From positions 1,240,001-1,304,000 of the forward strand of contig NZ_JALKFS010000005.1 in assembly GCF_023051145.1 (NCBI RefSeq): a stretch of DNA of 64,000 nucleotides. The letters run 5' to 3'. The DNA comes from Williamsia sp. DF01-3. Lineage in GTDB: Bacteria > Actinomycetota > Actinomycetes > Mycobacteriales > Mycobacteriaceae. The notes under the pieces were generated by a model, which was given only the letters and a program-made list of their open reading frames with translations, did no database searches and had not been told where the DNA came from. The position numbers and the translations under genes were made by a program. Shown piece by piece: positions 1-64,000 of the stretch (position 1 is the first letter of the stretch; each line of letters begins with the position of its first letter).

Positions 1-51
1 GTGGCTTCCGATTAAGCGCCGCGACGGCAAACCGCCCGCTTAGAGGCGCAG

Positions 52-73
52 GTGACGCCAGGCTAGGCGTCAC
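52..73. terminator. Short inverted repeat, possible terminator
   Basis: GTGACGCC at 52-59 is the exact reverse complement of GGCGTCAC at 66-73, with a 6-base loop. It lies about 50 bases past the 3' end of the leftward gene at 122-580, where a terminator would be expected. No T-run follows on either strand, so termination is only a guess. Confidence 0.3.
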
Positions 74-121
74 TGGCAACGAAATATATTGCAGCGCAAT
101 CGATAGCGCCGGTAAGATATC

Positions 122-580
122 TTAAGTCAGTTGTCCGAGTGTTGCCACGACCTCGCGAGTGCGGGGGCGGGTCCAAACCAGGGTTCCTTCGGCGTTTTCA
201 AGGCGTAGTAAGCCGCCGTCGTCATCATGTGGCCACGCTACGTTGGTGTGGCCCGCTGCATCCTGTGTCAGCTGGGTGAGCCACTGGGTGACCTCAGTGG
301 GTGATTGTTCGATTCGCCATGTCGTGCCGCCGCCTAGGCCGCCGGTCGTCTTGTCGAGGTAGATCCAGACGTAGACCGTGGTGTATCCGTCCGAGTCGGG
401 CTCCCGGGCGATCTCCCAGGCCACGCGTCGTGCTTTATTGCTGAATTGACGGAGGTCGAGATCATGGCAGATTGCGCGCAAGGCCTCGGCCCACACTCCG
501 GTGACGACGTCTCCGTCAGCCGTTGGTGCGCGATCGTCGGGCGTCCATTCGACTAGAAGCGGTTCCATGTGGCCTGTCAT
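122..580 (-). CDS. Hypothetical protein, 152 aa
   Basis: I do not recognise this protein. It is soluble-looking, acidic and rich in tryptophan and threonine, with no signal peptide, membrane segment or obvious catalytic motif. The middle has a Gly-rich turn (GGLGGG, about residue 81) followed by alternating strand-like segments, so a small alpha/beta fold is likely. The first ATG is used; a second in-frame Met (MEPLL, residue 5) is equally possible because neither has a clear ribosome binding site. It sits in the accessory patch with an insertion sequence and a SUKH protein, so it could be a cargo or immunity-type gene, but that is inference from position only. Confidence 0.5.
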   Translation of the reverse strand: MTGHMEPLLVEWTPDDRAPTADGDVVTGVWAEALRAICHDLDLRQFSNKARRVAWEIAREPDSDGYTTVYVWIYLDKTTGGLGGGTTWRIEQSPTEVTQWLTQLTQDAAGHTNVAWPHDDDGGLLRLENAEGTLVWTRPRTREVVATLGQLT

Positions 581-704
581 CTATTGAATGTAGCGTGCTT
601 AGATGGGTGTAATACGCGTATGTTTTTGTGGCACAGCATGTTAAGACGACAACGACAGCCACGTCGGACTCGTTCCGGCGCTTCGGTGCGTGGCTTGCTG
701 CTGT

Positions 705-1163
705 CTAATTGATGCGGACTAGTTCGGCTGTTGGGCAGTATCGCCATTGGCCGTTCTCGAGGACGAAATCAAACAGCGCGCGGGCTGGTTCTGACATCCC
801 GGTGCGCACAACTGCGGTCAGGGTGCCTGAGCTTGCGCCTGTGACCTCAGGGTCGCCTCGACTGACGACCGAGATTGGAGAGAACGTCGCTCTGCTCGGT
901 TGCGGCTCGTCGATGTGGTTTGCGCTCGAACAGAGGATGTCGGCGTAGGCGTTAGCGTCTCGAGTCTGTGAGATGGCAATGAGCCGGTCGAAGGCCGAGT
1001 TGACGCCGTTGACGATCTCCGCTGACGCAGTCGTCGACGGAGTCCTCGCCGGGGTGTGGCCATCATCGGTACAGCCACCAAGCGCGGCACAGGCTGCTAG
1101 GCCTACCGTTAGAACGGCGGCCAGCTGAGCTGGGTGGAATCCAGCCTGTATCTGAGCGCTCAT
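705..1163 (-). CDS. Putative lipoprotein, 152 aa
   Basis: The N-terminus has a hydrophobic stretch (about residues 14-29) ending in a lipobox LGGC with Cys31, followed by a Thr/Ser/Pro-rich linker, as in exported lipoproteins of actinobacteria. The signal lacks the usual Arg/Lys residues before the hydrophobic core, which weakens the call slightly. The mature part resembles the small NTF2-like or DUF4878-like lipoproteins in general form: a helical segment with a conserved-looking Cys (ILCSS), then strands ending in a QWRYC motif. Two cysteines in the mature domain could form a disulfide. Function unknown. It is a single gene, transcribed leftward toward the hypothetical gene at 122-580. Confidence 0.55.
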   Translation of the reverse strand: MSAQIQAGFHPAQLAAVLTVGLAACAALGGCTDDGHTPARTPSTTASAEIVNGVNSAFDRLIAISQTRDANAYADILCSSANHIDEPQPSRATFSPISVVSRGDPEVTGASSGTLTAVVRTGMSEPARALFDFVLENGQWRYCPTAELVRIN

Positions 1164-1380
1164 CTTCGAAGATTAACCCCGAGTAAATTGAGACGGCCCA
1201 CCGCGGCCGTGGGTGTTGCGCAACTCGGTGTGAATCCCGACTGTGTTTTGTCACTGGTGACGAAACACATTGCGCTCCAACAGGTCGCCGCCGAAAATCT
1301 ATACTACGTCAGCTCGGTCACAGACAGTCGCCTCAGTAGAGAACCTTCGGACTCGACTTTGACCCTAGATCGGCACGATT

Positions 1381-2418
1381 ATGTGGCTTCAGTCAGTCCG
1401 CACCGATCGCCGCCATCAGTGCAGCACAATGGCACTCATGATGTCGTGGCGTCCTCCAGTCAACGAAGTACCCGTGCGCGTGACCTCGATTAGCGGGTTC
1501 ATCAACCGATCAGCCGACGTTGCGATCTGGCTCAATGAAACCCTGGTATATACCTCAGGCGTCGTATTCGCACTCGAAATCCGCAAACGCGTCGCCACCG
1601 GATTGCTCAATGTCACAGGCTTCGACCGCCCTTCCACAGATGAGCACGGCGGCCCATTGTTCGTTGGCTTCCACTGGTCTGACAACACCACATCGACAAA
1701 CCTGCCCGAAGCGCACAACAACGCCGGCGGACTGAACCAACTTCGAGCAGGTGGGACCCCCGCAAGTGTCCGGGCGACCTACGCGCTCGATCACCACCCG
1801 CCGGGCGGGCCGTTCACGATCGTGACCGCCTGGCCCCACCTCGACCTTCCCGAACACACGGTGACATTCGATGCAGCCGACATTGCGACTGCCGCCTTGT
1901 CCGTCGAGACACTTTGGGAACCAGTAAGTCTGCCGACAACGTCAACCCAACGCAGGCCACCGACCCGCGTGCGCGTAGTCCCACCCGCCGGCGGCTGGTT
2001 CGCTGATCACTACGATCCGACCCCGCTACCACCAGCGGGATCACACGATGGCCCGTCCCGGCTCGTCCATCGGGTTGTGTCAGGACCTGCACAACCTGAC
2101 CCTTCCGATTGGGTTGATGGAGCTCCCACCACAGGCCGAGACGAAACCTGTGTCTTCTGCGGCAGTGCGAACGTCACCTGGGTACACCCGTTTGACCGTT
2201 CAAAGACCCACTACCGCGCTCACGGCAAACCCCGCACACTCGCCAGCTACTGGATGCTCTGTCAGCTATGCGAACAGATCTACCAAACAGGCGACGACGA
2301 TGCCGCGATCGAAGCAATGAAGAACCATTGGGTCTGGCATGACATCGACGAAAGCCTACGCAAACCACTGCAGACGTTCCGCCGCGCCGATCGAGGCGCA
2401 CGAAAACTCGTCCTCTGA
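1381..2418 (+). CDS. Hypothetical protein with C-terminal zinc-ribbon-like segment
   Basis: 345 codons from the first ATG; in-frame ATGs at 1429 and 1438 are also possible starts and would remove a poorly coding-looking leader. Residues about 35-185 resemble, from memory, an uncharacterised actinobacterial family whose members carry a WLSPLPPPGP-like segment. Here the counterpart is HHPPGGPFTIVTAWPHLDLP. The C-terminal third has two CxxC pairs (CVFC near residue 260 and CQLC near residue 295) separated by about 33 residues containing two His, a plausible zinc-binding fold. It ends about 75 bases before the IS3 element and is not interrupted by it. No function is assigned; the zinc fold suggests nucleic-acid or protein binding. 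Confidence 0.5.
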   Translation: MWLQSVRTDRRHQCSTMALMMSWRPPVNEVPVRVTSISGFINRSADVAIWLNETLVYTSGVVFALEIRKRVATGLLNVTGFDRPSTDEHGGPLFVGFHWSDNTTSTNLPEAHNNAGGLNQLRAGGTPASVRATYALDHHPPGGPFTIVTAWPHLDLPEHTVTFDAADIATAALSVETLWEPVSLPTTSTQRRPPTRVRVVPPAGGWFADHYDPTPLPPAGSHDGPSRLVHRVVSGPAQPDPSDWVDGAPTTGRDETCVFCGSANVTWVHPFDRSKTHYRAHGKPRTLASYWMLCQLCEQIYQTGDDDAAIEAMKNHWVWHDIDESLRKPLQTFRRADRGARKLVL

Positions 2419-2491
2419 TCACCTAGCCGTGGGGCCGTGACTGATCAGTGCATCGGCGTCCGACCGTCAACCTTTGTCGGTGCCTCTGGCG

Positions 2492-2525
2492 TGTCCCCGG
2501 TAGATGAGTCCACGAGGTTTTAGAG
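2492..2525 (+). repeat. Left terminal inverted repeat of the IS3 element
   Basis: 34 bases matching the reverse complement of 3723-3755 with one gap and several mismatches. The best block is the outer GTCCCCG and the inner CCACG/GGTT segments. Confidence 0.7.
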
Positions 2526-2558
2526 TCTTTGTTGCCCCGACCTGGGGTTGGAAGGACG

Positions 2559-2849
2559 ATGAACATCATGGCTGGACGGAAACGGCACTCCGCGGAGCAG
2601 ATCGTGCGCAAGTTGCGCCAGGGCGACGAGCTGGAGGCGGCCGGAAAGACCTCTGAGGAGATCGCTGCCGAACTCGAGGTGTCGGTGGCAACGCTGTTCA
2701 ACTGGCGCCGCCAGTACGGCGGTATGGACACCGACGCGGCCAAGGAGCTCAAAGAGCTCCGCGAGCAGAACAGCCGACTCAAACGTCTGCTCGCCGACGC
2801 CGAGCTCGAGAAGGACGCGCTGCGTGAGGTGGCCAAGGGAAAATTCTGA
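2559..2849 (+). CDS. IS3-family transposase OrfA (helix-turn-helix subunit)
   Basis: 96 codons. It is the DNA-binding, N-terminal part of an IS3 transposase: residues about 8-50 form a helix-turn-helix (SAEQIVRKLRQGDELEAA through VSVATLFNWRRQYGG), and residues about 60-90 form a leucine-zipper coiled coil (ELKELREQNSRLKRLL). In the family, OrfA alone regulates transposition, and the OrfAB fusion made by frameshifting is the active transposase. The ATG at 2559 follows GGAAGG by three bases; ATG 2568 is an alternative. Its stop at 2847-2849 lies just after the slippery heptamer. Confidence 0.88.
   Translation: MNIMAGRKRHSAEQIVRKLRQGDELEAAGKTSEEIAAELEVSVATLFNWRRQYGGMDTDAAKELKELREQNSRLKRLLADAELEKDALREVAKGKF
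2837..2843 (+). promoter_or_regulatory. Programmed -1 ribosomal slippage heptamer GGGAAAA
   Basis: The heptamer is in the correct phase (G GGA AAA) at the end of orfA, one sense codon before its TGA. A -1 shift here continues without a stop into the orfB frame (next codons ATT CTG AGC). This is the canonical X XXY YYZ arrangement used by IS3 elements to make the OrfAB fusion. Confidence 0.85.
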
Positions 2850-2878
2850 GCCCAGCTGCCAAACGCCGCGCCGTCGAC

Positions 2879-3712
2879 ATGCTCGTGGAAACACTGGGCG
2901 TGTCGAAGCGGTTGGCGTGCAAAGCTGTTGGGCTTGCCCGCTCTACCTACAGTCGTACCCCGATCGCGCAAACCACAGCCGACCCGGACGCCGAACTGCG
3001 TGGCTGGTTGCGCACATACGCCACCAAACACCCGCTGCACGGGTTCCGGCGGGCCTGGGCGGCGTTGCGCTTCGACGAGCACCGTGAGGTGAACAAGAAG
3101 AAAGTGCACCGCCTCTGGAAGGAAGAAGGCCTGCAGGTCCGCATCCACCATCCCCGCAAACGGGCCGGCCAATCCTCGGTTCCATTCGTGGACGCAGATG
3201 CACCGAAGGTGGTGTGGGCACTGGACTTTCAGTTCGATTCCACCATCGACGGCAAAGCGGTCAAGATCGCGTCGATGATCGACGAACACACCCGACTGTC
3301 GGTCCTGAACATCGTCGAGCGATCGATCACGAGCGACCGGTTGGTCGTCGAGCTGGGCAAAGCGTTCGCGCTGTGGGGTGGGCCGCCGCAAGTGCTGCGA
3401 ATGGACAACGGACCGGAGTTCATTTCCCATGCGCTGCAACAGTTCTGCGACAAGAAGGTAGGTATCTCTTACATCCCTCCGGGCACGCCGTGGAACAACG
3501 GGCACATCGAATCGTTCAACAATCGCCTACGGAAGGAATGCCTGAACCGCAACCACTGGACCAACCTGCTCGAGGCACGCGTGGTCATCGAAGACTTCAA
3601 AGACGACCATAACCACCGACACCGGCACTCATCGCTCGGCTACCGAACACCGGCCGAGTATGCTGCCCAATGCACCCACCGGCATCATCCCGTGGAATGC
3701 GAGATCGACTAA
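2879..3712 (+). CDS. IS3-family transposase OrfB (DDE integrase catalytic domain)
   Basis: The catalytic part of the transposase. The first ATG in this frame is 2879, but the frame is open from the slippage site, so the natural product is OrfAB (2559-3712 with a -1 shift at 2837-2843). Residues 1-80 match the HTH_21-type segment (HPLHGFRRAW, VHRLWKEEGLQV). The RNase-H-like fold then shows the DDE triad: Asp in VWALDF, Asp in RMDNGPEF and Glu in GHIESFNNRLRKE. The C-terminal HSSLGYRTPAEYA motif is typical of IS3. No truncation is seen. Confidence 0.88.
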   Translation: MLVETLGVSKRLACKAVGLARSTYSRTPIAQTTADPDAELRGWLRTYATKHPLHGFRRAWAALRFDEHREVNKKKVHRLWKEEGLQVRIHHPRKRAGQSSVPFVDADAPKVVWALDFQFDSTIDGKAVKIASMIDEHTRLSVLNIVERSITSDRLVVELGKAFALWGGPPQVLRMDNGPEFISHALQQFCDKKVGISYIPPGTPWNNGHIESFNNRLRKECLNRNHWTNLLEARVVIEDFKDDHNHRHRHSSLGYRTPAEYAAQCTHRHHPVECEID

Positions 3713-3722
3713 TTACCCGTGG

Positions 3723-3755
3723 CTCTACAACCACGTGGCCCGACTATCGGGGACC
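3723..3755 (+). repeat. Right terminal inverted repeat of the IS3 element
   Basis: Begins 11 bases after the orfB stop. Its reverse complement matches the left end at 2492-2525 with one gap. The last base (C) does not pair with the left-end T, so the true end may be 3754. Confidence 0.7.
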
Positions 3756-3854
3756 TGCCACCTCGAACATCAACACCCCATTCCTGTTGCTCCCGGAGTT
3801 TCGACACCGCAAGCATGATCACTGGGTGGGTTTTGATGTTGCTACGGTGCATGA

Positions 3855-4505
3855 ATGTCGGTTACCGAAGAATGGTCCGCCCTCCTAGAAGTGCTTGAGC
3901 ACGCACCGTCAATGTCGCTGTCCTTTCGTCCTGCGCCGGCGAAAAGCGAAGTGGAGCGGGCCGAATCGTTGACCGCTGCGGTGTGGCCCGACCAATTGCG
4001 CGAGTTTCACACGTGTCACGGCGGACAGAGCGCGGATGACTTCGGCGTGCTGCTGCCGATGTCCGAGTTGTTCGGACTCGAGCGAATGCTTGAAGAGCAC
4101 CGAATGATGGTCGAGATCAGCCAACAGTGGATCGAGCATGATCCGGAGTCCTATTCGCCGAACGGTGCCGCAGACCTGGCCGGAACCGAGGCTGGTGTGT
4201 TCCTGTCGGCATACATCCCCGTCGGCGGGGCAGACGGATGGCTGTTCTTCTGCGATACCCGGCCAGGACCGAACAACGGGTGCATTCGTTGGTGGGGCAA
4301 GTATGAAGCCGACCCCGCCGGGCTCAGTTGGCCCTCGATCGCGGACATGATTCGAGCGGTACGCGTCAGCATCGCCGGCGACTCGGCGTTGATCGAGTTT
4401 CCCGGCTCGGCCGGGTGGTGGCCAACCAACTTTGACGGCAACTTAACCTGGAACCCTGGCGGTCCACCCGATTCGGAAGAAGCTATCCCCACCGACAGCC
4501 CTTGA
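3855..4505 (+). CDS. SMI1/KNR4 (SUKH) family protein
   Basis: 216 aa. The fold signature of the SUKH superfamily is visible: an early helix with WPDQLREFHTCHGG (the L..F....G.. core), a strand-helix with LLPMSEL, the central IPVGGADGWLFFCDTRPG strand pair and a C-terminal amphipathic helix SWPSIADMIRAV. In bacteria SUKH proteins are commonly immunity proteins for polymorphic toxins, though many have other roles. No toxin gene is next to it; instead an IS3 element lies directly upstream, so the partner could have been lost or replaced (inference). The tail is Pro/acidic and probably disordered. The downstream 200 bases to the next gene show nothing I recognise. Confidence 0.75.
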   Translation: MSVTEEWSALLEVLEHAPSMSLSFRPAPAKSEVERAESLTAAVWPDQLREFHTCHGGQSADDFGVLLPMSELFGLERMLEEHRMMVEISQQWIEHDPESYSPNGAADLAGTEAGVFLSAYIPVGGADGWLFFCDTRPGPNNGCIRWWGKYEADPAGLSWPSIADMIRAVRVSIAGDSALIEFPGSAGWWPTNFDGNLTWNPGGPPDSEEAIPTDSP

Positions 4506-4706
4506 TCGAACGCCGGAACGTTTGCCGATGAGCGAAAGTATCTGTACCACAACGGGTCTTTTTGCTATGCGTAATTGCGTCAGCTCTACGGTGCTGGTTG
4601 GGGATGGGGTATGTCGAGGCTGAGGTAGGTCGATTGACTTACCGCATTTCGTCGTGCGCTTTGACTGTCAACTACGAACGGGCGCTGCGCAGACCCACGG
4701 GGCAGC

Positions 4707-5894
4707 TCACGATGTAGTGGCCTCGGGCGACGTCACCTCGGTCGGGGGTCGCAACGTGCCGTAGACCACTAGTCCTGCGACAAGTGCCCAGAATGCCGAG
4801 CCGATACCCAGGACCGAAAAGCCCGCGGCCGCAACCACAAACGTCAGTACTGCCGCTGTTCGCGAGTTCTCGTCCCGGAGACTGGTCGCCAATGCGACGG
4901 CCAGGGTGTCCAGGAGCGCCAGTCCGGCAACGGTTTCCACCAATCCGGCAGGTGCCACGGCGACCAGCGCCGTGATGGCCGCGGAGCCGACGCCGAGAAT
5001 CAGGTACATCGGGCTGCCGGTGGCGGCGGCGATCCAGCGCCGGCGGGGATCGGGATCTGCGCTCGGTGCGGCGGACAAAGCGGCGCTGATCGCCGCAAGA
5101 TTGGCTGCGTGCGCGCCTGCTGGTGCGGCGACAGCGGTACCGATGCCTGTCGTGAGCATTGCCGCGCGCCAGGGAATCTTGTAGCCGAAGCTGGCCATCA
5201 CCGCCGTGCCCGGGAGATTCTGGGAGGCCATGGTGACGATGTAGAGCGGTATCGCGATGCCGACGGCTGCCTGCCACGTCCATTCGGGCTGCACGAACTG
5301 CAATCGTGGGATGAGGGAGTCGGCCGACACCGACTTGTCGGAGGTCATCAAGACAACTGCGATCACCGCCGCGGCCGTCGCAAACGCGGCCGGCACGGCC
5401 CAACGCTTGGCGTACCGCGTGAGCACCAGCCACACCACCACCACGGGCGCGATCGCCAGGGGTTCGTCGGCGAACGCGCGCACGGGCTCCAGGCACAGGG
5501 GCAGCACGATGCCCGCGAGCATCGCTTGGGCAATGGACACCGGAATCGCCTGTACAAACGAGCCGAGCCGCGGCCACAGGCCGGTCGCCACCACCATCAC
5601 CCCGACGAGGACGAAGGCCCCGATCGCCGCAGCGAAGCCTCCATCCGGGGCTGCCGTGCCGGCGAGCAGTGCAGCTCCGGGCGTCGACCATGCGAGCGTG
5701 ATCGGCATCCGATATCGCAGGGACAAGAACGCGATCCCGATCGACATCACCAGGCACAGTGCGAACAACCCAGAGGCGGCTTGCTCGGAAGACGCACCGA
5801 CCGCGCGCAATCCGGTGAGCACCACGGCAAACGAGCTGGTGAAACCGACAAGTGCGGTGACGACACCGGCGATCATCGGTTGTCCGTAGGACAC
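4707..5894 (-). CDS. benE: BenE family transporter (benzoate/H+ symporter type)
   Basis: 395 aa, almost entirely hydrophobic, with about 11-12 membrane segments, matching the length of BenE/YdcO proteins. Family-like features are the N-terminal GVVTALVGFTSSFAVVL segment, the ITLAWSTPGAALL loop and ASQNLPGTAVM in the second half, which correspond to the substrate-path motifs of this fold. The prototype imports benzoate with protons. No benzoate-catabolism gene is adjacent, so the substrate here is uncertain and could be another aromatic acid. Single gene, divergent from nei2; no clear operator was seen in the 106-base gap. Confidence 0.8.
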   Translation of the reverse strand: MSYGQPMIAGVVTALVGFTSSFAVVLTGLRAVGASSEQAASGLFALCLVMSIGIAFLSLRYRMPITLAWSTPGAALLAGTAAPDGGFAAAIGAFVLVGVMVVATGLWPRLGSFVQAIPVSIAQAMLAGIVLPLCLEPVRAFADEPLAIAPVVVVWLVLTRYAKRWAVPAAFATAAAVIAVVLMTSDKSVSADSLIPRLQFVQPEWTWQAAVGIAIPLYIVTMASQNLPGTAVMASFGYKIPWRAAMLTTGIGTAVAAPAGAHAANLAAISAALSAAPSADPDPRRRWIAAATGSPMYLILGVGSAAITALVAVAPAGLVETVAGLALLDTLAVALATSLRDENSRTAAVLTFVVAAAGFSVLGIGSAFWALVAGLVVYGTLRPPTEVTSPEATTS

Positions 5895-6000
5895 GCGTGC
5901 CTCTCGATCCGGTGGGGACTGGGTAGGCCCATCGTAGGATGCGCAGCCTTGCGCGGCCGTTCACCCTGGCCCGACCGTGGGATGGGGTATCAATGGATTC

Positions 6001-6783
6001 ATGCCCGAAGGTGACACCGTCCATCAGGCAGCCGGCCGGCTGCATCGCGCACTTGCCGGAAAAGTGTTGACGCGCTGCGATGTTCGGGTGCCGCGGTACG
6101 CAACCGTGGATCTCAGTGGCAGAACGGTGGATGAAGTGATCGCCCGCGGCAAACATCTGCTCATCCGTGTCGGTGACCGCACCGTACATTCACATCTGAA
6201 GATGGAGGGTCGCTGGGACATCTACGCCAAAGGTGCGCGCTGGCGCCGGCCCGGGTTCAAGGCGCGGATCATCCTCGAGACCGAGAAGGTGCAGGCCGTC
6301 GGTTTCGAACTGGGCAAACTGGAGATCTTGCGGCGCGATCACGAGGACGAGGCGGTTGGCCACCTGGGCCCCGACCTGCTGGGGCCCGATTGGAATGCGC
6401 AAACGGCCGTCGACAACCTGGCCGCCGACCTCAAGCGGCCGATTGGGCTGGCGCTGCTCGATCAGCGCAACCTGGCCGGCATCGGCAACGTCTTTCGCGT
6501 GGAGATGTGCTTTCTCAGGCGGGTACATCCGGCGGTTCCCACGGGCGAAGCAGGTGACTTGGCCGAGTGGGTCGACCTGGCCAAACAGCTACTCGAATAC
6601 AACCGCACGCGGGCCAACCGGGTCACCAACGTCGATCGGAACGGCGAGCGATTCTGGGTCTACGGGCGCGCCGGCCGATCCTGCCGTCGCTGCGGCACCA
6701 CGATCGAACGGGGAGATCTCGGTGGGAGCACCGACCTCGACCGCGTCATCTACTGGTGTCCGACGTGTCAGCCGCCGCCGTGA
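6001..6783 (+). CDS. nei2: Fpg/Nei-family DNA glycosylase-lyase (endonuclease VIII, Nei2 type)
   Basis: 260 aa. It removes oxidised pyrimidines and cuts the resulting abasic site in base-excision repair. The start MPEGDTV supplies the catalytic Pro2-Glu3 after Met removal, which fixes the start at 6001 rather than the longer upstream frame. Other family marks are GKHLLI with the conserved Lys, SHLKMEGRW, the H2TH region (LLDQRNLAGIGNVFRVE) and a C-terminal zinc finger with CRRCG and CPTC pairs and the binding loop between. The PEGDTV start is typical of Nei rather than Fpg (PELPEV). The 3' end overlaps the convergent MFS gene by 38 bases. Confidence 0.92.
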   Translation: MPEGDTVHQAAGRLHRALAGKVLTRCDVRVPRYATVDLSGRTVDEVIARGKHLLIRVGDRTVHSHLKMEGRWDIYAKGARWRRPGFKARIILETEKVQAVGFELGKLEILRRDHEDEAVGHLGPDLLGPDWNAQTAVDNLAADLKRPIGLALLDQRNLAGIGNVFRVEMCFLRRVHPAVPTGEAGDLAEWVDLAKQLLEYNRTRANRVTNVDRNGERFWVYGRAGRSCRRCGTTIERGDLGGSTDLDRVIYWCPTCQPPP

Positions 6784-8023
6784 CCAGTTCGGCGTCGATT
6801 GCAGGCGTAACAGGTGGGGACGTCCGTCGCTCGGCCCGTGCACGCCAGATCGCCGCGCCCGCAGCCAGAATCACCATCGCCAGGACGAAGAGGCCATAGG
6901 CGACGGCAGTGGGTCGCAGACCGATATGGATCACGGCGAACCCGGCGACGACGGCCGGAATGCTGAACCCTGTGTAACTCACGATGAACAGGGTGGAGAA
7001 CACCTGACCGCGGGCGGCAGGATCGGTGACCGCGATCAGTGTCGCCATCACGCCGACAAACGTTGCGCCGAAACCGAACCCGGCGACTACCGAACCGATG
7101 GCATAGGCCGGAACGTTGGCCGTCAACGTCGCGACGAGGCTGACGATCAGTCCGGTACCGAGCGTGCTCAGACCGACGGCCAGTTTGCGGTGGGCGCCCC
7201 ACCCCGATGCGACGGCCGAGCCGAGTGCTCCTGATCCGAAGAACGCCCCGATCATCAGGCCGGCAACCATGTGGTTCTCCAGACCAAGGATGCGCGCGAC
7301 GATCGATGAACCCAGCGAAAGATACAGGCCCCCAAGGGACCATGTGGCGAACATGGCCGGGGTCGCTGCGAGAAACGCTCCGCGCACGGCAGGCGGCAGG
7401 CTCGCGTTGGGGCGCAGAACCCTCCACAGGTGGCGACGGGAGGCGAAGTCGGTGCGAGGTGACGTCTCCGGGACGAACACGACGACCGCTGCCACGAGCA
7501 CAAACGTGGCGACCAACAAGAGGAACACCAGCTCGCGAGGCATCGGCGCGTATTGCACGAGAATCCCCGCCCCGACGGCGCCGAGGGCCAATCCGCCTGG
7601 AGGAGAAGCGGAGCTGGCGATCGAACCCGCCCGTGGGGTGGGCTGGAGATCAACCAGGGCAGCGCTCAGTGTGCCGGTGATGGCCCCGGCAGCAAGACCC
7701 TGCAGAACTCTGGCGGCGATCAACATCGGAACGCCGTCAGCAAAGGCGAACATCAGCATCGAACCGGTCAGGACCGCAAGCGCGCCGAGGATCACCGGTC
7801 GTCGGCCCACGTGATCGGACAGTGATCCGACTGTCAGCAGGCCCGCGAGCAGCGCAATGACGTAGACGGCGAAGATCACGGTGAGTGTGAACGACGAAAA
7901 GCCCCACAGCTCTTGGTAAACCGGATACAGCGGCGAGGGAGCGGCGGCACCGAACATCACGGCGACGGTGGTGACGATGATCAGCCGAAACGCTGCCTTC
8001 GAACCCAGGGTGGGTCGGTGCAT
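6746..8023 (-). CDS. MFS transporter, drug-efflux type
   Basis: 425 aa with 12 predicted membrane segments. The loop after segment 2 carries the MFS signature DHVGRRPVILG, and segment 5 has the antiporter-type motif C region (GGLALGAVGAGILVQ). These point to a 12-segment H+-coupled exporter. ATG 8023 is chosen because GGGAG lies five bases upstream; a TTG at 8035 is possible. It is divergent from the TetR gene across two matching AAAGC-N7-TTTGC sites, a typical efflux/repressor pair, so the neighbouring TetR protein probably controls it. The substrate cannot be read from the sequence. Confidence 0.88.
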   Translation of the reverse strand: MHRPTLGSKAAFRLIIVTTVAVMFGAAAPSPLYPVYQELWGFSSFTLTVIFAVYVIALLAGLLTVGSLSDHVGRRPVILGALAVLTGSMLMFAFADGVPMLIAARVLQGLAAGAITGTLSAALVDLQPTPRAGSIASSASPPGGLALGAVGAGILVQYAPMPRELVFLLLVATFVLVAAVVVFVPETSPRTDFASRRHLWRVLRPNASLPPAVRGAFLAATPAMFATWSLGGLYLSLGSSIVARILGLENHMVAGLMIGAFFGSGALGSAVASGWGAHRKLAVGLSTLGTGLIVSLVATLTANVPAYAIGSVVAGFGFGATFVGVMATLIAVTDPAARGQVFSTLFIVSYTGFSIPAVVAGFAVIHIGLRPTAVAYGLFVLAMVILAAGAAIWRARAERRTSPPVTPAIDAELVTAAADTSDTSR

Positions 8024-8040
8024 GACATCTCCCAACGGTT

Positions 8041-8060
8041 AAAGCAACGATGTTTGCTTT
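8041..8060. promoter_or_regulatory. Operator-like palindrome, site 1
   Basis: AAAGCAA at 8041-8047 and TTGCTTT at 8054-8060 form a perfect 7-base inverted repeat around CGATGT. It lies 18 bases upstream of the MFS start and in the MFS/TetR divergent gap, as expected of a TetR operator. It shares the core AAAGC-N7-TTTGC with the site at 8089-8105. Confidence 0.6.
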
Positions 8061-8088
8061 TGGAGACGGTAGCACCATCCTGCGGATT

Positions 8089-8105
8089 AAAGCCATTCGA
8101 TTTGC
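8089..8105. promoter_or_regulatory. Operator-like palindrome, site 2
   Basis: AAAGC-N7-TTTGC, the same core as site 1, begins exactly 48 bases downstream of it and ends 12 bases before the TetR start codon. Its placement suggests autoregulation of the TetR gene. Confidence 0.5.
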
Positions 8106-8117
8106 AATAATGGTCGC

Positions 8118-8690
8118 ATGAGCGCACCCGCACGATCAACAGCTCCACGCCGCCCCGGCGGTCGGAGTGCTCGCGTGCAGTCCGCTGTCTACACCGCCGT
8201 CGGCGAACTCGTGAGCGAGGGATACCGCGAGACAATGACGATTCCCCAGGTCGCCGAACGCGCCGGGGTGAATCCCACGAGCATCTACCGGCGGTGGGGT
8301 GTGATGGACGCGTTGCTCGAAGAGGTCGCGGTTGCGGCGCTGACGAAGAACGAACCGCTCCCCGACACCGGCAGCATCGCCGGAGACCTGCGCGCCTGGG
8401 CGACGGTGATCGTCGACGACATCACCCGCCCCGAGCGGACCACCTACCTACGAGCGATGGTCGGTGCCCGCAAGGAGATCGGTACATGCCCCTGCTGGGA
8501 CACTCGTGACGCCCAACTGCAGTCGATGATCGAACGCGCACGAAGCCGCGGGGAAAACGTGCCGTCGGCACGGCGGGCTCTCGACCACATCGTCGCTCCG
8601 CTCTACCACCACGTGGTCTTCGGTCTCCCGGCTGACCGCGCCTACGCCGATCGATTGGTCGAGGACGTGCTCGCGATGGGCGAGGCCTGA
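8118..8690 (+). CDS. TetR/AcrR family transcriptional regulator
   Basis: 190 aa. The N-terminal DNA-binding domain (residues about 17-65) has the TetR helix-turn-helix, with TIPQVAERAGVNPTSIYRRW as the recognition part. The C-terminal ligand domain starts with TGSIAGDLRAW and ends LVEDVLAMGEA, resembling the TetR_C_11-type domain common in actinobacteria. It is divergent from the MFS exporter, with two like-sequence palindromes in the gap, so it probably represses both the exporter and itself and is released by an exported compound (inference from layout). Confidence 0.88.
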   Translation: MSAPARSTAPRRPGGRSARVQSAVYTAVGELVSEGYRETMTIPQVAERAGVNPTSIYRRWGVMDALLEEVAVAALTKNEPLPDTGSIAGDLRAWATVIVDDITRPERTTYLRAMVGARKEIGTCPCWDTRDAQLQSMIERARSRGENVPSARRALDHIVAPLYHHVVFGLPADRAYADRLVEDVLAMGEA

Positions 8691-8863
8691 GGCGAGCGTG
8701 CCGCCTGCGCGCTGAAAACCGTGCTCAGGGCGCCTCATTGGCTTAGTGTTTGTTTTCCGAGGCACTGTGGCGGCGGGTTCTCTCGGTGACCGCGAGGCTG
8801 CGGCGAGTCCGACCCGCCCGATCGCTGGGGTGAGAGCGGCAACCGAACAGGTAGGGAAGCAAC

Positions 8864-10813
8864 GTGGGATTTGTGATCGGGTTCGCGCCCTGGATTCTGT
8901 TCTGGGTTCTGGTGGGTAACGCCGGTTTCCTGACGGCGGTACTGATCGCCTTCGCGCTGACCATCGCAGGTCAGGTCTTCCAGCGGTGGCGTGGCGAGCC
9001 CTTCCGCTCTCTGGAGGTCGGCACGATCGTGGTCTTCGTGCTCCTGGTGATCGCCGCCCTCACCCTCGACGACGACGTCCTGGAGCGCTGGCTGCAGCCG
9101 CTGTCGAATCTCGGCCTGTTCCTCATCGCACTCGGAGGTGTCCTGCTCGGCCGGCCGTTTGTCCGTGAGTACGCCGAGGACTCGGTGGATGCGAAAACCG
9201 CCACCACCGACGGGTTTCGCTACATCACCAACGCCATGACGTGGATGTGGGTGGCCGCCTTCGGTGCGATGACCCTGCTCTCGATCATCCCGCCGCTCGT
9301 CGACGGCGACGCGACCATCAAGGATGACGGCGATGCACTGTCGATCATCTGTTACTGGGTGGCGCCCTTCACGTTGCTCGGCATCGCCGGGGTGGTGTCG
9401 TCGGTGTTCCCGAACTGGTTCGAGACGCGTTCGGTGGAGGTGTCCGCCCGGGACGCGGGTGCAGAGGCGATTGTCGATCAGCCGTCGCCAGCGCCCGACA
9501 CCACGGACGGTCTGGTGATCACCGCGCCGAGTTCGTCCCGGCACGACGAGAGTTTTGGCGTGCAGCTCACCGGTGCCGAACCCGGCTCCCGCGTGGAGAT
9601 CGAGGTCAGTGGGACCGACCTGTTCGGTCGTCGCTGGCGCGCACAGGCAGCCTTCACGTCATCGGCCGACGGAACGGTCGACGTCGCCCGGGTTGTCCCG
9701 GTCGAGGGGGACTGGTCGGTCGCCGATCCGGATGCACCGCTGTGGGCGATGCGGCCCGACATCTCCGACTCCACGGCGCCGGACCTGTTCGTCCCTCCGG
9801 TCGGTCCCTGGCATGTGACCATCGAGGCGACCTCCGCTGGAAGGTCGGCCCGGCGAACGGTGTCGAGATTCCCGTCCGAGGTCGGCGTCGACGTGCGCGA
9901 GCTACAGATCGGCGGGCGAACGGCGCTCTTGGCGACGCCGGGTGGAACCGTGCCCGACGCGGGCTGGCCCGCGGTCGCCTGCTTCGGGGGGTCGGAAGGC
10001 GGGGTCGACTCGCAGCGCGCGACCATTGCGACGCTGGCCTCCAACGGCTTCGCAGCGCTGGCCTACTCCTGGGTCGACGAGTCGACGGCACACGCCGAGG
10101 CACCGCTGGCCCAGATCCCTCTCGAGCGGTTCGCCGACGCGGTCGTCACGTTGACGTCGCTGCCCGGGATCGACAGTGCGCGGATCACCGCGATGGGCAT
10201 CTCGAGGGGTGCCGAAGGACTGCTCGCCGCGGCCACGGTCACGCAGCTGCCGGTGAGTGGCCTGGTGTTGATCAGCCCGAGTTCGGTGTCGTGGCAGGCC
10301 ATCGGACCCGATGGCGAGATTCCTGACACCCCCACCTGGACATCAGGCGGGCAAACCGTCCCATGGGCACCGCTTCCGACCGGTTCCCTGATGCCTCAGT
10401 TGATCCGCAATGCGTGGCGCGTCCATCGCGACATCGCACACGGCCGCCCGAGTCTGCTGAAGCTGCACGACGCTTACACCGCAGGTCTCGACGAGCTCGG
10501 ACCCACCACCAGCTCACCCGCCCGACTACGGAGTGAGGTCATCGACGTGCCCCTGCTCTGCATCTCCGGGACCGATGACCATCTATGGCCCTCCGAGCGA
10601 ATGGCCGATGAATTGCTCGCCGCCCGCAACCATCCGCTGGACCAGCACGTGCGGCTCGAGAATGCGGGCCATCTGATTCGACTCGGGATGTTCCCCGGCA
10701 CCGCGCAGTGGAGCGCGGGCATCGCCTTCGGAGGCACCGCAGCCGGTCAGGGGCAGGGGCAACGGGCAGCGACGACCGCTGTTCTCGGCTTCCTCAGTGG
10801 AGTCTTCGTTTAG
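8864..10813 (+). CDS. Membrane-domain/BAAT-type acyl-CoA thioesterase fusion
   Basis: 649 aa from a GTG preceded by AGGGAAG. Residues 1-185 contain about five membrane segments with no obvious enzyme motif. Residues about 215-330 look like the Bile_Hydr_Trans (acyl-CoA thioester hydrolase N-terminal) beta-sandwich. Residues about 350-640 look like the BAAT_C alpha/beta-hydrolase, with nucleophile elbow GISRGAEG, acid in GTDDHLWPS and His in NAGHLI. Free bacterial BAAT-like proteins lack the membrane part. The design would place thioesterase or acyltransferase activity at the inner face of the membrane, perhaps on lipid or mycolate precursors (inference). It stands alone upstream of groEL. Confidence 0.72.
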   Translation: MGFVIGFAPWILFWVLVGNAGFLTAVLIAFALTIAGQVFQRWRGEPFRSLEVGTIVVFVLLVIAALTLDDDVLERWLQPLSNLGLFLIALGGVLLGRPFVREYAEDSVDAKTATTDGFRYITNAMTWMWVAAFGAMTLLSIIPPLVDGDATIKDDGDALSIICYWVAPFTLLGIAGVVSSVFPNWFETRSVEVSARDAGAEAIVDQPSPAPDTTDGLVITAPSSSRHDESFGVQLTGAEPGSRVEIEVSGTDLFGRRWRAQAAFTSSADGTVDVARVVPVEGDWSVADPDAPLWAMRPDISDSTAPDLFVPPVGPWHVTIEATSAGRSARRTVSRFPSEVGVDVRELQIGGRTALLATPGGTVPDAGWPAVACFGGSEGGVDSQRATIATLASNGFAALAYSWVDESTAHAEAPLAQIPLERFADAVVTLTSLPGIDSARITAMGISRGAEGLLAAATVTQLPVSGLVLISPSSVSWQAIGPDGEIPDTPTWTSGGQTVPWAPLPTGSLMPQLIRNAWRVHRDIAHGRPSLLKLHDAYTAGLDELGPTTSSPARLRSEVIDVPLLCISGTDDHLWPSERMADELLAARNHPLDQHVRLENAGHLIRLGMFPGTAQWSAGIAFGGTAAGQGQGQRAATTAVLGFLSGVFV

Positions 10814-10902
10814 CCCTGTACGCGGCGTAGAACCAGTCTCTGCAAAGGGTCGAGTTCCGCCTGTTCCAGCGGTCGAGCTCCGCCTCCGGCTCCGTCTCCC
10901 AC

Positions 10903-10929
10903 CTTGCACTCGGCACCTGAGAGTGCTAA
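10903..10929. promoter_or_regulatory. CIRCE element 1 (HrcA site) upstream of groEL
   Basis: CTTGCACTC, nine bases, then GAGTGCTAA. It fits the CIRCE consensus TTAGCACTC-N9-GAGTGCTAA at 16 of 18 arm positions. HrcA binding here would repress groEL at normal temperature. Confidence 0.85.
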
Positions 10930-10937
10930 AACGGTGG

Positions 10938-12697
<1,760 letters not shown>

Positions 12698-12726
12698 TCC
12701 ACGCTTCTCGCTCTACCGTTCACGCG

Positions 12727-12758
12727 AACCGGCCCACTCCCTCGGGAGTGGGCCGGTT
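12727..12758. terminator. Rho-independent terminator of groEL
   Basis: A perfect 15-base stem (AACCGGCCCACTCCC at 12727-12741 with its complement at 12744-12758) around a 2-base loop, followed by TCGTTTG. It begins 29 bases after the groEL stop. Confidence 0.88.
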
Positions 12759-12776
12759 TCGTTTGTGTGTGTTTGG

Positions 12777-12929
12777 GTGCACGCAAGTTGGTGTCCGGGG
12801 GCTGGATGTGACGTCAGCGGGGTACTTGTGCGCACTCAGCCCCATCGCGCGTGCCTGGTTGCACACAAGGCGGGACCTGAAGGCCGGATGTGACGTCAGG
12901 GACCGATCTGTGTGCACTCAGCCCCGCCT
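12777..12929 (+). repeat. Left repeat array (two 67-bp units) flanking the DUF559 gene
   Basis: Two units, 12777-12843 and 12859-12925, each exactly 67 bases. Each begins with G/TTGCACRCAAG, has a central GGATGTGACGTCA and ends CTTGTGYGCACTCAGCCCC (unit 2 CTGTGTGCACTCAGCCCC). The outer arms are complementary, so each unit can fold into a hairpin, and the centre holds the 8-base palindrome TGACGTCA. The array ends GCCCCGCCT at 12929. The whole array reappears inverted at 13833-13966. Confidence 0.85.
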
Positions 12930-12955
12930 ATACCACTGATGGCGAAGACACGTCA

Positions 12956-12984
12956 CCGGCTATCCACAGGCTGTGGATAGCCGG
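12956..12984. promoter_or_regulatory. 29-bp perfect palindrome upstream of the DUF559 gene
   Basis: CCGGCTATCCACAG (12956-12969), one base, then its exact complement (12971-12984). Each arm contains CTATCCACA, one base off the DnaA box TTATCCACA, in opposite orientations. It ends 11 bases before the GTG at 12996 and may be an operator for the gene product's winged-helix domain, a paired DnaA-like site or an mRNA hairpin. The choice is not decidable from sequence. Confidence 0.6.
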
Positions 12985-12995
12985 ATGCGCGAATT

Positions 12996-13844
12996 GTGTT
13001 TTGCGTCAACCATGATCGGATGGGGGAAGTACGAACACGTGCGCAGCTCTTAGCGGGCGGGATGACCAACCGCGAAGTCTCGCGTCTGAATCGACTATTG
13101 CCTGAGGTCTACTCGACGTCCGACCCGGGATACGTCGAACTCTGTGCGGCAGTCATCCTGTGGAAGCCGGCTGCCGTACTCAGTCACACCACCGCTGCTT
13201 GGTTGTGGGGATTGCTGGAGGACGAGCCCGAGATTGTCGAGGCCACCGTTTCGCCGAGCGTCTCGGTCCGCGGGCCGAGCTGGGTGCGCTTGCATCGGCG
13301 AACCGATGTACACGCGGTGCGCCGCAAAGGGCTGCCGGTGGTGCCAATCGAGCACTGCCTCATCGACGTCGCCACCACGCTTGACCAGCTGGCTCTCGAG
13401 GCTCTGTTCGACGCCGCAATCGGAACGCGGGTGAACTGGCGGGCAGTCGCTCGCCTCTGCGAGCGTTCACCAGGACGCCACGGAATCGTCGCCGTTCGCG
13501 AGCAACTACGCACGTGCTGCCCTCTCACCCGCTCAGAACCGGAGAGATTGGTTGCGCGTGCATTGAGTGCGCGAAACTTCCCGCTCGAGATCAACGCGAG
13601 AGTCGGCCGCTACTACGGCGACCTGGTGTGCCGTCGTGCAAGGGTCATCGTCGAAATCGACGGACGCGAATTCCACACCGACCCTGCAACTTTCAATAAC
13701 GACAGAAAGCGCCAGAACGAACTCGTCGACGATGACTGGCGCATCCTTCGCTACTCGGCCGCGACGGCGATCGCCAGCCTCGACGAAGTCGTCGACGACA
13801 TCATCCGCGTCGTGCGTAAACGTCGCCGAAGCAGGCGGGGCTGA
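12996..13844 (+). CDS. DUF559-domain protein with AbiEi-like N-terminal domain (putative nuclease)
   Basis: 282 aa from GTG 12996; ATG 13020 (MGEVRTRAQLL) is a likely alternative start. Residues about 10-95 resemble the winged-helix AbiEi-type antitoxin domain found in front of many DUF559 proteins (RTRAQLLAGGMTNREVSRL, then VLSHTTAAWLWGL). Residues about 185-275 are a Vsr/PD-(D/E)XK-like DUF559 domain. It has RVIVEIDGREFH with the Glu-x-Asp metal site, then NDRKRQNELV and WRILRYSA. It therefore has the residues of a nuclease, but activity is not established for the family. It lies alone between two inverted repeat arrays, and its TGA stop lies inside the right array. Confidence 0.8.
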   Translation: MFCVNHDRMGEVRTRAQLLAGGMTNREVSRLNRLLPEVYSTSDPGYVELCAAVILWKPAAVLSHTTAAWLWGLLEDEPEIVEATVSPSVSVRGPSWVRLHRRTDVHAVRRKGLPVVPIEHCLIDVATTLDQLALEALFDAAIGTRVNWRAVARLCERSPGRHGIVAVREQLRTCCPLTRSEPERLVARALSARNFPLEINARVGRYYGDLVCRRARVIVEIDGREFHTDPATFNNDRKRQNELVDDDWRILRYSAATAIASLDEVVDDIIRVVRKRRRSRRG

Positions 13845-13966
13845 GTGCACACAAGTAACCCGCCGACGTCACATCCAGCCCTCCTAGGGGACATGCGATG
13901 GGCCTGAGTGCACACAGGATGGTCCACGTCGTCACATCCGGCCGTCGGACAGCGACTCGTGTGCAG
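13833..13966 (-). repeat. Right repeat array flanking the DUF559 gene (inverted copy)
   Basis: Inverted relative to the left array. Unit 3 (13837-13881, 45 bases) lacks the outer arm; unit 4 (13900-13966) is again exactly 67 bases. Read on the minus strand the order is unit 4, the linker ATCGCATG (left-array linker ATCGCGCG), unit 3, then GCCCCGCCT, the same inner end as the left array. About 41 of 45 bases of unit 3 match unit 1. The DUF559 stop codon (13842-13844) is part of the conserved repeat. Confidence 0.85.
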
Positions 13967-14028
13967 CCAGACCCGCCACCCCCACCACCCCACCGCATCA
14001 AATCGCCGCGAGGGGGTATGCGAACTCC

Positions 14029-14925
14029 ATGCAGACCTTCTTGCCGTATCCGGACTTCGCGCGCTCGGCCGCCGTGCTGGACGTGCCGCGGTTGGGGAAG
14101 CAGCGGGTCGAAACACTGCAGATCCTGCGGGCGCTCGAATTGTTCGACTACGGGTGGGGGAGTCATCCGGCGGTGCAGATGTGGCGTGGACACACCCCTG
14201 CCTTGGTTTGCTACGGACTGACCTTCGTCGAGGTGTGGACCGCGGGCGGGCGGGCCGACACCACCGCGGGGCAGATCGCGGAGTTCGCACCGGAAGTGGT
14301 CGGGCGCCCCCAATCGGAGCTGGTGGCCGATGGCCTGATGCCCCCGTGGTGGGACGACGAACGCCTCTACCTCAGTCACCGCGCCGCATTGGTCCGGAAG
14401 GATCCGGAGTTCTACGTCCCCGTGTTCGGGGAGATGGATGGCGACATGCCGTACTTCTGGCCCGACCCTCCAGAAGTCCCGACGCAGCTGCGCACCGGTG
14501 ACCGCACGGTCTGGGTGGTGCGGCCGTCATCTGCAGAGCAGTACGAAGAGTTCAGGCGCCACAGCATCGTCGGTTTCGGGACCGAGTCCGGTATCGATGT
14601 CATCGCGGCGGCAGGTGGCGATCTCCGCGCGCTGCTGAAGGAACGAGCTCCGGGACGTCGGCCGGGCAAGGACCTGCGAGTCCTGGCATCGTTTGTCGGT
14701 GACCTGTCCGTGGGCGACGAGATCGCGGTGCCGATTCCGGACACGTTGGATCTTCACGTAGGAAGGCTGACGGGAGAGTATCAATTCTCGCGCAGTGCAA
14801 CGACTCTCGTTCCGCACCGCAGACGCGTGCAGTGGGAGGGGGTACTCGCCCGCAGCGACGTCATACCGCCCGCACTGTTGCAGAATCCGCGGGCGCTGTT
14901 CCCCGTGCCCGTCGCGCCTCGATAA
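14029..14925 (+). CDS. Pyrimidine-dimer-glycosylase-like (MSMEG_6728 family) protein with C-terminal PUA-like domain
   Basis: 298 aa. Residues 1-145 match the Pyr_excise/MSMEG_6728-type domain: MQTFLPYPDFARSAAVLD at the start, RLGKQRVETLQIL, the HPAVQMWRGH helix and a WWDDERLYLSHRAAL segment. Residues about 160-290 look like the PUA/EVE-like domain seen at the N-terminus of some Mrr-type restriction proteins: TVWVVRP, HSIVGFG, then VGDEIAVPIPD and a HRRRVQWEG strand. I know the first domain as a stand-alone protein; the pairing suggests recognition of damaged or modified bases in DNA (inference). It follows the right repeat array by about 60 bases. Confidence 0.7.
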   Translation: MQTFLPYPDFARSAAVLDVPRLGKQRVETLQILRALELFDYGWGSHPAVQMWRGHTPALVCYGLTFVEVWTAGGRADTTAGQIAEFAPEVVGRPQSELVADGLMPPWWDDERLYLSHRAALVRKDPEFYVPVFGEMDGDMPYFWPDPPEVPTQLRTGDRTVWVVRPSSAEQYEEFRRHSIVGFGTESGIDVIAAAGGDLRALLKERAPGRRPGKDLRVLASFVGDLSVGDEIAVPIPDTLDLHVGRLTGEYQFSRSATTLVPHRRRVQWEGVLARSDVIPPALLQNPRALFPVPVAPR

Positions 14926-15038
14926 ACAGAACTCAATCTGTGTGATCACTGCTCACGGCGCCGGAGATGGACAAGCAAACGCGAATTGAGTAGTTTCACG
15001 CTGCCGTGGCCTTGGTGCGCGGTCCTACTCTCATCGTC

Positions 15039-15434
15039 ATGACCTACGGTCCTCCCGCCATGACGTACCCGCGCCCCACCCCGGTTCCGGCGATTCCACC
15101 CCGCAGTCCGGGCCTGGTCGTCGACCTCATCGCGACGCTTTTCTTGCTGGCTCTGCAAGTCCTCGTCCTCGTGGGCAGCGTGTACATGAGTCTCTTCTTC
15201 GTCATGGCCACCGACAGCTGCTACGCCGATCGGTGTGACACGGACAATCTGCTGTGGGCGTACGTCGTCGCAGATGGTGGAGGTGTGGCGGTTGTGGTGG
15301 TGTCGATCATCGCCGCGTCAATCTTGATGGTGCGGCGCCGGGTGGCGTTCTGGGTTCCGGTGGTAGGCCTGATCCTGCAGATCTTCACCTTCGCGCTCGG
15401 AGCCGGATTGGCCGGCAGCGTCGTGCCGTCCTGA
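15039..15434 (+). CDS. Small integral membrane protein
   Basis: 131 aa from ATG 15039; a GTG at 15006 is less likely. A Pro-rich cytoplasmic N-terminus (about 25 residues) is followed by three membrane segments (about 28-52, 75-98, 105-128). A short extracytoplasmic loop between segments 1 and 2 carries two cysteines (DSCYADRCDTD), which may be disulfide-bonded. The form resembles the many small Pro-rich-head membrane proteins of Gordonia and Rhodococcus, whose role is unknown. It precedes the FrnE-like gene by 57 bases and may share its transcript; the loop cysteines and the neighbouring DsbA-like protein make a functional link imaginable but unproven. Confidence 0.6.
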   Translation: MTYGPPAMTYPRPTPVPAIPPRSPGLVVDLIATLFLLALQVLVLVGSVYMSLFFVMATDSCYADRCDTDNLLWAYVVADGGGVAVVVVSIIAASILMVRRRVAFWVPVVGLILQIFTFALGAGLAGSVVPS

Positions 15435-15491
15435 CACGCCGGTCTACGTGACGCTGGGAATGCCGATCGGCACCAGGCTGTTGCACGTCAC

Positions 15492-16157
15492 ATGGCTTCG
15501 ATCACCGTGGATATCTGGTCCGACATCGCGTGCCCGTGGTGTTACATCGGCAAACGCAAGTTCGAGGCCGGGCTCGCCGACTTCGCCGGCCGCGACGACG
15601 TCGAGGTGACCTACCACAGCTTCGAGCTGGCGCCAGATACCCCGGTGGACTTCGACGGCTCGGAGATCGACTTCCTCGTGCAGCACAAGGAGATGCCGGC
15701 CGGGCAGGTGCGCCAGATGCTCGACCAGGTCAGCGCCATCGCGGATGAGGTCGGACTGCGGTACAACTTCGATGCACTGCTGCACACCAACACCCGCAAG
15801 GCACACGAGCTGCTGCACTACGCCAAGCAGCATGGCAAGCAGCTGGAGATGGCAGAGCGACTGTTCGCCGCCTACTTCAGCGAGGGGCGGCACCTAGGGC
15901 GCGACGAGGAACTCGCCGAGCTGGGCGCCGATGTGGGTCTCGACCGCGGCGCCATCGAGAATGTCCTGGCGGCAGGCGATTACGTCTCAGCGGTTGACGC
16001 CGACATCGCGCAGGCACGTGAATACGGCATCAACGGGGTCCCGTTCTTCGTGATCGACGGCCGCTACGGGGTGTCCGGCGCCCAGGCTCCCGAAACCTTC
16101 ACCTCGGTGCTCGAGCGTGCACGAGACGAAGTGAAGGACGTCACCGCCGATGTCTGA
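15492..16157 (+). CDS. DsbA family oxidoreductase, FrnE-like
   Basis: 221 aa, with no signal peptide, so cytoplasmic. A thioredoxin fold with the active-site motif CPWC (residues about 15-18, SDIACPWCYIGKRKFE), a helical insertion, and the cis-Pro loop GVPFFVIDGRYGVSGAQ near residue 180. This matches the FrnE/2-hydroxychromene-isomerase-like group (mycobacterial Rv2466c type), which handle thiol-disulfide exchange under oxidative stress. The last codons overlap the start of a 46-codon ORF (ATGTCTGA), suggesting translational coupling. It is followed by a bidirectional-looking terminator before htpG. Confidence 0.88.
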   Translation: MASITVDIWSDIACPWCYIGKRKFEAGLADFAGRDDVEVTYHSFELAPDTPVDFDGSEIDFLVQHKEMPAGQVRQMLDQVSAIADEVGLRYNFDALLHTNTRKAHELLHYAKQHGKQLEMAERLFAAYFSEGRHLGRDEELAELGADVGLDRGAIENVLAAGDYVSAVDADIAQAREYGINGVPFFVIDGRYGVSGAQAPETFTSVLERARDEVKDVTADV

Positions 16158-16290
16158 AAAGCCGCCTCGGACTCTCGAACTCGTAGGCGACGTTGATGCC
16201 GGGGCCTGCGTCGACGGTGTGTGCACACTCCCGGTGCCGGACGAGTCCGCCGCGCAGGCGCCGACCCAGGACGGCCGCGACACTCAGTGA
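16150..16290 (+). CDS. Small protein with CxxxxC motif, coupled to the FrnE-like gene
   Basis: 46 codons starting within the last three codons of the upstream gene (the ATG at 16150 precedes its TGA at 16155). The product is acidic and contains GACVDGVCTLP, two cysteines four residues apart, in the middle. The overlap, the good codon use and the position just before a terminator suggest a real gene. The two-Cys core makes it a candidate substrate, metal ligand or redox partner of the DsbA-like protein (inference). I do not recognise a named family. Confidence 0.5.
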   Translation: MSEKPPRTLELVGDVDAGACVDGVCTLPVPDESAAQAPTQDGRDTQ

Positions 16291-16300
16291 ACTGCCGACA

Positions 16301-16361
16301 AGCGGGCCCCTGCTCCGACCGAGGCGACGTGAACTCGCGCTCGAGGGAGCAAGGGCCCGCT
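16301..16361. terminator. Bidirectional terminator between the frnE unit and htpG
   Basis: AGCGGGCCCCTGCTCC (16301-16316) pairs with 16346-16361 with one mismatch, giving a 16-base stem and a 29-base loop. It lies 10 bases after the small ORF's stop and 16 bases past the 3' end of htpG, which is read in the opposite direction. Confidence 0.6.
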
Positions 16362-16377
16362 CGTCTGATCCGAACCG

Positions 16378-18351
16378 CTATTGGGGCGTCACGGTCTTGG
16401 TGAGCAGGTTGGCCAACGTCTTGCTGAAGGCAGCCGGCTGCTTCGGGGTGCCACCTTCGGCCAGCAACGCTGCGCCATAGAGCAATTCGGCCGTCTGCCG
16501 AAGCGACTCGTCGTCGCCGCGAGCCGCGAAGGCCTCCTGGAGTCCCTTGGTGAGGGCGTGGTCGGGGTTGAGTTCGAGGATGCGCTTGCTGTCAGGCATC
16601 GGGTAGCCCGATTCCCGGTACATCCGTTCGAGGGCGGGCGAAAGACTCTGGGCCTCACCGACGATGCAGGCCGCCGAATCGGTGAGCCGGCTCGACAACC
16701 GCACCTGACTGACGTCGTCGATGAGGACGCCGGTCAACCAGGTGAGCAACTCGTCGAATTGCTTGTTGTCTTTGTCGTCATCTTCCTTGTCCGCTGTATC
16801 GGACAGATCGACTTCGCCCTTGGCCACGGACTGCAGGGGCTTACCCTCGAAATCGAAGATCTGGCCGACCCACATCTCGTCGATCGGGTCGGTGAGCAGC
16901 AGCACCTCGATACCCTTCTTCTTGAACGCCTCGAGATGCGGCGAGTTCTCCAGCTGCTCGCGTGATTCGCCTGTGGCGTAGAAGATCTGGCTCTGGTCGT
17001 CCTTCATCCGTTCGACGTACTCGGCCAGCGTTGTGGCGGTGTCGACCGAATGGGTGGAGCTGAACGAACAGATCGCCAGGAGCGCGTCCCGGTTGTCTGC
17101 GTCCTGCAGCAAGCCCTCTTTGAGGACCCGGCCGAACTGCGACCACACGGTGTCGTACTTCTCGCGGTCGTTGGCCCGCATGTCCTTGATCGTCGAGAGA
17201 ACCTTCTTGGTCAACCTCCGGCGGATGGCCTTGATCTGCCGGTCCTGCTGCAGGATCTCGCGAGAGACGTTGAGAGACAGGTCTTGCGCGTCGACGAGCC
17301 CCTTGACGAAACGCAGATACTCGGGCATCAGCTCTTCGCAGTCGTCCATGATGAACACGCGCTTGACGTAGAGCTGGACGCCGGTGCGGCGTTCGCGCAT
17401 GAACAGGTCGAACGGCGCCGTGGACGGGATGAAGAGCAGGGCCTGGTACTCGAAGGTGCCCTCGGCCTTCATCGGGATGATCTCGAGAGGCTCGTCCCAT
17501 GCGTGGCTGATGTGCCGGTAGAAGTCCGCGTACTCCTCGTCGGTCACCTCCGACCGGGGTCGGGTCCACAGCGCCTTCTGCGAGTTGAGCACCTCCGTGG
17601 TGGTGGTCTCGGTCGGCTCGTCGGCGTCGGCGGCCGCGTCATCCGTGTCGTCGCCGGGGGCCTTCGGCGGCACGGGAGTGGTCACGTCCATGCGGATGGG
17701 CCACGAGATGAAGTCGGAGTACTTCTTGACCAGCTGACGGATCTTGGGCACCGAGGTGTAATCGTGCAGATCGTCCTCGGCGTCCTCGGGCTTGAGGTGC
17801 AGCGTCACCGAGGTGCCCTGCGGTGCCTCGGCGACGTCCTCGATCGTGTACGTGCCCGCGCCTGCCGATTCCCACCGCGTCGCGGAGGTCTCGCCGGCCT
17901 TGCGGGTCAGCAGGGTGACCTTGTCGGCGACCATGAACGTCGAGTAGAAACCGATGCCGAACTGGCCGATGAGCTCCTCGGCGGCGCCCGAGCCCGCAGC
18001 CTCGGCCTCTTTTGCCTCTTTCAGCTTGCGACGGACATCGGCCGTACCCGACTTCGCGAGCGTGCCGATGAGGTCGACGACCTCGTCGCGAGACATGCCG
18101 ATCCCGTTGTCGGTGATGGTGAATGTCCGGGCGTCGGGATCCAGTGAGATCTCGATGTGGAGGTCGGAGGTGTCGACCTCGAGATCCTTGTTCCGGTACG
18201 ACTCCAGGCGCAGCTTGTCGAGGGCATCGCTGGCGTTGGACACCAGCTCGCGGAGAAATGAATCCTTGTTCGAGTAGATCGAGTGGATCATCAGATCCAG
18301 GAGTTGCCGCGTCTCGGTGGCGAACTCCATCTCTTCGACTTGAGCGCTCAC
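16378..18351 (-). CDS. htpG: Molecular chaperone HtpG (Hsp90)
   Basis: 657 aa. An ATP-dependent dimeric chaperone that remodels client proteins with DnaK. The GHKL ATPase domain shows the Hsp90 signature [21 protein letters not shown] (about residues 26-46), DNGIGM, and GQFGIGFYS. The middle domain has the catalytic-loop region [11 protein letters not shown] with the conserved Arg, and the C-terminal dimerisation domain is complete. An acidic/Thr insertion (about residues 235-260) separates the N and M domains, longer than in E. coli. GTG start with AAGGAG six bases upstream. Probably heat-inducible, but no CIRCE element was seen upstream. Confidence 0.96.
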
Positions 18352-18495
18352 GTGATGCTCCTTCGGTTGTCGCAGGGTCTGTTGTTACAGGGTGTTGCTG
18401 GCAGTATTCGGTCGCGGGGTCCGACCAAACATTTTAGGCAGGCCGCTCGTAGTACATTCAGACCTCATGTCTGGTACGGGGAACGGTCGGTATCG

Positions 18496-19167
18496 GTGAG
18501 TTCGGTCATCCAGAATGTTCTCGGTCGGGAATTCGAGAACCTGCATCCCAACATGCAATGGCGGTATGGGATCGATTCCACCTCGCAACTGTCGCAGGTG
18601 GCCGGTGGGATGCTCGAGTCGGTCTACTGCTCGGCGATGCTGCCCGCGATGTTGTTCCACATGCGTAAACGCAACGCGATGCCCACCAAGACCAGCAGGC
18701 TCGTCCCGTTCACGATGCACAACTACTGCTATCAGGACGAGCTCGGGCGCGAATGCCTCGCGGTCCTTCGGTCGTTCGACTACACAACCGGCTCACATGG
18801 GCTGAACTCACTGCTTGTCGACGGCCGCGAGGGACTGGTCGACTACTTCGGCGACGGCCCGGAACTGCTGTGGCCGCTCGAGGCACACGCCGACGCCCGC
18901 GGTTCTCTGGTCTTCGAGAGTGGCCCGATGCGGCTGCTTGCCGGCCCGAAGGTCGGCATGCGCGGTCTTCTCGCTGCGCGGATGAGGTACATCGAGGGCT
19001 GGGACGAACGGCACAACCGGTTCCGGGTGGATGCCTCGGTGCGCAACCCGGTCCTCGGTGAGCTCATCCACTACCGCGGGTGGTTCACCGCCCGCGACGA
19101 GTCCTGCAACCTGCGTGACATCCCGGACGAGGCCTGGCCGTTGCGGCTCGAAGAACGCGAGCACTGA
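18496..19167 (+). CDS. DUF4166 domain-containing protein
   Basis: 223 aa from GTG 18496, chosen because the coding similarity starts at LGREFENLHPNMQWRYG, typical of the DUF4166 N-terminus. The domain covers almost the whole protein: an opening helix, the FHMRKRNAMPTK segment, a beta-rich centre (LVFESGPMRLL) and a closing ELIHYRGWFTARDE strand pair. The family is found alone or fused to SDR-type dehydrogenases, and its activity is unknown. A 10-codon reading frame (ATG 18467, stop TGA overlapping the GTG as GTGA) precedes it and could couple translation. Divergent from htpG. Confidence 0.7.
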   Translation: MSSVIQNVLGREFENLHPNMQWRYGIDSTSQLSQVAGGMLESVYCSAMLPAMLFHMRKRNAMPTKTSRLVPFTMHNYCYQDELGRECLAVLRSFDYTTGSHGLNSLLVDGREGLVDYFGDGPELLWPLEAHADARGSLVFESGPMRLLAGPKVGMRGLLAARMRYIEGWDERHNRFRVDASVRNPVLGELIHYRGWFTARDESCNLRDIPDEAWPLRLEEREH

Positions 19168-19681
19168 CCAGCGCGGGTTTTTCGATCCAGGGCGGGGCAG
19201 ACCGCTTGTCGGCCTGATCGGCGCGGACATTTGATCAACGTGATCCTAAACCTCGCGACGGGACGCGGTCGCGGGCTCAATGGTCGGGTAGCCGTTCATT
19301 GGAGCCTTGTCATGTCTTGTGTGTCGAAACTGTTGTCGCGCGTCGGTTCGGTTGGGCACAGGGGCGCTTCATGACTTCTGTGTCAGCGAATCCGGGTCGA
19401 TGGGTAAGTGCGGCAACGCAAGCCGACGACAGGCAGGCGCGCTCGCTCCTGGCCGCGCGGGCTATCGAGTACAGCAGGCGTTACGGGGGAACATCATGCG
19501 GATGGTTCGCCCGTCTGCGTGAAGGTCTCGACTCCGTCGCAACCTGAGCGCTCACGGTAGGTCTGCATGACTGTCCGCCCTACCGATGTCAATGGTTCGG
19601 ACTCGGTCGGCCACAACACTCCGCTCGGCGCTCGTCGTCATGAATGCTTGGCGGCGGAGAGCGATCAACCAAGGGGAGTGG
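19168..19681. other. 514-base gap before whiB; possible small ORF
   Basis: No gene is certain here. The longest candidate on the coding strand is ATG 19371 to TGA 19547 (58 codons, Arg/Ala-rich, no known motif, no good ribosome binding site). The gap may mainly be the long 5' untranslated region that whiB genes often have. No terminator-like stem with a T-run was found after the DUF4166 gene. Confidence 0.35.
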
Positions 19682-19978
19682 ATGGTGGGAGTGTTGGCGT
19701 TCGGCGCCGAATCGGGTGTGGGCGGCTGGGATTGGCGGGTGCGCGGGCGCTGCCGTGACCAGGGGATCGACTGGGAGATCTTCTTCGCACCGTCAGGACG
19801 AGAGCCTGCTGCAGTCCGACGGCGCCGCGAGGCCGAGGCCAAAGCGCTGTGCAACGGCTGCCCCGTGGTGCGGCAGTGCCGCGACCATGCCGTGGAGTTC
19901 GACGAGAAGCACGGCATCTGGGGAGGGATGACGGTCGACGAGATCGCGGCCGTCGCTCGTGACGCCCGTTCGGCGTGA
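19682..19978 (+). CDS. WhiB-family Fe-S transcriptional regulator
   Basis: 98 aa. WhiB-like proteins bind a redox- and NO-sensitive [4Fe-4S] cluster and act with the main sigma factor. All four ligands are present: Cys24, Cys57, Cys60 and Cys66 (C-x32-C-x2-C-x5-C, within CNGCPVVRQC), followed by the turn motif GIWGGMT and a short basic tail. The start at 19682 is set by AAGGGGAG a few bases upstream; an upstream extension of the frame reads as non-coding. The subtype (WhiB1-7) is not clear from the sequence. It lies between the DUF4166 gene and the aldo/keto reductase gene. Confidence 0.9.
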   Translation: MVGVLAFGAESGVGGWDWRVRGRCRDQGIDWEIFFAPSGREPAAVRRRREAEAKALCNGCPVVRQCRDHAVEFDEKHGIWGGMTVDEIAAVARDARSA

Positions 19979-20030
19979 GCCGGCCGCGATGTGGAACGGC
20001 CGTACCGCTGCTTCTCGTTACGCTGGTTCC

Positions 20031-20912
20031 ATGACCACAAATGTTCCGACCATCGACCTCAACTCGGGGACGTCCATTCCGCAGCTGGGCCTGGGGGTGT
20101 GGCAGGCGTCCAACGAGGAGACCGAGCAGGCCGTGCGGTCTGCGATCGACGACGCCGGGTACCGCCACATCGACACCGCGGCCGCGTACGGGAACGAAGA
20201 AGGTGTCGGCCGTGCTCTCGCGGCCGCGTCCGTGGATCGTTCCGAACTGTTCGTCACCACAAAACTGTGGAACGCCGACCAGGGATTCGAGCCGGCGAAG
20301 AAGGCGTTCGATCAGAGCTTGTCGCGGCTCGGGCTGGACTACGTGGATCTCTACCTGATCCATTGGCCTCTGCTGGACGACGACCGATTGCTCAGGACGT
20401 GGGACGCGCTCGAGGAGATCGCGCAGAGCGGTCGAGCAAGGGCGATCGGCGTGTGCAATTTCGAACCCCGCCACCTCGAACTGTTGGTGAATCGGGGCGG
20501 AACGTTGCCGGCCGTCGATCAGGTGGAATTGCATCCGCATCTGCCGCAGCAGCAGATCCGCGACGTCGCGGACCGGCATGACATCGCCGTCGAATCGTGG
20601 AGCCCACTGGGAGGCACCAGCAATTCGGGCTGGGGCAAGGACTCCAAACCGAACACCCTGTTGACCGATCCGCTGATCTCCCGGATCGGTGAGCAGCACG
20701 GCAAGTCCCCAGCCCAGGTACTGATCCGCTGGCATCTGCAGAACGGTCTCGTTGTCATCCCCAAGTCGGTCAATCCCGACCGGATCGCCCAGAACATCGA
20801 CGTGTTCGACTTCGAACTCACCGACGCCGATCTCGGCGACATCGCCACGCTGAACGATGGGGTACGCGTGGGTGCAGACCCCAACGAGTTCAACGTCGGT
20901 GCTCCTGAATGA
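20031..20912 (+). CDS. Aldo/keto reductase
   Basis: 293 aa. NADPH-dependent reduction of aldehydes and ketones by a TIM-barrel enzyme. The catalytic tetrad is visible: Asp and Tyr in HIDTAAAYGNE, Lys in TTKLWN and His in LIHWPL. The coenzyme phosphate-binding segment VIPKSVNPDRIAQN is near the C-terminus. The closest type is the AKR5-like 2,5-diketo-D-gluconic acid reductase group that is common in actinobacteria and includes mycobacterial Rv2971 (family knowledge). The physiological substrate is unknown. It starts 52 bases after whiB and may be co-transcribed with it. Confidence 0.92.
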   Translation: MTTNVPTIDLNSGTSIPQLGLGVWQASNEETEQAVRSAIDDAGYRHIDTAAAYGNEEGVGRALAAASVDRSELFVTTKLWNADQGFEPAKKAFDQSLSRLGLDYVDLYLIHWPLLDDDRLLRTWDALEEIAQSGRARAIGVCNFEPRHLELLVNRGGTLPAVDQVELHPHLPQQQIRDVADRHDIAVESWSPLGGTSNSGWGKDSKPNTLLTDPLISRIGEQHGKSPAQVLIRWHLQNGLVVIPKSVNPDRIAQNIDVFDFELTDADLGDIATLNDGVRVGADPNEFNVGAPE

Positions 20913-20998
20913 TGGTGTGACGCAACACTGAGCGGGATGACCCGGGTACCGAGATCGGCGTACTTGCGGCACCGAACGCGTGGGGCGATAGTCGAGGT

Positions 20999-21430
20999 AT
21001 GCCCACCGACCGAGCTGCCCTGTCCGAGTTCATCACCGAACACACCCGTGGGACCCTGGCGACCATCCGGCGCAGCGGGGTCCCGCAACTGTCCACCGTC
21101 AGCTACTCCTTCGATCCACGAGAGCAGTGCGTACGCATCTCGGTCACCGCGGATCGGGCAAAGGTCGCCAACCTGCGTCGTGACCCGCGCGCCAGTATCC
21201 ACGTGAGCAGCGCTGACGGCTGGAACTACGCGGTGGCCGAGGGGCGCGTGGAACTGAGCCCGGTGGCAGCCGCGACCACCGAGGACGACACCGTGTCGGA
21301 GTTGATCGACCTCTACCGCGACGTACTCGGCGAACATCCCGACTGGGACGACTTCGCCCGCGCCATGGTGGAGGACAAGCGATTGGTCATCCGGCTCTAC
21401 GCCGAGCACCTGTACGGCCGTATCGGCTGA
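20999..21430 (+). CDS. PPOX-class (pyridoxamine 5'-phosphate oxidase-like) F420/flavin-binding protein
   Basis: 143 aa, a split beta-barrel protein of the Rv1155/Rv2074 size class. Seen are the opening helix and strand TLATIRRSGVPQLSTVSYSF, the RAKVANLRRDPRASIHV segment typical of F420-dependent members (basic residues facing the cofactor phosphate) and the C-terminal RLVIRLYAEHLYG. In the family, members reduce varied substrates with F420H2 or store the cofactor; which applies here cannot be read. It follows the aldo/keto reductase by 86 bases and converges on the SRPBCC gene. Confidence 0.85.
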   Translation: MPTDRAALSEFITEHTRGTLATIRRSGVPQLSTVSYSFDPREQCVRISVTADRAKVANLRRDPRASIHVSSADGWNYAVAEGRVELSPVAAATTEDDTVSELIDLYRDVLGEHPDWDDFARAMVEDKRLVIRLYAEHLYGRIG

Positions 21431-21442
21431 CGGCCCGGGCTG

Positions 21443-21880
21443 TCAGCGCTGGCGGCGCTTGGCCTCCTCTTTGAGTCCCTTCTGCGCGGTGTTGAGCGCC
21501 GTCTTCTGAGCCTGTTTCACGATCAGCCCTGGCAGCTTCACCTTCAGTTCCACGTCGAGCACGAACTCGACATGGGTTTTGTCACCTTTGGGGGTGATCG
21601 TGTACTGGCCGTGCTGATAGCTCAGCTGATCGGCTTCGATCAGGTCCCAGGTGCAGGTGTTCTCGGTCCAGCTGTAGTCGAGGAGCTGGTGGTCGGTCAG
21701 GCCGACCGCCTGCAGTTCGAGTTTCACCTTCTTGGGTGCGCCGTCCTCGTGTTCTTCCAGGATCTCGACCTTTTTGTGGGGGCCGGACCACTGCGGCAGC
21801 GACTCCACGTCCATCAAGATCTCCATGACGACGGCGGGAGGGGCGTCGATGTCGAATTCGGTCTTCGCGTTGACAGGCAT
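21443..21880 (-). CDS. SRPBCC family protein (polyketide cyclase/START-like)
   Basis: 145 aa. The helix-grip fold is evident: FDIDAPPAVVMEILMDVESLPQW at the start, then alternating strands with charged loops (KVEILEEHEDGAPKKVKLEL), and a long C-terminal helix (VKQAQKTALNTAQKGLKEEAKRR). These proteins bind hydrophobic ligands in a deep pocket; no catalytic residue can be named. It has homologues in mycobacteria as single-domain proteins. Start ATG 21880 is taken in preference to a longer frame because the fold begins here. Divergent from the DUF6764 gene. Confidence 0.8.
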   Translation of the reverse strand: MPVNAKTEFDIDAPPAVVMEILMDVESLPQWSGPHKKVEILEEHEDGAPKKVKLELQAVGLTDHQLLDYSWTENTCTWDLIEADQLSYQHGQYTITPKGDKTHVEFVLDVELKVKLPGLIVKQAQKTALNTAQKGLKEEAKRRQR

Positions 21881-22111
21881 GGACCAAAAAGTACACCTGC
21901 CGGCGTGCCGTCCCCTCGCTTTCGCGCGGGGGAGTCGCGGCGACGTGGGCATTGTCGGCAACGGAGCTTTCGTGATCAGACCGATGCACAAGAACGGGGC
22001 CTGTGTCCGGTCCGGCCGGAGTATGGTCTGTTCGGTAAGGCCGACGTGGTACCACTGCACCGGCCGGCCATTGCCTTGACGGGGGGCACTGGATACGTGT
22101 TTTCGTTCGTG

Positions 22112-22684
22112 ATGGGATCAATGTTGTTCAGTAGTAATGTCTTTCGTGTTCGTTCTCGTGGCTTGGTGCGGGCGGGGGTGGCCGGGCTGATCGGTACCGC
22201 GGCGCTCGCGCTGGCCGGTCTCACAGGGGCGGGTGGAGCATCGGCCGACCCGTTGACCTGCACTGCGGCCAACGGGCACAACGTGATTCGGACAGACGGG
22301 TACGGCGCGTGTGGAGCGAAGGCCGGCCCCGGCAGCTTTGCGCATGCCGAAGACCACAGTCGCAACGGCACCGCCGTCGCATCGTCGAACACCGGCGGAA
22401 ACGCCAATGCGTACAACCTGCAACCGAATACGTCGGCTCTGTCCGGTGCGGTGACGGGTGGCACGGGATACTCGATCACCACCGGGCCCGGCGGGATGGC
22501 CGTCAGCCAGGCTCGTGCGGGTGGCACGTCGATAGCGGTTGCCGGCTGGGGTGGTTCGGCCTACTCGGGTCCCTACGGCACCACGTGTTCGGGCAGTTTC
22601 GCCGCGGCGGTCGACACCTCGACCGGACAGGCCTGCATCGGATCCGGCGGCATCTGGCTCTCCACCCCGCGGCCGGCCTCTTAG
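22112..22684 (+). CDS. Secreted DUF6764-family protein
   Basis: 190 aa. A Sec signal peptide is clear: RSRGLVRAGVAGLIG followed by a hydrophobic core and an AGGASADP cleavage site near residue 45. The mature protein is rich in Gly, Ala, Ser and Asn with four cysteines (two early, two late), and resembles the small exported DUF6764 proteins I associate with Gordonia and Rhodococcus. Function unknown. ATG 22112 gives the signal a basic head; the adjacent GTG at 22109 or ATG at 22121 could also serve. The 230-base divergent gap to the SRPBCC gene holds a TTGACG element at 22076 but no matching -10 I would trust. Confidence 0.7.
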   Translation: MGSMLFSSNVFRVRSRGLVRAGVAGLIGTAALALAGLTGAGGASADPLTCTAANGHNVIRTDGYGACGAKAGPGSFAHAEDHSRNGTAVASSNTGGNANAYNLQPNTSALSGAVTGGTGYSITTGPGGMAVSQARAGGTSIAVAGWGGSAYSGPYGTTCSGSFAAAVDTSTGQACIGSGGIWLSTPRPAS

Positions 22685-22729
22685 AACCCACACTGCGGGG
22701 GCGCACATCTACCCCCGCACCTCCATGCG

Positions 22730-22759
22730 AAGGGCGGCGCCGATCACGGTGTCGCCCTT
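22730..22759. terminator. Probable terminator after the DUF6764 gene
   Basis: AAGGGCG (22730-22736) pairs with CGCCCTT (22753-22759), and CCG pairs with CGG inside, leaving a small internal loop. A second stem, GCGGGGG/CCCCCGC at 22695-22718, precedes it. Confidence 0.5.
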
Positions 22760-22869
22760 TGCCCTGTCTTGGTGTCGGCGTCTGACCGGTGACGACCTCG
22801 AGCGTCTGCATCACCGCCAGTTCACCCTTCGGCCATGTAACAGCGGTGCGTCCGGTTTAACTTGGAGAG

Positions 22870-23838
22870 GTGAATGAAATTCTGCGCCTCTCGGATTTCG
22901 GGCCCGACCACCCCGACGTCGGTCCCGACTTCAGCGTCGTCGCCGGCCGCGAGGCCCTCCAAAAGATCGTCGACCTCGCCGACACCACCCAGTTCCTCGT
23001 CGACGACCGCGATGATGACGATCCCCGCCTCCTGACCCTTCCCGGGCGCAACGTCATCGACACCTGGCGTGAGGACTATCCGTACGACGAGCGCATGAGT
23101 CGCGACGAGTACGAGCTGGAGAAGCGGCTGCTGCAGATCGAGCTGCTGAAGTTCCAGAAGTGGAGCAAGCGCACGAGCAGCCGGCACGTATTCCTCTTCG
23201 AAGGGCGCGACGCGGCGGGCAAGGGCGGCACCATCAAACGATTCATGGAGCATCTGAACCCGCGCGGTGCCCGGGTCGTCGCGCTGGAGAAGCCATCCGA
23301 GCGCGAATCGACCCAGTGGTACTTCCAGCGATACGTGCAGCATCTGCCCGCCGCCGGGGAGATCGTCATGTTCGACCGCTCCTGGTACAACCGCACCGGT
23401 GTCGAGCGGGTGATGGGGTTCTGCACCGACGAACAACACGCCCAGTTCCTGCGGCAGGCACCACTCTTCGAGGCCATGCTGATCGACGACGGTATGGATC
23501 TGGTGAAGTTCTGGTTCTCGGTGTCCCCGCTCGAACAGCGCACCCGCTTCGCGATTCGTCAGGTTGACCCGGTGCGTCAGTGGAAGTTGTCGCCGATGGA
23601 CATCGCGTCGCTGGACAAGTGGGACAAGTACACCGCGGCCAAAGAAGAGATGTTCGCGGAGACCGACACCGAAGAAGCGCCGTGGATCGTCGTCAAGAGC
23701 AATGACAAGAAGCGGGCCCGCATCAACGCGATGCGGTACGTGCTCAACCTGTTCGACTACGACGACAAGGACGCCAACATCGTCGGGGAGCCGGATCCGC
23801 TCATCGTCGGCCGGGCACGCGATCTGCTGGGAGAGTGA
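22870..23838 (+). CDS. ppk2: Polyphosphate kinase 2
   Basis: 322 aa. Transfers phosphate between polyphosphate and nucleotides. The PPK2 core shows Walker A GRDAAGKGGTIKRF (near residue 116), the conserved VALEKPSERES loop, Walker B-like VMFDRSWYNRTG and the lid region WKLSPMDIASLDKWDKY. The single-domain size and DAAGKGG motif fit PPK2 class I, which mainly uses polyphosphate to make NTP from NDP. The GTG start at 22870 directly abuts GGAGAG, an unusually short spacing, so translation may begin at a nearby rare start. Single gene with a likely terminator on its 5' side. Confidence 0.93.
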   Translation: MNEILRLSDFGPDHPDVGPDFSVVAGREALQKIVDLADTTQFLVDDRDDDDPRLLTLPGRNVIDTWREDYPYDERMSRDEYELEKRLLQIELLKFQKWSKRTSSRHVFLFEGRDAAGKGGTIKRFMEHLNPRGARVVALEKPSERESTQWYFQRYVQHLPAAGEIVMFDRSWYNRTGVERVMGFCTDEQHAQFLRQAPLFEAMLIDDGMDLVKFWFSVSPLEQRTRFAIRQVDPVRQWKLSPMDIASLDKWDKYTAAKEEMFAETDTEEAPWIVVKSNDKKRARINAMRYVLNLFDYDDKDANIVGEPDPLIVGRARDLLGE

Positions 23839-23924
23839 GAGCGTCGGTGGCACTCCCGAGTGGTCGTGTTACGACGTTGGCCTGCCTACCGCGGTTCATG
23901 CCGCCCGATCTGTAACCTGAGCCG

Positions 23925-24749
23925 GTGCGTTCCTTTCTTGCCGCAGTGCTGTGCCTGGTCGCCATCGTCGCGGCCGCCGTCGCCGTGCCCGCGTTCTTCG
24001 TGAACGAGCGGGTTGTCGATCGTGACGGATTCCGGGAGACCGTGGCGCCGCTGGCCGACAACACGACCGTGCAGCGGTACATCGCCGACGAGATCACCGC
24101 CCAGGTGTCGTCGCAGGCGCCCCTGGTTCCCGATGGCCTGATCGCTCCGCTCGCCGACGCCTATACCAAGAGCGACAACTTCGAGCAGGACTTCGCCGAC
24201 GCGATGATCCAGCAGCACGATTGGTTGTTCAAGGAGGCCACGCCCGAGAACGAGGGCGAGGTGATGTCCCTCGACCTGACGGCGATGGTCAACCGTGTCA
24301 TCGCGGACGTGGGTTTCGGTGGCATCGAGATCAAGGGGCCGATCCTGGTGCCGCTGAGCGATTCTGCCCAGTCGGGACTCGAGGCGGGTCGGTACCACAA
24401 TCTGGGCAACCAGATCGGTCTGCTCGCGATCAGCTCGTTGGTCATCGCGGTGGTCGCCACGGTGCTCGCCCTCGTGGTCGCACGACGGCGGGGCTTTGTG
24501 CTCTTGGCCGTGGGCTTCGGGGTGATCCTCGGCGGGATCGCGACGTGGCTCCTCGGGGAAGGCGTGCAACGACGGGCCCTCGACGAGGTCTCCGGTGCCG
24601 ATGACTCGGCCCGGGAGGTCGCCGACATCATCGTCGACAAGGTCGTCGGTGACATGCAGGAGGTGGGCCTGATCGCAGTCGGCGCCGGCGTCGCCCTCGG
24701 TGCGGTGGGCCTGCTGATCTCGGTTGCGCTGGAGCGTCGCCGCTACTGA
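23925..24749 (+). CDS. Membrane protein of unknown function
   Basis: 274 aa from GTG 23925. A hydrophobic N-terminal segment (about 1-26, signal anchor) is followed by a roughly 130-residue extracytoplasmic domain with helical, acidic content (TVQRYIADEITAQV). Membrane segments follow at about 165-185, 193-213 and 245-270. The layout resembles the actinobacterial exported helical domain plus C-terminal membrane bundle proteins whose role is unknown. No enzyme motif. It ends 54 bases before dinB on the same strand and may share a transcript with it. Confidence 0.65.
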   Translation: MRSFLAAVLCLVAIVAAAVAVPAFFVNERVVDRDGFRETVAPLADNTTVQRYIADEITAQVSSQAPLVPDGLIAPLADAYTKSDNFEQDFADAMIQQHDWLFKEATPENEGEVMSLDLTAMVNRVIADVGFGGIEIKGPILVPLSDSAQSGLEAGRYHNLGNQIGLLAISSLVIAVVATVLALVVARRRGFVLLAVGFGVILGGIATWLLGEGVQRRALDEVSGADDSAREVADIIVDKVVGDMQEVGLIAVGAGVALGAVGLLISVALERRRY

Positions 24750-24803
24750 CTCGCGCGTCGGGGCAGGCACTCCACGAGTGGTGTCGGACCGGCATGCGAA
24801 CAT

Positions 24804-26015
24804 GTGTTCGTGTCCGAAGAGCCGCGGGAGCTGGCCAGCATCCTGCACGCCGACCTCGACTCCTTCTATGCCTCGGTCGAGCAGCGCGACCACCCCGAGC
24901 TGCGCGGCCGTCCGGTCATCGTGGGCGGTGGAGGCGTGGTCCTCGCGGCGAGCTACGAGGCCAAGGCCCGCGGGGTGCGCACTCCGATGAACGGCCGTGA
25001 GGCAGTCGCCCTGTGCCCGGACGCCGTGGTGATGCGGCCCCGTTTCGACAGCTACGTCGAGGCGAGCCAGGCAGTATTCGACATCTTCCGGGACACCACG
25101 CCACTGGTGGAGGGCATCTCGATCGACGAGGCGTTCCTCGATGTCGGCGGTCTCTACCGGGTGAGTGGGTCACCGGCCGAGATCGGCGCCCGATTACGCG
25201 AGCGGGTGAGGATCGAGGTCGGGCTGCCGATCACTGTCGGCATCGCGCGCACCAAGTTCCTTGCGAAGGTCGCGAGTGCGGTGGGAAAGCCGGACGGGCT
25301 GCTCGAGGTGCCGCCCGGTGGTGAACTCGAGTTCCTGCACCCGTTGCCGGTGGAACGGCTCTGGGGTGTCGGGGCGGTGACGTCGCGCAAGCTGCGCGAC
25401 GCGGGTCTGTCCACCGTGGGCGACCTCGCGGCCGTTGGTCAGCCGACTCTTGCGTCGCTGCTCGGGCGCGGCGCCGGTTCGCACCTGTATGCGCTGGCGA
25501 TGGCGCGCGATCCACGCCGGGTGGAGGTCGGGCGTCGCCGCCGGTCGATCGGGTCACAACGGGCGATGGGGCGGCGACCCAAAACCCAGGAGGACCTCGA
25601 GGCGTCCATGGTGGGCATCGTCGATCGGCTCGGTAAACGCCTGCGTAAAGCAGAACGCGTGTGCCGCACCGTGATCCTTCGGTTGCGGTTCGACGACTTC
25701 ACCCGGGTGACGCGTTCACGAACTCTGTACGAACCCACCGACGGCACCCAGGTACTCATGACGGCCGCGCGTGCCCTCCTCGACGAAGCCATGCCGATGA
25801 TCCGGGACAAGGGCTGCACGCTGATCGGGTTGTCGTTGACGAACCTCGACAGCAACGACTCCATCCAGCTCGCGCTGCCGTTCGACGAGCATCACCAGGA
25901 GAAATTGGACATCACCATCGACGGGCTCAGGGACCGTTTCGGGGCGGGCGCGGTGACCCGGGCAGTTCTCATCGGACGCGATCAGGGCATGGCCGCGCCG
26001 ATGCTCCCCGACTGA
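24804..26015 (+). CDS. dinB: DNA polymerase IV (Y-family translesion polymerase)
   Basis: 403 aa. Error-prone lesion-bypass polymerase. The palm has the metal-binding motifs HADLDSFYASVEQ near residue 15 and SIDEAFLDV near residue 107. The sugar-gate position is followed by AASYEAKARGVRT, and the HhH/thumb region by PVERLWGVGAVTSRKL. The little-finger domain carries RRKS-like RRRRSIGSQRAMG. A beta-clamp-binding motif QLALPF lies close to the C-terminus, so it is the clamp-interacting DinB1/DinX type. Two close GTG starts (24804 and 24810) are possible. No LexA box was identified upstream. Confidence 0.94.
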   Translation: MFVSEEPRELASILHADLDSFYASVEQRDHPELRGRPVIVGGGGVVLAASYEAKARGVRTPMNGREAVALCPDAVVMRPRFDSYVEASQAVFDIFRDTTPLVEGISIDEAFLDVGGLYRVSGSPAEIGARLRERVRIEVGLPITVGIARTKFLAKVASAVGKPDGLLEVPPGGELEFLHPLPVERLWGVGAVTSRKLRDAGLSTVGDLAAVGQPTLASLLGRGAGSHLYALAMARDPRRVEVGRRRRSIGSQRAMGRRPKTQEDLEASMVGIVDRLGKRLRKAERVCRTVILRLRFDDFTRVTRSRTLYEPTDGTQVLMTAARALLDEAMPMIRDKGCTLIGLSLTNLDSNDSIQLALPFDEHHQEKLDITIDGLRDRFGAGAVTRAVLIGRDQGMAAPMLPD

Positions 26016-26113
26016 CACCAGCAAGGCGGGAGAGCTCGACGAATCGGGTCGGGAGCGTCAGCGCGAACACAGAATCTCGGGTTACGGTTGCTGAATGTCT
26101 TGGCAGGCAACCC

Positions 26114-27634
26114 ATGGATGAGGTGACCGAGCTCCGCGGAACCGGCACTGCGACAGACGTGTCGTCGCGGCAGCCGGACAGACCGGCTCCCGATTCGTCG
26201 ACCTCCGCCGTGGGGAGTGGTTCGGCGCGGACGCGACTCACCGATATTCTGATCGCGGTCCGCACGCCGCCGTGGATCTTGGCCCTCGCCACGTTCGCCG
26301 TGTTGGCGACGATCTACTGCCTGTATTCGATCCAGCGCCACGAGCGTTTCGGCTCCACCGGGTGGGACCTGGGAATCTTCACGCAGGCAGTGAAGGCCTA
26401 CGGGCACTTCCGCGCCCCCGCCGTGCCGCTCGAAGGCACCGACGTCAACCTCCTCGGTGATCATTTCCAGCCGTGGATCGCTGTGATCGGACCGCTGTAT
26501 CGGCTGTTCCCGACGCCGGTCACCTTGCTGGTCGTGCAGGGGCTGCTGTTCGCGCTCGCGGCGATACCGATCGTGCGGCTGGCCGCCACACGACTCGGCA
26601 TGGCGGTCGGGGTCTTCATCGCGATCGCCTACGGGCTGGCATGGGGGATCGCCCAGGCACTGGCGTTCGACTTCCACGAGATCGCGCTCGCGGTGCCCCT
26701 GCTGGCGTTCAGCCTCGTCGCCGTGGTGGAAGAGCGCTGGCGGGCTGCCCTGCTGTACGCCCTGCCACTCGTCTTCTGCAAAGAGGATCTCGGCGTCACG
26801 GTTGTGGTGATCGCTGCCGTCGTCGCGTTGCGATTCGGCCGCGTGTCGTATCGATGGGCCGTCGGCACCGCGATCTGGGGCGCCGCCTGGACGCTGATCG
26901 CGGCCAAGGTGATCATCCCGGCGATGGGGAGCGGCGACTACACCTACGAATCGAAGTTCGCCGACTCGCCCGCCGAGGGTGTGCGCGGATTCATCATCGG
27001 GGTGTCGCAGGGTGACGCGCGTGCCTCCACCGCATTTCTCCTGCTGGTGATCACGTTGTTCCTGGCCGTTCGCTCACCGATCATCCTGGTGGCAGTGCCG
27101 ACCCTCGCCTGGCGTTTCCTGAGCGTGAACCATCTGTACTGGGGCTTCGGCTTCCACTACAACGCGACGTTGATGCCCATCATGATCGTCGCGATGCTCG
27201 ACGCCTTGATCAGATTGCGGGGGCGGTCGATGTCGCAACGCACCGTTGTCGGCTTCGCTGCAGCGGCTGCGGCGATCGCGGTCGTCCTCGCCTGGGCCGG
27301 GCCTTTGGACCGGCTGACCGAACGCGACTTCTATTCACGCGGCGACCAGGCGCAGGCCGTGGATGAGTTCGGCGCGATGATCCCCGACGGCCAATCCGTG
27401 GCCACCACCAACAACCTGGCACCGCATCTCGTCGCCGATCACGAGGTGACCCTGTTCCCGAAGCAGAAGCGTGATCGTTCCACCGCGCAGTGGATCATGG
27501 TGGATACCAACATCTCCGGCCTTTTCCCGGCGAACAAGGCCGACACCAACAACGCGCTCGAGAAGATCGAGGACAGCGGGCAGTACGTGCGCGTGGCGGC
27601 GGACGACGGTGTGGTGTTGCTCAGACTCCGCTGA
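26114..27634 (+). CDS. DUF2079 integral membrane protein
   Basis: 506 aa from ATG 26114. A cytoplasmic, Ser/Thr-rich N-terminus of about 50 residues precedes about ten membrane segments and a short C-terminal extracytoplasmic domain. DUF2079 hallmarks are GSTGWDLGIFTQAVKAY after the first segment, DVNLLGDHFQPWIAVIGPLYRLFP, and AFDFHEIALAVPLLAF. The fold is like GT-C glycosyltransferases, with the conserved acidic loop after the first helix, so a sugar-lipid transfer role in the envelope is plausible but untested. The C-terminal part contains MIPDGQSVATTNNLAPHL, typical of the family's soluble end. It follows dinB by 98 bases. Confidence 0.82.
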   Translation: MDEVTELRGTGTATDVSSRQPDRPAPDSSTSAVGSGSARTRLTDILIAVRTPPWILALATFAVLATIYCLYSIQRHERFGSTGWDLGIFTQAVKAYGHFRAPAVPLEGTDVNLLGDHFQPWIAVIGPLYRLFPTPVTLLVVQGLLFALAAIPIVRLAATRLGMAVGVFIAIAYGLAWGIAQALAFDFHEIALAVPLLAFSLVAVVEERWRAALLYALPLVFCKEDLGVTVVVIAAVVALRFGRVSYRWAVGTAIWGAAWTLIAAKVIIPAMGSGDYTYESKFADSPAEGVRGFIIGVSQGDARASTAFLLLVITLFLAVRSPIILVAVPTLAWRFLSVNHLYWGFGFHYNATLMPIMIVAMLDALIRLRGRSMSQRTVVGFAAAAAAIAVVLAWAGPLDRLTERDFYSRGDQAQAVDEFGAMIPDGQSVATTNNLAPHLVADHEVTLFPKQKRDRSTAQWIMVDTNISGLFPANKADTNNALEKIEDSGQYVRVAADDGVVLLRLR

Positions 27635-27648
27635 CCGACCGGCCTGAC

Positions 27649-29709
27649 TCACCCGCCCAATTTCTCCCACAGGAACTCGTAGGCGAGGGCTGACTTGAAC
27701 GCGGCCTGCTTGTTGTCGGCGGCGCCGCCGTGCCCGCCTTCGATGTTCTCGTAGTAGCTCACCGAATGGCCGAGCTCTTCCATGCGTGCGACGAACTTAC
27801 GTGCGTGGCCTGGATGCACTCGGTCGTCACGGGTGGAGGTGGTCATCAGAAGCGCCGGGTACGTCGCATCGGCCCGCAACAACTGGTAGGGCGAGTACTT
27901 GGAGATGAACTCCCACTGCTCGGGGTCGTCGGGGTCGCCGTACTCGGCCACCCACGACGCTCCTGCCAGCAGCAGGTGGTAGCGCCGCATGTCGAGCAGC
28001 GGAACCTGGCAGACCAAGGCGCCGAACAGTTCTGGGTAACTGGTGAGCATCACTCCCATCAGCAGCCCGCCGTTGGAACCGCCCTGTGCCGCGAGCTTGT
28101 CCGCGGTGGTGAGTCCCCGGTCGACGAGATCCCTTGCCACAGACGCGAAGTCCTCGTACACCAGATGCCTGCCTGCGAGCTGGGCCTGAGTGTGCCAGGT
28201 GGGACCGTATTCGCCGCCGCCGCGAATGTTCGCGATCACGTAGATGCCGCCTCGGGCGATCCAGTTCCGACCCGATATCGCCCCGTACGCGGGTGTCATC
28301 GAGTTCTCGAAACCGCCGTATCCGTACAGCAGGGTGGGGGCCTGCGACACATCGTCCCGTTTGATCACGAAGTAGGGGATCTGCGTGCCGTCGTCCGACG
28401 TCGCGAAGTGTTGCGATGCGGACACCGTGGACGCGTCGAACAACTCGGGCGATTGCTTGATGGGGGCCACTCCGTCGGTGCTCGACCCGTGCAGCAGGCT
28501 CGGTGGGGTGGTGAAACTGCTTGCCGACAAGAACAATTCGTCGCTGTGGTCGGGGTCGGTGTCGAGTACGGAGATGGTGGCCAGTTCAGGTAGGCCGGAC
28601 AGCTCGGACACCGACCAGTCGGTCACGCTCAGCAAACGGAGTTCGGTTTGCACATCGCGCAGGGTCACCAGGACCAGATGCGCGGAGGTGAACGAGAAGT
28701 TCTGCAGGCTGGTGTGGTCGTCGGGTGCAAAGAGCACTGTCCCTGTGCGGTCGCCCGCAAGGTACGACGGGTAGTCGAAGACGACCAAGGTGCCGGTGGC
28801 GTAGGTCGATTCACTCTGGTCGTGATTGTCGATCCCGGAATCGGCGAGGTTCCACGGCGATCGGGTGAACACGAGCAACCAGTTGCGGTGCACACTGGTG
28901 TGCGCATCGGTCGGGACGTCGATCAGGGTGGGCTCTCCGTCGGTGAGCTCGTAGAACTCCTGATTGAAGAAGTCTGTGGACCTGATCAGGAAGTGTCGGT
29001 CGAACCCGATCGTGTCGTCGTACATCGCTTGTACGGCAACATCACTCGTCGCGCCCGTGTACACCGTCTCGGCTTCCTCGAGTGAGGTGCCACGTGACCA
29101 GCGCTTCACCACCCGCGGATATCCCGAGTTGGTCAGGGACGACTCGCCGTCGGGCTGGTCGCCGAAGTCCGTGCCGACATAGACGGTGTCCTCGTCGATC
29201 CAGCTGATGTCGGATTTGTTCTCTGGGAGCTCGAAACCGCCGTGCTCGGCGGTGATCCAAGTGCGCGTCCGCAGATCGAACTCGCGGACGATCGACGCGT
29301 CGGCGCCCCCTCTGGACAGCAGGATCAGCGCCCGGCGATGGTCCGGCCGTAGGACGAGAGCGCCCTTCCACACCCAGTTCTCGCCCTCGTCGGCGGCGAC
29401 CGTGTCGAGGTCGATGAGCACGTCCCACTCGGGTGAGTCGGTGCGGTATTCCTCGAGGGTCGTCCGGCGCCACAGCCCCCTCGGATTCGTCGCATCGCGC
29501 CAGAAGTTGTAGAGGTGCTCGCCACGGCGGCGTACGTAGGCGATGCGGTCGTCGGTGTCGAGCACCTCCAGCGCGGCGGCCTCCAGGTCGGCGAACCGAC
29601 TGCTGGTGGTGAGGGCCTCGATCGTGGGCTGATTGTGCTCTCGCACCCACGTCAGAGCTTTCTCGCCGGTTACGTCTTCGAGCCATAGATAGGGATCGGT
29701 GTCGCTCAC
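27649..29709 (-). CDS. Prolyl oligopeptidase family serine peptidase (S9A)
   Basis: 686 aa from GTG 29709, which puts the family opening DPYLWLEDV at residue 4; ATGs at 29730 and 29748 extend it without similarity. The N-terminal seven-blade beta-propeller covers about residues 60-390 and the alpha/beta-hydrolase the rest. The triad is Ser in GGSNGGLLMG, Asp in RDDRVHPGHARKF and His in GGHGGAAD. Cleaves short proline-containing peptides; no signal peptide, so probably cytoplasmic. The position in the region fits Rv0457c of M. tuberculosis (recalled synteny). It converges on the DUF2079 gene. Confidence 0.9.
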   Translation of the reverse strand: MSDTDPYLWLEDVTGEKALTWVREHNQPTIEALTTSSRFADLEAAALEVLDTDDRIAYVRRRGEHLYNFWRDATNPRGLWRRTTLEEYRTDSPEWDVLIDLDTVAADEGENWVWKGALVLRPDHRRALILLSRGGADASIVREFDLRTRTWITAEHGGFELPENKSDISWIDEDTVYVGTDFGDQPDGESSLTNSGYPRVVKRWSRGTSLEEAETVYTGATSDVAVQAMYDDTIGFDRHFLIRSTDFFNQEFYELTDGEPTLIDVPTDAHTSVHRNWLLVFTRSPWNLADSGIDNHDQSESTYATGTLVVFDYPSYLAGDRTGTVLFAPDDHTSLQNFSFTSAHLVLVTLRDVQTELRLLSVTDWSVSELSGLPELATISVLDTDPDHSDELFLSASSFTTPPSLLHGSSTDGVAPIKQSPELFDASTVSASQHFATSDDGTQIPYFVIKRDDVSQAPTLLYGYGGFENSMTPAYGAISGRNWIARGGIYVIANIRGGGEYGPTWHTQAQLAGRHLVYEDFASVARDLVDRGLTTADKLAAQGGSNGGLLMGVMLTSYPELFGALVCQVPLLDMRRYHLLLAGASWVAEYGDPDDPEQWEFISKYSPYQLLRADATYPALLMTTSTRDDRVHPGHARKFVARMEELGHSVSYYENIEGGHGGAADNKQAAFKSALAYEFLWEKLGG

Positions 29710-29802
29710 CGGACCCAGTCTGCCGCACATGCGGTCCGTGCCCCGCAACTGATCTGTCGATTCAGCCCCATCTCGATCGTCATCGCCCGGCTCAAATGAC
29801 GA

Positions 29803-31005
29803 TCAGGCCGGTGCCACGACGTCGCCGTGCGCAACCCGTTCACCGGTGCGGATGGGGCACCGGGTGTGGGAGTAGATGGTCGGCATACACAGATTGCAGT
29901 GGATGCACTGCGACACCGTCGACGGATCGGCTTCGATGCGCAGTGGCAGATCGGGTTCGCGGAGCAGCGCGCGCCCCATCGCCACGAACTCGAAGCCTTC
30001 CGCCATGGCCGTGTCCATCGAAGCGCGGTCGGTGATTCCGCCGAGCAGGATCAGCGGCATGGAGACGGCCTCACGCAGTTGTCGGGAGAGCGGCAGGAGA
30101 TAACCGGGGTGGTAGTCGTACTCCTTGAGGAAGAAGGGGCCGACGGCCTTGAGCCCCCACCGCATCACGCCTTTGAACGAGGCAGCGAACTCCTTGCGGG
30201 GAGCATCGCCGTGGAACAGATACATCGGATTGAGAAGTGAACTGCCCGCGGTCGGTTCGAGGGCGTCGAGGTGCCCGTCGGATTCGAGGAGTCGGCCCAC
30301 CTGGCAGGCCTCATCGACCTGCAGACTCCCGGGGAAGCCGTCGTACATGCTGAGCTTCGCCCACACCGCGGCCTCATCGCCGACCTCATCGCGTACCGCC
30401 TCGGCGATCTCGCGGCAGAACCTGGCGCGGTTCACCAGGGATCCGCCGTACTCGTCGTGGCGGCGGTTGAGAAGTGGGCTGAGGAAACTGCTGGCCAGGT
30501 AGTTGTGGCCGAAGTGGATCTCGAGGCCGTCGAAACCGCTGTCCACGGCGATACGGGCCGCACGGCGGAACTTCACGAGCATCGATGCGATGTCGTCGGT
30601 GGTGACCTTGCGGCACAGGGTCATGCCCATCGGCGCGGGAATCCGCGACGGCGCCAGGGCCTTGGCCTGATTGGAGATCGGGTTGGCCACGGGTCCCGCG
30701 TGACCCAATTGAGCTGCGGCGAGGGCACCTTCGGCGTGGATCGCGTCGGTCAGTTTCTGTAGCCCGGGTATTGCCTCCGGTCGCATCCAGATCTGGTGGC
30801 GGTCGGTTCGGCCCTCGGGCGACACGGCGCAGTAGGCGACCGTTGTCATCGCCACCCCGCCGGCTGCCACTTCCCGATGGAACTCGATCAATTCGGGCGT
30901 GACCAGCGCCTCGGGCGTGGCGCCCTCGAAGGTGGCACATTTGATCAGGCGATTCTTCAATCGCAGAGGACCTAGCGAGGCTGGTTCGAACGGTGTGGGC
31001 TGCAC
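29803..31005 (-). CDS. NADH:flavin oxidoreductase (old yellow enzyme family)
   Basis: 400 aa from GTG 31005. FMN TIM-barrel reductase: FEPASLGPLRLKNRLIKCATFEG at the start, QLGHAG, the catalytic HFGHNYLASSFLSPLLNRR stretch, DEYGGSLVNRARF, and GRALLREPDLP near the phosphate site. The C-terminal CIHCNLCMPTIYS has the Cys cluster of the iron-sulfur-bearing 2,4-dienoyl-CoA reductase branch, but the second (FAD/NADPH) half of those enzymes is absent. A GTG at 31047 is rejected because it sits inside a KstR-like operator. The KstR-like site suggests a role in steroid catabolism (inference). Confidence 0.87.
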   Translation of the reverse strand: MQPTPFEPASLGPLRLKNRLIKCATFEGATPEALVTPELIEFHREVAAGGVAMTTVAYCAVSPEGRTDRHQIWMRPEAIPGLQKLTDAIHAEGALAAAQLGHAGPVANPISNQAKALAPSRIPAPMGMTLCRKVTTDDIASMLVKFRRAARIAVDSGFDGLEIHFGHNYLASSFLSPLLNRRHDEYGGSLVNRARFCREIAEAVRDEVGDEAAVWAKLSMYDGFPGSLQVDEACQVGRLLESDGHLDALEPTAGSSLLNPMYLFHGDAPRKEFAASFKGVMRWGLKAVGPFFLKEYDYHPGYLLPLSRQLREAVSMPLILLGGITDRASMDTAMAEGFEFVAMGRALLREPDLPLRIEADPSTVSQCIHCNLCMPTIYSHTRCPIRTGERVAHGDVVAPA

Positions 31006-31039
31006 CCCTGGGACGGTAGCGCGGTTTGGGATCGCAAAC

Positions 31040-31053
31040 AAGAACACGTTCTA
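31040..31053. promoter_or_regulatory. KstR-like operator upstream of the OYE gene
   Basis: On the minus strand the site reads TAGAACGTGTTCTT, matching the KstR motif TnnAACnnGTTnnA at 7 of 8 fixed positions. It lies 34 bases upstream of the GTG at 31005, where the promoter of a short-leader transcript would be. Confidence 0.6.
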
Positions 31054-31183
31054 GTTGGTTTGCCGGATGAATCCATCCGTGTGTGGCCGGGCGCCGAATC
31101 CTTGATGAGACGATTTCGTGGTGTCGGCGAATGGCCGTGGACGCGGGCGATGTGCCGCACGCGCACCCAGCAGGAGCATGCAG

Positions 31184-31357
31184 ATGAGTTCACAGCGAGA
31201 TCGAGGACAGCGCGGGCAGGACGGTCGGGACGACGAGCAACGCCGGTCGGTGACCGATCTCCCGTTCGACCCCGGCGTCGACGACGCGGTCGCGGACACC
31301 GATGACTCTGACATGCCCAAACGTCCTGACCGTTGGCTGTGGATCCCTACGTGCTGA
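31184..31357 (+). CDS. Small acidic hypothetical protein
   Basis: 57 codons. ATG 31184 follows AGGAG by seven bases. The product is very hydrophilic (Arg, Gln and Asp rich at the start, an acidic centre DDAVADTDDSD) and ends in KRPDRWLWIPTC. No domain is recognised. It sits alone between the OYE gene (divergent) and lpd, 98 bases before lpd. The good ribosome binding site supports it; its length and composition do not allow a firm call. Confidence 0.4.
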   Translation: MSSQRDRGQRGQDGRDDEQRRSVTDLPFDPGVDDAVADTDDSDMPKRPDRWLWIPTC

Positions 31358-31455
31358 ACGCCCGCTGTGCCCGGGCTTGTTCGCTCTGAACGAAGACTGC
31401 TCCCACGAGGGGTATCCGTCAGCGCCCGCAGGTGCGGCGACGTAGGGTGGACGTC

Positions 31456-32841
31456 GTGGCTGAACACTTTGACACAGTTGTCCTCGGCGGAGGTCCGGGA
31501 GGTTACGTCGCCGCGATCCGGCTGGCGCAACTCGGACAGAAAACCGCAGTAATCGAAGAGAAATATTGGGGCGGGGTGTGCCTCAACGTCGGATGCATCC
31601 CATCCAAGGCGTTGCTGCGTAACGCAGAACTCGCGCACGTCTTCAATCATCAGGCCAAGACCTTCGGGATCTCCGGCGACGTCACCTTCGATTTCGGTGC
31701 TGCGTTCGACCGCAGCCGCCAGGTCGCGGACAAGATGGTCAAGGGCGTTCACTTCTTGATGAAGAAGAACAAGATCACCGAGATCGACGGTTTCGGTGAG
31801 TTCACCGACGCGAAGACCATAAAGGTCGGCGACCGTGAGATCACGTTCGACAATGTGATCATCTCGGTGGGCGCCACCGTGAAACTCCTTCCCGGCGTTG
31901 AGCTGTCGGAGAACGTGGTCACCTACGAAGACCAGATCCTCACGCGTGAGCTGCCCGACTCGATCGTCATCGTCGGCGCCGGCGCCATCGGTATGGAGTT
32001 CGGCTACGTTCTGGCGAACTACGGGGTCGACGTCACCATCGTCGAGTTCCTCGACCGCGTCCTGCCGAACGAGGACAAGGACTCGTCGAAAGAACTCGCG
32101 AAGGCGTACAAGAAACTCGGTGTCAAGATCCTCACCTCCACCCGGGTGCAGTCGATCGACGACCAGGGATCGCAGGTGGTCGTCAAGTACACCGACTCCA
32201 AGGACAAAGACGGAGAGCTCACCGTCGACAAGGTGCTGATGTCGGTGGGCTTCGCGCCGCGCGTCGACGGCTACGGCCTGGACAAGACCGGTGTCGAGGT
32301 GACCGACCGCGGAGCGATCGCGATCGACGACCACATGCGCACCAACGTCGACGGCATCTTCGCCATCGGTGACGTGACCGGGAAGCTGATGCTGGCGCAC
32401 GTTGCCGAGGCGCAGGGTGTGGTGGCCGCAGAGACCATCGGCGGTGCCGAGACCATGATCATCGACGACTACCGGATGATGCCGCGCGCCACCTTCTGCC
32501 AGCCGCAGGTCGCCTCGTTCGGACTGACCGAGGACCAGGCGAAAGAAGAAGGTTACGACGTCAAGGTGTCCACCTTCCCGTTCACCGCGAACGGCAAGGC
32601 GCAGGGGCTCGGCGAGCCGACCGGTTTCGTCAAGCTCATCACCGACAACACCCACGGTGAGCTGATCGGCGGGCACCTCGTGGGCGACAACGTCTCGGAG
32701 ATGCTGCCGGAGCTCACGCTGGCCCAGAAGTGGGATCTGACGGCAACCGAGCTGGCGCGGAACGTGCACACCCACCCGACGATGTCCGAGGCGATGCAGG
32801 AAACCTTCCACGGTGCCATCGGGCACATGATCAACCTCTAG
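31456..32841 (+). CDS. lpdA: Dihydrolipoyl dehydrogenase
   Basis: 461 aa. FAD enzyme that reoxidises dihydrolipoamide in the pyruvate, 2-oxoglutarate and branched-chain dehydrogenase complexes; in mycobacteria it also supplies the peroxidase chain with AhpD and AhpC. The FAD site is [17 protein letters not shown], the redox disulfide is CLNVGC (near residue 40), the NAD site is [17 protein letters not shown] and the catalytic His-Glu is HTHPTMSE at the C-terminus. GTG start at 31456 ([11 protein letters not shown]). Followed by a 26-base perfect palindrome that probably ends its transcript. Position equals lpdC (Rv0462). Confidence 0.97.
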
Positions 32842-32860
32842 ACATCTCATGTCGATCGTA

Positions 32861-32886
32861 GGGCCCGGCGAGATCTCGCCGGGCCC
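32861..32886. terminator. Terminator-like perfect palindrome after lpdA
   Basis: A 26-base perfect palindrome (GGGCCCGGCGAGA and its complement) centred at 32873/32874, 20 bases after the lpdA stop. It has no loop other than the turn and no T-run, but is strong. It falls within the first codons of the longest reading of the glycosylase gene, which argues for a later start there. Confidence 0.6.
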
Positions 32887-32893
32887 CACGCAT

Positions 32894-33757
32894 TTGTCCC
32901 GCGAGTGGATTCCGCAGGGGCCGTTGAACATTCGTGCGACGTTGAGTCTGCATCGTCGCGGTAGCGGTGATCCGTCGTTCAAATACGCACCGAACGGGTC
33001 GATCTGGCGGGCCATTCACACCCCCGACGGGCCCGGCACACTGGCCGTGTCGCGGCGGGGCGAGTCGGTGGTCGGCAGGGCGTGGGGGCCCGGCGCAGGG
33101 TGGTTGCTCGACCAGATGCCCCGGATGCTGGGCAGCGAGGACAACGCCGACGAGTTCGTCGCGCATCACGATGTGATCGCCGGGCTGGCACATCAGGGTC
33201 AGGGGCTGCGCATCGGCCGTACCGACCGGGTGTGGGAGGCGCTTGCGGCGGCCGTCCTGGAGCAGAAGGTGACCGGCCGCGAAGCCTGGCGGGCCTGGCG
33301 GTACATCGTGCGCAAGTACGGCGAACCCGCACCCGGCTCGCCGAGCATGAAGGTGCCGCCGCCGCAGCAGGTGTGGCGCGAGATCCCGCAGTGGGAGTGG
33401 CACGCCAGCGGTGCCGAACCGGCCCGGCGCAAGACCATCGTCCGGGCCGCGGGCTACGACGTCGAACGCAAGGCCGACAAACTCCACCTGCTCCGCGGGG
33501 TCGGGCCGTGGACGGCCGCCGAAACGAGGGTTCGCGCGGTCGGTGACGCAGACGCGGTACCGGTCGGGGACTATCACATCCCTTCCCAGGTGGGCCATAC
33601 GCTGATCGGTGAGGCGATCGACGACGACCGCATGCTGGAACTACTCGAACCTTATGCGGGACATCGCTATCGGGTGATCCGGCTCATCGAGTTGTACATG
33701 CCGATGCCCGCCCGTCGCGGTCCGAGGATGTACACGCGGGACTACCGCAACATGTGA
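32894..33757 (+). CDS. AlkA-like DNA-3-methyladenine glycosylase (HhH-GPD)
   Basis: 287 aa if it starts at TTG 32894 (LSREWIPQGPLN); ATG 32849 gives 302 aa, but the lpdA terminator lies in that stretch. The helix-hairpin-helix LHLLRGVGPWTAAETRVRAVG is followed by the catalytic Asp in AVPVGDYHI, the GPD motif region. The YIVRKYGEP and RAAGYD helices fit the AlkA fold. It excises alkylated purines in base-excision repair. Neighbours are lpdA upstream and a RecQ-like helicase downstream on the same strand. There is no sign of Ada-type regulation. Confidence 0.85.
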   Translation: MSREWIPQGPLNIRATLSLHRRGSGDPSFKYAPNGSIWRAIHTPDGPGTLAVSRRGESVVGRAWGPGAGWLLDQMPRMLGSEDNADEFVAHHDVIAGLAHQGQGLRIGRTDRVWEALAAAVLEQKVTGREAWRAWRYIVRKYGEPAPGSPSMKVPPPQQVWREIPQWEWHASGAEPARRKTIVRAAGYDVERKADKLHLLRGVGPWTAAETRVRAVGDADAVPVGDYHIPSQVGHTLIGEAIDDDRMLELLEPYAGHRYRVIRLIELYMPMPARRGPRMYTRDYRNM

Positions 33758-33918
33758 GGTGCCGGTGCTCGGGGTGCTGGTGTTTGCTCGGTCTGTAGGA
33801 CGAGCGCGGGCGAGTTGGGTGAGCGGCCGCGGACCTCTCGTGCGGCATGGCACCGCGGATTCGCGCGGGGCGTTCCGCCGATGAAGACGATGTCGTAGAA
33901 GCAGGGCACGATGGGGCA

Positions 33919-36026
33919 ATGACCACGGGAACCGGAACCACAGCCACGCGCGCGCAGGCCCAGGAGATCCTCGAGCAACTGGCAGGTCCGGCCGCCACGT
34001 TGCGCGACGACCAGTGGACCGCGATCGAGGCGCTCGTCGTGCAGCGGCGACGCGCACTGGTGGTGCAGCGTACGGGCTGGGGGAAATCCGCCGTCTACTT
34101 CATCGCGGCCAAACTCCTGCGCGCCGAGGGCCGCGGCGCCACGGTCATCGTCTCGCCGCTGCTCGCCCTGATGCGCAACCAGGTTGCGTCCGCAGAGCGG
34201 GCGGCGTCAAGGCCGCGACCATCAACTCGGGCAATGTGACCGAATGGGACGACATCCACCAGCGGGTGGCCGAAGGCGACCTCGACGTCCTCCTCGTCAG
34301 TCCGGAGCGCTTGAACAACCCGGACTTCCGCGACAACGTGCTCCCGTCTCTCGCCGCCGACGCAGGGCTCGTGGTGGTGGACGAGGCGCATTGTGTGTCG
34401 GACTGGGGCCACGACTTCCGGCCTGACTATCGGCGGATCCGCACCCTGGTTGCCGAACTGGGTACGGACGTGCCGGTGCTCGCCACCACCGCGACCGCCA
34501 ACGACCGGGTGGTCGACGATGTGGCCGCTCAGCTCGGCGTGGGCGGCGGTGACACGCTGGTGCTGCGTGGTGGCCTCGATCGCGAGTCGCTGCACCTGTC
34601 GGTCGTGAAAGTCGCGACATCGGCCGAGCGGGTGGCTTGGCTTGCCGCACACATCGGTTCGATCGAAGGATCGGGCATCATCTACACACTCACCGTCTCG
34701 GCGGCCCGCGATGTGGCGACGCTGCTCACCGACATGGGGCATCAGGTCGCGGCCTACACGGGATCCACCGATGCGGCCGAGCGGGAACAGCTCGAGGCCG
34801 ACCTCCTCGCCAATCGGGTGAAGGCTTTGGTGGCCACCTCGGCCCTCGGCATGGGCTTCGACAAGCCGGACCTCGGCTTTGTCATCCACCTCGGCGCACC
34901 GTCGTCGCCGATCGCCTACTACCAGCAGGTCGGCCGCGCGGGGCGCTCCACGGCGAGCGCCGAGGTGATCCTGCTGCCGGGCAGCGAAGATCAGGAGATC
35001 TGGCGCTACTTCGCGTCGGTGGCCTTTCCCCCGGAAGCGTTGGTGCGCAGGGTCATCGAGGCGCTCGACACCGAGCGACCACAATCGACACCGGCGTTGG
35101 AGCCGCTGGTCGACCTCGGGCGGTCGCGGCTGGAGATGGTGCTCAAGGTACTCGACGTCGACGGGGCCGTTCGACGGGTCAAGGGCGGATGGCTGGGTAC
35201 CGGCCAGCCCTGGACGTACGACGAGGCGCGGTACGAGAAGCTCGAGCAGGCACGTCGCCGCGAACAGCAGGCAATGCTCGATTACCAGGGCACCGACGGG
35301 TGCAGGATGGCGTTTCTGCGCGAACAATTGGACGACCCCGAACTGGAGTCAGGCAGCAGGTGCGGACGGTGCGACAACTGTGCCGGACAACGCTATTCGG
35401 CCGACGTCGACCGGGCGGCACTGGATGCGGCCCGCGAACAATTGCAACGGCCGGGCGTCGAACTGGCCCCACGCAAGCAATGGCCTTCGGGAATGAAGAA
35501 GCTCGGTGTGGAGCTCTCCGGCAAGATCAAAGACGGCCCCGAGATGGGCCGGGTCATCGGCCGTCTCACCGACCTGGGCTGGGGCGCGCGCCTGCGCCGG
35601 CTGCTCGACGAGCCGGACGCTCCGGCCCCGGACGAGGTGATCAAGGCAGCTGTCGCAGTTCTGGCGGCCTGGCCGTGGCAGAACCGGCCCACAGCCATCA
35701 TGGGGCTCGACTCTGACACCCACCCGATCCTGATCGGTTCGGTCACCGACCGCTTGTCGGAACTGGGCCGACTGACCAATCTCGGCACGCTGCGGTACGC
35801 GCCCGACCGTCGGCCGGTGACTGCCGCCAACTCCGCATATCGCGTTGCCGCACTTGCCGAGTCGTGGGTCGATCCAGACCCGGCAGTGCTCTCCGAAGTG
35901 GTGGGGCCGGTGCTGCTGGTCGACGACATCGCCGACACCGGATGGACCTTGACGATGGCCGCACGCCAGCTACGCCGGGCCGGTGCGAGCGAGGTGCTGC
36001 CGTTCGCGCTGGCAAGTGTGAGCTAG
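33919..36026 (+). pseudogene. recQ: RecQ-family ATP-dependent DNA helicase, frameshifted
   Basis: The reading frame breaks near 34201-34203: codons run in one frame to ASAERA, and the conserved continuation GVKAATINSGN is in the -1 frame, as if one C were missing in GC(C)GGC. With that base restored the product is 702 aa. N-terminal part: Walker A GWGKS and the SPLLALMRNQ motif. After the break: DEAHCVSDWGHDFRPDY, AYTGSTDAAERE, QVGRAGR and the zinc-binding CGRCDNC. The C-terminus has a phosphoribosyltransferase-like VLLVDDIADTGWTL, as in the actinobacterial RecQ-PRTase fusion. No slippery site is present, so mutation or sequencing error is likely. Confidence 0.8.
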
Positions 36027-36051
36027 TCGCCCTTCGGGTTGCTGAGGTGGC

Positions 36052-37482
36052 TCAGCCGGTTGCCTGCACCTGGTCCTGGATACGGGCAAAGGGACGTGCT
36101 GCCTCGAGCTCGAACGCCAACTCCAGCAGGGTTCGTTCGTCACCATGTGCCGCCGAGAAGTGCACGCCGATGGGCAGGCCGCCGGTGGTGCGACCCAGCG
36201 GTAGCGACATCGCCGGTCCACCGGCGGCGTTGTTCAACGGGGTGAAACTCACGTAGTTGACCAAGCGCGGGAACATCACGTCGAATCCGGCTGCGGGGGA
36301 CAGGTATCCGAGCTCCGGGGTGGTGTGCCCGAGAACCGGCGACAGCACGATGTCGAGGTCGGTGAATGCCTCGCGGTACTGGCGCTCGCTTCTCTTGAGG
36401 CCACGGATCGACAACGGCGTCAGCCATGGCCGGCGAACGAATTGCCGCGACAGGCCTTTGGTCAGCGAGTCCGTCTTCGACTTGTCGAACGGAGAGCCCG
36501 TCACCCGACCGCCGAAATGCTGGGTGGAGAAGGCCATCAGAGCCCAGTAGTGGATGAAGTCGCGGACAAAGGTCTGATCGGTGGGAATTGTGATGTCACG
36601 GATGTCGTGCCCCAGAGACGCCAACAACGCTGCTGTCTCGTCGACGGCCGATTTGGTCTCTGCGTCGGTGGGCTCGCCTGCGATGGAATCGGTGATCAAT
36701 CCGATCCGCAGACGTCGCTCGGATGGGCCTTCCACCTTGCCCACGCGGGGCAACCTCGCGGCGGGCCGGAACCGTTCGATTGCTGCGACGAACGCAGCGG
36801 TGTCGCGCACGGTACGGGTCACCGCGTTGTTCGACACGATGTCGACCGGCATCTGCTTGCCCTGCAGCGACTGCACCTCGCGGCCGCGCGTCAACTTGAG
36901 GCCGACCAATCCGCAAGCGGCAGCCGGGATACGGATCGACCCGCCGCCGTCGTTGGCGTGAGCGATCGGCACCACGCCTGCAGCGACCAGGGCGGCCGAC
37001 CCGCCGGATGAGGCACCGGCGGAATAGGCGGTGTTCCACGGATTCCGGGTGGGCGGCAGGTGCTGGAACTCGGTGGTCGCGTTGAAGCCGAACTCCGGCA
37101 GGGTGGTCTTGCCCAGCATCGTCATGCCTGAGGCGAGGTACTGCTCGGCGTACGGCTCCGTGGTGGCCTTGACCTTCGGGCGAACGGCTTCGGAGCCGTG
37201 GCCCGTCGGCAGGCCGGCGATGTCGGTGTTGTCCTTGATGAAGGTCGGTACCCCAGCGAACACCCCGCCGGCCGGCCGTTCAGAAGCAGTGCGGGCGCGG
37301 TCGTAGTCCGTCACCACAATTGCGTTGAGTTCGGGATTCACTTTCTCCGCGCGGGCGATGGCGGCGTCGGCTGCCTCGCGTGCGCTGATCTCACCTGCGG
37401 CGATCGCTGCGGCCAGTGACGTTGCGTCGTGTTCGCCGAGTGCGTCGTCGGTGAACGCGTGGACGTGGGTTCGGTCGGTCAT
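36052..37482 (-). CDS. Amidase signature family hydrolase
   Basis: 476 aa. Hydrolyses carboxamides with the Ser-cisSer-Lys triad: Lys in VPTFIKDNTD (near residue 85), the cis-Ser in SAGASSGGSAALVAAG and the nucleophile Ser in DGGGSIRIPA, all present. Length and motifs match the AmiD/AmiC-type enzymes of mycobacteria. The substrate is unknown. It is divergent from a FadR-type regulator with a TGGT-N3-ACCA palindrome in the 71-base gap, so it is probably controlled by that regulator. It converges on the recQ gene with 25 bases between stops. Confidence 0.9.
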   Translation of the reverse strand: MTDRTHVHAFTDDALGEHDATSLAAAIAAGEISAREAADAAIARAEKVNPELNAIVVTDYDRARTASERPAGGVFAGVPTFIKDNTDIAGLPTGHGSEAVRPKVKATTEPYAEQYLASGMTMLGKTTLPEFGFNATTEFQHLPPTRNPWNTAYSAGASSGGSAALVAAGVVPIAHANDGGGSIRIPAAACGLVGLKLTRGREVQSLQGKQMPVDIVSNNAVTRTVRDTAAFVAAIERFRPAARLPRVGKVEGPSERRLRIGLITDSIAGEPTDAETKSAVDETAALLASLGHDIRDITIPTDQTFVRDFIHYWALMAFSTQHFGGRVTGSPFDKSKTDSLTKGLSRQFVRRPWLTPLSIRGLKRSERQYREAFTDLDIVLSPVLGHTTPELGYLSPAAGFDVMFPRLVNYVSFTPLNNAAGGPAMSLPLGRTTGGLPIGVHFSAAHGDERTLLELAFELEAARPFARIQDQVQATG

Positions 37483-37506
37483 GGACTCACGCTAGCTCAC
37501 CGAAAT

Positions 37507-37517
37507 TGGTAAGACCA
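37507..37517. promoter_or_regulatory. FadR/PdhR-type operator in the amidase/GntR gap
   Basis: TGGTAAGACCA, a TGGT-N3-ACCA palindrome with flanking AT, as used by FadR-subfamily GntR regulators (TTGGTnnnACCAA). It lies 25 bases upstream of the amidase start and 37 bases upstream of the regulator start. Confidence 0.5.
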
Positions 37518-37553
37518 CTTGACCTATAGCCAGGTCGCTCCTATCGTCGGGGC

Positions 37554-38315
37554 ATGCCGTTCGAACCGATCAAACATCGCAGCGTGCCCGAAGACGTGTT
37601 CGAGCAGATCGTCGACGGAGTGCTCAGCGGGGACCTGCCTGCGGGCCAGAACCTGCCCAGCGAGCGGGAGTTGGCCAGAGTGCTGGGAGTGTCGAGACCG
37701 GCGATTCGTGAGGCGATGAAACGTGTGGCCGCGGCAGGCCTGGTCAGCATCAAGCAGGGTGGGGGCACCACGGTCCAGGACGTCAGAAGGTTCGGCGGGC
37801 TCGATCTCCTTCCGCGACTGCTCTTTCGAGGAGGCGAACTCGATGTGTCCGTGGCCCGCTCGGTGGTGGAGGCCAGGGCGCACATCGGACCCAAAGTGGC
37901 CGAACTGGCTGCGCAGCGTGCAAACGATACCCAGATAGCCGCGGCGCGGTCGGCGGCGCAGAAGCTCGCCGACACCGCAGAGCCAGTGGCCCAACAGGTT
38001 GCGGCGCTCGATTTCTGGGACGCGGTGGTCGACGGTGCCGATTCGATCACCTTCCGGCTCTTGTACAACACCATGCGGGCCGCTTACGAACCGGCGTTGT
38101 CAGCGTTCGCGGTGGCGCTGGCCGACGAAGTCGGCAACGCCGACGGTTACCGCGCGATCGTCGAGGCGATCGCAGATCGCGATCCTGCGGCGGCCACCCA
38201 GGCGGCCGCCACCCTGCTCGCACCCGCCACATCTATCTTGATGTCGGCGTTCGGAGACATGGAGACCTTGCTGCGCGAGGGGACATCCGATTCGGAGGAC
38301 ACCGATGACATCTGA
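37554..38315 (+). CDS. GntR-family regulator, FadR subfamily
   Basis: 253 aa. N-terminal winged helix-turn-helix: VFEQIVDGVLSGDLPAGQNLPSERELARVLGVSRPAIREAMKRV-type pattern (GDLP, LPSEREL, VSRPAIREA) at residues about 12-70. The C-terminal FCD-like helical domain contains ARSVVEARAHIGPKVAELAA and the DFWDAVV helix. Overlap of 11 bases with the downstream fatty acid hydroxylase-like gene (ATGACATCTGA) indicates translational coupling. The likely targets are the divergent amidase and its own operon. The effector is unknown; family members sense carboxylic or fatty acids. Confidence 0.9.
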   Translation: MPFEPIKHRSVPEDVFEQIVDGVLSGDLPAGQNLPSERELARVLGVSRPAIREAMKRVAAAGLVSIKQGGGTTVQDVRRFGGLDLLPRLLFRGGELDVSVARSVVEARAHIGPKVAELAAQRANDTQIAAARSAAQKLADTAEPVAQQVAALDFWDAVVDGADSITFRLLYNTMRAAYEPALSAFAVALADEVGNADGYRAIVEAIADRDPAAATQAAATLLAPATSILMSAFGDMETLLREGTSDSEDTDDI

Positions 38316-39006
38316 CCGTCGAGCCCATGACCGGATTCGTAAAGACGAGCAGGGGCGATCGAGTACTCGTCGCGGACTGACCCTCGGTGCCGCGTTCGGC
38401 GAGTTCGTACGACATCCCACACCGTGGATGATCGCGGTGCTGCTGGCCGGGTCCGGTGCAGCTCGCGTCGTGGTGGCCGATTGGCACTGGACCGACGCGG
38501 TGGTACCGGCGGTGATGATCGCGTCGTTCCCGCTGGCGGAGTGGATCATTCACGTCGGTGTTCTCCACTGGCGCCCGAGATCTGTCGGTTCGCTGAAGGT
38601 CGATTCACTGCTCTCGCGCAAACACCGTGAACACCACCGGGATCCGCGGAACATACCGCTGATCTTCATCCCGTGGCGCGTGCTCTGCGTCGTGATCCCG
38701 GTTTCAGTCCTGATCGGCGTCTTCGGGTTCGGACGGCTCGGGCTGGGACTGACATTCCTGACCACGCTGGGTGCGCTGGGGCTCGTCTACGAGTGGACGC
38801 ACTATCTGATCCATACCGACTACAAGCCGAAAAGCCGTCTGTACAAGGCGACGTGGCGCAACCACCGGTTTCATCACTACAAGAACGAGCACTATTGGTT
38901 CACCGTGACCACCTCCGGTACGGCCGATCGGCTGCTGGGGACGGACCCTGATCCCGAGTCGGTCGAGAAATCACCGACGGCGAAAAACCTTCACGCCCTG
39001 AGTTGA
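38305..39006 (+). CDS. Fatty acid hydroxylase/sterol desaturase superfamily protein
   Basis: 233 aa, with four membrane segments. The di-iron histidine clusters are visible: WIIHVGVLHW, HREHH, YEWTHYLIH and HRFHH. These bind two irons and oxidise lipid C-H bonds with O2. The substrate could be a fatty acid or a carotenoid/sterol-like lipid. It begins inside the end of the GntR-regulator gene and is thus probably co-expressed with it. Convergent with the methyltransferase gene, with 26 bases between them. Confidence 0.88.
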   Translation: MTSDRRAHDRIRKDEQGRSSTRRGLTLGAAFGEFVRHPTPWMIAVLLAGSGAARVVVADWHWTDAVVPAVMIASFPLAEWIIHVGVLHWRPRSVGSLKVDSLLSRKHREHHRDPRNIPLIFIPWRVLCVVIPVSVLIGVFGFGRLGLGLTFLTTLGALGLVYEWTHYLIHTDYKPKSRLYKATWRNHRFHHYKNEHYWFTVTTSGTADRLLGTDPDPESVEKSPTAKNLHALS

Positions 39007-39032
39007 CCCCGTTGTCCCGGCGCCCGAGGTGT

Positions 39033-39782
39033 TCAGCCGGGTTTGCGCGCAGTGACGTACTGGGCCTGGCCGGTGACGGTCTGTTCGATGTCGACAAGAC
39101 CGGCTGCCCGCAGTCGGTCGATCACCTCGTTCCGCTCAAAGAGGTGGTAGCCGCTCCGGCCGGCGACCAACGACACACCCGGAAGCGATGTGAGTGGGGT
39201 CCGCAGTGAGGTGAAGACCGCGACCTCGCCCTGCGGCGCCGTCACCCTGGCGAGCTCATCGAGCACCACACCGGGGTCGGGAACGAGGTAAAGAGCGGCC
39301 AGGCAGCAGACGGTGTCGAAAGTGCCGTCGGGAAAAGGTATTTCGTGTGCGTCGGCGCGTATGTAGGCCACTCGCGGTCCGCTGTTGGTGCGCACCGCCC
39401 GTTCGATCATCGGAACCGAGAAGTCCAGACCCACGCACACCCCCTCCCCGGTCAGCTGATCGGACAGTGTGCGGGTGTAATTGCCAGGGCCGCATGCCAC
39501 ATCGAGGATGGTGCGGTCGCCGGCGCGGCCCAGACGCGCAACCAGTTGCCGGTCGAACTCCTTTGTGGACGTGCCGCCCAGGCTGAACAGTCGGGTGAAC
39601 ACCGGCCGCCATGCCCGCTCATAGATGGTGGCGAACACCGGGTTCTGCATGATCGACAAGCTGGTGCTCGCAGCGGGCTCGGGTGGTCCGAGGAGGTCGA
39701 GGTAACCCCGGCTGTCGTCGATGGGCACGGGCACCCGCCCCGGGTCGAGCATGTCGCGAACCTTGTCGGTGGCGGCGCTCAA
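39033..39782 (-). CDS. Class I SAM-dependent methyltransferase
   Basis: 249 aa. The Rossmann-type SAM site is ILDVACGPGNYTRTL (motif I, near residue 93), with motif II VGLDFSVPMIERA and ADAHEIPFPDGTFDTV after it. An N-terminal PIDDSRGYLDLLG segment resembles the zinc-free UbiE/MenG-like methyltransferases of actinobacteria. The substrate is unknown; a lipid or quinone is possible. The start codon overlaps the stop of the AhpD-like gene by four bases, so the two are coupled. Confidence 0.88.
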   Translation of the reverse strand: MSAATDKVRDMLDPGRVPVPIDDSRGYLDLLGPPEPAASTSLSIMQNPVFATIYERAWRPVFTRLFSLGGTSTKEFDRQLVARLGRAGDRTILDVACGPGNYTRTLSDQLTGEGVCVGLDFSVPMIERAVRTNSGPRVAYIRADAHEIPFPDGTFDTVCCLAALYLVPDPGVVLDELARVTAPQGEVAVFTSLRTPLTSLPGVSLVAGRSGYHLFERNEVIDRLRAAGLVDIEQTVTGQAQYVTARKPG

Positions 39783-40309
39783 TGGTCACGCTCGATGCGC
39801 AACGTTCCGATCGTGGTGGCCAGCGAATCGTATTGACCGACGAGCAGGACGAACTCGATGAGTCGGCGGTCGTCGAGATGCGCCGACAGCTCTTTCCACG
39901 TCACGTCGCTCAGGTCCTTGGTACCCACCAGCTCGTCGACCGCGCGCAGCAACGCCAGTTCTTTGCCCGACCATCCCGCGTCCGGTCCCTGGAGGATCCG
40001 CGAGAACTCCGCCTCGTCGATGCCCGCGCGCTTCCCGAGACGCTTGTGATGGTCGAGTTCGTACTCGCAGGTGCGTAGATGAGCGGTTCTGATGATCACC
40101 AGTTCGGTGTCGTGCCGAGCGAGTGAGCCAAAAGGCATCATCTTCGCCGAATAGTGCAGCCATCCACGAAAAAGGCCCTTGCCGCGGCCCAGCGTGGAGA
40201 ACAGGTGCATGTCCGACAGGCCGAGGGTGCGCGCGGCACCCTTGCTGATCACCCAGTTGAACGGTCCGAGCTGACGAAGGTTTCCGGGGTCGATCCGTTG
40301 TGAACTCAC
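39779..40309 (-). CDS. Carboxymuconolactone decarboxylase/AhpD-like protein
   Basis: 176 aa. The family helix with a redox/proton-relay motif RTCEYELDHHKRLGKRAG (Cys near residue 81, two His near 86-87) is present, but only one Cys of the AhpD-type CxxC pair, so peroxidase-partner activity is doubtful. The call corresponds to Rv0464c by position between lpd and ramB (recalled synteny). Coupled to the downstream methyltransferase by a four-base overlap. Function in mycobacteria is unknown. Confidence 0.85.
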   Translation of the reverse strand: MSSQRIDPGNLRQLGPFNWVISKGAARTLGLSDMHLFSTLGRGKGLFRGWLHYSAKMMPFGSLARHDTELVIIRTAHLRTCEYELDHHKRLGKRAGIDEAEFSRILQGPDAGWSGKELALLRAVDELVGTKDLSDVTWKELSAHLDDRRLIEFVLLVGQYDSLATTIGTLRIERDH

Positions 40310-40468
40310 GACGCAAACCTATCCGAGTGCCGCCGCCCCCGAGCCGCTCAGAGTCATTTCGGATCTGCCGAAGCACTGTCGGCGTTTTCCCGGACCTGGA
40401 TGGTCGCCAAGCGGGCCTTTCGGGCAGAGTTGAGCGAGGCGGCTGATGATCGAGGAGTGGAGCGACTT

Positions 40469-41929
40469 GTGCGTCGGATACTGATCATGGTCGGAGCCGC
40501 GCTTGCGGCCATGGCCGTTCTTGCCGGGTGCGGCGGTGACGATGTCGGTGGCTTTGCCGAACTCGAGAAATCAGGTGTGCTGCGGGTCGGGACGGAGGGC
40601 ACGTATGCGCCCTTCAGCTACCACGACTCCCAGACCGGCGAACTGGTCGGCTACGACGTCGACGTCGCAAAGGCCGTGGGCGACAAGCTCGGTCTGCGGG
40701 TGGAGTTCGTCGAGGTGCCCTTCGACTCGATCTTCGCCGCCCTCGAGGCCGACCGCTTCGATGTGGTGGCCAATCAGGTCACCATCACCGACGAGCGCAA
40801 GGCGAAATACGACCTGTCGGAGCCCTACGCGATCGGAGAGGGTGTGATCGTCACCCAGGCCGACGACACGTCCATCACGTCGCTGGCCGACCTCCGGGGC
40901 AAGACCACCGCGCAGACGGAGACCAGCAACTGGGCCGGGGTGGCACGAGACGCCGGGGCAACCGTCGAGTCGGTGGACGGTTTCACCCCCGCGATCAAAC
41001 TGCTCAACCAGGGCCGGGTGCAGGCCACGGTCAACGACAGTCTCTCGGTGCTCGCCTATCAGGCCACCACCGGCGACACCAGCATCAAGATCGCCGCGAA
41101 CATCGGGGAGCGCTCCGAGCAGGCGTTTGCCGCCCGCAAGGACAGTGGACTGCTCGACAACATCAATGGCGCGCTGGACGAGCTCCGGGCGGACGGAACC
41201 CTCGAGGAGATCTCGCAGACCTATCTAGACGCCAACGCAGCCGGCACGTCCGAGGGAAAGACAGCACCGAGCACGTGGGAGCTCATCGCCGACAACCTCT
41301 GGCCGATGGCCAAGGCCACCATCACCGTCACCATCCCGCTGACGGCGATCAGCTTCTTCTTCGGACTGGTCATCGCGCTCGGCGTGGCACTGGCCAGGAT
41401 GTCGAGGAACCGGGCCATCTCCTCGGTGGCCCGGATCTACATATCCCTGATCCGAGGCACCCCGTTGCTGGTGCAGCTCTTCATCATCTTCTACGCACTG
41501 CCCGAATTGAACATCCTCATCAATCCGTTCCCGGCCGCAGCAATCGCGTTCAGCCTCAACGTCGGTGGCTACGCTGCCGAGATCATCAGGGCGGCCATCG
41601 GCAGTATTCCCAAGGGCCAGTGGGAGGCCGCGGAGACGATCGGGATGGGCTACACCACCGCCCTCCGGCGCATCATCCTGCCTCAGGCTCTGCGCACGGC
41701 TGTTCCGCCGCTGTCGAACACCCTGATCTCATTGGTGAAAGACACATCGCTGGCCTCGACGATCCTGGTGACCGAGCTTCTACGGACCGCGCAGATCGCG
41801 GCAGCCCCCGCCTTCGAGTACTTCGCCCTCTACGGCACCGCCGCCCTGTATTACTGGATTGTGTGCCTTGCACTGTCCTTTGTGCAGGGACGCCTCGAGC
41901 TCCGACTGGACAGGTTTGTGGCCAAATGA
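40469..41929 (+). CDS. Amino-acid ABC transporter, fused substrate-binding protein and permease
   Basis: 486 aa from GTG 40469. A lipoprotein signal (LAAMAVLAGC, lipobox Cys about residue 21) anchors a periplasmic-type binding domain of the SBP_bac_3 family (residues about 35-260: GVLRVGTEGTYAPFSY, GYDVDVAKAVGD, PFDSIFAALEADRFD). It continues into a HisM/GlnP-like permease (residues about 280-485) with the EAA loop GQWEAAETIGMGYTTALRRIILPQA. Such fusions are known for glutamine and related transporters. With the ATPase it would import a polar or glutamine-type amino acid. It overlaps the ATPase gene by four bases. Confidence 0.88.
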   Translation: MRRILIMVGAALAAMAVLAGCGGDDVGGFAELEKSGVLRVGTEGTYAPFSYHDSQTGELVGYDVDVAKAVGDKLGLRVEFVEVPFDSIFAALEADRFDVVANQVTITDERKAKYDLSEPYAIGEGVIVTQADDTSITSLADLRGKTTAQTETSNWAGVARDAGATVESVDGFTPAIKLLNQGRVQATVNDSLSVLAYQATTGDTSIKIAANIGERSEQAFAARKDSGLLDNINGALDELRADGTLEEISQTYLDANAAGTSEGKTAPSTWELIADNLWPMAKATITVTIPLTAISFFFGLVIALGVALARMSRNRAISSVARIYISLIRGTPLLVQLFIIFYALPELNILINPFPAAAIAFSLNVGGYAAEIIRAAIGSIPKGQWEAAETIGMGYTTALRRIILPQALRTAVPPLSNTLISLVKDTSLASTILVTELLRTAQIAAAPAFEYFALYGTAALYYWIVCLALSFVQGRLELRLDRFVAK

Positions 41930-42705
41930 CCGATCTCCGTAAATCCCAGCCCACCGGCGACCTGGTGACCGTCAACGGTCTCTCCAAATCATTCGGCGAC
42001 AACCACGTGCTCCGGGGCATCGACTTCACCGTTGCAACCGGATCGGTCACCACGCTGATCGGTCCTTCCGGATCAGGCAAGACAACCATCCTGCGCTCGC
42101 TCAACGCACTCGACATCCCCGACGGCGGCCAGGTCTCCATCGCCGACGTCGCCGTCGATTTCGACGCACCGGTCGCGAAGCCGCTGCTGGCCCGGTACCG
42201 GGCGCAGTCGGGCATGGTGTTCCAGGGACACAATCTGTTTCCGCACAAGACGGTGCTGGAGAACATCATCGAAGGCCCGACGATCGTGCAGAAGCGCCCG
42301 CGCGACGAGGTCATCACCGACGCCAAGGCATTGCTGGAGCAAGTCGGCCTTACCGACAAGCGCGACCAGTACCCGCATCAACTGTCCGGAGGCCAGCAGC
42401 AGCGTGTGGGGATCGCCCGAGCGCTCGCACTCAAGCCCAAACTGATGCTGTTCGACGAGCCCACGTCAGCTCTGGACCCCGAGCTGGTGGGGGAGGTGCT
42501 GGGGGTGATGAAAGACCTTGCCGCACAGGGTTGGACGATGATCGTGGTGACCCACGAGATCCACTTCGCGCAGAAGGTCGCCGACCAGGTGCTGTTCGCC
42601 GACGGCGGGGTGGTGTTGGAGAAGGGGCCACCTGCTGAGGTCATCGGTGCACCCAAACACCAACGGACCAAGCAGTTCCTGCGGCGTATCCTCGATCCGG
42701 TCTAG
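41926..42705 (+). CDS. Amino-acid ABC transporter ATP-binding protein
   Basis: 259 aa. Walker A GPSGSGKTT, Q-loop VFQGHNLFPHKTVLENI, signature LSGGQQQR, Walker B LMLFDEPTSALDPE and switch His in VVTHEI are all intact. The GlnQ/HisP-type sequence matches its partner, the fused binding-protein/permease gene, with which it shares ATGA (start 41926, upstream stop 41929). The operon of two genes is a complete importer. It converges on ramB with 17 bases between. Confidence 0.94.
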   Translation: MTDLRKSQPTGDLVTVNGLSKSFGDNHVLRGIDFTVATGSVTTLIGPSGSGKTTILRSLNALDIPDGGQVSIADVAVDFDAPVAKPLLARYRAQSGMVFQGHNLFPHKTVLENIIEGPTIVQKRPRDEVITDAKALLEQVGLTDKRDQYPHQLSGGQQQRVGIARALALKPKLMLFDEPTSALDPELVGEVLGVMKDLAAQGWTMIVVTHEIHFAQKVADQVLFADGGVVLEKGPPAEVIGAPKHQRTKQFLRRILDPV

Positions 42706-42722
42706 GTTTTGGCGGCTCGGGT

Positions 42723-44132
42723 TCAGCGCACCAGGTACGGCGAGACGGTGCTGCGGTGCTCGTCGATGTCGAGCTTGACGCCGAGCGCGGGGAAGGCTCG
42801 CTGCGGGCAATTGACCCGTTCACAGACCCGGCACCCGGCACCGATCGGGGTCACGTTGGCCTGTGGACCGATCTCGAGACCGTCGGAGTACACGAGCCGC
42901 GCCGCATGACGTTGCTCGCAACCCAACCCGATGGCAAAGGTCTTGCCGGGCTGGCCGAACCGCGCCGCCCGCCGCTCGACGGTGCGCGCCACCCAGAGGT
43001 AGTTGCGGCCGTCGGGCATCTGGGCGATCTGGATCTGGATCTTGCCTGGCGAGCCGAACGTCTCGTACACGTTCCACAGCGGGCACGTGCCGCCGCTGTT
43101 CGAGAAGTGGAAACCGGTGGCGGACTGTCGTTTCGACATGTTGCCGGCGCGGTCGACGCGCACGAACGTGAACGGCACACCGCGCAGGTTGGGGCGCTGC
43201 AGAGTGGACAGCCGATGGCAGATCGTCTCGTACGACACCGAGAAGAACGCCGAGAGTCGTTCGATGTCGTAGCGATAATCCTCTGCGGCACCGTGGAACT
43301 GAGAATAGGGCAGCACCGCGGCGGCGGCGTAGTAGTTCGCCATCCCGAGTAGGGCCAGCCGCCGGGCCTCGTCCGAGGTGAAGTTGCCCTCGTCGACCAT
43401 CTGACGCATGAGGTCGCCGCACTCGAGGTGCCCGAGTTCGGCTGCCAGCTTGAACACCCGCTGTCCCTGGGAGAGGTGCCCCGAGATCTCCAGACGTCGC
43501 GTGTCGGGGTCGAATCGGTGCAGCACGGTGTCACCCAGGTCGACCCGTCGCACGATCTGTACCCCGTGCACCGTCTGCAGTCTGTCGGTGATCTCGTGCC
43601 GAACGTCGCCGGAGTGCATCCGCATGCGAGTGGTGAGCTCTTCGGCGGCGGTGTCGAGCTCGTGGAGGTAGTTGTGACGCTGATAGAAGTAGTCGCGCAC
43701 CTCTTCGTGCGGTGCGCTGATCGAACCGCGCATGCTGCCGTCGCCCCGGTCGTCGGTTGCGGCTGCGAGTTGATCGGTGGCGATCCGATATCTGCGGTGC
43801 AGGTTCACCATGGCCTTGGCGAGTTCGGGATGGCTGGCGACCAGATCGGTGATCTCCTGAGCGTCGGCGCTGGCGCCCACGTCCTCGTCCATCACCACCT
43901 CACGCACCTCGGCGATCAGTCGCGCATTGTCCTGAGAATCGAAGAATGAGGTGTCGACGCCGAACACCTCGCTGATCTTGAGCAATACGGGAGCGGTCAG
44001 AGGTCGTGCGTCGTGCTCGATCTGATTGAGATACGACGGGGAGATGTCCAGTGACTGCGCCAGGGCAACCTGGGAGATGCCGCGCTCGGAGCGCAGCTGT
44101 CGCAGTCGGGCGCCGACGTAGGTCTTGGGCAT
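42723..44132 (-). CDS. ramB: Acetate-metabolism regulator RamB
   Basis: 469 aa. XRE-type helix-turn-helix at residues about 5-60 (LRQLRSERGISQVALAQSLDISPSYLNQIEH), then a large domain with an IrrE-like HLECG motif and a C-terminal short-chain-fatty-acyl-type domain with CRVCERVNCPQRAF, which has four Cys and may bind metal. RamB of C. glutamicum and mycobacteria represses or activates acetate and glyoxylate genes (aceA, aceB, ack-pta). In this window a matching site lies upstream of aceA. AGGAGG directly abuts the ATG, an unusually close spacing. Position equals Rv0465c. Confidence 0.93.
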   Translation of the reverse strand: MPKTYVGARLRQLRSERGISQVALAQSLDISPSYLNQIEHDARPLTAPVLLKISEVFGVDTSFFDSQDNARLIAEVREVVMDEDVGASADAQEITDLVASHPELAKAMVNLHRRYRIATDQLAAATDDRGDGSMRGSISAPHEEVRDYFYQRHNYLHELDTAAEELTTRMRMHSGDVRHEITDRLQTVHGVQIVRRVDLGDTVLHRFDPDTRRLEISGHLSQGQRVFKLAAELGHLECGDLMRQMVDEGNFTSDEARRLALLGMANYYAAAAVLPYSQFHGAAEDYRYDIERLSAFFSVSYETICHRLSTLQRPNLRGVPFTFVRVDRAGNMSKRQSATGFHFSNSGGTCPLWNVYETFGSPGKIQIQIAQMPDGRNYLWVARTVERRAARFGQPGKTFAIGLGCEQRHAARLVYSDGLEIGPQANVTPIGAGCRVCERVNCPQRAFPALGVKLDIDEHRSTVSPYLVR

Positions 44133-44257
44133 CCTCCTAGCGTAGGCGGCTCGCGACCGACGCCAGATGTGTCGGAACGAGGTCGACCAGCGAGTTGTCC
44201 GGACGGATGCGCTGCGGCGGCTGTGCTGACGTGGTCGCCGGCGGGACTGTCTAACCT

Positions 44258-44974
44258 GTGTGGGTGTTGCGCAGACGAGTGGGTGCGGGGGTCATCGTGC
44301 TGACGGTGCTGGGCCTGATCAGTGCCGGATGCGGCGACGATTCGACAGACGATGGGCCCGCATCGTCGTCGTCGGAGGAGCCGACGAGTCTTTCGGAGAA
44401 GTTGCTGCCCGCCCGTGAGTTCCCGGACGGATACCAACCGACGGAGTTGGGGATCGTCGATCTCCGCGACCAGAATGCGGCCGCCCTGGCTGCGGCGCAG
44501 ACCGCCGTGTTCGAACCGGCGCAGTGCCGGCCCACCGCCGACGCCGATCTCAACGAACAACTCGATGCGGGCAACGCGGCCGTATCGGCACGCCAGTCCC
44601 CGGTCGGGAACACGATCACCGAGCTCGTGACCACTGCGGTCCGAGACATCGACGCCGATGTCCGGACGAGCACCGGCGCGTGCGCCAGGGTCACCGTCAC
44701 GATCACGCAGGGGAGCACTGCGGGCACCACGGTGGTGACCGACAACCAGCGGCTGAGCCCGCCGCCGTTGCCCACGTCAGTGTCGTTGCTGGTGAAGTCG
44801 ACCGCGACGACGACGTATCCCGGTGGCCGAACCGACGTCCAGCAGACCTTGGCCGGCTACGCGGTCGTCGACGGGATCACGGTGCAAGTGGTGGCCATCT
44901 CGTCCGAGGGTGGGATGAGCGACCTCGGCTTCTCGGACTTGTTCAAGCGCGCGGTCCTTCGCGCAGCGGCCTGA
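44258..44974 (+). CDS. Putative lipoprotein
   Basis: 238 aa from GTG 44258 (GTG 44264 also possible). Arg-rich head and hydrophobic core end in lipobox ISAGC (Cys about residue 25), followed by a Ser/Asp/Glu-rich linker. The mature domain is about 190 residues, beta-rich, with two cysteines (QCRPTADADL and GACARVTVTI) that may form a disulfide, and resembles small mycobacterial surface lipoproteins (Rv-type DUF5642-like) only in outline. No function. Divergent from ramB by 125 bases. Confidence 0.6.
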   Translation: MWVLRRRVGAGVIVLTVLGLISAGCGDDSTDDGPASSSSEEPTSLSEKLLPAREFPDGYQPTELGIVDLRDQNAAALAAAQTAVFEPAQCRPTADADLNEQLDAGNAAVSARQSPVGNTITELVTTAVRDIDADVRTSTGACARVTVTITQGSTAGTTVVTDNQRLSPPPLPTSVSLLVKSTATTTYPGGRTDVQQTLAGYAVVDGITVQVVAISSEGGMSDLGFSDLFKRAVLRAAA

Positions 44975-45016
44975 CCCTTCGGCATCGGCCGGACACAGCT
45001 CGTGTCCGATTCTGTG

Positions 45017-45032
45017 TGTGATTGTGATCACC
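45017..45032. promoter_or_regulatory. CRP/GlxR-like site upstream of aceA
   Basis: TGTGATTGTGATCACC fits TGTGA-N6-TCACA with one mismatch. GlxR controls glyoxylate-bypass genes in C. glutamicum. It lies 360 bases from aceA, far for direct repression, so it could also serve the leftward lipoprotein/ramB side. Confidence 0.5.
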
Positions 45033-45117
45033 GTATCGCCGTTGCTGCCGGTGGCCTACGCGGGTTGAGTGTTGCTCACGGTCACAGGAATCGAGTGGGA
45101 GGCCCCGCTGCAAAATC

Positions 45118-45146
45118 CCAGTACGCGCGTACTTTTTGCGTACTGG
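45118..45146. promoter_or_regulatory. Palindrome CCAGTACGC-N11-GCGTACTGG
   Basis: A 9-base perfect inverted repeat around an 11-base AT-rich spacer, about 250 bases upstream of aceA. It does not match a regulator I know. GTACGCGCGTAC inside the left arm and spacer is itself palindromic. Could be an operator or a stem in a leader RNA. Confidence 0.45.
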
Positions 45147-45181
45147 AGAGTAGTTAATTCAGGCCGGTTCACAGCCTGATC

Positions 45182-45200
45182 TTCGCAAAGTTTGCAAAAC
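45182..45200. promoter_or_regulatory. RamB-like box upstream of aceA
   Basis: TTCGCAAAGTTTGCAAAAC holds two overlapping, opposed TTTGC-type half-sites: AGTTTGCAAA on one strand and ACTTTGCGAA on the other. This matches the RamB consensus core (ACTTTGCAAA-type). It lies about 195 bases upstream of the aceA start. Confidence 0.6.
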
Positions 45201-45393
45201 GGTGGGAAAAGCTGGCCCGAATTCACACGAGACAACCTGTGGACCTGCGGATTTGTGTGTGGCACTCTCGGTTAAGGCACCGCCTCGCCAGGGTGAAGAA
45301 GTTGTTAATTTGCCCCGATCAGGTTCGGCTGGGCTCCGGACCCACCGGAGCGGGCCACTACACCAGCAAGCTAACGAAAATGGAGTGCGAGAT

Positions 45394-46689
45394 ATGAGCA
45401 CCGTCGGAAAACCAAGGACTGCCGAAGAGATCCAGCAGGACTGGGACACCAATCCTCGTTGGAAGGGCATCACCCGCGACTACAGCGCGGAGTCGGTCGC
45501 GAACCTCCAGGGTTCTGTGGTCGAAGAGCAGACCCTCGCGCGCCGTGGCGCCGAGATCCTCTGGGAGGGTGTCACCCAGGGTGACGGCAGCTACATCAAC
45601 GCACTCGGTGCCCTGACCGGTAACCAGGCTGTGCAGCAGGTTCGCGCCGGCCTCAAGGCCGTGTACCTCTCCGGCTGGCAGGTCGCCGGCGACGCCAACC
45701 TCTCGGGCCACACGTACCCGGACCAGTCGCTGTACCCCGCGAACTCGGTTCCCTCGGTCGTCCGTCGCATCAACAACGCTCTGCTGCGCGCCGACGAGAT
45801 CGCCCGCGTCGAGGGTGACAACTCGGTCGACAACTGGGTTGTCCCCATCGTCGCCGACGGTGAAGCCGGCTTCGGTGGCGCGCTGAACGTCTACGAGCTG
45901 CAGAAGGCCATGATCGCCGCAGGCGCCGCCGGCACCCACTGGGAAGACCAGCTGGCTTCGGAGAAGAAGTGCGGCCACCTCGGTGGCAAGGTGCTCATCC
46001 CGACCCAGCAGCACATCCGCACCCTGAGCGCGGCGCGCTTGGCTGCAGACGTCGCCAACGTTCCGACCGTGGTCATCGCCCGCACCGACGCCGAGGCCGC
46101 CACGCTGATCACCTCCGACGTCGACGATCGGGACAAGAAGTTCGTCACCGGTGAGCGCACCGCCGAGGGCTACTACCACGTCAAGAACGGCATCGAGCCG
46201 TGCATCGAGCGCGCCAAGTCCTACGCGCCGTACGCGGACATGATCTGGATGGAGACCGGCACCCCCGATCTCGAGCTCGCCCGCAAGTTCGCCGAGTCCG
46301 TCAAGAGCGAGTTCCCGGACCAGCTGCTGTCCTACAACTGCAGCCCGTCGTTCAACTGGAGCAAGCACCTCGACGACTCAACGATCGCGAAGTTCCAGAA
46401 CGAGCTCGGCGCCATGGGATTCACGTTCCAGTTCATCACCCTGGCCGGCTTCCACTCGCTCAACTACGGCATGTTCGATCTCGCCTACGGTTACGCCCGC
46501 GAGCAGATGACGGCGTTCGTCGACCTGCAGAACCGCGAGTTCAAGGCCGCCGACGAGCGTGGCTTCACCGCCGTCAAGCACCAGCGTGAGGTCGGCGCCG
46601 GTTACTTCGACAACATCGCCACCACCGTCGATCCCACCAGCAGCACCACCGCGCTGGCAGGAAGCACCGAAGAAGGCCAATTCCACTAA
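45394..46689 (+). CDS. aceA: Isocitrate lyase
   Basis: 431 aa. Splits isocitrate to glyoxylate and succinate, the entry to the glyoxylate shunt needed for growth on acetate and fatty acids. The active-site KKCGH (Cys near residue 191), the ADGEAGFGG substrate loop and NCSPSFNW near residue 315 are all intact. The size is the short, Icl1-type enzyme. ATG 45394 is used; the upstream in-frame extension is leader. Controlled at least by RamB by inference from the upstream box. Followed by a strong hairpin terminator and then fadB2, in the same order as Rv0467/Rv0468. Confidence 0.98.
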
Positions 46690-46720
46690 GCCGCCACCCC
46701 GGGACTCTAGCGAACTAGTC

Positions 46721-46753
46721 AGGCGGCCCGCAGCTTCACGTTGCGGGCCGCCT
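46721..46753. terminator. Terminator of aceA
   Basis: A perfect 12-base stem, AGGCGGCCCGCA (46721-46732) with its complement at 46742-46753, around a 9-base loop, beginning 31 bases after the aceA stop. No long T-run follows. Confidence 0.75.
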
Positions 46754-46897
46754 GCTGGTTTCCGGGCAAGCTTTGGGCGTACCCCACAAGGGTTACCCTC
46801 TTCTCGCCATTTGGTGTCGGCTGTTTTGGTTCGAAGATCTCGGTTCCGTTTTTTTCGGTTCAAAGATGTTGTGCTCGTTGTTTTTTAGGAGCTTGTT

Positions 46898-47785
46898 GTG
46901 AGCGAGAAGATTTCGCGGGTCGGCGTGATCGGTGCCGGTCAGATGGGCGCAGGCATTGCCGAGGTCTGTGCCCGGGCGCACGCCGACGTGTTGGTGTACG
47001 AGACGACCCGCGAGCTCGCAGCCGCCGGAAGATCCCGCATCCTGCGATCCCTTGATCGCGGTGTGAGCAGCGGAAAGCTCACCGAACGCGAACGGGAGCA
47101 GGCCTCCGCGCGGCTGCGGTTCACCACCGATCTGGGCGACTTCGCTGACCGGCAGATGGTGTGTGAGGCAGTGATCGAAGACGAATCGATCAAGACCGAG
47201 ATCTTCAAACAGCTCGACAAAGTGGTCACCGACCCGAATGCCGTGCTCGCTTCCAACACCTCCTCGATCCCGATCATGAAGCTGGGCATGGCCACAGCCA
47301 ATGCCGACCGTGTGATCGGCATGCACTTCTTCAACCCGGTTCCGGTACTCCCACTCGTGGAACTGGTGACCACGTTGATGACCTCGCCCGAGGTGACCAC
47401 GCGCGCAGAACAATTCGCCCGCGACATCCTGGGCAAAGAAGTGGTCCGATCGGCAGATCGCTCAGGGTTTGTTGTGAACGCACTCCTGGTTCCCTACCTT
47501 CTCTCCGCGATTCGCATGGTGGAGAGCGGATTTGCCACGGTGGAAGACATCGACAAGGCCATGGTGCTCGGCTGTGCCCATCCGATGGGCCCGCTCAAAC
47601 TGAGTGACCTCGTCGGTCTCGACACGGTCAAGGCGATTGCCGACAAGATGTACGAAGAGTTCAAGGAACCGCTGTACGCCCCGCCCCCTGTGCTGCTGCG
47701 CATGGTGGAGGCGGGCCGGCTCGGCAAGAAGTCCGGCCACGGGTTCTACCAGTACGAGTCCACGAAGGCCGGCGTCAAGAACTGA
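46898..47785 (+). CDS. fadB2: 3-hydroxybutyryl-CoA dehydrogenase
   Basis: 295 aa from GTG. NAD(P)-dependent oxidation of 3-hydroxyacyl-CoA in fatty-acid breakdown. Rossmann motif GAGQMGAGIAEVCARA at the start, then ASNTSSIPI and the catalytic His in GMHFFNPVPVLPLVE; the C-terminal NALLVPYLLSAIRMVE and CAHPMGPLKLSDLVG helices are typical. Next to aceA in the order of Rv0467-Rv0468, so acetyl-CoA from this step can pass to the glyoxylate shunt. The upstream AT-rich stretch contains two copies of GGTTCRAAGAT (46828 and 46857). Confidence 0.95.
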   Translation: MSEKISRVGVIGAGQMGAGIAEVCARAHADVLVYETTRELAAAGRSRILRSLDRGVSSGKLTEREREQASARLRFTTDLGDFADRQMVCEAVIEDESIKTEIFKQLDKVVTDPNAVLASNTSSIPIMKLGMATANADRVIGMHFFNPVPVLPLVELVTTLMTSPEVTTRAEQFARDILGKEVVRSADRSGFVVNALLVPYLLSAIRMVESGFATVEDIDKAMVLGCAHPMGPLKLSDLVGLDTVKAIADKMYEEFKEPLYAPPPVLLRMVEAGRLGKKSGHGFYQYESTKAGVKN

Positions 47786-47838
47786 CGGGCCGACCTGGGA
47801 ACCGGCACCGCCCGGCCCGCACCGGATGTATGCGTCGG

Positions 47839-48672
47839 TCAGGCGGGTGGGAACAGTGGTCCGCCACCGAACGGTTCGCGGTGGGATTTCGGTGGCGTCC
47901 CGTCGTTGTTCACCAGCCCGTACTGCGCGCCGAGTTCCGCGGTCACCAGGGTGTGGCCGTTGCGCTCGGGCAACGAGGGGTCCTGCCACAGACGGTCGAT
48001 GACGCGGCCGACGAACTGTGGATGTTCCGCCTCGTCGAGCCGGAAACCGGCGAACTCCTCGATGCCCAGCGACATCAGCAGCTCGGTCTGAATCAGGCCC
48101 AGCCACAACGAGATCGCGGACACGCCGGTGCCGAAGAGTTCGTGGCCCATGTCGAATGCCATCTTGTCGAGGGCGGCTTTGCTCATGCCGTACAGCACCG
48201 AATGCAGGTGGCCGCGCGTCCCGAACGACGAGATGTTGACCATCAGGCCGCTGCCCTGCGGGACCATGATCTTCGCGGCCTCCACGCAGGCGACGTAGTG
48301 TGCCCGCAGACCGACCGTGATCAGGGTGTCCCAATCACCGACCGGCCGCTCCCAGAACTTGTCGCTGAATCCGCCGAACCCTTTCGGGGCCGCCCAGACA
48401 TTGTTGACCAGCAGGTCGAGTCGGCCATGGTCGGCCGAGATCTGGTCGAACAAGGCGGAGACCGAGGCGTCGTCGGAGTGGTCGCAGCTCACGCCGACCG
48501 CGGCGCCGCCGGACGCGTTGATCTCCGACACCGTCTGTCCCAGTGGCTCATCCGGCGTCACACCGCCGCGTGCGGTCACGTAGACGGTCCAGCCGCAGGC
48601 CCCCAGCGCCGTCGCCACACCCTTGCCGACGCCACGGCTGGCGCCGGTCACCAGCGCCACACGTTCGGTCAC
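47839..48672 (-). CDS. Short-chain dehydrogenase/reductase
   Basis: 277 aa. Rossmann site TGASRGVGKGVA, NNVWAAP (the NNAG position, here NNVW), catalytic Ser in NISSFGTRGH, and Tyr-Lys in LYGMSKAAL. The NNVW variant and the long, Trp-rich middle (DKFWERPVGDWDTL) mark the subgroup often called SDR with unknown substrate in mycobacteria. Overlaps the DUF4873 gene start-to-stop by four bases and thus probably forms a unit with it and the TetR gene. Confidence 0.9.
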   Translation of the reverse strand: MTERVALVTGASRGVGKGVATALGACGWTVYVTARGGVTPDEPLGQTVSEINASGGAAVGVSCDHSDDASVSALFDQISADHGRLDLLVNNVWAAPKGFGGFSDKFWERPVGDWDTLITVGLRAHYVACVEAAKIMVPQGSGLMVNISSFGTRGHLHSVLYGMSKAALDKMAFDMGHELFGTGVSAISLWLGLIQTELLMSLGIEEFAGFRLDEAEHPQFVGRVIDRLWQDPSLPERNGHTLVTAELGAQYGLVNNDGTPPKSHREPFGGGPLFPPA

Positions 48673-49043
48673 CGGGTGTCCTCTCCGGTCGACGTCCCCG
48701 GGATGTGGATGTCGTCGCGATCGACGTCGTCGGGTAGCTGCGCGAACGGGGGAGCGGTGACGCCCGCGATGGTGAACCCGCCGAACAGGTCCACCGCGGA
48801 CAGCTCACCCTCGCCCGCCCCTTCCGGAGTCTCGACGATGGCCCGGGTTCCGGCGGCTATCACCACGTCGGCGGGCAATGCCGGCGCGAGCCCGCGGATG
48901 CGTCCGGCCCAGACGTAACGACCTGCCAGCGGATCGAAATGCCCCGACAGCTCCACCTGAACCTGCGCGGGCTCGTGCCCGTCGATCGTCACCGTCGCCG
49001 GACCTGAGTAGGACCCGGCCCCGTCGTCCTCGTGCTCAGCCAT
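48669..49043 (-). CDS. DUF4873 domain-containing protein
   Basis: 124 aa. The full length matches DUF4873 in outline: YSGPATVTIDGHEPAQVQVELSGHFDPLAGRYVW-type strands (about residues 12-47), RGLAPALPADVVI and the terminal GFTIAGVTAPPF loop. The family often occurs fused to flavin monooxygenases or next to SDRs, which fits the neighbour. Function unknown. The 5' end overlaps the TetR gene's 3' end by 55 bases in another frame. Confidence 0.8.
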   Translation of the reverse strand: MAEHEDDGAGSYSGPATVTIDGHEPAQVQVELSGHFDPLAGRYVWAGRIRGLAPALPADVVIAAGTRAIVETPEGAGEGELSAVDLFGGFTIAGVTAPPFAQLPDDVDRDDIHIPGTSTGEDTR

Positions 49044-49885
49044 GCCGACAAACCTATCCCGCGGCCACCTGCGCCCGACAACGATCGCCGACAGCGGTCA
49101 CCCGGAGCGCCGGGCGCCTTCGGGAGGGGATGGTCCAGGGAGTTGAAGTACTCGGCCGAGCCCCCGGCTGCGGTGATGCCGGCAATCGAGGACCACACCA
49201 TCATCGTGAGGTAGTCGATCAGCTGCTCTTTCCCCAGCCGGTGCTCGACCATCCACCAATGCACTGCGAGCTGGATGGCCCCGACAAGGCTGTAGGCCCA
49301 GGTCTCGACACCACCGGTTTGCGAGCCCTGCTCCACGAGCCGGTTGATCATGACAAACGTGAGCATCTGGGCGATCAGCTTCTGGGAGTCCGCCACCACC
49401 TCCGAGCCCGATCCGCCCGACATCACAAACGAGTAGATCTGCGGTTCGTCGGCAACGGTCTGCACGTAGACCGAGATGACCATCCGCGTCAGTTCGAACT
49501 CGCCGACGTCCTCGTTGATCGCACTGCCAAGGCGCGGCACCAGGACGGTCTCGATGAAACGCATCATCGCGGCAGTGGTGAGGTCGCTCTTGTCGGTGAA
49601 GTACCGGTAGAGGACGGTCTTGGAAACGCCTATCTCCTGGGCGATCTCATCCATCCCGGCATCGGCGCCGAGGGTGCGCACCGCAGCCAGGGTGCCGTCG
49701 ACCAGTTCGCTGCGCCGGGCTTCCTTGTGACTTTCCCACCGGCGTTTGCGGCCGTCGGGTTTGACGTCGTCGGCGCCCACCTGGTGGCGGATCGCCTGAG
49801 GCAACGCAACACCTTTGCTGGCCGCGACAGCGGCGGCAGCAACAGCCGCGCGGGCGGCGGCGGCCGGGTTGGGACGTGGTGACAT
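48989..49885 (-). CDS. TetR/AcrR family transcriptional regulator
   Basis: 298 aa from ATG 49885 (MSPRPNPAAAA); the longer frame upstream reads as non-coding. An Ala-rich head of about 40 residues precedes the helix-turn-helix (GMDEIAQEIGVSKTVLYRYF, residues about 80-100). The ligand domain resembles that of lipid-linked TetR proteins (WAYSLVGAIQLAVHWWMVE). A Gly/Arg/Ser-rich tail of about 45 residues runs over the start of the DUF4873 gene. Position equals Rv0472c, before the DUF445 gene, which is divergent. Confidence 0.9.
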   Translation of the reverse strand: MSPRPNPAAAARAAVAAAAVAASKGVALPQAIRHQVGADDVKPDGRKRRWESHKEARRSELVDGTLAAVRTLGADAGMDEIAQEIGVSKTVLYRYFTDKSDLTTAAMMRFIETVLVPRLGSAINEDVGEFELTRMVISVYVQTVADEPQIYSFVMSGGSGSEVVADSQKLIAQMLTFVMINRLVEQGSQTGGVETWAYSLVGAIQLAVHWWMVEHRLGKEQLIDYLTMMVWSSIAGITAAGGSAEYFNSLDHPLPKAPGAPGDRCRRSLSGAGGRGIGLSAWLSTRTTGPGPTQVRRR

Positions 49886-50018
49886 CGGTGCGGAGTCGAT
49901 TCTGATCGTGGGTGGTCGCGTCCAGCTTATGTTCCCTGGCACTGCGCAACACCCAAAGAGAGCCGAGTCACCTTCGCCGGCGCGATTCTGTACCCCGAGT
50001 TTGGGTAACACTGGATGA

Positions 50019-51407
50019 ATGAATCCGACTCAAGCGACGACGCCGGCCATCGACTCGGGTGGACGCCACCGGCTGCCCGGTGAGTTGCCGTCCGGCCGGC
50101 CCTCGTCCTTGCCGTCGGGTGAGGCCCCGAAACGGACCATCGCCGGGCTCAGCGGAGCCGACGCCGAACGCAAGGCCGCGCTTCGGCGGATGAAGATGGT
50201 GGCCACCGGGTTCCTGCTGTTCGCCGCTGCCGTCTACTTCTTCTGTCGCTGGATCGAGGATCGGGACGGCGACAACGTCGCTGCCTGGGTGGGTTACGTA
50301 CGCGCGGCGTCCGAGGCCGGAATGGTGGGCGCGCTCGCCGACTGGTTCGCGGTGACGGCGCTGTTCAAACACCCACTGGGGATTCCGATTCCGCACACTG
50401 CGTTGATCCGGAAGAAGAAGGACCAGATCGGCGAACAGCTCGGCGACTTCATCGAGGACAACTTCATGACCCCCGAGGTCATCGAAGACAAGGTGTCGCA
50501 ACTGGCATTGCCCACCCGGGTCTCGTCGTGGCTCGCCGATCCGAAGAACGCACCCCGGGTGGGTGCCGAAGCGGCGCGGGGTATCGCCTTCGCTGCCGAG
50601 ATGCTCGACGACGAGGACATCGAGCAGCTGATCATGGCGGGAATGCGCTGGGCCGCCGAACCTGAATGGGGACCGCCCGCCGGGCGGGTGCTCGAACAGT
50701 TGATCGCGGAGAACCGGCTGGAGCCGGTGATCCAGATGGTTTGCGACCGCGCCCACGACTTCGCTTTGGGCAGCCAGGATCTGATCGACCGGGTGATCGA
50801 CAAGGACGGGCCCGCGTGGGCTCCGAAGTTCGTGAACTCCCTGGTCGGCGACCGTCTCTACCGTGAGCTGGTGGAGTTCACCTTCAAGGTGAGGTCGGAT
50901 CCGGATCATCAGGTGCGCCAGGCGATGACCGCCATGCTCGTCCAACTGGCGACCGACCTGCAGAACGATCCGGCGACCATCGCGAGACTCGAGGCGATCA
51001 AGACCGAGATGCTCGAACGTGACGAGGTCACCGGAGCGGCGTCGACCGCCTGGAATGCGGGCAAGGCACTCATCGAGCAGTTGTTGGCCGACCCCAACGG
51101 GACGCTGCGGGCCACGCTGACCGATTCGATCATCCAGGTGGCCGTCCGCATCCGTGACGACGAGGTGTTGCAGAACAAGATGAACCAGTGGATGGTGCGC
51201 GTGGCACGGCACGTCTCGCAGAACTACTCGCAGGAGATCATCTCGGTGATCACCGAGACGGTCCGTGGTTGGGACGCCGACGACACGAGCAAGAAGATCG
51301 AGCTGCAGGTGGGTCGCGACCTACAGTTCATCAGGATCAACGGCACCGTGGTGGGATCGCTGGCCGGCCTCACCATCTACACCGTGTCCGTGCTGCTCTT
51401 CCATTAG
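50019..51407 (+). CDS. DUF445 family membrane protein
   Basis: 462 aa. A Pro/Ser-rich cytoplasmic N-terminus of about 55 residues is followed by a membrane segment (FLLFAAAVYFFCRW), the DUF445 signature AAWVGYVRAASEAGMVGALADWFAVTALF with FKHPLGIPIPHTALI, a long helical soluble domain and a C-terminal membrane anchor (SLAGLTIYTVSVLLF). The counterpart is Rv0473. DUF445 proteins are conserved envelope proteins of unknown activity. The start at 50019 is preferred over an ATG at 50015, which is in another frame. Confidence 0.85.
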   Translation: MNPTQATTPAIDSGGRHRLPGELPSGRPSSLPSGEAPKRTIAGLSGADAERKAALRRMKMVATGFLLFAAAVYFFCRWIEDRDGDNVAAWVGYVRAASEAGMVGALADWFAVTALFKHPLGIPIPHTALIRKKKDQIGEQLGDFIEDNFMTPEVIEDKVSQLALPTRVSSWLADPKNAPRVGAEAARGIAFAAEMLDDEDIEQLIMAGMRWAAEPEWGPPAGRVLEQLIAENRLEPVIQMVCDRAHDFALGSQDLIDRVIDKDGPAWAPKFVNSLVGDRLYRELVEFTFKVRSDPDHQVRQAMTAMLVQLATDLQNDPATIARLEAIKTEMLERDEVTGAASTAWNAGKALIEQLLADPNGTLRATLTDSIIQVAVRIRDDEVLQNKMNQWMVRVARHVSQNYSQEIISVITETVRGWDADDTSKKIELQVGRDLQFIRINGTVVGSLAGLTIYTVSVLLFH

Positions 51408-51481
51408 GCGGGCGAGACGGGACTGCAGGCGAGTGCGCCTCTGACCAGCCAACTGCTGTGGCTTTCATCACGAATTAGCAG

Positions 51482-51496
51482 ATTGCTTGCAATTGC
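51482..51496. promoter_or_regulatory. Palindromic element upstream of the XRE regulator
   Basis: ATTGCTTGCAAT (51482-51493) is a perfect palindrome, and GCAATTGC (51489-51496) overlaps it. Repeats of TAGCA flank it (TTAGCA at 51475-, CTAGCA at 51496-). It lies about 50 bases before the XRE gene, a likely promoter/autoregulatory region. Confidence 0.4.
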
Positions 51497-51543
51497 TAGC
51501 AGACATGGCAGTATGGGGAACCGAAGCCTGAAGGAGTAGCCGA

Positions 51544-52026
51544 ATGGTTCCCACACCAGCTGAATCCGAAGACGATCCGGTGACGGCGGTTGTCGCGAAC
51601 GCGGCACAGGACATCGGTGCCAACGTTGCCACCGCTGCCCAGGACATAGGTAGTTTCATCAGGTCTCAACGGATCGCCGCCGAGGTGTCATTGCGCCAGC
51701 TAGCTGAGCGCGCGGGGGTGAGTAATCCGTACCTCAGTCAGATCGAACGAGGGTTGCGCAAACCTTCTGCAGACGTACTGGCCCAGATCGCCAAGGGGCT
51801 GCGTGTGTCTGCCGAAGTGCTGTACGTGCGGGCCGGAATTCTGGAAGAACGGCCCGCGAGTCCGATGCGCGACGCACTGATGGCAGACACCGCCATCAGT
51901 GAACGCCAGAAACAAGTGTTGCTCGAGATCTACGAGTCCTTCTGTAAAGAGAACCGGGCTGCGGGCGAAAGCGACACGGACACAACAGAATCAGCACCAA
52001 CCTCAGATACTGGAGACAAAACATGA
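51544..52026 (+). CDS. XRE family helix-turn-helix regulator (Rv0474-like)
   Basis: 160 aa. The helix-turn-helix (IRSQRIAAEVSLRQLAERAGVSNPYLSQIERGLRKPSADVLAQ-type pattern: SLRQLAERAGV, NPYLSQIERG) spans about residues 40-95. A C-terminal helix (SERQKQVLLEIYESFCKENRA) precedes an acidic tail. The stop overlaps the hbhA start (ATGA at 52023), so the two are translationally coupled, as in the Rv0474-hbhA pair. It probably controls hbhA and itself through the upstream palindrome. Confidence 0.9.
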   Translation: MVPTPAESEDDPVTAVVANAAQDIGANVATAAQDIGSFIRSQRIAAEVSLRQLAERAGVSNPYLSQIERGLRKPSADVLAQIAKGLRVSAEVLYVRAGILEERPASPMRDALMADTAISERQKQVLLEIYESFCKENRAAGESDTDTTESAPTSDTGDKT

Positions 52027-52820
52027 CCAAGTCAGACCGCAATCTCGCCAATCCGATCTACGCCGCTGTCGGCGCCGGGGACCTCGCCCTCAAGCAGGTC
52101 AACGAAGTGATCGCCCAGTTGCGCGAGCGCACCGAAACCGCCACCGAGCAGGCTCAGGCGCGTTTCGAAGAGACCCGAACCACCGCTCAGAGTCGCATCG
52201 AGGAAACCCGCGAGCGCATCACGGCGCTGCCGGAAGAGGTTCCCTCGACCGTGGAAGAGCTGCGCACCAAGTTCACCCCTGAAGAGCTGCGCAAGGTCGC
52301 CGAGGCCTACATCGAGGTCGCGACCGGCATCTACAACTCCCTCGCCGAACGTGGCGAAGAGACCGTCGAGCGCCTGCGCACCGCTCCTGCTGTCGGAGAA
52401 CAGCTCTCGCGCGCCGAGAAGGTCTACAACGACGCGGTTGACCTGACCGAGGACACCCTCGGCACCATCTCCTCGCAGACGCGGGCTGTGGGCCAGCGTG
52501 CGGCGAAGCTCGCCGGCCGCGCCTCGGCCAACATCGAAGAGGCCATCGAGGACGCCACCGACGAGGCCACCGACAAGCTCAACGGCACCGCAGGCAAGGT
52601 CGAGATCAAGGCGCGTGCTGCCAAGAACTCGCCGGCCAAGAAGATCGCCGAGGCCAAGGAAGCGGCTCAGAAGACGCCGGCCGCCAAGGAGCCGGCCCAG
52701 GCCAAGGCCCCCGCCAAGAAGGCCCCAGCGAAGGCTGCCACACCTGCCTCCGCAGCGAAGGCGCCCGCCAAGAAGGTTGCTCCGGCCAAGAAGGCTCCGG
52801 CCAAGAAGACCACCGGATAG
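52023..52820 (+). CDS. hbhA: Heparin-binding haemagglutinin-like protein (HBHA)
   Basis: 265 aa. In mycobacteria HBHA is a surface adhesin for heparan-sulfate on epithelial cells and also affects cell aggregation and lipid-body binding. The N-terminal half is an extended helical coiled coil (EVIAQLRERTETATEQAQARF and the RIEETRERIT region), with an apolipoprotein-like centre, and the C-terminus is Lys/Ala/Pro repeats (KKAPAKA, AKKVAPAKKAPAKK) that are methylated in mycobacterial HBHA. No signal peptide, as in the family. Coupled to the XRE gene. GGAGA lies about seven bases upstream. Confidence 0.93.
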   Translation: MTKSDRNLANPIYAAVGAGDLALKQVNEVIAQLRERTETATEQAQARFEETRTTAQSRIEETRERITALPEEVPSTVEELRTKFTPEELRKVAEAYIEVATGIYNSLAERGEETVERLRTAPAVGEQLSRAEKVYNDAVDLTEDTLGTISSQTRAVGQRAAKLAGRASANIEEAIEDATDEATDKLNGTAGKVEIKARAAKNSPAKKIAEAKEAAQKTPAAKEPAQAKAPAKKAPAKAATPASAAKAPAKKVAPAKKAPAKKTTG

Positions 52821-52909
52821 TTCTCGACTGACGAGCCGTCAGGCTCACCGCCGCCGTGTTTCTTCGGCGCGACCGCCAACTTCGGCGAACCGGACAGTAG
52901 GCTGCCACC

Positions 52910-53221
52910 GTGGATGTCATCTCTTTCATGGGTTACGCGCAGAGCATTGTCCTGTTGCTGTTGACGGTCGCAGCCGGAGTCGCGGCGGCGGTGTCGTTGG
53001 TGCATGCCGCGCTTCAGCGGCAGGATGCCTTTCCGGCGGTCGACCGCCAGACGAAGGTGATCTGGGTGAGCATCCTCGCGGCTGCAACATTGATCATCTG
53101 GCTGTTCGGCGCGATCAGCTTCCTCGGGATCATCGCTGTGGTCGCTGCGATCGTCTACATCGTCGACGTGCGGCCCCGGGTCGATTCCATTCAGAATCAG
53201 TCCTGGTTTCGCAAACGATGA
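52910..53221 (+). CDS. DUF2516 family membrane protein
   Basis: 103 aa from GTG. Three membrane segments (about residues 7-30, 48-68 and 70-88) with a short basic C-terminus. It matches DUF2516, represented by Rv0476 next to hbhA in M. tuberculosis. Function unknown. Confidence 0.8.
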   Translation: MDVISFMGYAQSIVLLLLTVAAGVAAAVSLVHAALQRQDAFPAVDRQTKVIWVSILAAATLIIWLFGAISFLGIIAVVAAIVYIVDVRPRVDSIQNQSWFRKR

Positions 53222-53264
53222 CAACATTGATTGACGAATAACCTTGACAATGGGCGGTGTCGTA

Positions 53265-53280
53265 TAGGACTGTGGTCCTA
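53265..53280. promoter_or_regulatory. Operator-like palindrome at the AurF-like gene promoter
   Basis: TAGGAC-TGTG-GTCCTA is a 6+6-base perfect inverted repeat. A TTGACA at 53244-53249 lies 15 bases upstream, so the palindrome covers the likely -10 region and could be a repressor site. It is 32 bases upstream of the start codon. Confidence 0.5.
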
Positions 53281-53312
53281 AGCACACATCGTCCTTTGGA
53301 AGGGAGTCCGCG

Positions 53313-54230
53313 ATGACAATGACTGTCGAACCCGCGTCCAGACTCGACCGCGTGCACGACCGGCAGGACATCGCCAAGAGGTTGTTGAAGTCGGCCGCAC
53401 GCAAGTCCTATGACCCGCTCATCGAGGTCGATTGGGATGCCGAGGTGGTCCCCGGTCTCTACGGCATGACCCCGGAGTGGTGCAGCCTCTACGGCACGGA
53501 CCTGTGGGACCGGATGACCGAAGAGCAGCGCATCACCCTCACCAACCACGAGGCCGCGAGCATCAGCGCCACGGGTATCTGGTTCGAGCTCATCCTCATG
53601 CAGATGCTCATCCGCGACGCCTACCGCCAGGACCCGGCGAGCCCGCACTTCCAGTTCGCGCTCACCGAGATCGCCGATGAGTGCCGCCACTCGACCATGT
53701 TCGCCAAGGCGGCAGAGGTCTTCGGTATTCCCAACTACGAGCGGCCCCGGTGGGTCAACTTTCTCTCGCGGCCCTTCAAGGCGCTGGCGTCGGGATCCCT
53801 GGCCTTCGGTGGCACCCTTGCCGCCGAGGAGATCCTCGACATGATGCAACGCGATTTCATGAAAGACGATCGCGTACAACCAGTCACACGCACGGTGAGC
53901 AAGATCCACGTGCTCGAGGAAGCCCGTCACATCCGCTTCGCCCGCGAAGAAACGGTGCGCATCGCGGCCGAGATGACCCCCATGCGTCGTCGCATGACCC
54001 AGCTCTCGCTGGCCGTCACCGTGTACCTGGTGATGTACAGCCTCGTGAACCCGAAGGTGTACGAGGCCGCGGGCCTCGACAAGCGCGAGGCCAAGCGGGC
54101 TGCGCGGAACAATGTGCACTACCGCGACCGCACCACGGACGGCTTTGCCAAGACCATCCGCTTCCTCGACGAGTGCGGTCTGATCGGTGGCCCCGGCAAA
54201 CTGCTGCTCAAGCGGGCCGCAATCATCTGA
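53313..54230 (+). CDS. AurF-like di-iron oxygenase
   Basis: 305 aa. The AurF (p-aminobenzoate N-oxygenase) domain shows its two di-iron motifs: Glu in TNHEAASISATG, EIADECRHSTMF in the first half, and EEILDMMQ plus HVLEEARHIRFAREE in the second. AurF itself oxidises an aryl amine; here the substrate is unknown, and in actinobacteria such proteins are often in fatty-acid or lipid settings. It is followed by a MerR-family regulator and two alpha/beta hydrolases on the same strand. Confidence 0.88.
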   Translation: MTMTVEPASRLDRVHDRQDIAKRLLKSAARKSYDPLIEVDWDAEVVPGLYGMTPEWCSLYGTDLWDRMTEEQRITLTNHEAASISATGIWFELILMQMLIRDAYRQDPASPHFQFALTEIADECRHSTMFAKAAEVFGIPNYERPRWVNFLSRPFKALASGSLAFGGTLAAEEILDMMQRDFMKDDRVQPVTRTVSKIHVLEEARHIRFAREETVRIAAEMTPMRRRMTQLSLAVTVYLVMYSLVNPKVYEAAGLDKREAKRAARNNVHYRDRTTDGFAKTIRFLDECGLIGGPGKLLLKRAAII

Positions 54231-54294
54231 CGACGACCGGCGATACCGGCCCGCCTCCGCCGTCAAGCATCACGACCCGACCTAGAATGAGCGG

Positions 54295-55062
54295 ATGGCT
54301 GAATACCGGATCAACGAACTCGCGGATGTCTCCGGCGTCAGCGTTCGCAACATCAGGGTCTATCAGGACCGTGGGTTGTTGCCGCCGCCAAAGATAAAGG
54401 GGCGCACGGGCTGGTACTCGGCTGAACATCTGAGCCGGCTCAAGGTGATCTCGCAGATGCTCGAGCGCGGGTACACCTTCGCCACGATCAGCGAATTGTT
54501 GATGGCCGCCCGCTATGGGCTGAAGGTGGAACACGTCCTCGAGGGAGAGCCCAAGCGCGGTAGCCGGTGGAAGAACTTCCGTCGGATGGCCACCATCACG
54601 ATCACCGAACTCCGCAAAGGGCTCGGGGCCACCGACAGCAACATTGCGCTCGGCCAGCGTCTCGGACTGCTGGTCAAAGAGGGTGCGGGCTATGCCGTGA
54701 CCAACCCTGAGGTGCTGGCCGGCGCCGAGGTCCTGGTGAAGGCGGGCATCGATCTGGATGTTCTGCTCACGCGATGGGAGCGGGTCCAGCAAGATCTGCA
54801 GGACATCGCGGCAAGCTTTGTTTCGATCGTCACCGACAAGTACTTCGAGGACGGGTCGCCGCTCGAGCTCGAGGAGAGCGAAGTGATCCGGCTGGCCGAA
54901 CTCGTGCACACCGTGCGGCCCATGGCGCACGAGATCGTCGAGGTCGCGTTCAGCAAGGCGATGGACACCGAGATCTCCAAGGCGCTCGATCGCGGTGCCG
55001 AACTGATGATGGCAACAGATGACGAGAAGGCCGGAGTCCAGGCGGAGTCCGGCTCCACATAG
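54295..55062 (+). CDS. MerR family transcriptional regulator
   Basis: 255 aa. The MerR wing-helix is clear: YRINELADVSGVSVRNIRVYQDRGLLPPP and GWYSAEHLSRLKVIS at residues 4-55, followed by the dimerisation helix. The rest (about 180 residues) is an effector domain of long helices, including VLAGAEVLVKAGIDLDVLLTRW, without a recognised ligand motif. It lies between the AurF-like and hydrolase genes, so it probably controls one or both (inference). It starts 64 bases after the upstream stop. Confidence 0.87.
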   Translation: MAEYRINELADVSGVSVRNIRVYQDRGLLPPPKIKGRTGWYSAEHLSRLKVISQMLERGYTFATISELLMAARYGLKVEHVLEGEPKRGSRWKNFRRMATITITELRKGLGATDSNIALGQRLGLLVKEGAGYAVTNPEVLAGAEVLVKAGIDLDVLLTRWERVQQDLQDIAASFVSIVTDKYFEDGSPLELEESEVIRLAELVHTVRPMAHEIVEVAFSKAMDTEISKALDRGAELMMATDDEKAGVQAESGST

Positions 55063-55081
55063 AGATGGGTAGATCGGACAG

Positions 55082-56128
55082 ATGAACACACGATCAGTGG
55101 CTGTCGGCGGTGCCGCGGTAGGCGCAGGAGTGATCGCGGCCGGAGCGGCGATCACCGGCACCTTCCTCGGATCGATCGTGCGAGAGGCCCTGAAAGCACC
55201 TGACCCGATCGAAGACGAGCCCGACCCGCTGCTCGCCACACCGGCGCAGGACCCCGAGCACATCGAGGTGATCGCTGCTGACGGCACCCCGATCAACGTC
55301 GTTGCGTACGGTCCACCCGACGGCGAGCTGATGGTGCTGGTCCATGGCTGGACCTGCAACACCAAGTACTGGTATCCCCAGATCAACACCTTCTCCGACC
55401 GCTTCCGCGTGATCGCGTACGACCAGCGTGGGCACGGTGAGTCGCCTCGTGGCAAGACGAAGCTCAGTACCGACCTGCTCGGTCAGGATCTCCAGTCCGT
55501 CCTCACCTCCGTGGTGCCCGCAGGGCGCAAGGCGTTGATCGCCGGACACAGCATGGGTGGGATGACCATCCTGTCCTGGGCGCAGCAGTTCCCCGACACC
55601 GTGTCGGACGTGGCGCGTGCGGTGGTACTCACCTCGACGTGTTCCAACCATCTGCTGCCCAACCTCGGCCTGATCCCGCTCGATCTCCCGAAGGCACTCT
55701 CGCCGATGGAGTACCTGACGGGTCGGCTCGTCGCCGGCGCCACGATCCACCTGCCGCGGACGCAGATGTCGCGCAAGGTGACCCAGTACATCGCGCTGAA
55801 CACCACGTCGCGCAAATCCCACGTCGACTTCTGTGACGACATGGTGGCCTCGTGCCCAGGTCGCTCCCGCGGGAAATGGGGGAACGCGATGGTGGACCTG
55901 AACGTGTCTGCCGGACTCGACGCCCTGGTGGTGCCCACGGTCGTTGTGGTCGGCTGCGACGACAAGCTCACTCCGCCGGTGCATTCGGAGCAGATGGCCA
56001 AGGTGCTACAGAGCCACGGCCACCTCGAAGAGCTGGTGATGTGGCCGGGCATCGGGCACATGAGCAGTATCGAGAACTCCGACGGGTACAACAAACTGAT
56101 CACCGATCTGCTGCAACGCACCGCCTGA
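55082..56128 (+). CDS. Alpha/beta hydrolase (first of a tandem pair)
   Basis: 348 aa. An N-terminal hydrophobic Gly/Ala-rich segment (about residues 7-30) may be a membrane anchor or uncleaved signal. The fold follows: oxyanion-type LVHGWTCNTKYWYPQ, nucleophile elbow AGHSMGGMTILSW (Ser near residue 160), Asp in VGCDDKLTPP and His in PGIGHMSS. Substrate unknown. The stop shares one base with the next gene's start (TGATG), so the two are coupled. Paralogous to that gene by many identical motifs. Confidence 0.88.
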   Translation: MNTRSVAVGGAAVGAGVIAAGAAITGTFLGSIVREALKAPDPIEDEPDPLLATPAQDPEHIEVIAADGTPINVVAYGPPDGELMVLVHGWTCNTKYWYPQINTFSDRFRVIAYDQRGHGESPRGKTKLSTDLLGQDLQSVLTSVVPAGRKALIAGHSMGGMTILSWAQQFPDTVSDVARAVVLTSTCSNHLLPNLGLIPLDLPKALSPMEYLTGRLVAGATIHLPRTQMSRKVTQYIALNTTSRKSHVDFCDDMVASCPGRSRGKWGNAMVDLNVSAGLDALVVPTVVVVGCDDKLTPPVHSEQMAKVLQSHGHLEELVMWPGIGHMSSIENSDGYNKLITDLLQRTA

Positions 56129-57060
56129 TGGCCACCCGCGATCAGGCGGTCCTGCACGAGCCCCGACAACCGGTGGAACATCGGACCGTCGACAGGCCGG
56201 CGGGCGCCTCGATCGTGGTCAGCAGTTATGGTCCCGCCGGCGCTCCGGTGGTGGTGCTCGTCCACGGCTTCGCCGTCAACTCCAAATACTGGTATCCGCA
56301 GGTGAACGGACTCGCAGACCGCTACCGGGTGGTCATCTACGACCAGCGTGGCCACGGGCGTTCGGCCCTCGGGTCCGACCCCACGGTGAACGACCACCTC
56401 GGCCAAGACCTGGACGCTGTCCTGCGTGCGGTGGTATCCGACGGTGAGAGAGCGGTGATCGTCGGGCACAGCATGGGTGGCATGTCGGTCATGAGCTGGG
56501 CTGCACAGTTCCCGGCGAGCGTCCGAACGTACGCGCGAGCGATCATGCTCGCCGGGACCGCGGCCACGGCGCCGGTCACCAAAGCCGCCATGCGCTTTGC
56601 AGATCCGGCCACTCTCGCCCGCCGAGCCGAGTACGAGTTCGCGTGGCTCGCATTTCGGGCGATCCACTGGCCCGGAGGTGACCTGATGATGCGATCCGGT
56701 ATGACGGTCGCCGGAGCGCTGTTCCCCGGGATCAGTCGCCCGCAGCTCAAGTTCCTCGACTCACTCTTACGTGAGACCGACTGGCGCACAAGGGCAAAGG
56801 TCGGCAGAGCGCTGGAAGATCTGCACGTCGAGCGCGGGTTGGCGAACATGCCGGTGCCCGTCGCAGTGGTGGTGGGGGACCGGGACAGGCTGACACCGCC
56901 CAGGCTGGCCGATCCGGTGGCCAATGCCCTGCGCTACGCGGGCTCGCTCGAACGATTCGAAACCTGGCGCGGCGCAACGCATCTGCTCAATTGGGAGCAG
57001 CCGGAGCGATTCAACCGGACGATCGAGGAGCTCTTCTCCGCCACGCCACGACCACGTTAA
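56128..57060 (+). CDS. Alpha/beta hydrolase (second of a tandem pair)
   Basis: 310 aa, without the N-terminal hydrophobic segment of its neighbour, so cytoplasmic. [38 protein letters not shown] and a final His (GATHLL) give the same triad as the first copy. The shared NxKYWYPQxN block and HSMGGM..(M/L)SWA.QFP indicate a duplication. Its TAA stop (57058-57060) overlaps the TAA of the convergent deoC (minus-strand complement TTA at 57057-57059). Confidence 0.88.
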
Positions 57061-57755
57061 TCGGGGAACCCGTCGAGCACTGCCCGGGACCCGGACAGAC
57101 CGAGCCGGGTGGCACCGGCCGCGATCAGCTCGGCCGCGAGGTCGGCGGTACGGATGCCTCCGCTGGCCTTGACCCCCACCCCGGGGCCCACGGCCGCGGC
57201 CATGAGTCGCACCGCCTCGACAGTCGCACCTCCAGCAGGATGAAAACCGGTGGAGGTCTTCACCATCGATGCCCCACCTCGGACCGCGGCCTGGCACACC
57301 GCCGTGACGGTGTCGGGGCCGGCGAGCGACAACAGCGCTGCGGACTCGATGATGACCTTCAGCGTGATCGACGAGCCGATTCCCTCGCGGACGGTGAGGA
57401 CGTCGGCGAAGATCTCGTCGAACCTGCCGTCCACGGCAGCGCCGACGTCGATCACCATGTCGATCTCCTGTGCGCCGGAATCAACCGCGAGCCGCGCTTC
57501 GGCCGCCTTGACCAGCGAATGATGCTTGCCGGAGGGGAATCCGGCGACCACACAGCTCCGCTGGGCGCCGGTGTCGATGGGCAGCATCGACGGGGAGAGG
57601 CAGACGGCGAGCACACCCAGATCGGCGGCTTCGGCGACCGTTGCCTCGGCATCGGCACGGGTCGCCTCGGGTTTGAGAAGTGTGTGATCCACCATCGCGG
57701 CGACCACACGCCGGGTGAGGCTCGAACCGGTCGGGGCAGGCAAGGTATCGGACAT
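57057..57755 (-). CDS. deoC: Deoxyribose-phosphate aldolase
   Basis: 232 aa. Splits 2-deoxyribose 5-phosphate to acetaldehyde and glyceraldehyde 3-phosphate. The TIM-barrel class I aldolase marks are DHTLLKP near the start, the Asp of DMVIDVGA, the Schiff-base Lys in MVKTSTGF and the Lys in [12 protein letters not shown] 57755 is used. In the M. tuberculosis map it corresponds to Rv0478, but it lies in the opposite direction here (recalled). Its transcription converges on the hydrolase pair. Confidence 0.94.
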
Positions 57756-57782
57756 GAACCGAGCTTGGCACACTGGTTGGTT

Positions 57783-58670
57783 GTGACCACACTCTCGCCG
57801 GTCGATTCCGCCGGCCACCGCTATGTGCTGACTCTCGGCTGCCCCGACACCACGGGCATCGTTGCCCGGATCTCGGGATTCTTGGCCGAGATCGGCGGTT
57901 GGATCGTGGAGGCGGCCTACCACTCCGATCCCGACAACGGCTGGTTCTTCACCCGCCAGGCTGTGCGCGCGGACTCGGTGCAGATGGATGTCGACGAGCT
58001 GCGGGCCCGGTTCGAGTCCGAGGTGGTCGCCGGGCTGGGCCCGGAAACCGAATGGCGCGTGAGCGATTCGGCCGTGCCGAAGAAGACCGTGCTGCTGGTG
58101 AGCAAAGAAGGCCACTGCCTCGGCGACCTCCTGGGCCGCTCCTACCGAGGCGAGCTGCCCGCCGAGATCAACGCGGTCATCGGCAACCACCGGGCACTCG
58201 AGGACTTCACCGCGCGCATGGGCGTGCCGTTCCACCACGTTCCGTTCGGCGAGGACAAGGCCGCGGCCTTCGAGGAACTACGCGAACTCGTCGACGTCCA
58301 CAACCCCGACGCGGTGGTGCTGGCGCGGTTCATGCAGATCCTGCCCGAGGAGTTGTGTGATCACTGGGCGCGCAAGGCGCTCAACATCCACCACAGCTTC
58401 CTCCCGTCCTTTGTCGGGGCGCGGCCCTACCACCAGGCGTTCACCCGAGGGGTGAAGCTGATCGGGGCCACCTGCCACTACGTCACCAGCGAGCTGGACG
58501 CGGGCCCCATCATCGAACAGGACGTGATCCGCATCGACCACTCCGACTCGGTGGCCGACATGGTGCGCCAGGGCCGCGACATCGAGAAGCTGGTGCTCGC
58601 ACGCGGGCTCCGCTGGCATCTCGAGGACCGCGTGCTGGTGCACGGACGAAAGACCGTGGTGTTCAGCTGA
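57783..58670 (+). CDS. purU: Formyltetrahydrofolate deformylase
   Basis: 295 aa from GTG. Hydrolyses 10-formyl-THF to formate and THF, balancing one-carbon units. An N-terminal ACT domain ([17 protein letters not shown]) is followed by the formyltransferase fold with [18 protein letters not shown] and the catalytic Asp region [12 protein letters not shown]. The full-length and motif set fit PurU rather than PurN. Divergent from deoC by 27 bases. Confidence 0.94.
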
Positions 58671-58711
58671 CGTCTTCCGGGTTCAGCCGGCCCGGTTCAG
58701 TCGACCGGCAC

Positions 58712-59953
58712 TCAGACGACGCTGCAGGTGTCGCTCTCGCTGTTGCTGCTCGACTCGCTGCTCTGCGGGAGGGCGATGTCGGTTCCGGAGAACGCGAACT
58801 CGACTCCACGATCGGTGACCTTGAGCTGGTCGAAACTCACCTGATCGAACATCGGCGGGAACAGGCCGGCACTGACCTGGTCGACGAGAAGCTGCGCCCA
58901 CGAGGTCGGGATGCCGAACGATGCCGCGCTGGCGTCGACGACCTCGAACGTCAGCTTGCCGTCCTTGGTGATCGGTTTGAGCTCCGCCTCGGCAGGCAGC
59001 GAGAACATCAGCAGCTGGAAGTTGCCGCCGATCGTGATGGTGCCCGCAGCTTCGTTGCCGGTGACCTTGTCCACCTTCAGCCCGCCACCCATGGCCGACA
59101 GGAGACCACCGAGACCACCGGAGCCCGGGTCGGACGTGTTCGGGTCCGTGGTGGTCGCCGGGTCCTGGGTCTGCTGGCTGAGCTCCATGATCCGGCTGAA
59201 GGGGACGTAGCCGTTGCCCTGTAGTTCGCCGACGGTGGCGTCTTTGTCGCCGCTGCTGATGTCGTCTGCGCGAGCATGCAGCTTCATGGCCGAGTCGCCC
59301 TCGTCGCTGGTGTCGACCTGGACGTACGGGATCTCTCCCGACATCCACTGCATCAACATGGGCTTTTTGCTCAGCGACACCGAGGTCGGTGCTCCGGTGA
59401 GTTCGCCGAAGGACTGTTCGAGGCAGTCCTTGGACTTGCTCCGGAGGTACAGCTCACTGCCGACCCCGAGGATCACCAGCAGCAGCACGAGGCTGAGCGA
59501 CACCATTCCGACGATCAAGCCACGCCTGCGCTTTGGTCGCTGGGGCGTGACCCCACCGTCGTCGGGCCCGCCTGGACCGTAGGGAGGTCCGGCCGGGGGG
59601 ATCGGGGGCTCTCCGGGTCCGTCGTAGGGCGCGAAACCGTCCGGCGGCACCTCGAGCTGGGTGGTGTCGTGGCGACCTTGCGACCACGCCGTGTCGGACT
59701 GCTGGCCGGCCCCGACCGGCGCGAACTTGTCGGTGGGCGGGTTCGGGTCATCCTGTGCATTGTCGGGCACGCCGTGCGTGCCTGCAGCATCAGTACCGGT
59801 TCCGTGACCTGGATCGGTCTGCGGGGTCTGGCCGGAATCGGGTCGGGGCGTCTGGGTTGTGTCGGCGAGATCGTTTCCCTCGGCTCGGTCGGCGGCATTG
59901 GGAGAGGGCTGCCCGGCCTGGGTCGATTCGGCGTCGTCGCGTTGATTCATCAC
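58712..59953 (-). CDS. DUF2993 family protein (LmeA/Rv0479c-like)
   Basis: 413 aa. A long, low-complexity acidic/Pro/Gly cytoplasmic head (about residues 1-140) precedes one membrane segment (LIVGMVSLSLVLLLVILGVG) and a roughly 240-residue extracytoplasmic domain. That domain carries the DUF2993 pattern (CLEQSFGELTGAPTSVSLSKKPML). Mycobacterial LmeA, of this family, supports lipomannan/lipoarabinomannan elongation. The C-terminal Ser-rich tail ends with a Cys. It is a single gene, divergent from purU only in the sense of facing its 3' end. Confidence 0.82.
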   Translation of the reverse strand: MMNQRDDAESTQAGQPSPNAADRAEGNDLADTTQTPRPDSGQTPQTDPGHGTGTDAAGTHGVPDNAQDDPNPPTDKFAPVGAGQQSDTAWSQGRHDTTQLEVPPDGFAPYDGPGEPPIPPAGPPYGPGGPDDGGVTPQRPKRRRGLIVGMVSLSLVLLLVILGVGSELYLRSKSKDCLEQSFGELTGAPTSVSLSKKPMLMQWMSGEIPYVQVDTSDEGDSAMKLHARADDISSGDKDATVGELQGNGYVPFSRIMELSQQTQDPATTTDPNTSDPGSGGLGGLLSAMGGGLKVDKVTGNEAAGTITIGGNFQLLMFSLPAEAELKPITKDGKLTFEVVDASAASFGIPTSWAQLLVDQVSAGLFPPMFDQVSFDQLKVTDRGVEFAFSGTDIALPQSSESSSNSESDTCSVV

Positions 59954-60043
59954 GTCGATAATGCATGGTCAGAGGGCCAAACGGGGTAAGAGTTCGCTAA
60001 GTATCGCAATGCCGCAGGTCATGGCATGGAAATGGCAGGGTGA

Positions 60044-60841
60044 TCATTCGATGGGACGGCGGTTCGCCAGCACTGCGATCGAGGCACGCGCACGGTCCAC
60101 TTCGGTGAAGTCGAGGTCGATGACGGCGAATTCGGGGTCGTCGCCCAGTTCTGTGTGCACGTTCCCGAAGGGGCCCACCACAAGCGAGTGTCCGATTCCG
60201 GTCGGCGCCGACGACCCCGCGACATCGGGGTCGTCGGGTACGGCCTGCCCCAGCGCTACCACAAAACAACCGCTGTCGAGGGCGCGGGCAGCGGCCAGGG
60301 TGCGCCACTGTTCCAGCTTGCCGTCACCCGCACCCCAGGACGCAGGCACCACGATCAGTTGGGCACCACGATCGGCGAGCGCGGTGAACAACGCGGGGAA
60401 GCGGATGTCGTAACAGGTCGCGACACCGACCGCTGTCTCGTCGATGTCGAAGGTGACCACATCGTCACCTGCCTGTACCGTCCGCGATTCCTTGAAACCG
60501 AACGCGTCGTAGAGGTGGACCTTCTCGTAGCCGATGAGGTCGCCGTCCGGGTCGGCGATCACCAGCGTGTTCCGCACCCTGCCCTCGTCACCGGGCGTGA
60601 ACATGCCGGCCACCACGGTGATCCCGTGGTCCCGGGCAATATCGCCGACCCCGCGCCCCCACGGGCCGTCCAGTGGTTCGGCCACCGGACCCAGCGGAAC
60701 TCCGAAACGGCACATCGTGGCCTCGGGGAAGATCACCAGTTCCGCGCCGGCGTCCGTGGCCGCGGCGCTCTGCTCGGCCACCAGGGCCAGATTCGCGGAC
60801 GGGTCGGTGCCGCTGGTGATCTGGGCCAGGGCGATACGCAT
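60044..60841 (-). CDS. Carbon-nitrogen hydrolase (nitrilase superfamily, Rv0480c-like)
   Basis: 265 aa from ATG 60841 (MRIALAQITSG); the upstream frame extension reads as non-coding. The Glu-Lys-Cys triad is visible: Glu in IFPEATMC, Lys in YEKVHLYDAFG and Cys in VATCYDIRFP. This is the branch of deaminated-glutathione amidase/Nit-like enzymes; the exact substrate is unknown. It runs toward the DUF2993 gene on the same strand with a 90-base gap, matching the Rv0480c-Rv0479c order. Confidence 0.9.
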   Translation of the reverse strand: MRIALAQITSGTDPSANLALVAEQSAAATDAGAELVIFPEATMCRFGVPLGPVAEPLDGPWGRGVGDIARDHGITVVAGMFTPGDEGRVRNTLVIADPDGDLIGYEKVHLYDAFGFKESRTVQAGDDVVTFDIDETAVGVATCYDIRFPALFTALADRGAQLIVVPASWGAGDGKLEQWRTLAAARALDSGCFVVALGQAVPDDPDVAGSSAPTGIGHSLVVGPFGNVHTELGDDPEFAVIDLDFTEVDRARASIAVLANRRPIE

Positions 60842-60909
60842 GCGACCTACCCTACGACCGCCCGATGCCGCCCGCGGACGACGGGGTGAGGGCGCGGTCG
60901 GCGGGCGGG

Positions 60910-61623
60910 CTAGGTGGCGGGGGCGACGACATCCCAGGGGACCGTGACGACATTGTCGCGATGGCGACGGCGGTCGAGCAGGGGGTCGATCCCGTTGTCG
61001 GACAGCAACTCCAGGGTGCGACGCCAGCGCTGGCGAGGACCGAACGGAGCCATCGGAGCGGCAACATCCCAGCATCGGTCGAGGACGGTGAGCAGATGAT
61101 GGATCCGCTCGCCGGGGACGTTGCGATGGATCAGAGCCTTGGGCAGGCGCTCGGCGAGATCCGACGGCCGGCCGCTGTGCGCCGGGTCCCAGGACAGGGT
61201 GAATGTCAACGGCCTCGTGTTGTCCAGCAGAATCCAGCAACACCGCCTGCCGAGTTCGTCGCACGTTCCCTCGACGATGTATCCGCCGGGTGCGAGCCCC
61301 CGCTGCATCCTCGACCACGCCGCAACGACCTCTGTTTCGTCGTACTGCCGCAACACGTTGAAGACCCGCACGAGATGGGGTCGCAGGCCGGCGAGTTCGA
61401 ATCCGCCGACCGCGAATCGAACGCCGTCCTGGGCCGGGACCACCCGTCCGGGGTCGATCTCGAGACCGACGAGTTGGGTGCCCGCGACGACGGTGCGCAG
61501 TCGGGCTGCGAGTTCGAGAGCGGTGTCGGGACGTGCACCGTAGCCGAGATCGACTGCCAGGGGACTGTCGGCCGATGCCAGGGCCTCGACGATCAGGTCG
61601 TGATGGACGATCCAGCGGTCCAC
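60910..61623 (-). CDS. SAM-dependent methyltransferase-like protein
   Basis: 237 aa if it starts at GTG 61623, but the peptide just upstream in the same frame (TRGTTGINRLRRVDRW) looks like part of the protein, with no standard start codon before it. The SAM-binding region is unusual: VDLGYGARPDTALELAARL (the DLG(Y/C)G motif) and a GLEIDPGRV motif II. The middle holds FNVLRQYDETEV and GGYIVEGTCDELGRRCCW. Function unknown. It lies between the nitrilase gene and the DUF2505 pair on the same strand. Confidence 0.7.
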   Translation of the reverse strand: MDRWIVHHDLIVEALASADSPLAVDLGYGARPDTALELAARLRTVVAGTQLVGLEIDPGRVVPAQDGVRFAVGGFELAGLRPHLVRVFNVLRQYDETEVVAAWSRMQRGLAPGGYIVEGTCDELGRRCCWILLDNTRPLTFTLSWDPAHSGRPSDLAERLPKALIHRNVPGERIHHLLTVLDRCWDVAAPMAPFGPRQRWRRTLELLSDNGIDPLLDRRRHRDNVVTVPWDVVAPAT

Positions 61624-61681
61624 CCGCCGCAGCCGGTTGATCCCGGTGGTGCCCCTGGTGATGGCGCCGTCGGGTTTGGGG

Positions 61682-62190
61682 CTAGAGGTTGGCGTCGATC
61701 CATCCCGACGTGAACTCCGCTTCGCCGCGGAAGAGGTCCACCAGGTTCACCAGCATGAGCTGCTCGAGTTTGCCGTTGATGAACGGGATGTAGACCTTGA
61801 CCTCGGTGGTCTTGCGGATGGTGCTGCCGGTCTCGGTGGGGAACAGCTCCTGCCAGCCCGTCAGGCTGCCGGGCCCGGCGGGGATCGAGGCGTCGTAGGT
61901 GCCCTTGGTGTTCTCCGGGTCGAACGGACCGAGGAACTCCTTGCGGGTGATGATCATGTCTTTTTCATCACCGTCTGGGCGATCGCCGGGAGCTCGCTGC
62001 GGGGAAGGACCTGCTTGAGGACCAGATCCACACCGTTGTCGTCCACCGTGAGCGACTCGATGTCGGATTGTGGCGTCAGCTTGCGGAACTCTTCCATCTG
62101 CGCGTCCCAGAACTCCCGGGAGGAGAGCGCCTCGTACACCGTTTTTGCAGGGTGGTGGTACCGGGCGGAGTAGGAGAGACGTCGTGCCAT
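61682..62190 (-). pseudogene. DUF2505/SRPBCC protein, frameshifted
   Basis: A 509-base reading of a DUF2505-family gene with one base missing. The first half (MARRLSYSARYHHPAKTVYEAL to QTVMKK) stops at TGA, and the second (DMIITRKEFLGPF to SGWIDANL) continues in the -1 frame. The break is at a run of five A (T at 61961-61965 on the plus strand); a sixth A would give a 169-aa protein. Aligned by eye to its 164-aa neighbour, both halves match. Whether this is a mutation, sequencing error or slippage is unknown (the site is G AAA AAG, a weak slippery sequence). Confidence 0.75.
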
Positions 62191-62210
62191 GAGGGAGAGC
62201 GTAACGCCGG

Positions 62211-62705
62211 TCAGTGGGTGTTGATCCATTCGGTGGTGTATTCGTGCTCGGCCTCGATGAGCTGCACCACGTTCTCGGCGATCGCCTTCTCGACCTTTCC
62301 GCCGACAAACGGAATGGACACCTCGACCGAACCATCGAACGAGATCTCGCAACCGGTGGACGTCGCGATCAGCCTCTGCGACCCTTTGACCTTGGCCGGC
62401 GCGCCCGAGACGACTGCGGTGAAAGCCCCTTCGGCGGCCTCACCTTTGGACCACACCACGGTGCGGGTGATCTCCAGGTCGCCAGGCCGGATCTTGGTCA
62501 CCATCGACGGGAGGTTCTTCTCGGGAACCCGCTGTCGCAGCACCACGGTGACCTTGTCGCCCTCGTCGGTGAACGAATCCAGGTCGGAGAGGTCGGCGGC
62601 GACATTGGCCACCAGATCTTTCCAATACTGCTCGTCGGCCACTGCCGCGGCGAACTGAGCCGGGGGACAGGGGAAGTCGATGGAATGGTGCAACTTGGTC
62701 GCCAT
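62211..62705 (-). CDS. DUF2505 family (SRPBCC-like) protein
   Basis: 164 aa. The helix-grip fold typical of DUF2505 is seen: FPCPPAQFAAAVADEQYWKDL, alternating strands (KVTVVLRQRVPEKNLPS), GAFTAVVSGAPAKVKG and a C-terminal helix IPFVGGKVEKAIAENVVQLIEAEHEYT. By position it matches Rv0481c beside murB. Probably binds a lipid-like ligand. It has a tandem, frameshifted copy just downstream (61682-62190). Confidence 0.85.
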   Translation of the reverse strand: MATKLHHSIDFPCPPAQFAAAVADEQYWKDLVANVAADLSDLDSFTDEGDKVTVVLRQRVPEKNLPSMVTKIRPGDLEITRTVVWSKGEAAEGAFTAVVSGAPAKVKGSQRLIATSTGCEISFDGSVEVSIPFVGGKVEKAIAENVVQLIEAEHEYTTEWINTH

Positions 62706-62727
62706 GAGTGCAGGCTACCGTTGCTGG

Positions 62728-63786
62728 GTGGCCACACAAACCGACAACCGTGTCCCTCTGGCAAAGATGACCACTCTGCGTGTGGGCGGTCCGGCCGGTG
62801 AGGTGATCACCTGCCCCGATGCCGACTCCCTGATCGAGACCGTCCGCGACCTCGACGAGGCCGGCATCCCGGTGCTGTTGGTGGGCGGCGGATCCAACCT
62901 GGTGGTCGGCGACGACGGGTTCGACGGCACGGTGGTGCGCATCGCCGGTACCGATTTGGACTGGGGCGACGATCAGGTGACCGCCGATGCCGGGGTGAAC
63001 TGGGACGAGCTGGTGGCACAGAGCGTCGAGCGGGGATTCGGTGGGCTCGAGTGTCTGTCGGGTATTCCAGGGTCCGTCGGTGCGACCCCGGTGCAGAATG
63101 TCGGCGCCTATGGGGTCGAGGTGGGGGCGTTGATGCGTTCGGTGCAGCTTCTCGACCGCCAGACGGGTGCGGTGAACTGGGTGGACCCCGGCGACCTCGA
63201 ACTGGCGTACCGCAGCAGCCGCCTCAAGCGCCGAAGCGACGAGGTGGTGATCCGAGTGTCATTCCGACTGAACGCAGATGGACTCAGCCAGCCGATCCGG
63301 TATGGCGAACTGGCCCGGACGCTGGGAGTCGAGGAAGACGAGCGGGCACCCGCCGCCGATGTGCGGGCGGCCGTGCTCGCGCTACGGGCGAGCAAAGGAA
63401 TGGTTCTCGATCCGGACGACCACGACACCTGGAGCGTGGGGTCGTTCTTCACCAATCCCATCGTTCCCCAGGAGCACCTTCCGACGGTTCTGACGAGGAT
63501 CGTCGACGAACTCGGCGACGATGCGAGGGTGCCTCAGTTCCCGGCTGAGGGCGGCGTCAAGATGTCGGCCGGATGGCTCATCGAACGGGCCGGTTTCGGC
63601 AGGGGTTTCCCCGGGACGGACGCGCCGGCCCGACTGTCGACAAAGCACTCGCTCGCGGTGACGAACCGGGGGAACGCGCGGACGTCGGACATCATCGACC
63701 TCGCACGGCAGGTACGTGACGGAGTTCACGACAGGTTCGGCCTCTGGCTCGAACCCGAGCCTGTCCTGGTTGGTTGCAGCCTCTGA
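62728..63786 (+). CDS. murB: UDP-N-acetylenolpyruvoylglucosamine reductase
   Basis: 352 aa from GTG 62728 (ATQTDNRVPLAKMTTLRVGG). FAD-dependent reduction in peptidoglycan precursor synthesis. FAD/NADPH motifs are MTTLRVGGPAGEV, VGGGSNLVV, the GIPGSVGATPVQNVGAYG loop and the proton-donor SVGSFFTNP, with the catalytic Glu in LWLEPEPVLVG. The type I fold length is typical. A longer start at 62704 is possible but overlaps the DUF2505 start. It is divergent from the DUF2505 gene, like Rv0482. Confidence 0.95.
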   Translation: MATQTDNRVPLAKMTTLRVGGPAGEVITCPDADSLIETVRDLDEAGIPVLLVGGGSNLVVGDDGFDGTVVRIAGTDLDWGDDQVTADAGVNWDELVAQSVERGFGGLECLSGIPGSVGATPVQNVGAYGVEVGALMRSVQLLDRQTGAVNWVDPGDLELAYRSSRLKRRSDEVVIRVSFRLNADGLSQPIRYGELARTLGVEEDERAPAADVRAAVLALRASKGMVLDPDDHDTWSVGSFFTNPIVPQEHLPTVLTRIVDELGDDARVPQFPAEGGVKMSAGWLIERAGFGRGFPGTDAPARLSTKHSLAVTNRGNARTSDIIDLARQVRDGVHDRFGLWLEPEPVLVGCSL

Positions 63787-63865
63787 ATGACATCTGTCCT
63801 GGGCTGGGACGCTGACCAGGCCTGGTCGACGTTTGGGATCGTTGCCTGCAGGTATTGTCTGACGC

Positions 63866-64000
63866 ATGACCGAACCCCGTGACCGCATGCTGCTCACCAG
63901 GCGCTCGGCTCTCACCGCACTTGCCGTCGGCGTCGCCGGCGTGACTGCCGCAGCCTGCTCGACCGACGACAAATCGGGTACCTCGGCCTCCGGCGAGAAG
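63866..64000 (+). CDS. LprQ-like lipoprotein, probable L,D-transpeptidase (5' end only)
   Basis: The first 45 codons, cut off by the window end. A Tat-like twin-Arg (LTRRSALTAL) and a hydrophobic core lead to a lipobox TAAAC (Cys about residue 31), followed by a Ser/Thr/Gly linker. The catalytic domain is outside the window. The downstream position after murB matches lprQ/ldtE (Rv0483), an L,D-transpeptidase that makes 3-3 peptidoglycan crosslinks, so that call rests on synteny alone. Confidence 0.6.
   Translation, partial: MTEPRDRMLLTRRSALTALAVGVAGVTAAACSTDDKSGTSASGEK

Follow-up and report, generated by a model that had tools for sequence, protein, structure and literature searches.

RAYT proteins work by Y1/HUH chemistry. 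They are tyrosine transposases of the IS200/IS605 kind, and their genes are described as single copies of each kind, enclosed by a pair of inverted palindromes that frequently sit directly at the stop codon, with the cognate REP palindromes dispersed outside genes and the trees of palindrome and protein in agreement (PMC2817692; PMC3116915). The EDxHD homing endonuclease I-Bth0305I appears to form a dimer on its target, which spans nearly 60 bp (PMC3943268), and the Caulobacter DUF559 protein VsrA is described as Vsr-like with a predicted role in mismatch repair (PMC12907096). The locus reported here carries a DUF559 gene between inverted palindromic units. The preliminary description knew of no system of such form, and the literature searched, in which subscription journals are thinly covered, likewise yielded no earlier description of a DUF559 nuclease-palindrome system. 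As no described system that we found pairs such a nuclease with cognate palindromes, we regard it as new in kind, while its logic is that of RAYT/REP.

The DUF559 block and its protein

The window, i.e. the stretch of 64,000 nucleotides of Williamsia sp. DF01-3 that was analysed, contains the block between groEL and a pyrimidine-dimer-glycosylase gene (Table 1). The gene had been placed between two inverted unit arrays, and the arrays do match each other in inverted orientation over 77 nt at 77% and over 45 nt at 93% complementary (BLAST E 1.3e-8 and 1.4e-11 in the own genome), the model R1 finding four units. Three of these are of equal length, as proposed, at 69 nt by R1 and 67 nt by the earlier edges, the unit without an outer arm being the exception. 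The palindromic arms described before were found, but not every unit has GTGCACRCAAG, CTTGTGYGCAC and TGACGTCA in exact form; the majority sequence of the window's class (n = 19 units) is TGCACACAAGTCG ... GGCCGGATGTGACG ... ACTTGTGTGCACTCAGGCC. Two further details were seen correctly from the start: both arrays have the same inner end, GCCCCGCCT, mirrored at 12921-12929 and 13833-13841, and the TGA stop codon of the gene (13842-13844) lies within a unit arm. The DnaA-box-like pair upstream of the gene is enclosed by a perfect inverted repeat (12956-12984).

Table 1 Features of the DUF559 block in the window, its surroundings and one site of solo units in related genomes
Feature	Position	Strand	Evidence or remark
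Palindromic unit 1 (outer, left)	12774..12842	+	model R1 78.1 bits, E 9.7e-16
Palindromic unit 2 (inner, left)	12856..12924	+	R1 81.7 bits, E 1.2e-16
Inverted pair of DnaA-box-like 9-mers CTATCCACA / TGTGGATAG	12960..12980	.	between unit 2 and gene
DUF559 gene: AbiEi-like DNA-binding domain and DUF559/Vsr-type nuclease (predicted)	13020..13844	+	Pfam DUF559 4.6e-10
Palindromic unit, inner right, outer arm lost, holds stop codon	13838..13904	-	R1 42.7 bits, E 8.5e-7
Palindromic unit, outer right	13901..13969	-	R1 84.9 bits, E 1.9e-17
Hairpin after groEL, outside block	12727..12758	+	perfect 15-bp inverted repeat, 2 nt between arms
Pyrimidine-dimer-glycosylase-like gene	14029-14925		window neighbour
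Intergenic site with one or two solo units	L353:3015-3075, L358:3019-3218, L375:2925-3083		

The gene probably starts at ATG 13020 (274 aa) and not at GTG 12996, where the frame opens, since homologs, compared by eye, point to the former. One matching copy of it is present in the window genome. Around it, the window encodes Cpn60, pyrimidine dimer glycosylase, DSBA, HSP90 and, with a match below the cut-off, a DUF6264-like protein; no AbiEii (DUF1814) toxin gene was found by domain search among the neighbours, and with no toxin partner beside the window gene a type IV toxin-antitoxin system of the AbiE kind was rejected. A plasmid or phage element was rejected as well, since at 1e-5 a single match (31% identity) turned up among 72,556 plasmid records and no match among 50,697 phage records.

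The Glu-x-Asp residues and the AbiEi-like head named in the preliminary description were both recovered: E220 and D222 are invariant over 76 proteins, and the profile of these homologs matches AbiEi 6y8q (2.5e-7) besides 3hrl (8.2e-13) and 3r3p (2.5e-4). Profile positions 1-169 cover nearly all of AbiEi 6y8q and AbiGI 9hlo, and the C-terminal part matches 3hrl, which is endonuclease-like, and 3r3p, a protein of a mobile intron. PADLOC also assigned the window protein to AbiEi (8.6e-11). The 13 invariant columns include E183, D209, E220, D222, H227, D236, Q240 and N241 (numbered from 12996). The DUF559 and MTES_1575 families were matched in 76/76 members, and none of the six families listed for the 76 homologs is a transposase family; dN/dS was 0.07-0.25 in 10 homolog pairs. 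With the domain match and the conserved acidic and histidine residues, features of Vsr/EDxHD membership are present, and the protein is, as judged from sequence, an AbiEi-type DNA-binding head joined to a predicted nuclease of the Vsr/EDxHD type with invariant acidic and histidine residues. Homologs at 1e-10 were found in 154 of the 301 genomes of the family, and in the libraries searched they are labelled as "unknown function" or AbiEi only.

Units and motifs in related genomes

An inverted match of at least 30 bits between upstream and downstream flanks was found at 51 of 135 homologous loci and at 1 of 234 neighbouring control genes (Fisher 1.4e-24), the unit-flanked genes being above all those of Rhodococcus. 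Palindromic arms (at least 13/14 matches, 44-76 bp across) lie just 3' of the stop codon at 44/135 loci vs 2/161 controls, and arms of at least 13/14 matches lie upstream of the gene at 18/135 vs 2/161. The flank match at 30 bits was absent from 84/135 loci, many of them in Nocardia, and some of these have a unit lost or diverged on one side. Three of 13 more distant loci had a flank match above 40 bits, two in Cellulomonas and one in a Promicromonosporaceae MAG (L329); the gene in the MAG is surrounded by 124-bp inverted repeats (197 bits). The unit sequence differs by gene lineage (TGCACACAAG, TGCACACTATCG, GTGTCCACTATTTCG, TTGCCCGATACT, CGCCCATTCCTTC and others), and in two unit classes the arms remain about 54-58 bp apart.

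A protein paired with its own repeat in the manner of RAYT and REP had been suggested, and the gene-specific flanking units and the solo units found in genomes speak for it. Of 121 loci, 40% have a block whose own two flanks match each other with a local score of at least 30. For cross pairs, sampled up to 1500 per bin of protein identity, this score was reached in 0.2% (identity <45%), 0.5, 7.3, 26.6 and finally 44.8% (identity ≥80%). Unit similarity declines along with protein identity, i.e. palindrome and protein co-diversify, as judged by similarity bins rather than matched trees, and lineage-specific units span proteins 30-100% identical to that of the window.

The search for the unit elsewhere was successful: R1 found three more units in the own genome outside the block, and in relatives the units are class-specific. 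Counting the block, units of the window's class number 7-8 in those four genomes of the genus that carry the gene and 0-1 in the five that lack it. With both strands counted and no more than about 150 candidates scored per genome, class R3 gave 19-25 hits in each of the six genomes that carry its cognate gene, as against 0-13 in the other 31 searched. G196 and G206 had 10 and 13 of these hits, yet no cognate-clade gene among the matches listed, and their units may be relics; units also remain in G001, G004 and G007, three genomes in which the search at 1e-10 gave no homolog. R2 hits were found in 26 of 37 genomes, all 26 from one genus group. Class R3 thus reaches its highest numbers in genomes with its cognate gene. 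Most unit places, on the other hand, stand apart from any DUF559 gene (37 of the 42 loci fetched outside the window's genus), which counts against the proposal.

The 38 fetched loci with solo R2 or R3 units, none of which has a DUF559 homolog, comprise 41 unit places, 37 of them outside predicted genes (called with a simple codon score). Nineteen lie between convergent, 15 between codirectional and three between divergent genes, and four lie inside predicted genes; the 94 background gaps comprise 23 convergent, 48 codirectional and 23 divergent ones. Convergent gaps are therefore in excess among the 37 intergenic units (19/37 vs 23/94, Fisher 0.006) and divergent gaps in deficit (3/37 vs 23/94, Fisher 0.05), and a predicted stop codon lies within 45 bp of 29/37. 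Since solo units often occupy orthologous places, their movement must be slow. At one intergenic site (Table 1), G257 and G264 have two units in direct orientation and G296 has one. A solo unit that relatives have between two genes (L132) is missing from the own genome, which has about 7 kb of other DNA there (L349, C5:786800-797000).

The 9-mer [TC][TCA][AG]TCCACA is present within 150 bp upstream of the gene at 102/135 loci vs 3/153 control genes. Its occurrence follows protein identity, with 59/64 loci at ≥50%, 43/57 at 38-50% and 0/14 below 38%. The strict form TT[AG]TCCACA was found upstream at 60/135 loci vs 0/153 controls, and upstream 9-mers of this type are presumably DnaA boxes. At least two motifs stand upstream at 56/135 loci; of 56 pairs of adjacent motifs, 35 share one orientation at a spacing of 18-19 bp, the window pair being inverted. 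Only 4 of the 38 solo-unit loci have a motif nearby. Because the motif is constant while the units change, a host factor seems the likelier binder of the upstream motifs than the cognate protein, and this constancy suggests that expression or cutting could be tied to DnaA and replication.

Inversion and replacement of the block

In three congeneric genomes (G005, G006 and G008) the flanks are those of the window, and the block between them is reversed. Sequence collinear with the window extends as far as the units or into them, and it is within units that the inverted match starts and stops. By at least one similar flank, 18 of 136 distinct loci, from several genera, are linked to the window's; 17 of the linked loci are oriented one way and the window alone the other way, with no conflict, and the window's orientation is therefore most simply a derived inversion. 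When both flanks were required, the orientations were 1 vs 3 at the window's site, 13 vs 6 at another site and 4 vs 2 at a third, the 13-vs-6 site needing one orientation change on the protein tree. Block inversion has thus occurred at at least three sites between like flanks. A record titled Kitasatospora arboriphila (L259, NZ_JNYV01000008.1) belongs to the window's genus group, and its block shares 93-94% identity with that of the window; the title is probably a mislabelling.

A replacement was found in Rhodococcus sp. 06-235-1A (L296), whose site-1 flanks are 77-80% identical to those of four relatives. There, a block of the site-2 clade (L296:2848-3968) stands in place of the resident site-1 block, exchanged unit to unit. 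It is 88% identical to L268 and groups within the site-2 clade in the tree, and its gene is frameshifted. In this genome the replacing block is present once, with a 113-bp match at 73% elsewhere, and site 2 has its flanks and 3.4 kb of other DNA but no block (G317 site 2). The exchange may have come about by transposition, by break repair or through recombination with DNA from outside.

The three inverted sites and the one unit-to-unit replacement support the proposal that the unit moves or is copied as a block, though moves are rare, the block on the groEL side being old with its 18 linked loci in several genera. To this extent the block is indeed at the same site in relatives, which had been listed as evidence against mobility. 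In the comparison with orthologous sites lacking the block, flanks without a block were found, but the compared sites differ by other DNA or gene order, and among them there was no clean empty site or target duplication. In G007, for instance, the gene order after groEL differs, with the pyrimidine-dimer-glycosylase gene behind a DsbA-like gene and not on the groEL side, and in G000 the place that corresponds to the L132 unit is taken up by about 7 kb of other DNA.

Explanations and comparison with known systems

A chromosomal nuclease-palindrome pair working like RAYT/REP but built from an unrelated enzyme is, in our opinion, the probable explanation. The block consists of one or more units, mostly DnaA-box-like motifs, the gene and one or more inverted units, and each lineage has units of its own; solo units lie near gene ends, and the inversions and the one replacement end at units. 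We infer that the protein is responsible for cutting and mobilisation. The apparent dimer of an EDxHD enzyme on nearly 60 bp and the binding of inverted repeats by AbiEi proteins together suggest that the arms are bound by the head and the core is cut by the nuclease dimer. In such a mechanism, the AbiEi-type head would bind the unit arms, two proteins would dimerise across the palindrome of about 55-60 bp, and the Vsr/EDxHD-type domain would nick or cut the unit core. Repair of the cuts could then spread and duplicate solo units, flip the block and occasionally move it to another site.

The unit was taken as DNA since RNAalifold gave 6 pairs, none with a compensatory change, and the three Rfam matches were all below the gathering scores, so that an RNA reading was rejected. 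As single-stranded DNA, four Rhodococcus units fold strongly (z -7.2 to -9.6), one unit of a congener folds moderately (-3.6), and the window's three fold weakly (0.48, -1.94 and -0.40).

The main rival is a function as operator and terminator, where the AbiEi-type domain of an autoregulated regulator would repress its own promoter at the upstream unit, the downstream unit would terminate and the solo units would be operators of a small regulon. AbiEi and Rv2827c are described as binding 23-bp inverted repeats in their own promoters (PMC7319586), and the upstream units, which end mostly about 60-115 bp before the matched gene start, are well explained in this way. It is nevertheless unlikely to account for the system, as solo units prefer gene ends, the gene has units before and after it, inverted and replaced blocks are bordered by units, and the residues of the nuclease do not vary.

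A homing gene normally interrupts its target site. The gene studied here is flanked by apparently intact units, and no pair of an occupied and a clean empty site was found, the flanks without a block holding other DNA. We therefore consider it quite improbable that the protein is a homing-type endonuclease with the unit as its cut site, the block invading related units by break repair and the solo units being unoccupied sites, even though the profile matches the mobile intron protein 3r3p, the dimer target of I-Bth0305I is given as about 60 bp (PMC3943268) and the block was replaced at a site whose relatives carry related units. Passive palindromes under concerted evolution beside an unrelated gene, with inversions by ordinary RecA recombination, are hardly credible. 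Inverted repeats do invert without a dedicated enzyme, homologous recombination sufficing, and the truncated fourth unit shows decay, but units are gene-specific over the whole range of protein identity, solo copies are class-specific and a flank match is nearly absent from control genes.

Beyond the nuclease-palindrome pair as such, we put forward tentatively that the AbiEi-Vsr nucleases of Actinomycetota could be a second, independently evolved palindrome-mobilising system, each nuclease co-evolving with its own palindrome of about 60 bp, which would be operator, cut site and element end at once, and with activity tied to replication through the DnaA-box-like motifs. Should this hold, the common DUF559 proteins would be nucleases that mobilise or guard palindromes, and the REP/RAYT way of life would have more than one origin. 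One class of palindromes scattered through GC-rich genomes would be accounted for, and studies of DNA recognition would gain a large natural set of matched nuclease/target pairs.

Like insertion sequences with MITEs, the system has ends, a gene and non-autonomous copies. Unlike them, it has no known transposase and nearly no plasmid or phage matches, and gene amplification and target duplication were not seen. With the AbiEi/AbiGi antitoxins (6y8q, 9hlo; Rv2827c) it shares the head, which matches nearly the whole of 6y8q and 9hlo, and AbiEi proteins are described as binding inverted repeats (PMC7319586); it differs from them in the fusion of the head to a nuclease, the lack of an AbiEii toxin beside the window gene and the repeats on both sides. 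The nuclease domain resembles I-Bth0305I (3r3p) by profile, and the reported target of about 60 bp is close to the unit length, whereas, unlike I-Bth0305I and the Vsr-like DUF559 proteins, the gene is free-standing, bounded by palindromes and provided with an AbiEi-type head. The system is not a RAYT because the enzyme family differs, the DUF559 proteins being PD-(D/E)XK/Vsr-type nucleases with an AbiEi-type head and not tyrosine transposases. It also differs from RAYT/REP in its DnaA-box-like motifs, its occurrence in Actinomycetota and the number of solo units, estimated at roughly 3-15 places, whereas REPs are described as usually exceeding 100 copies. Nevertheless, in the window and at the 51 unit-flanked loci the gene lies between inverted palindromes, and these palindromes are dispersed outside genes and co-diversify with the protein, just as in RAYT/REP.
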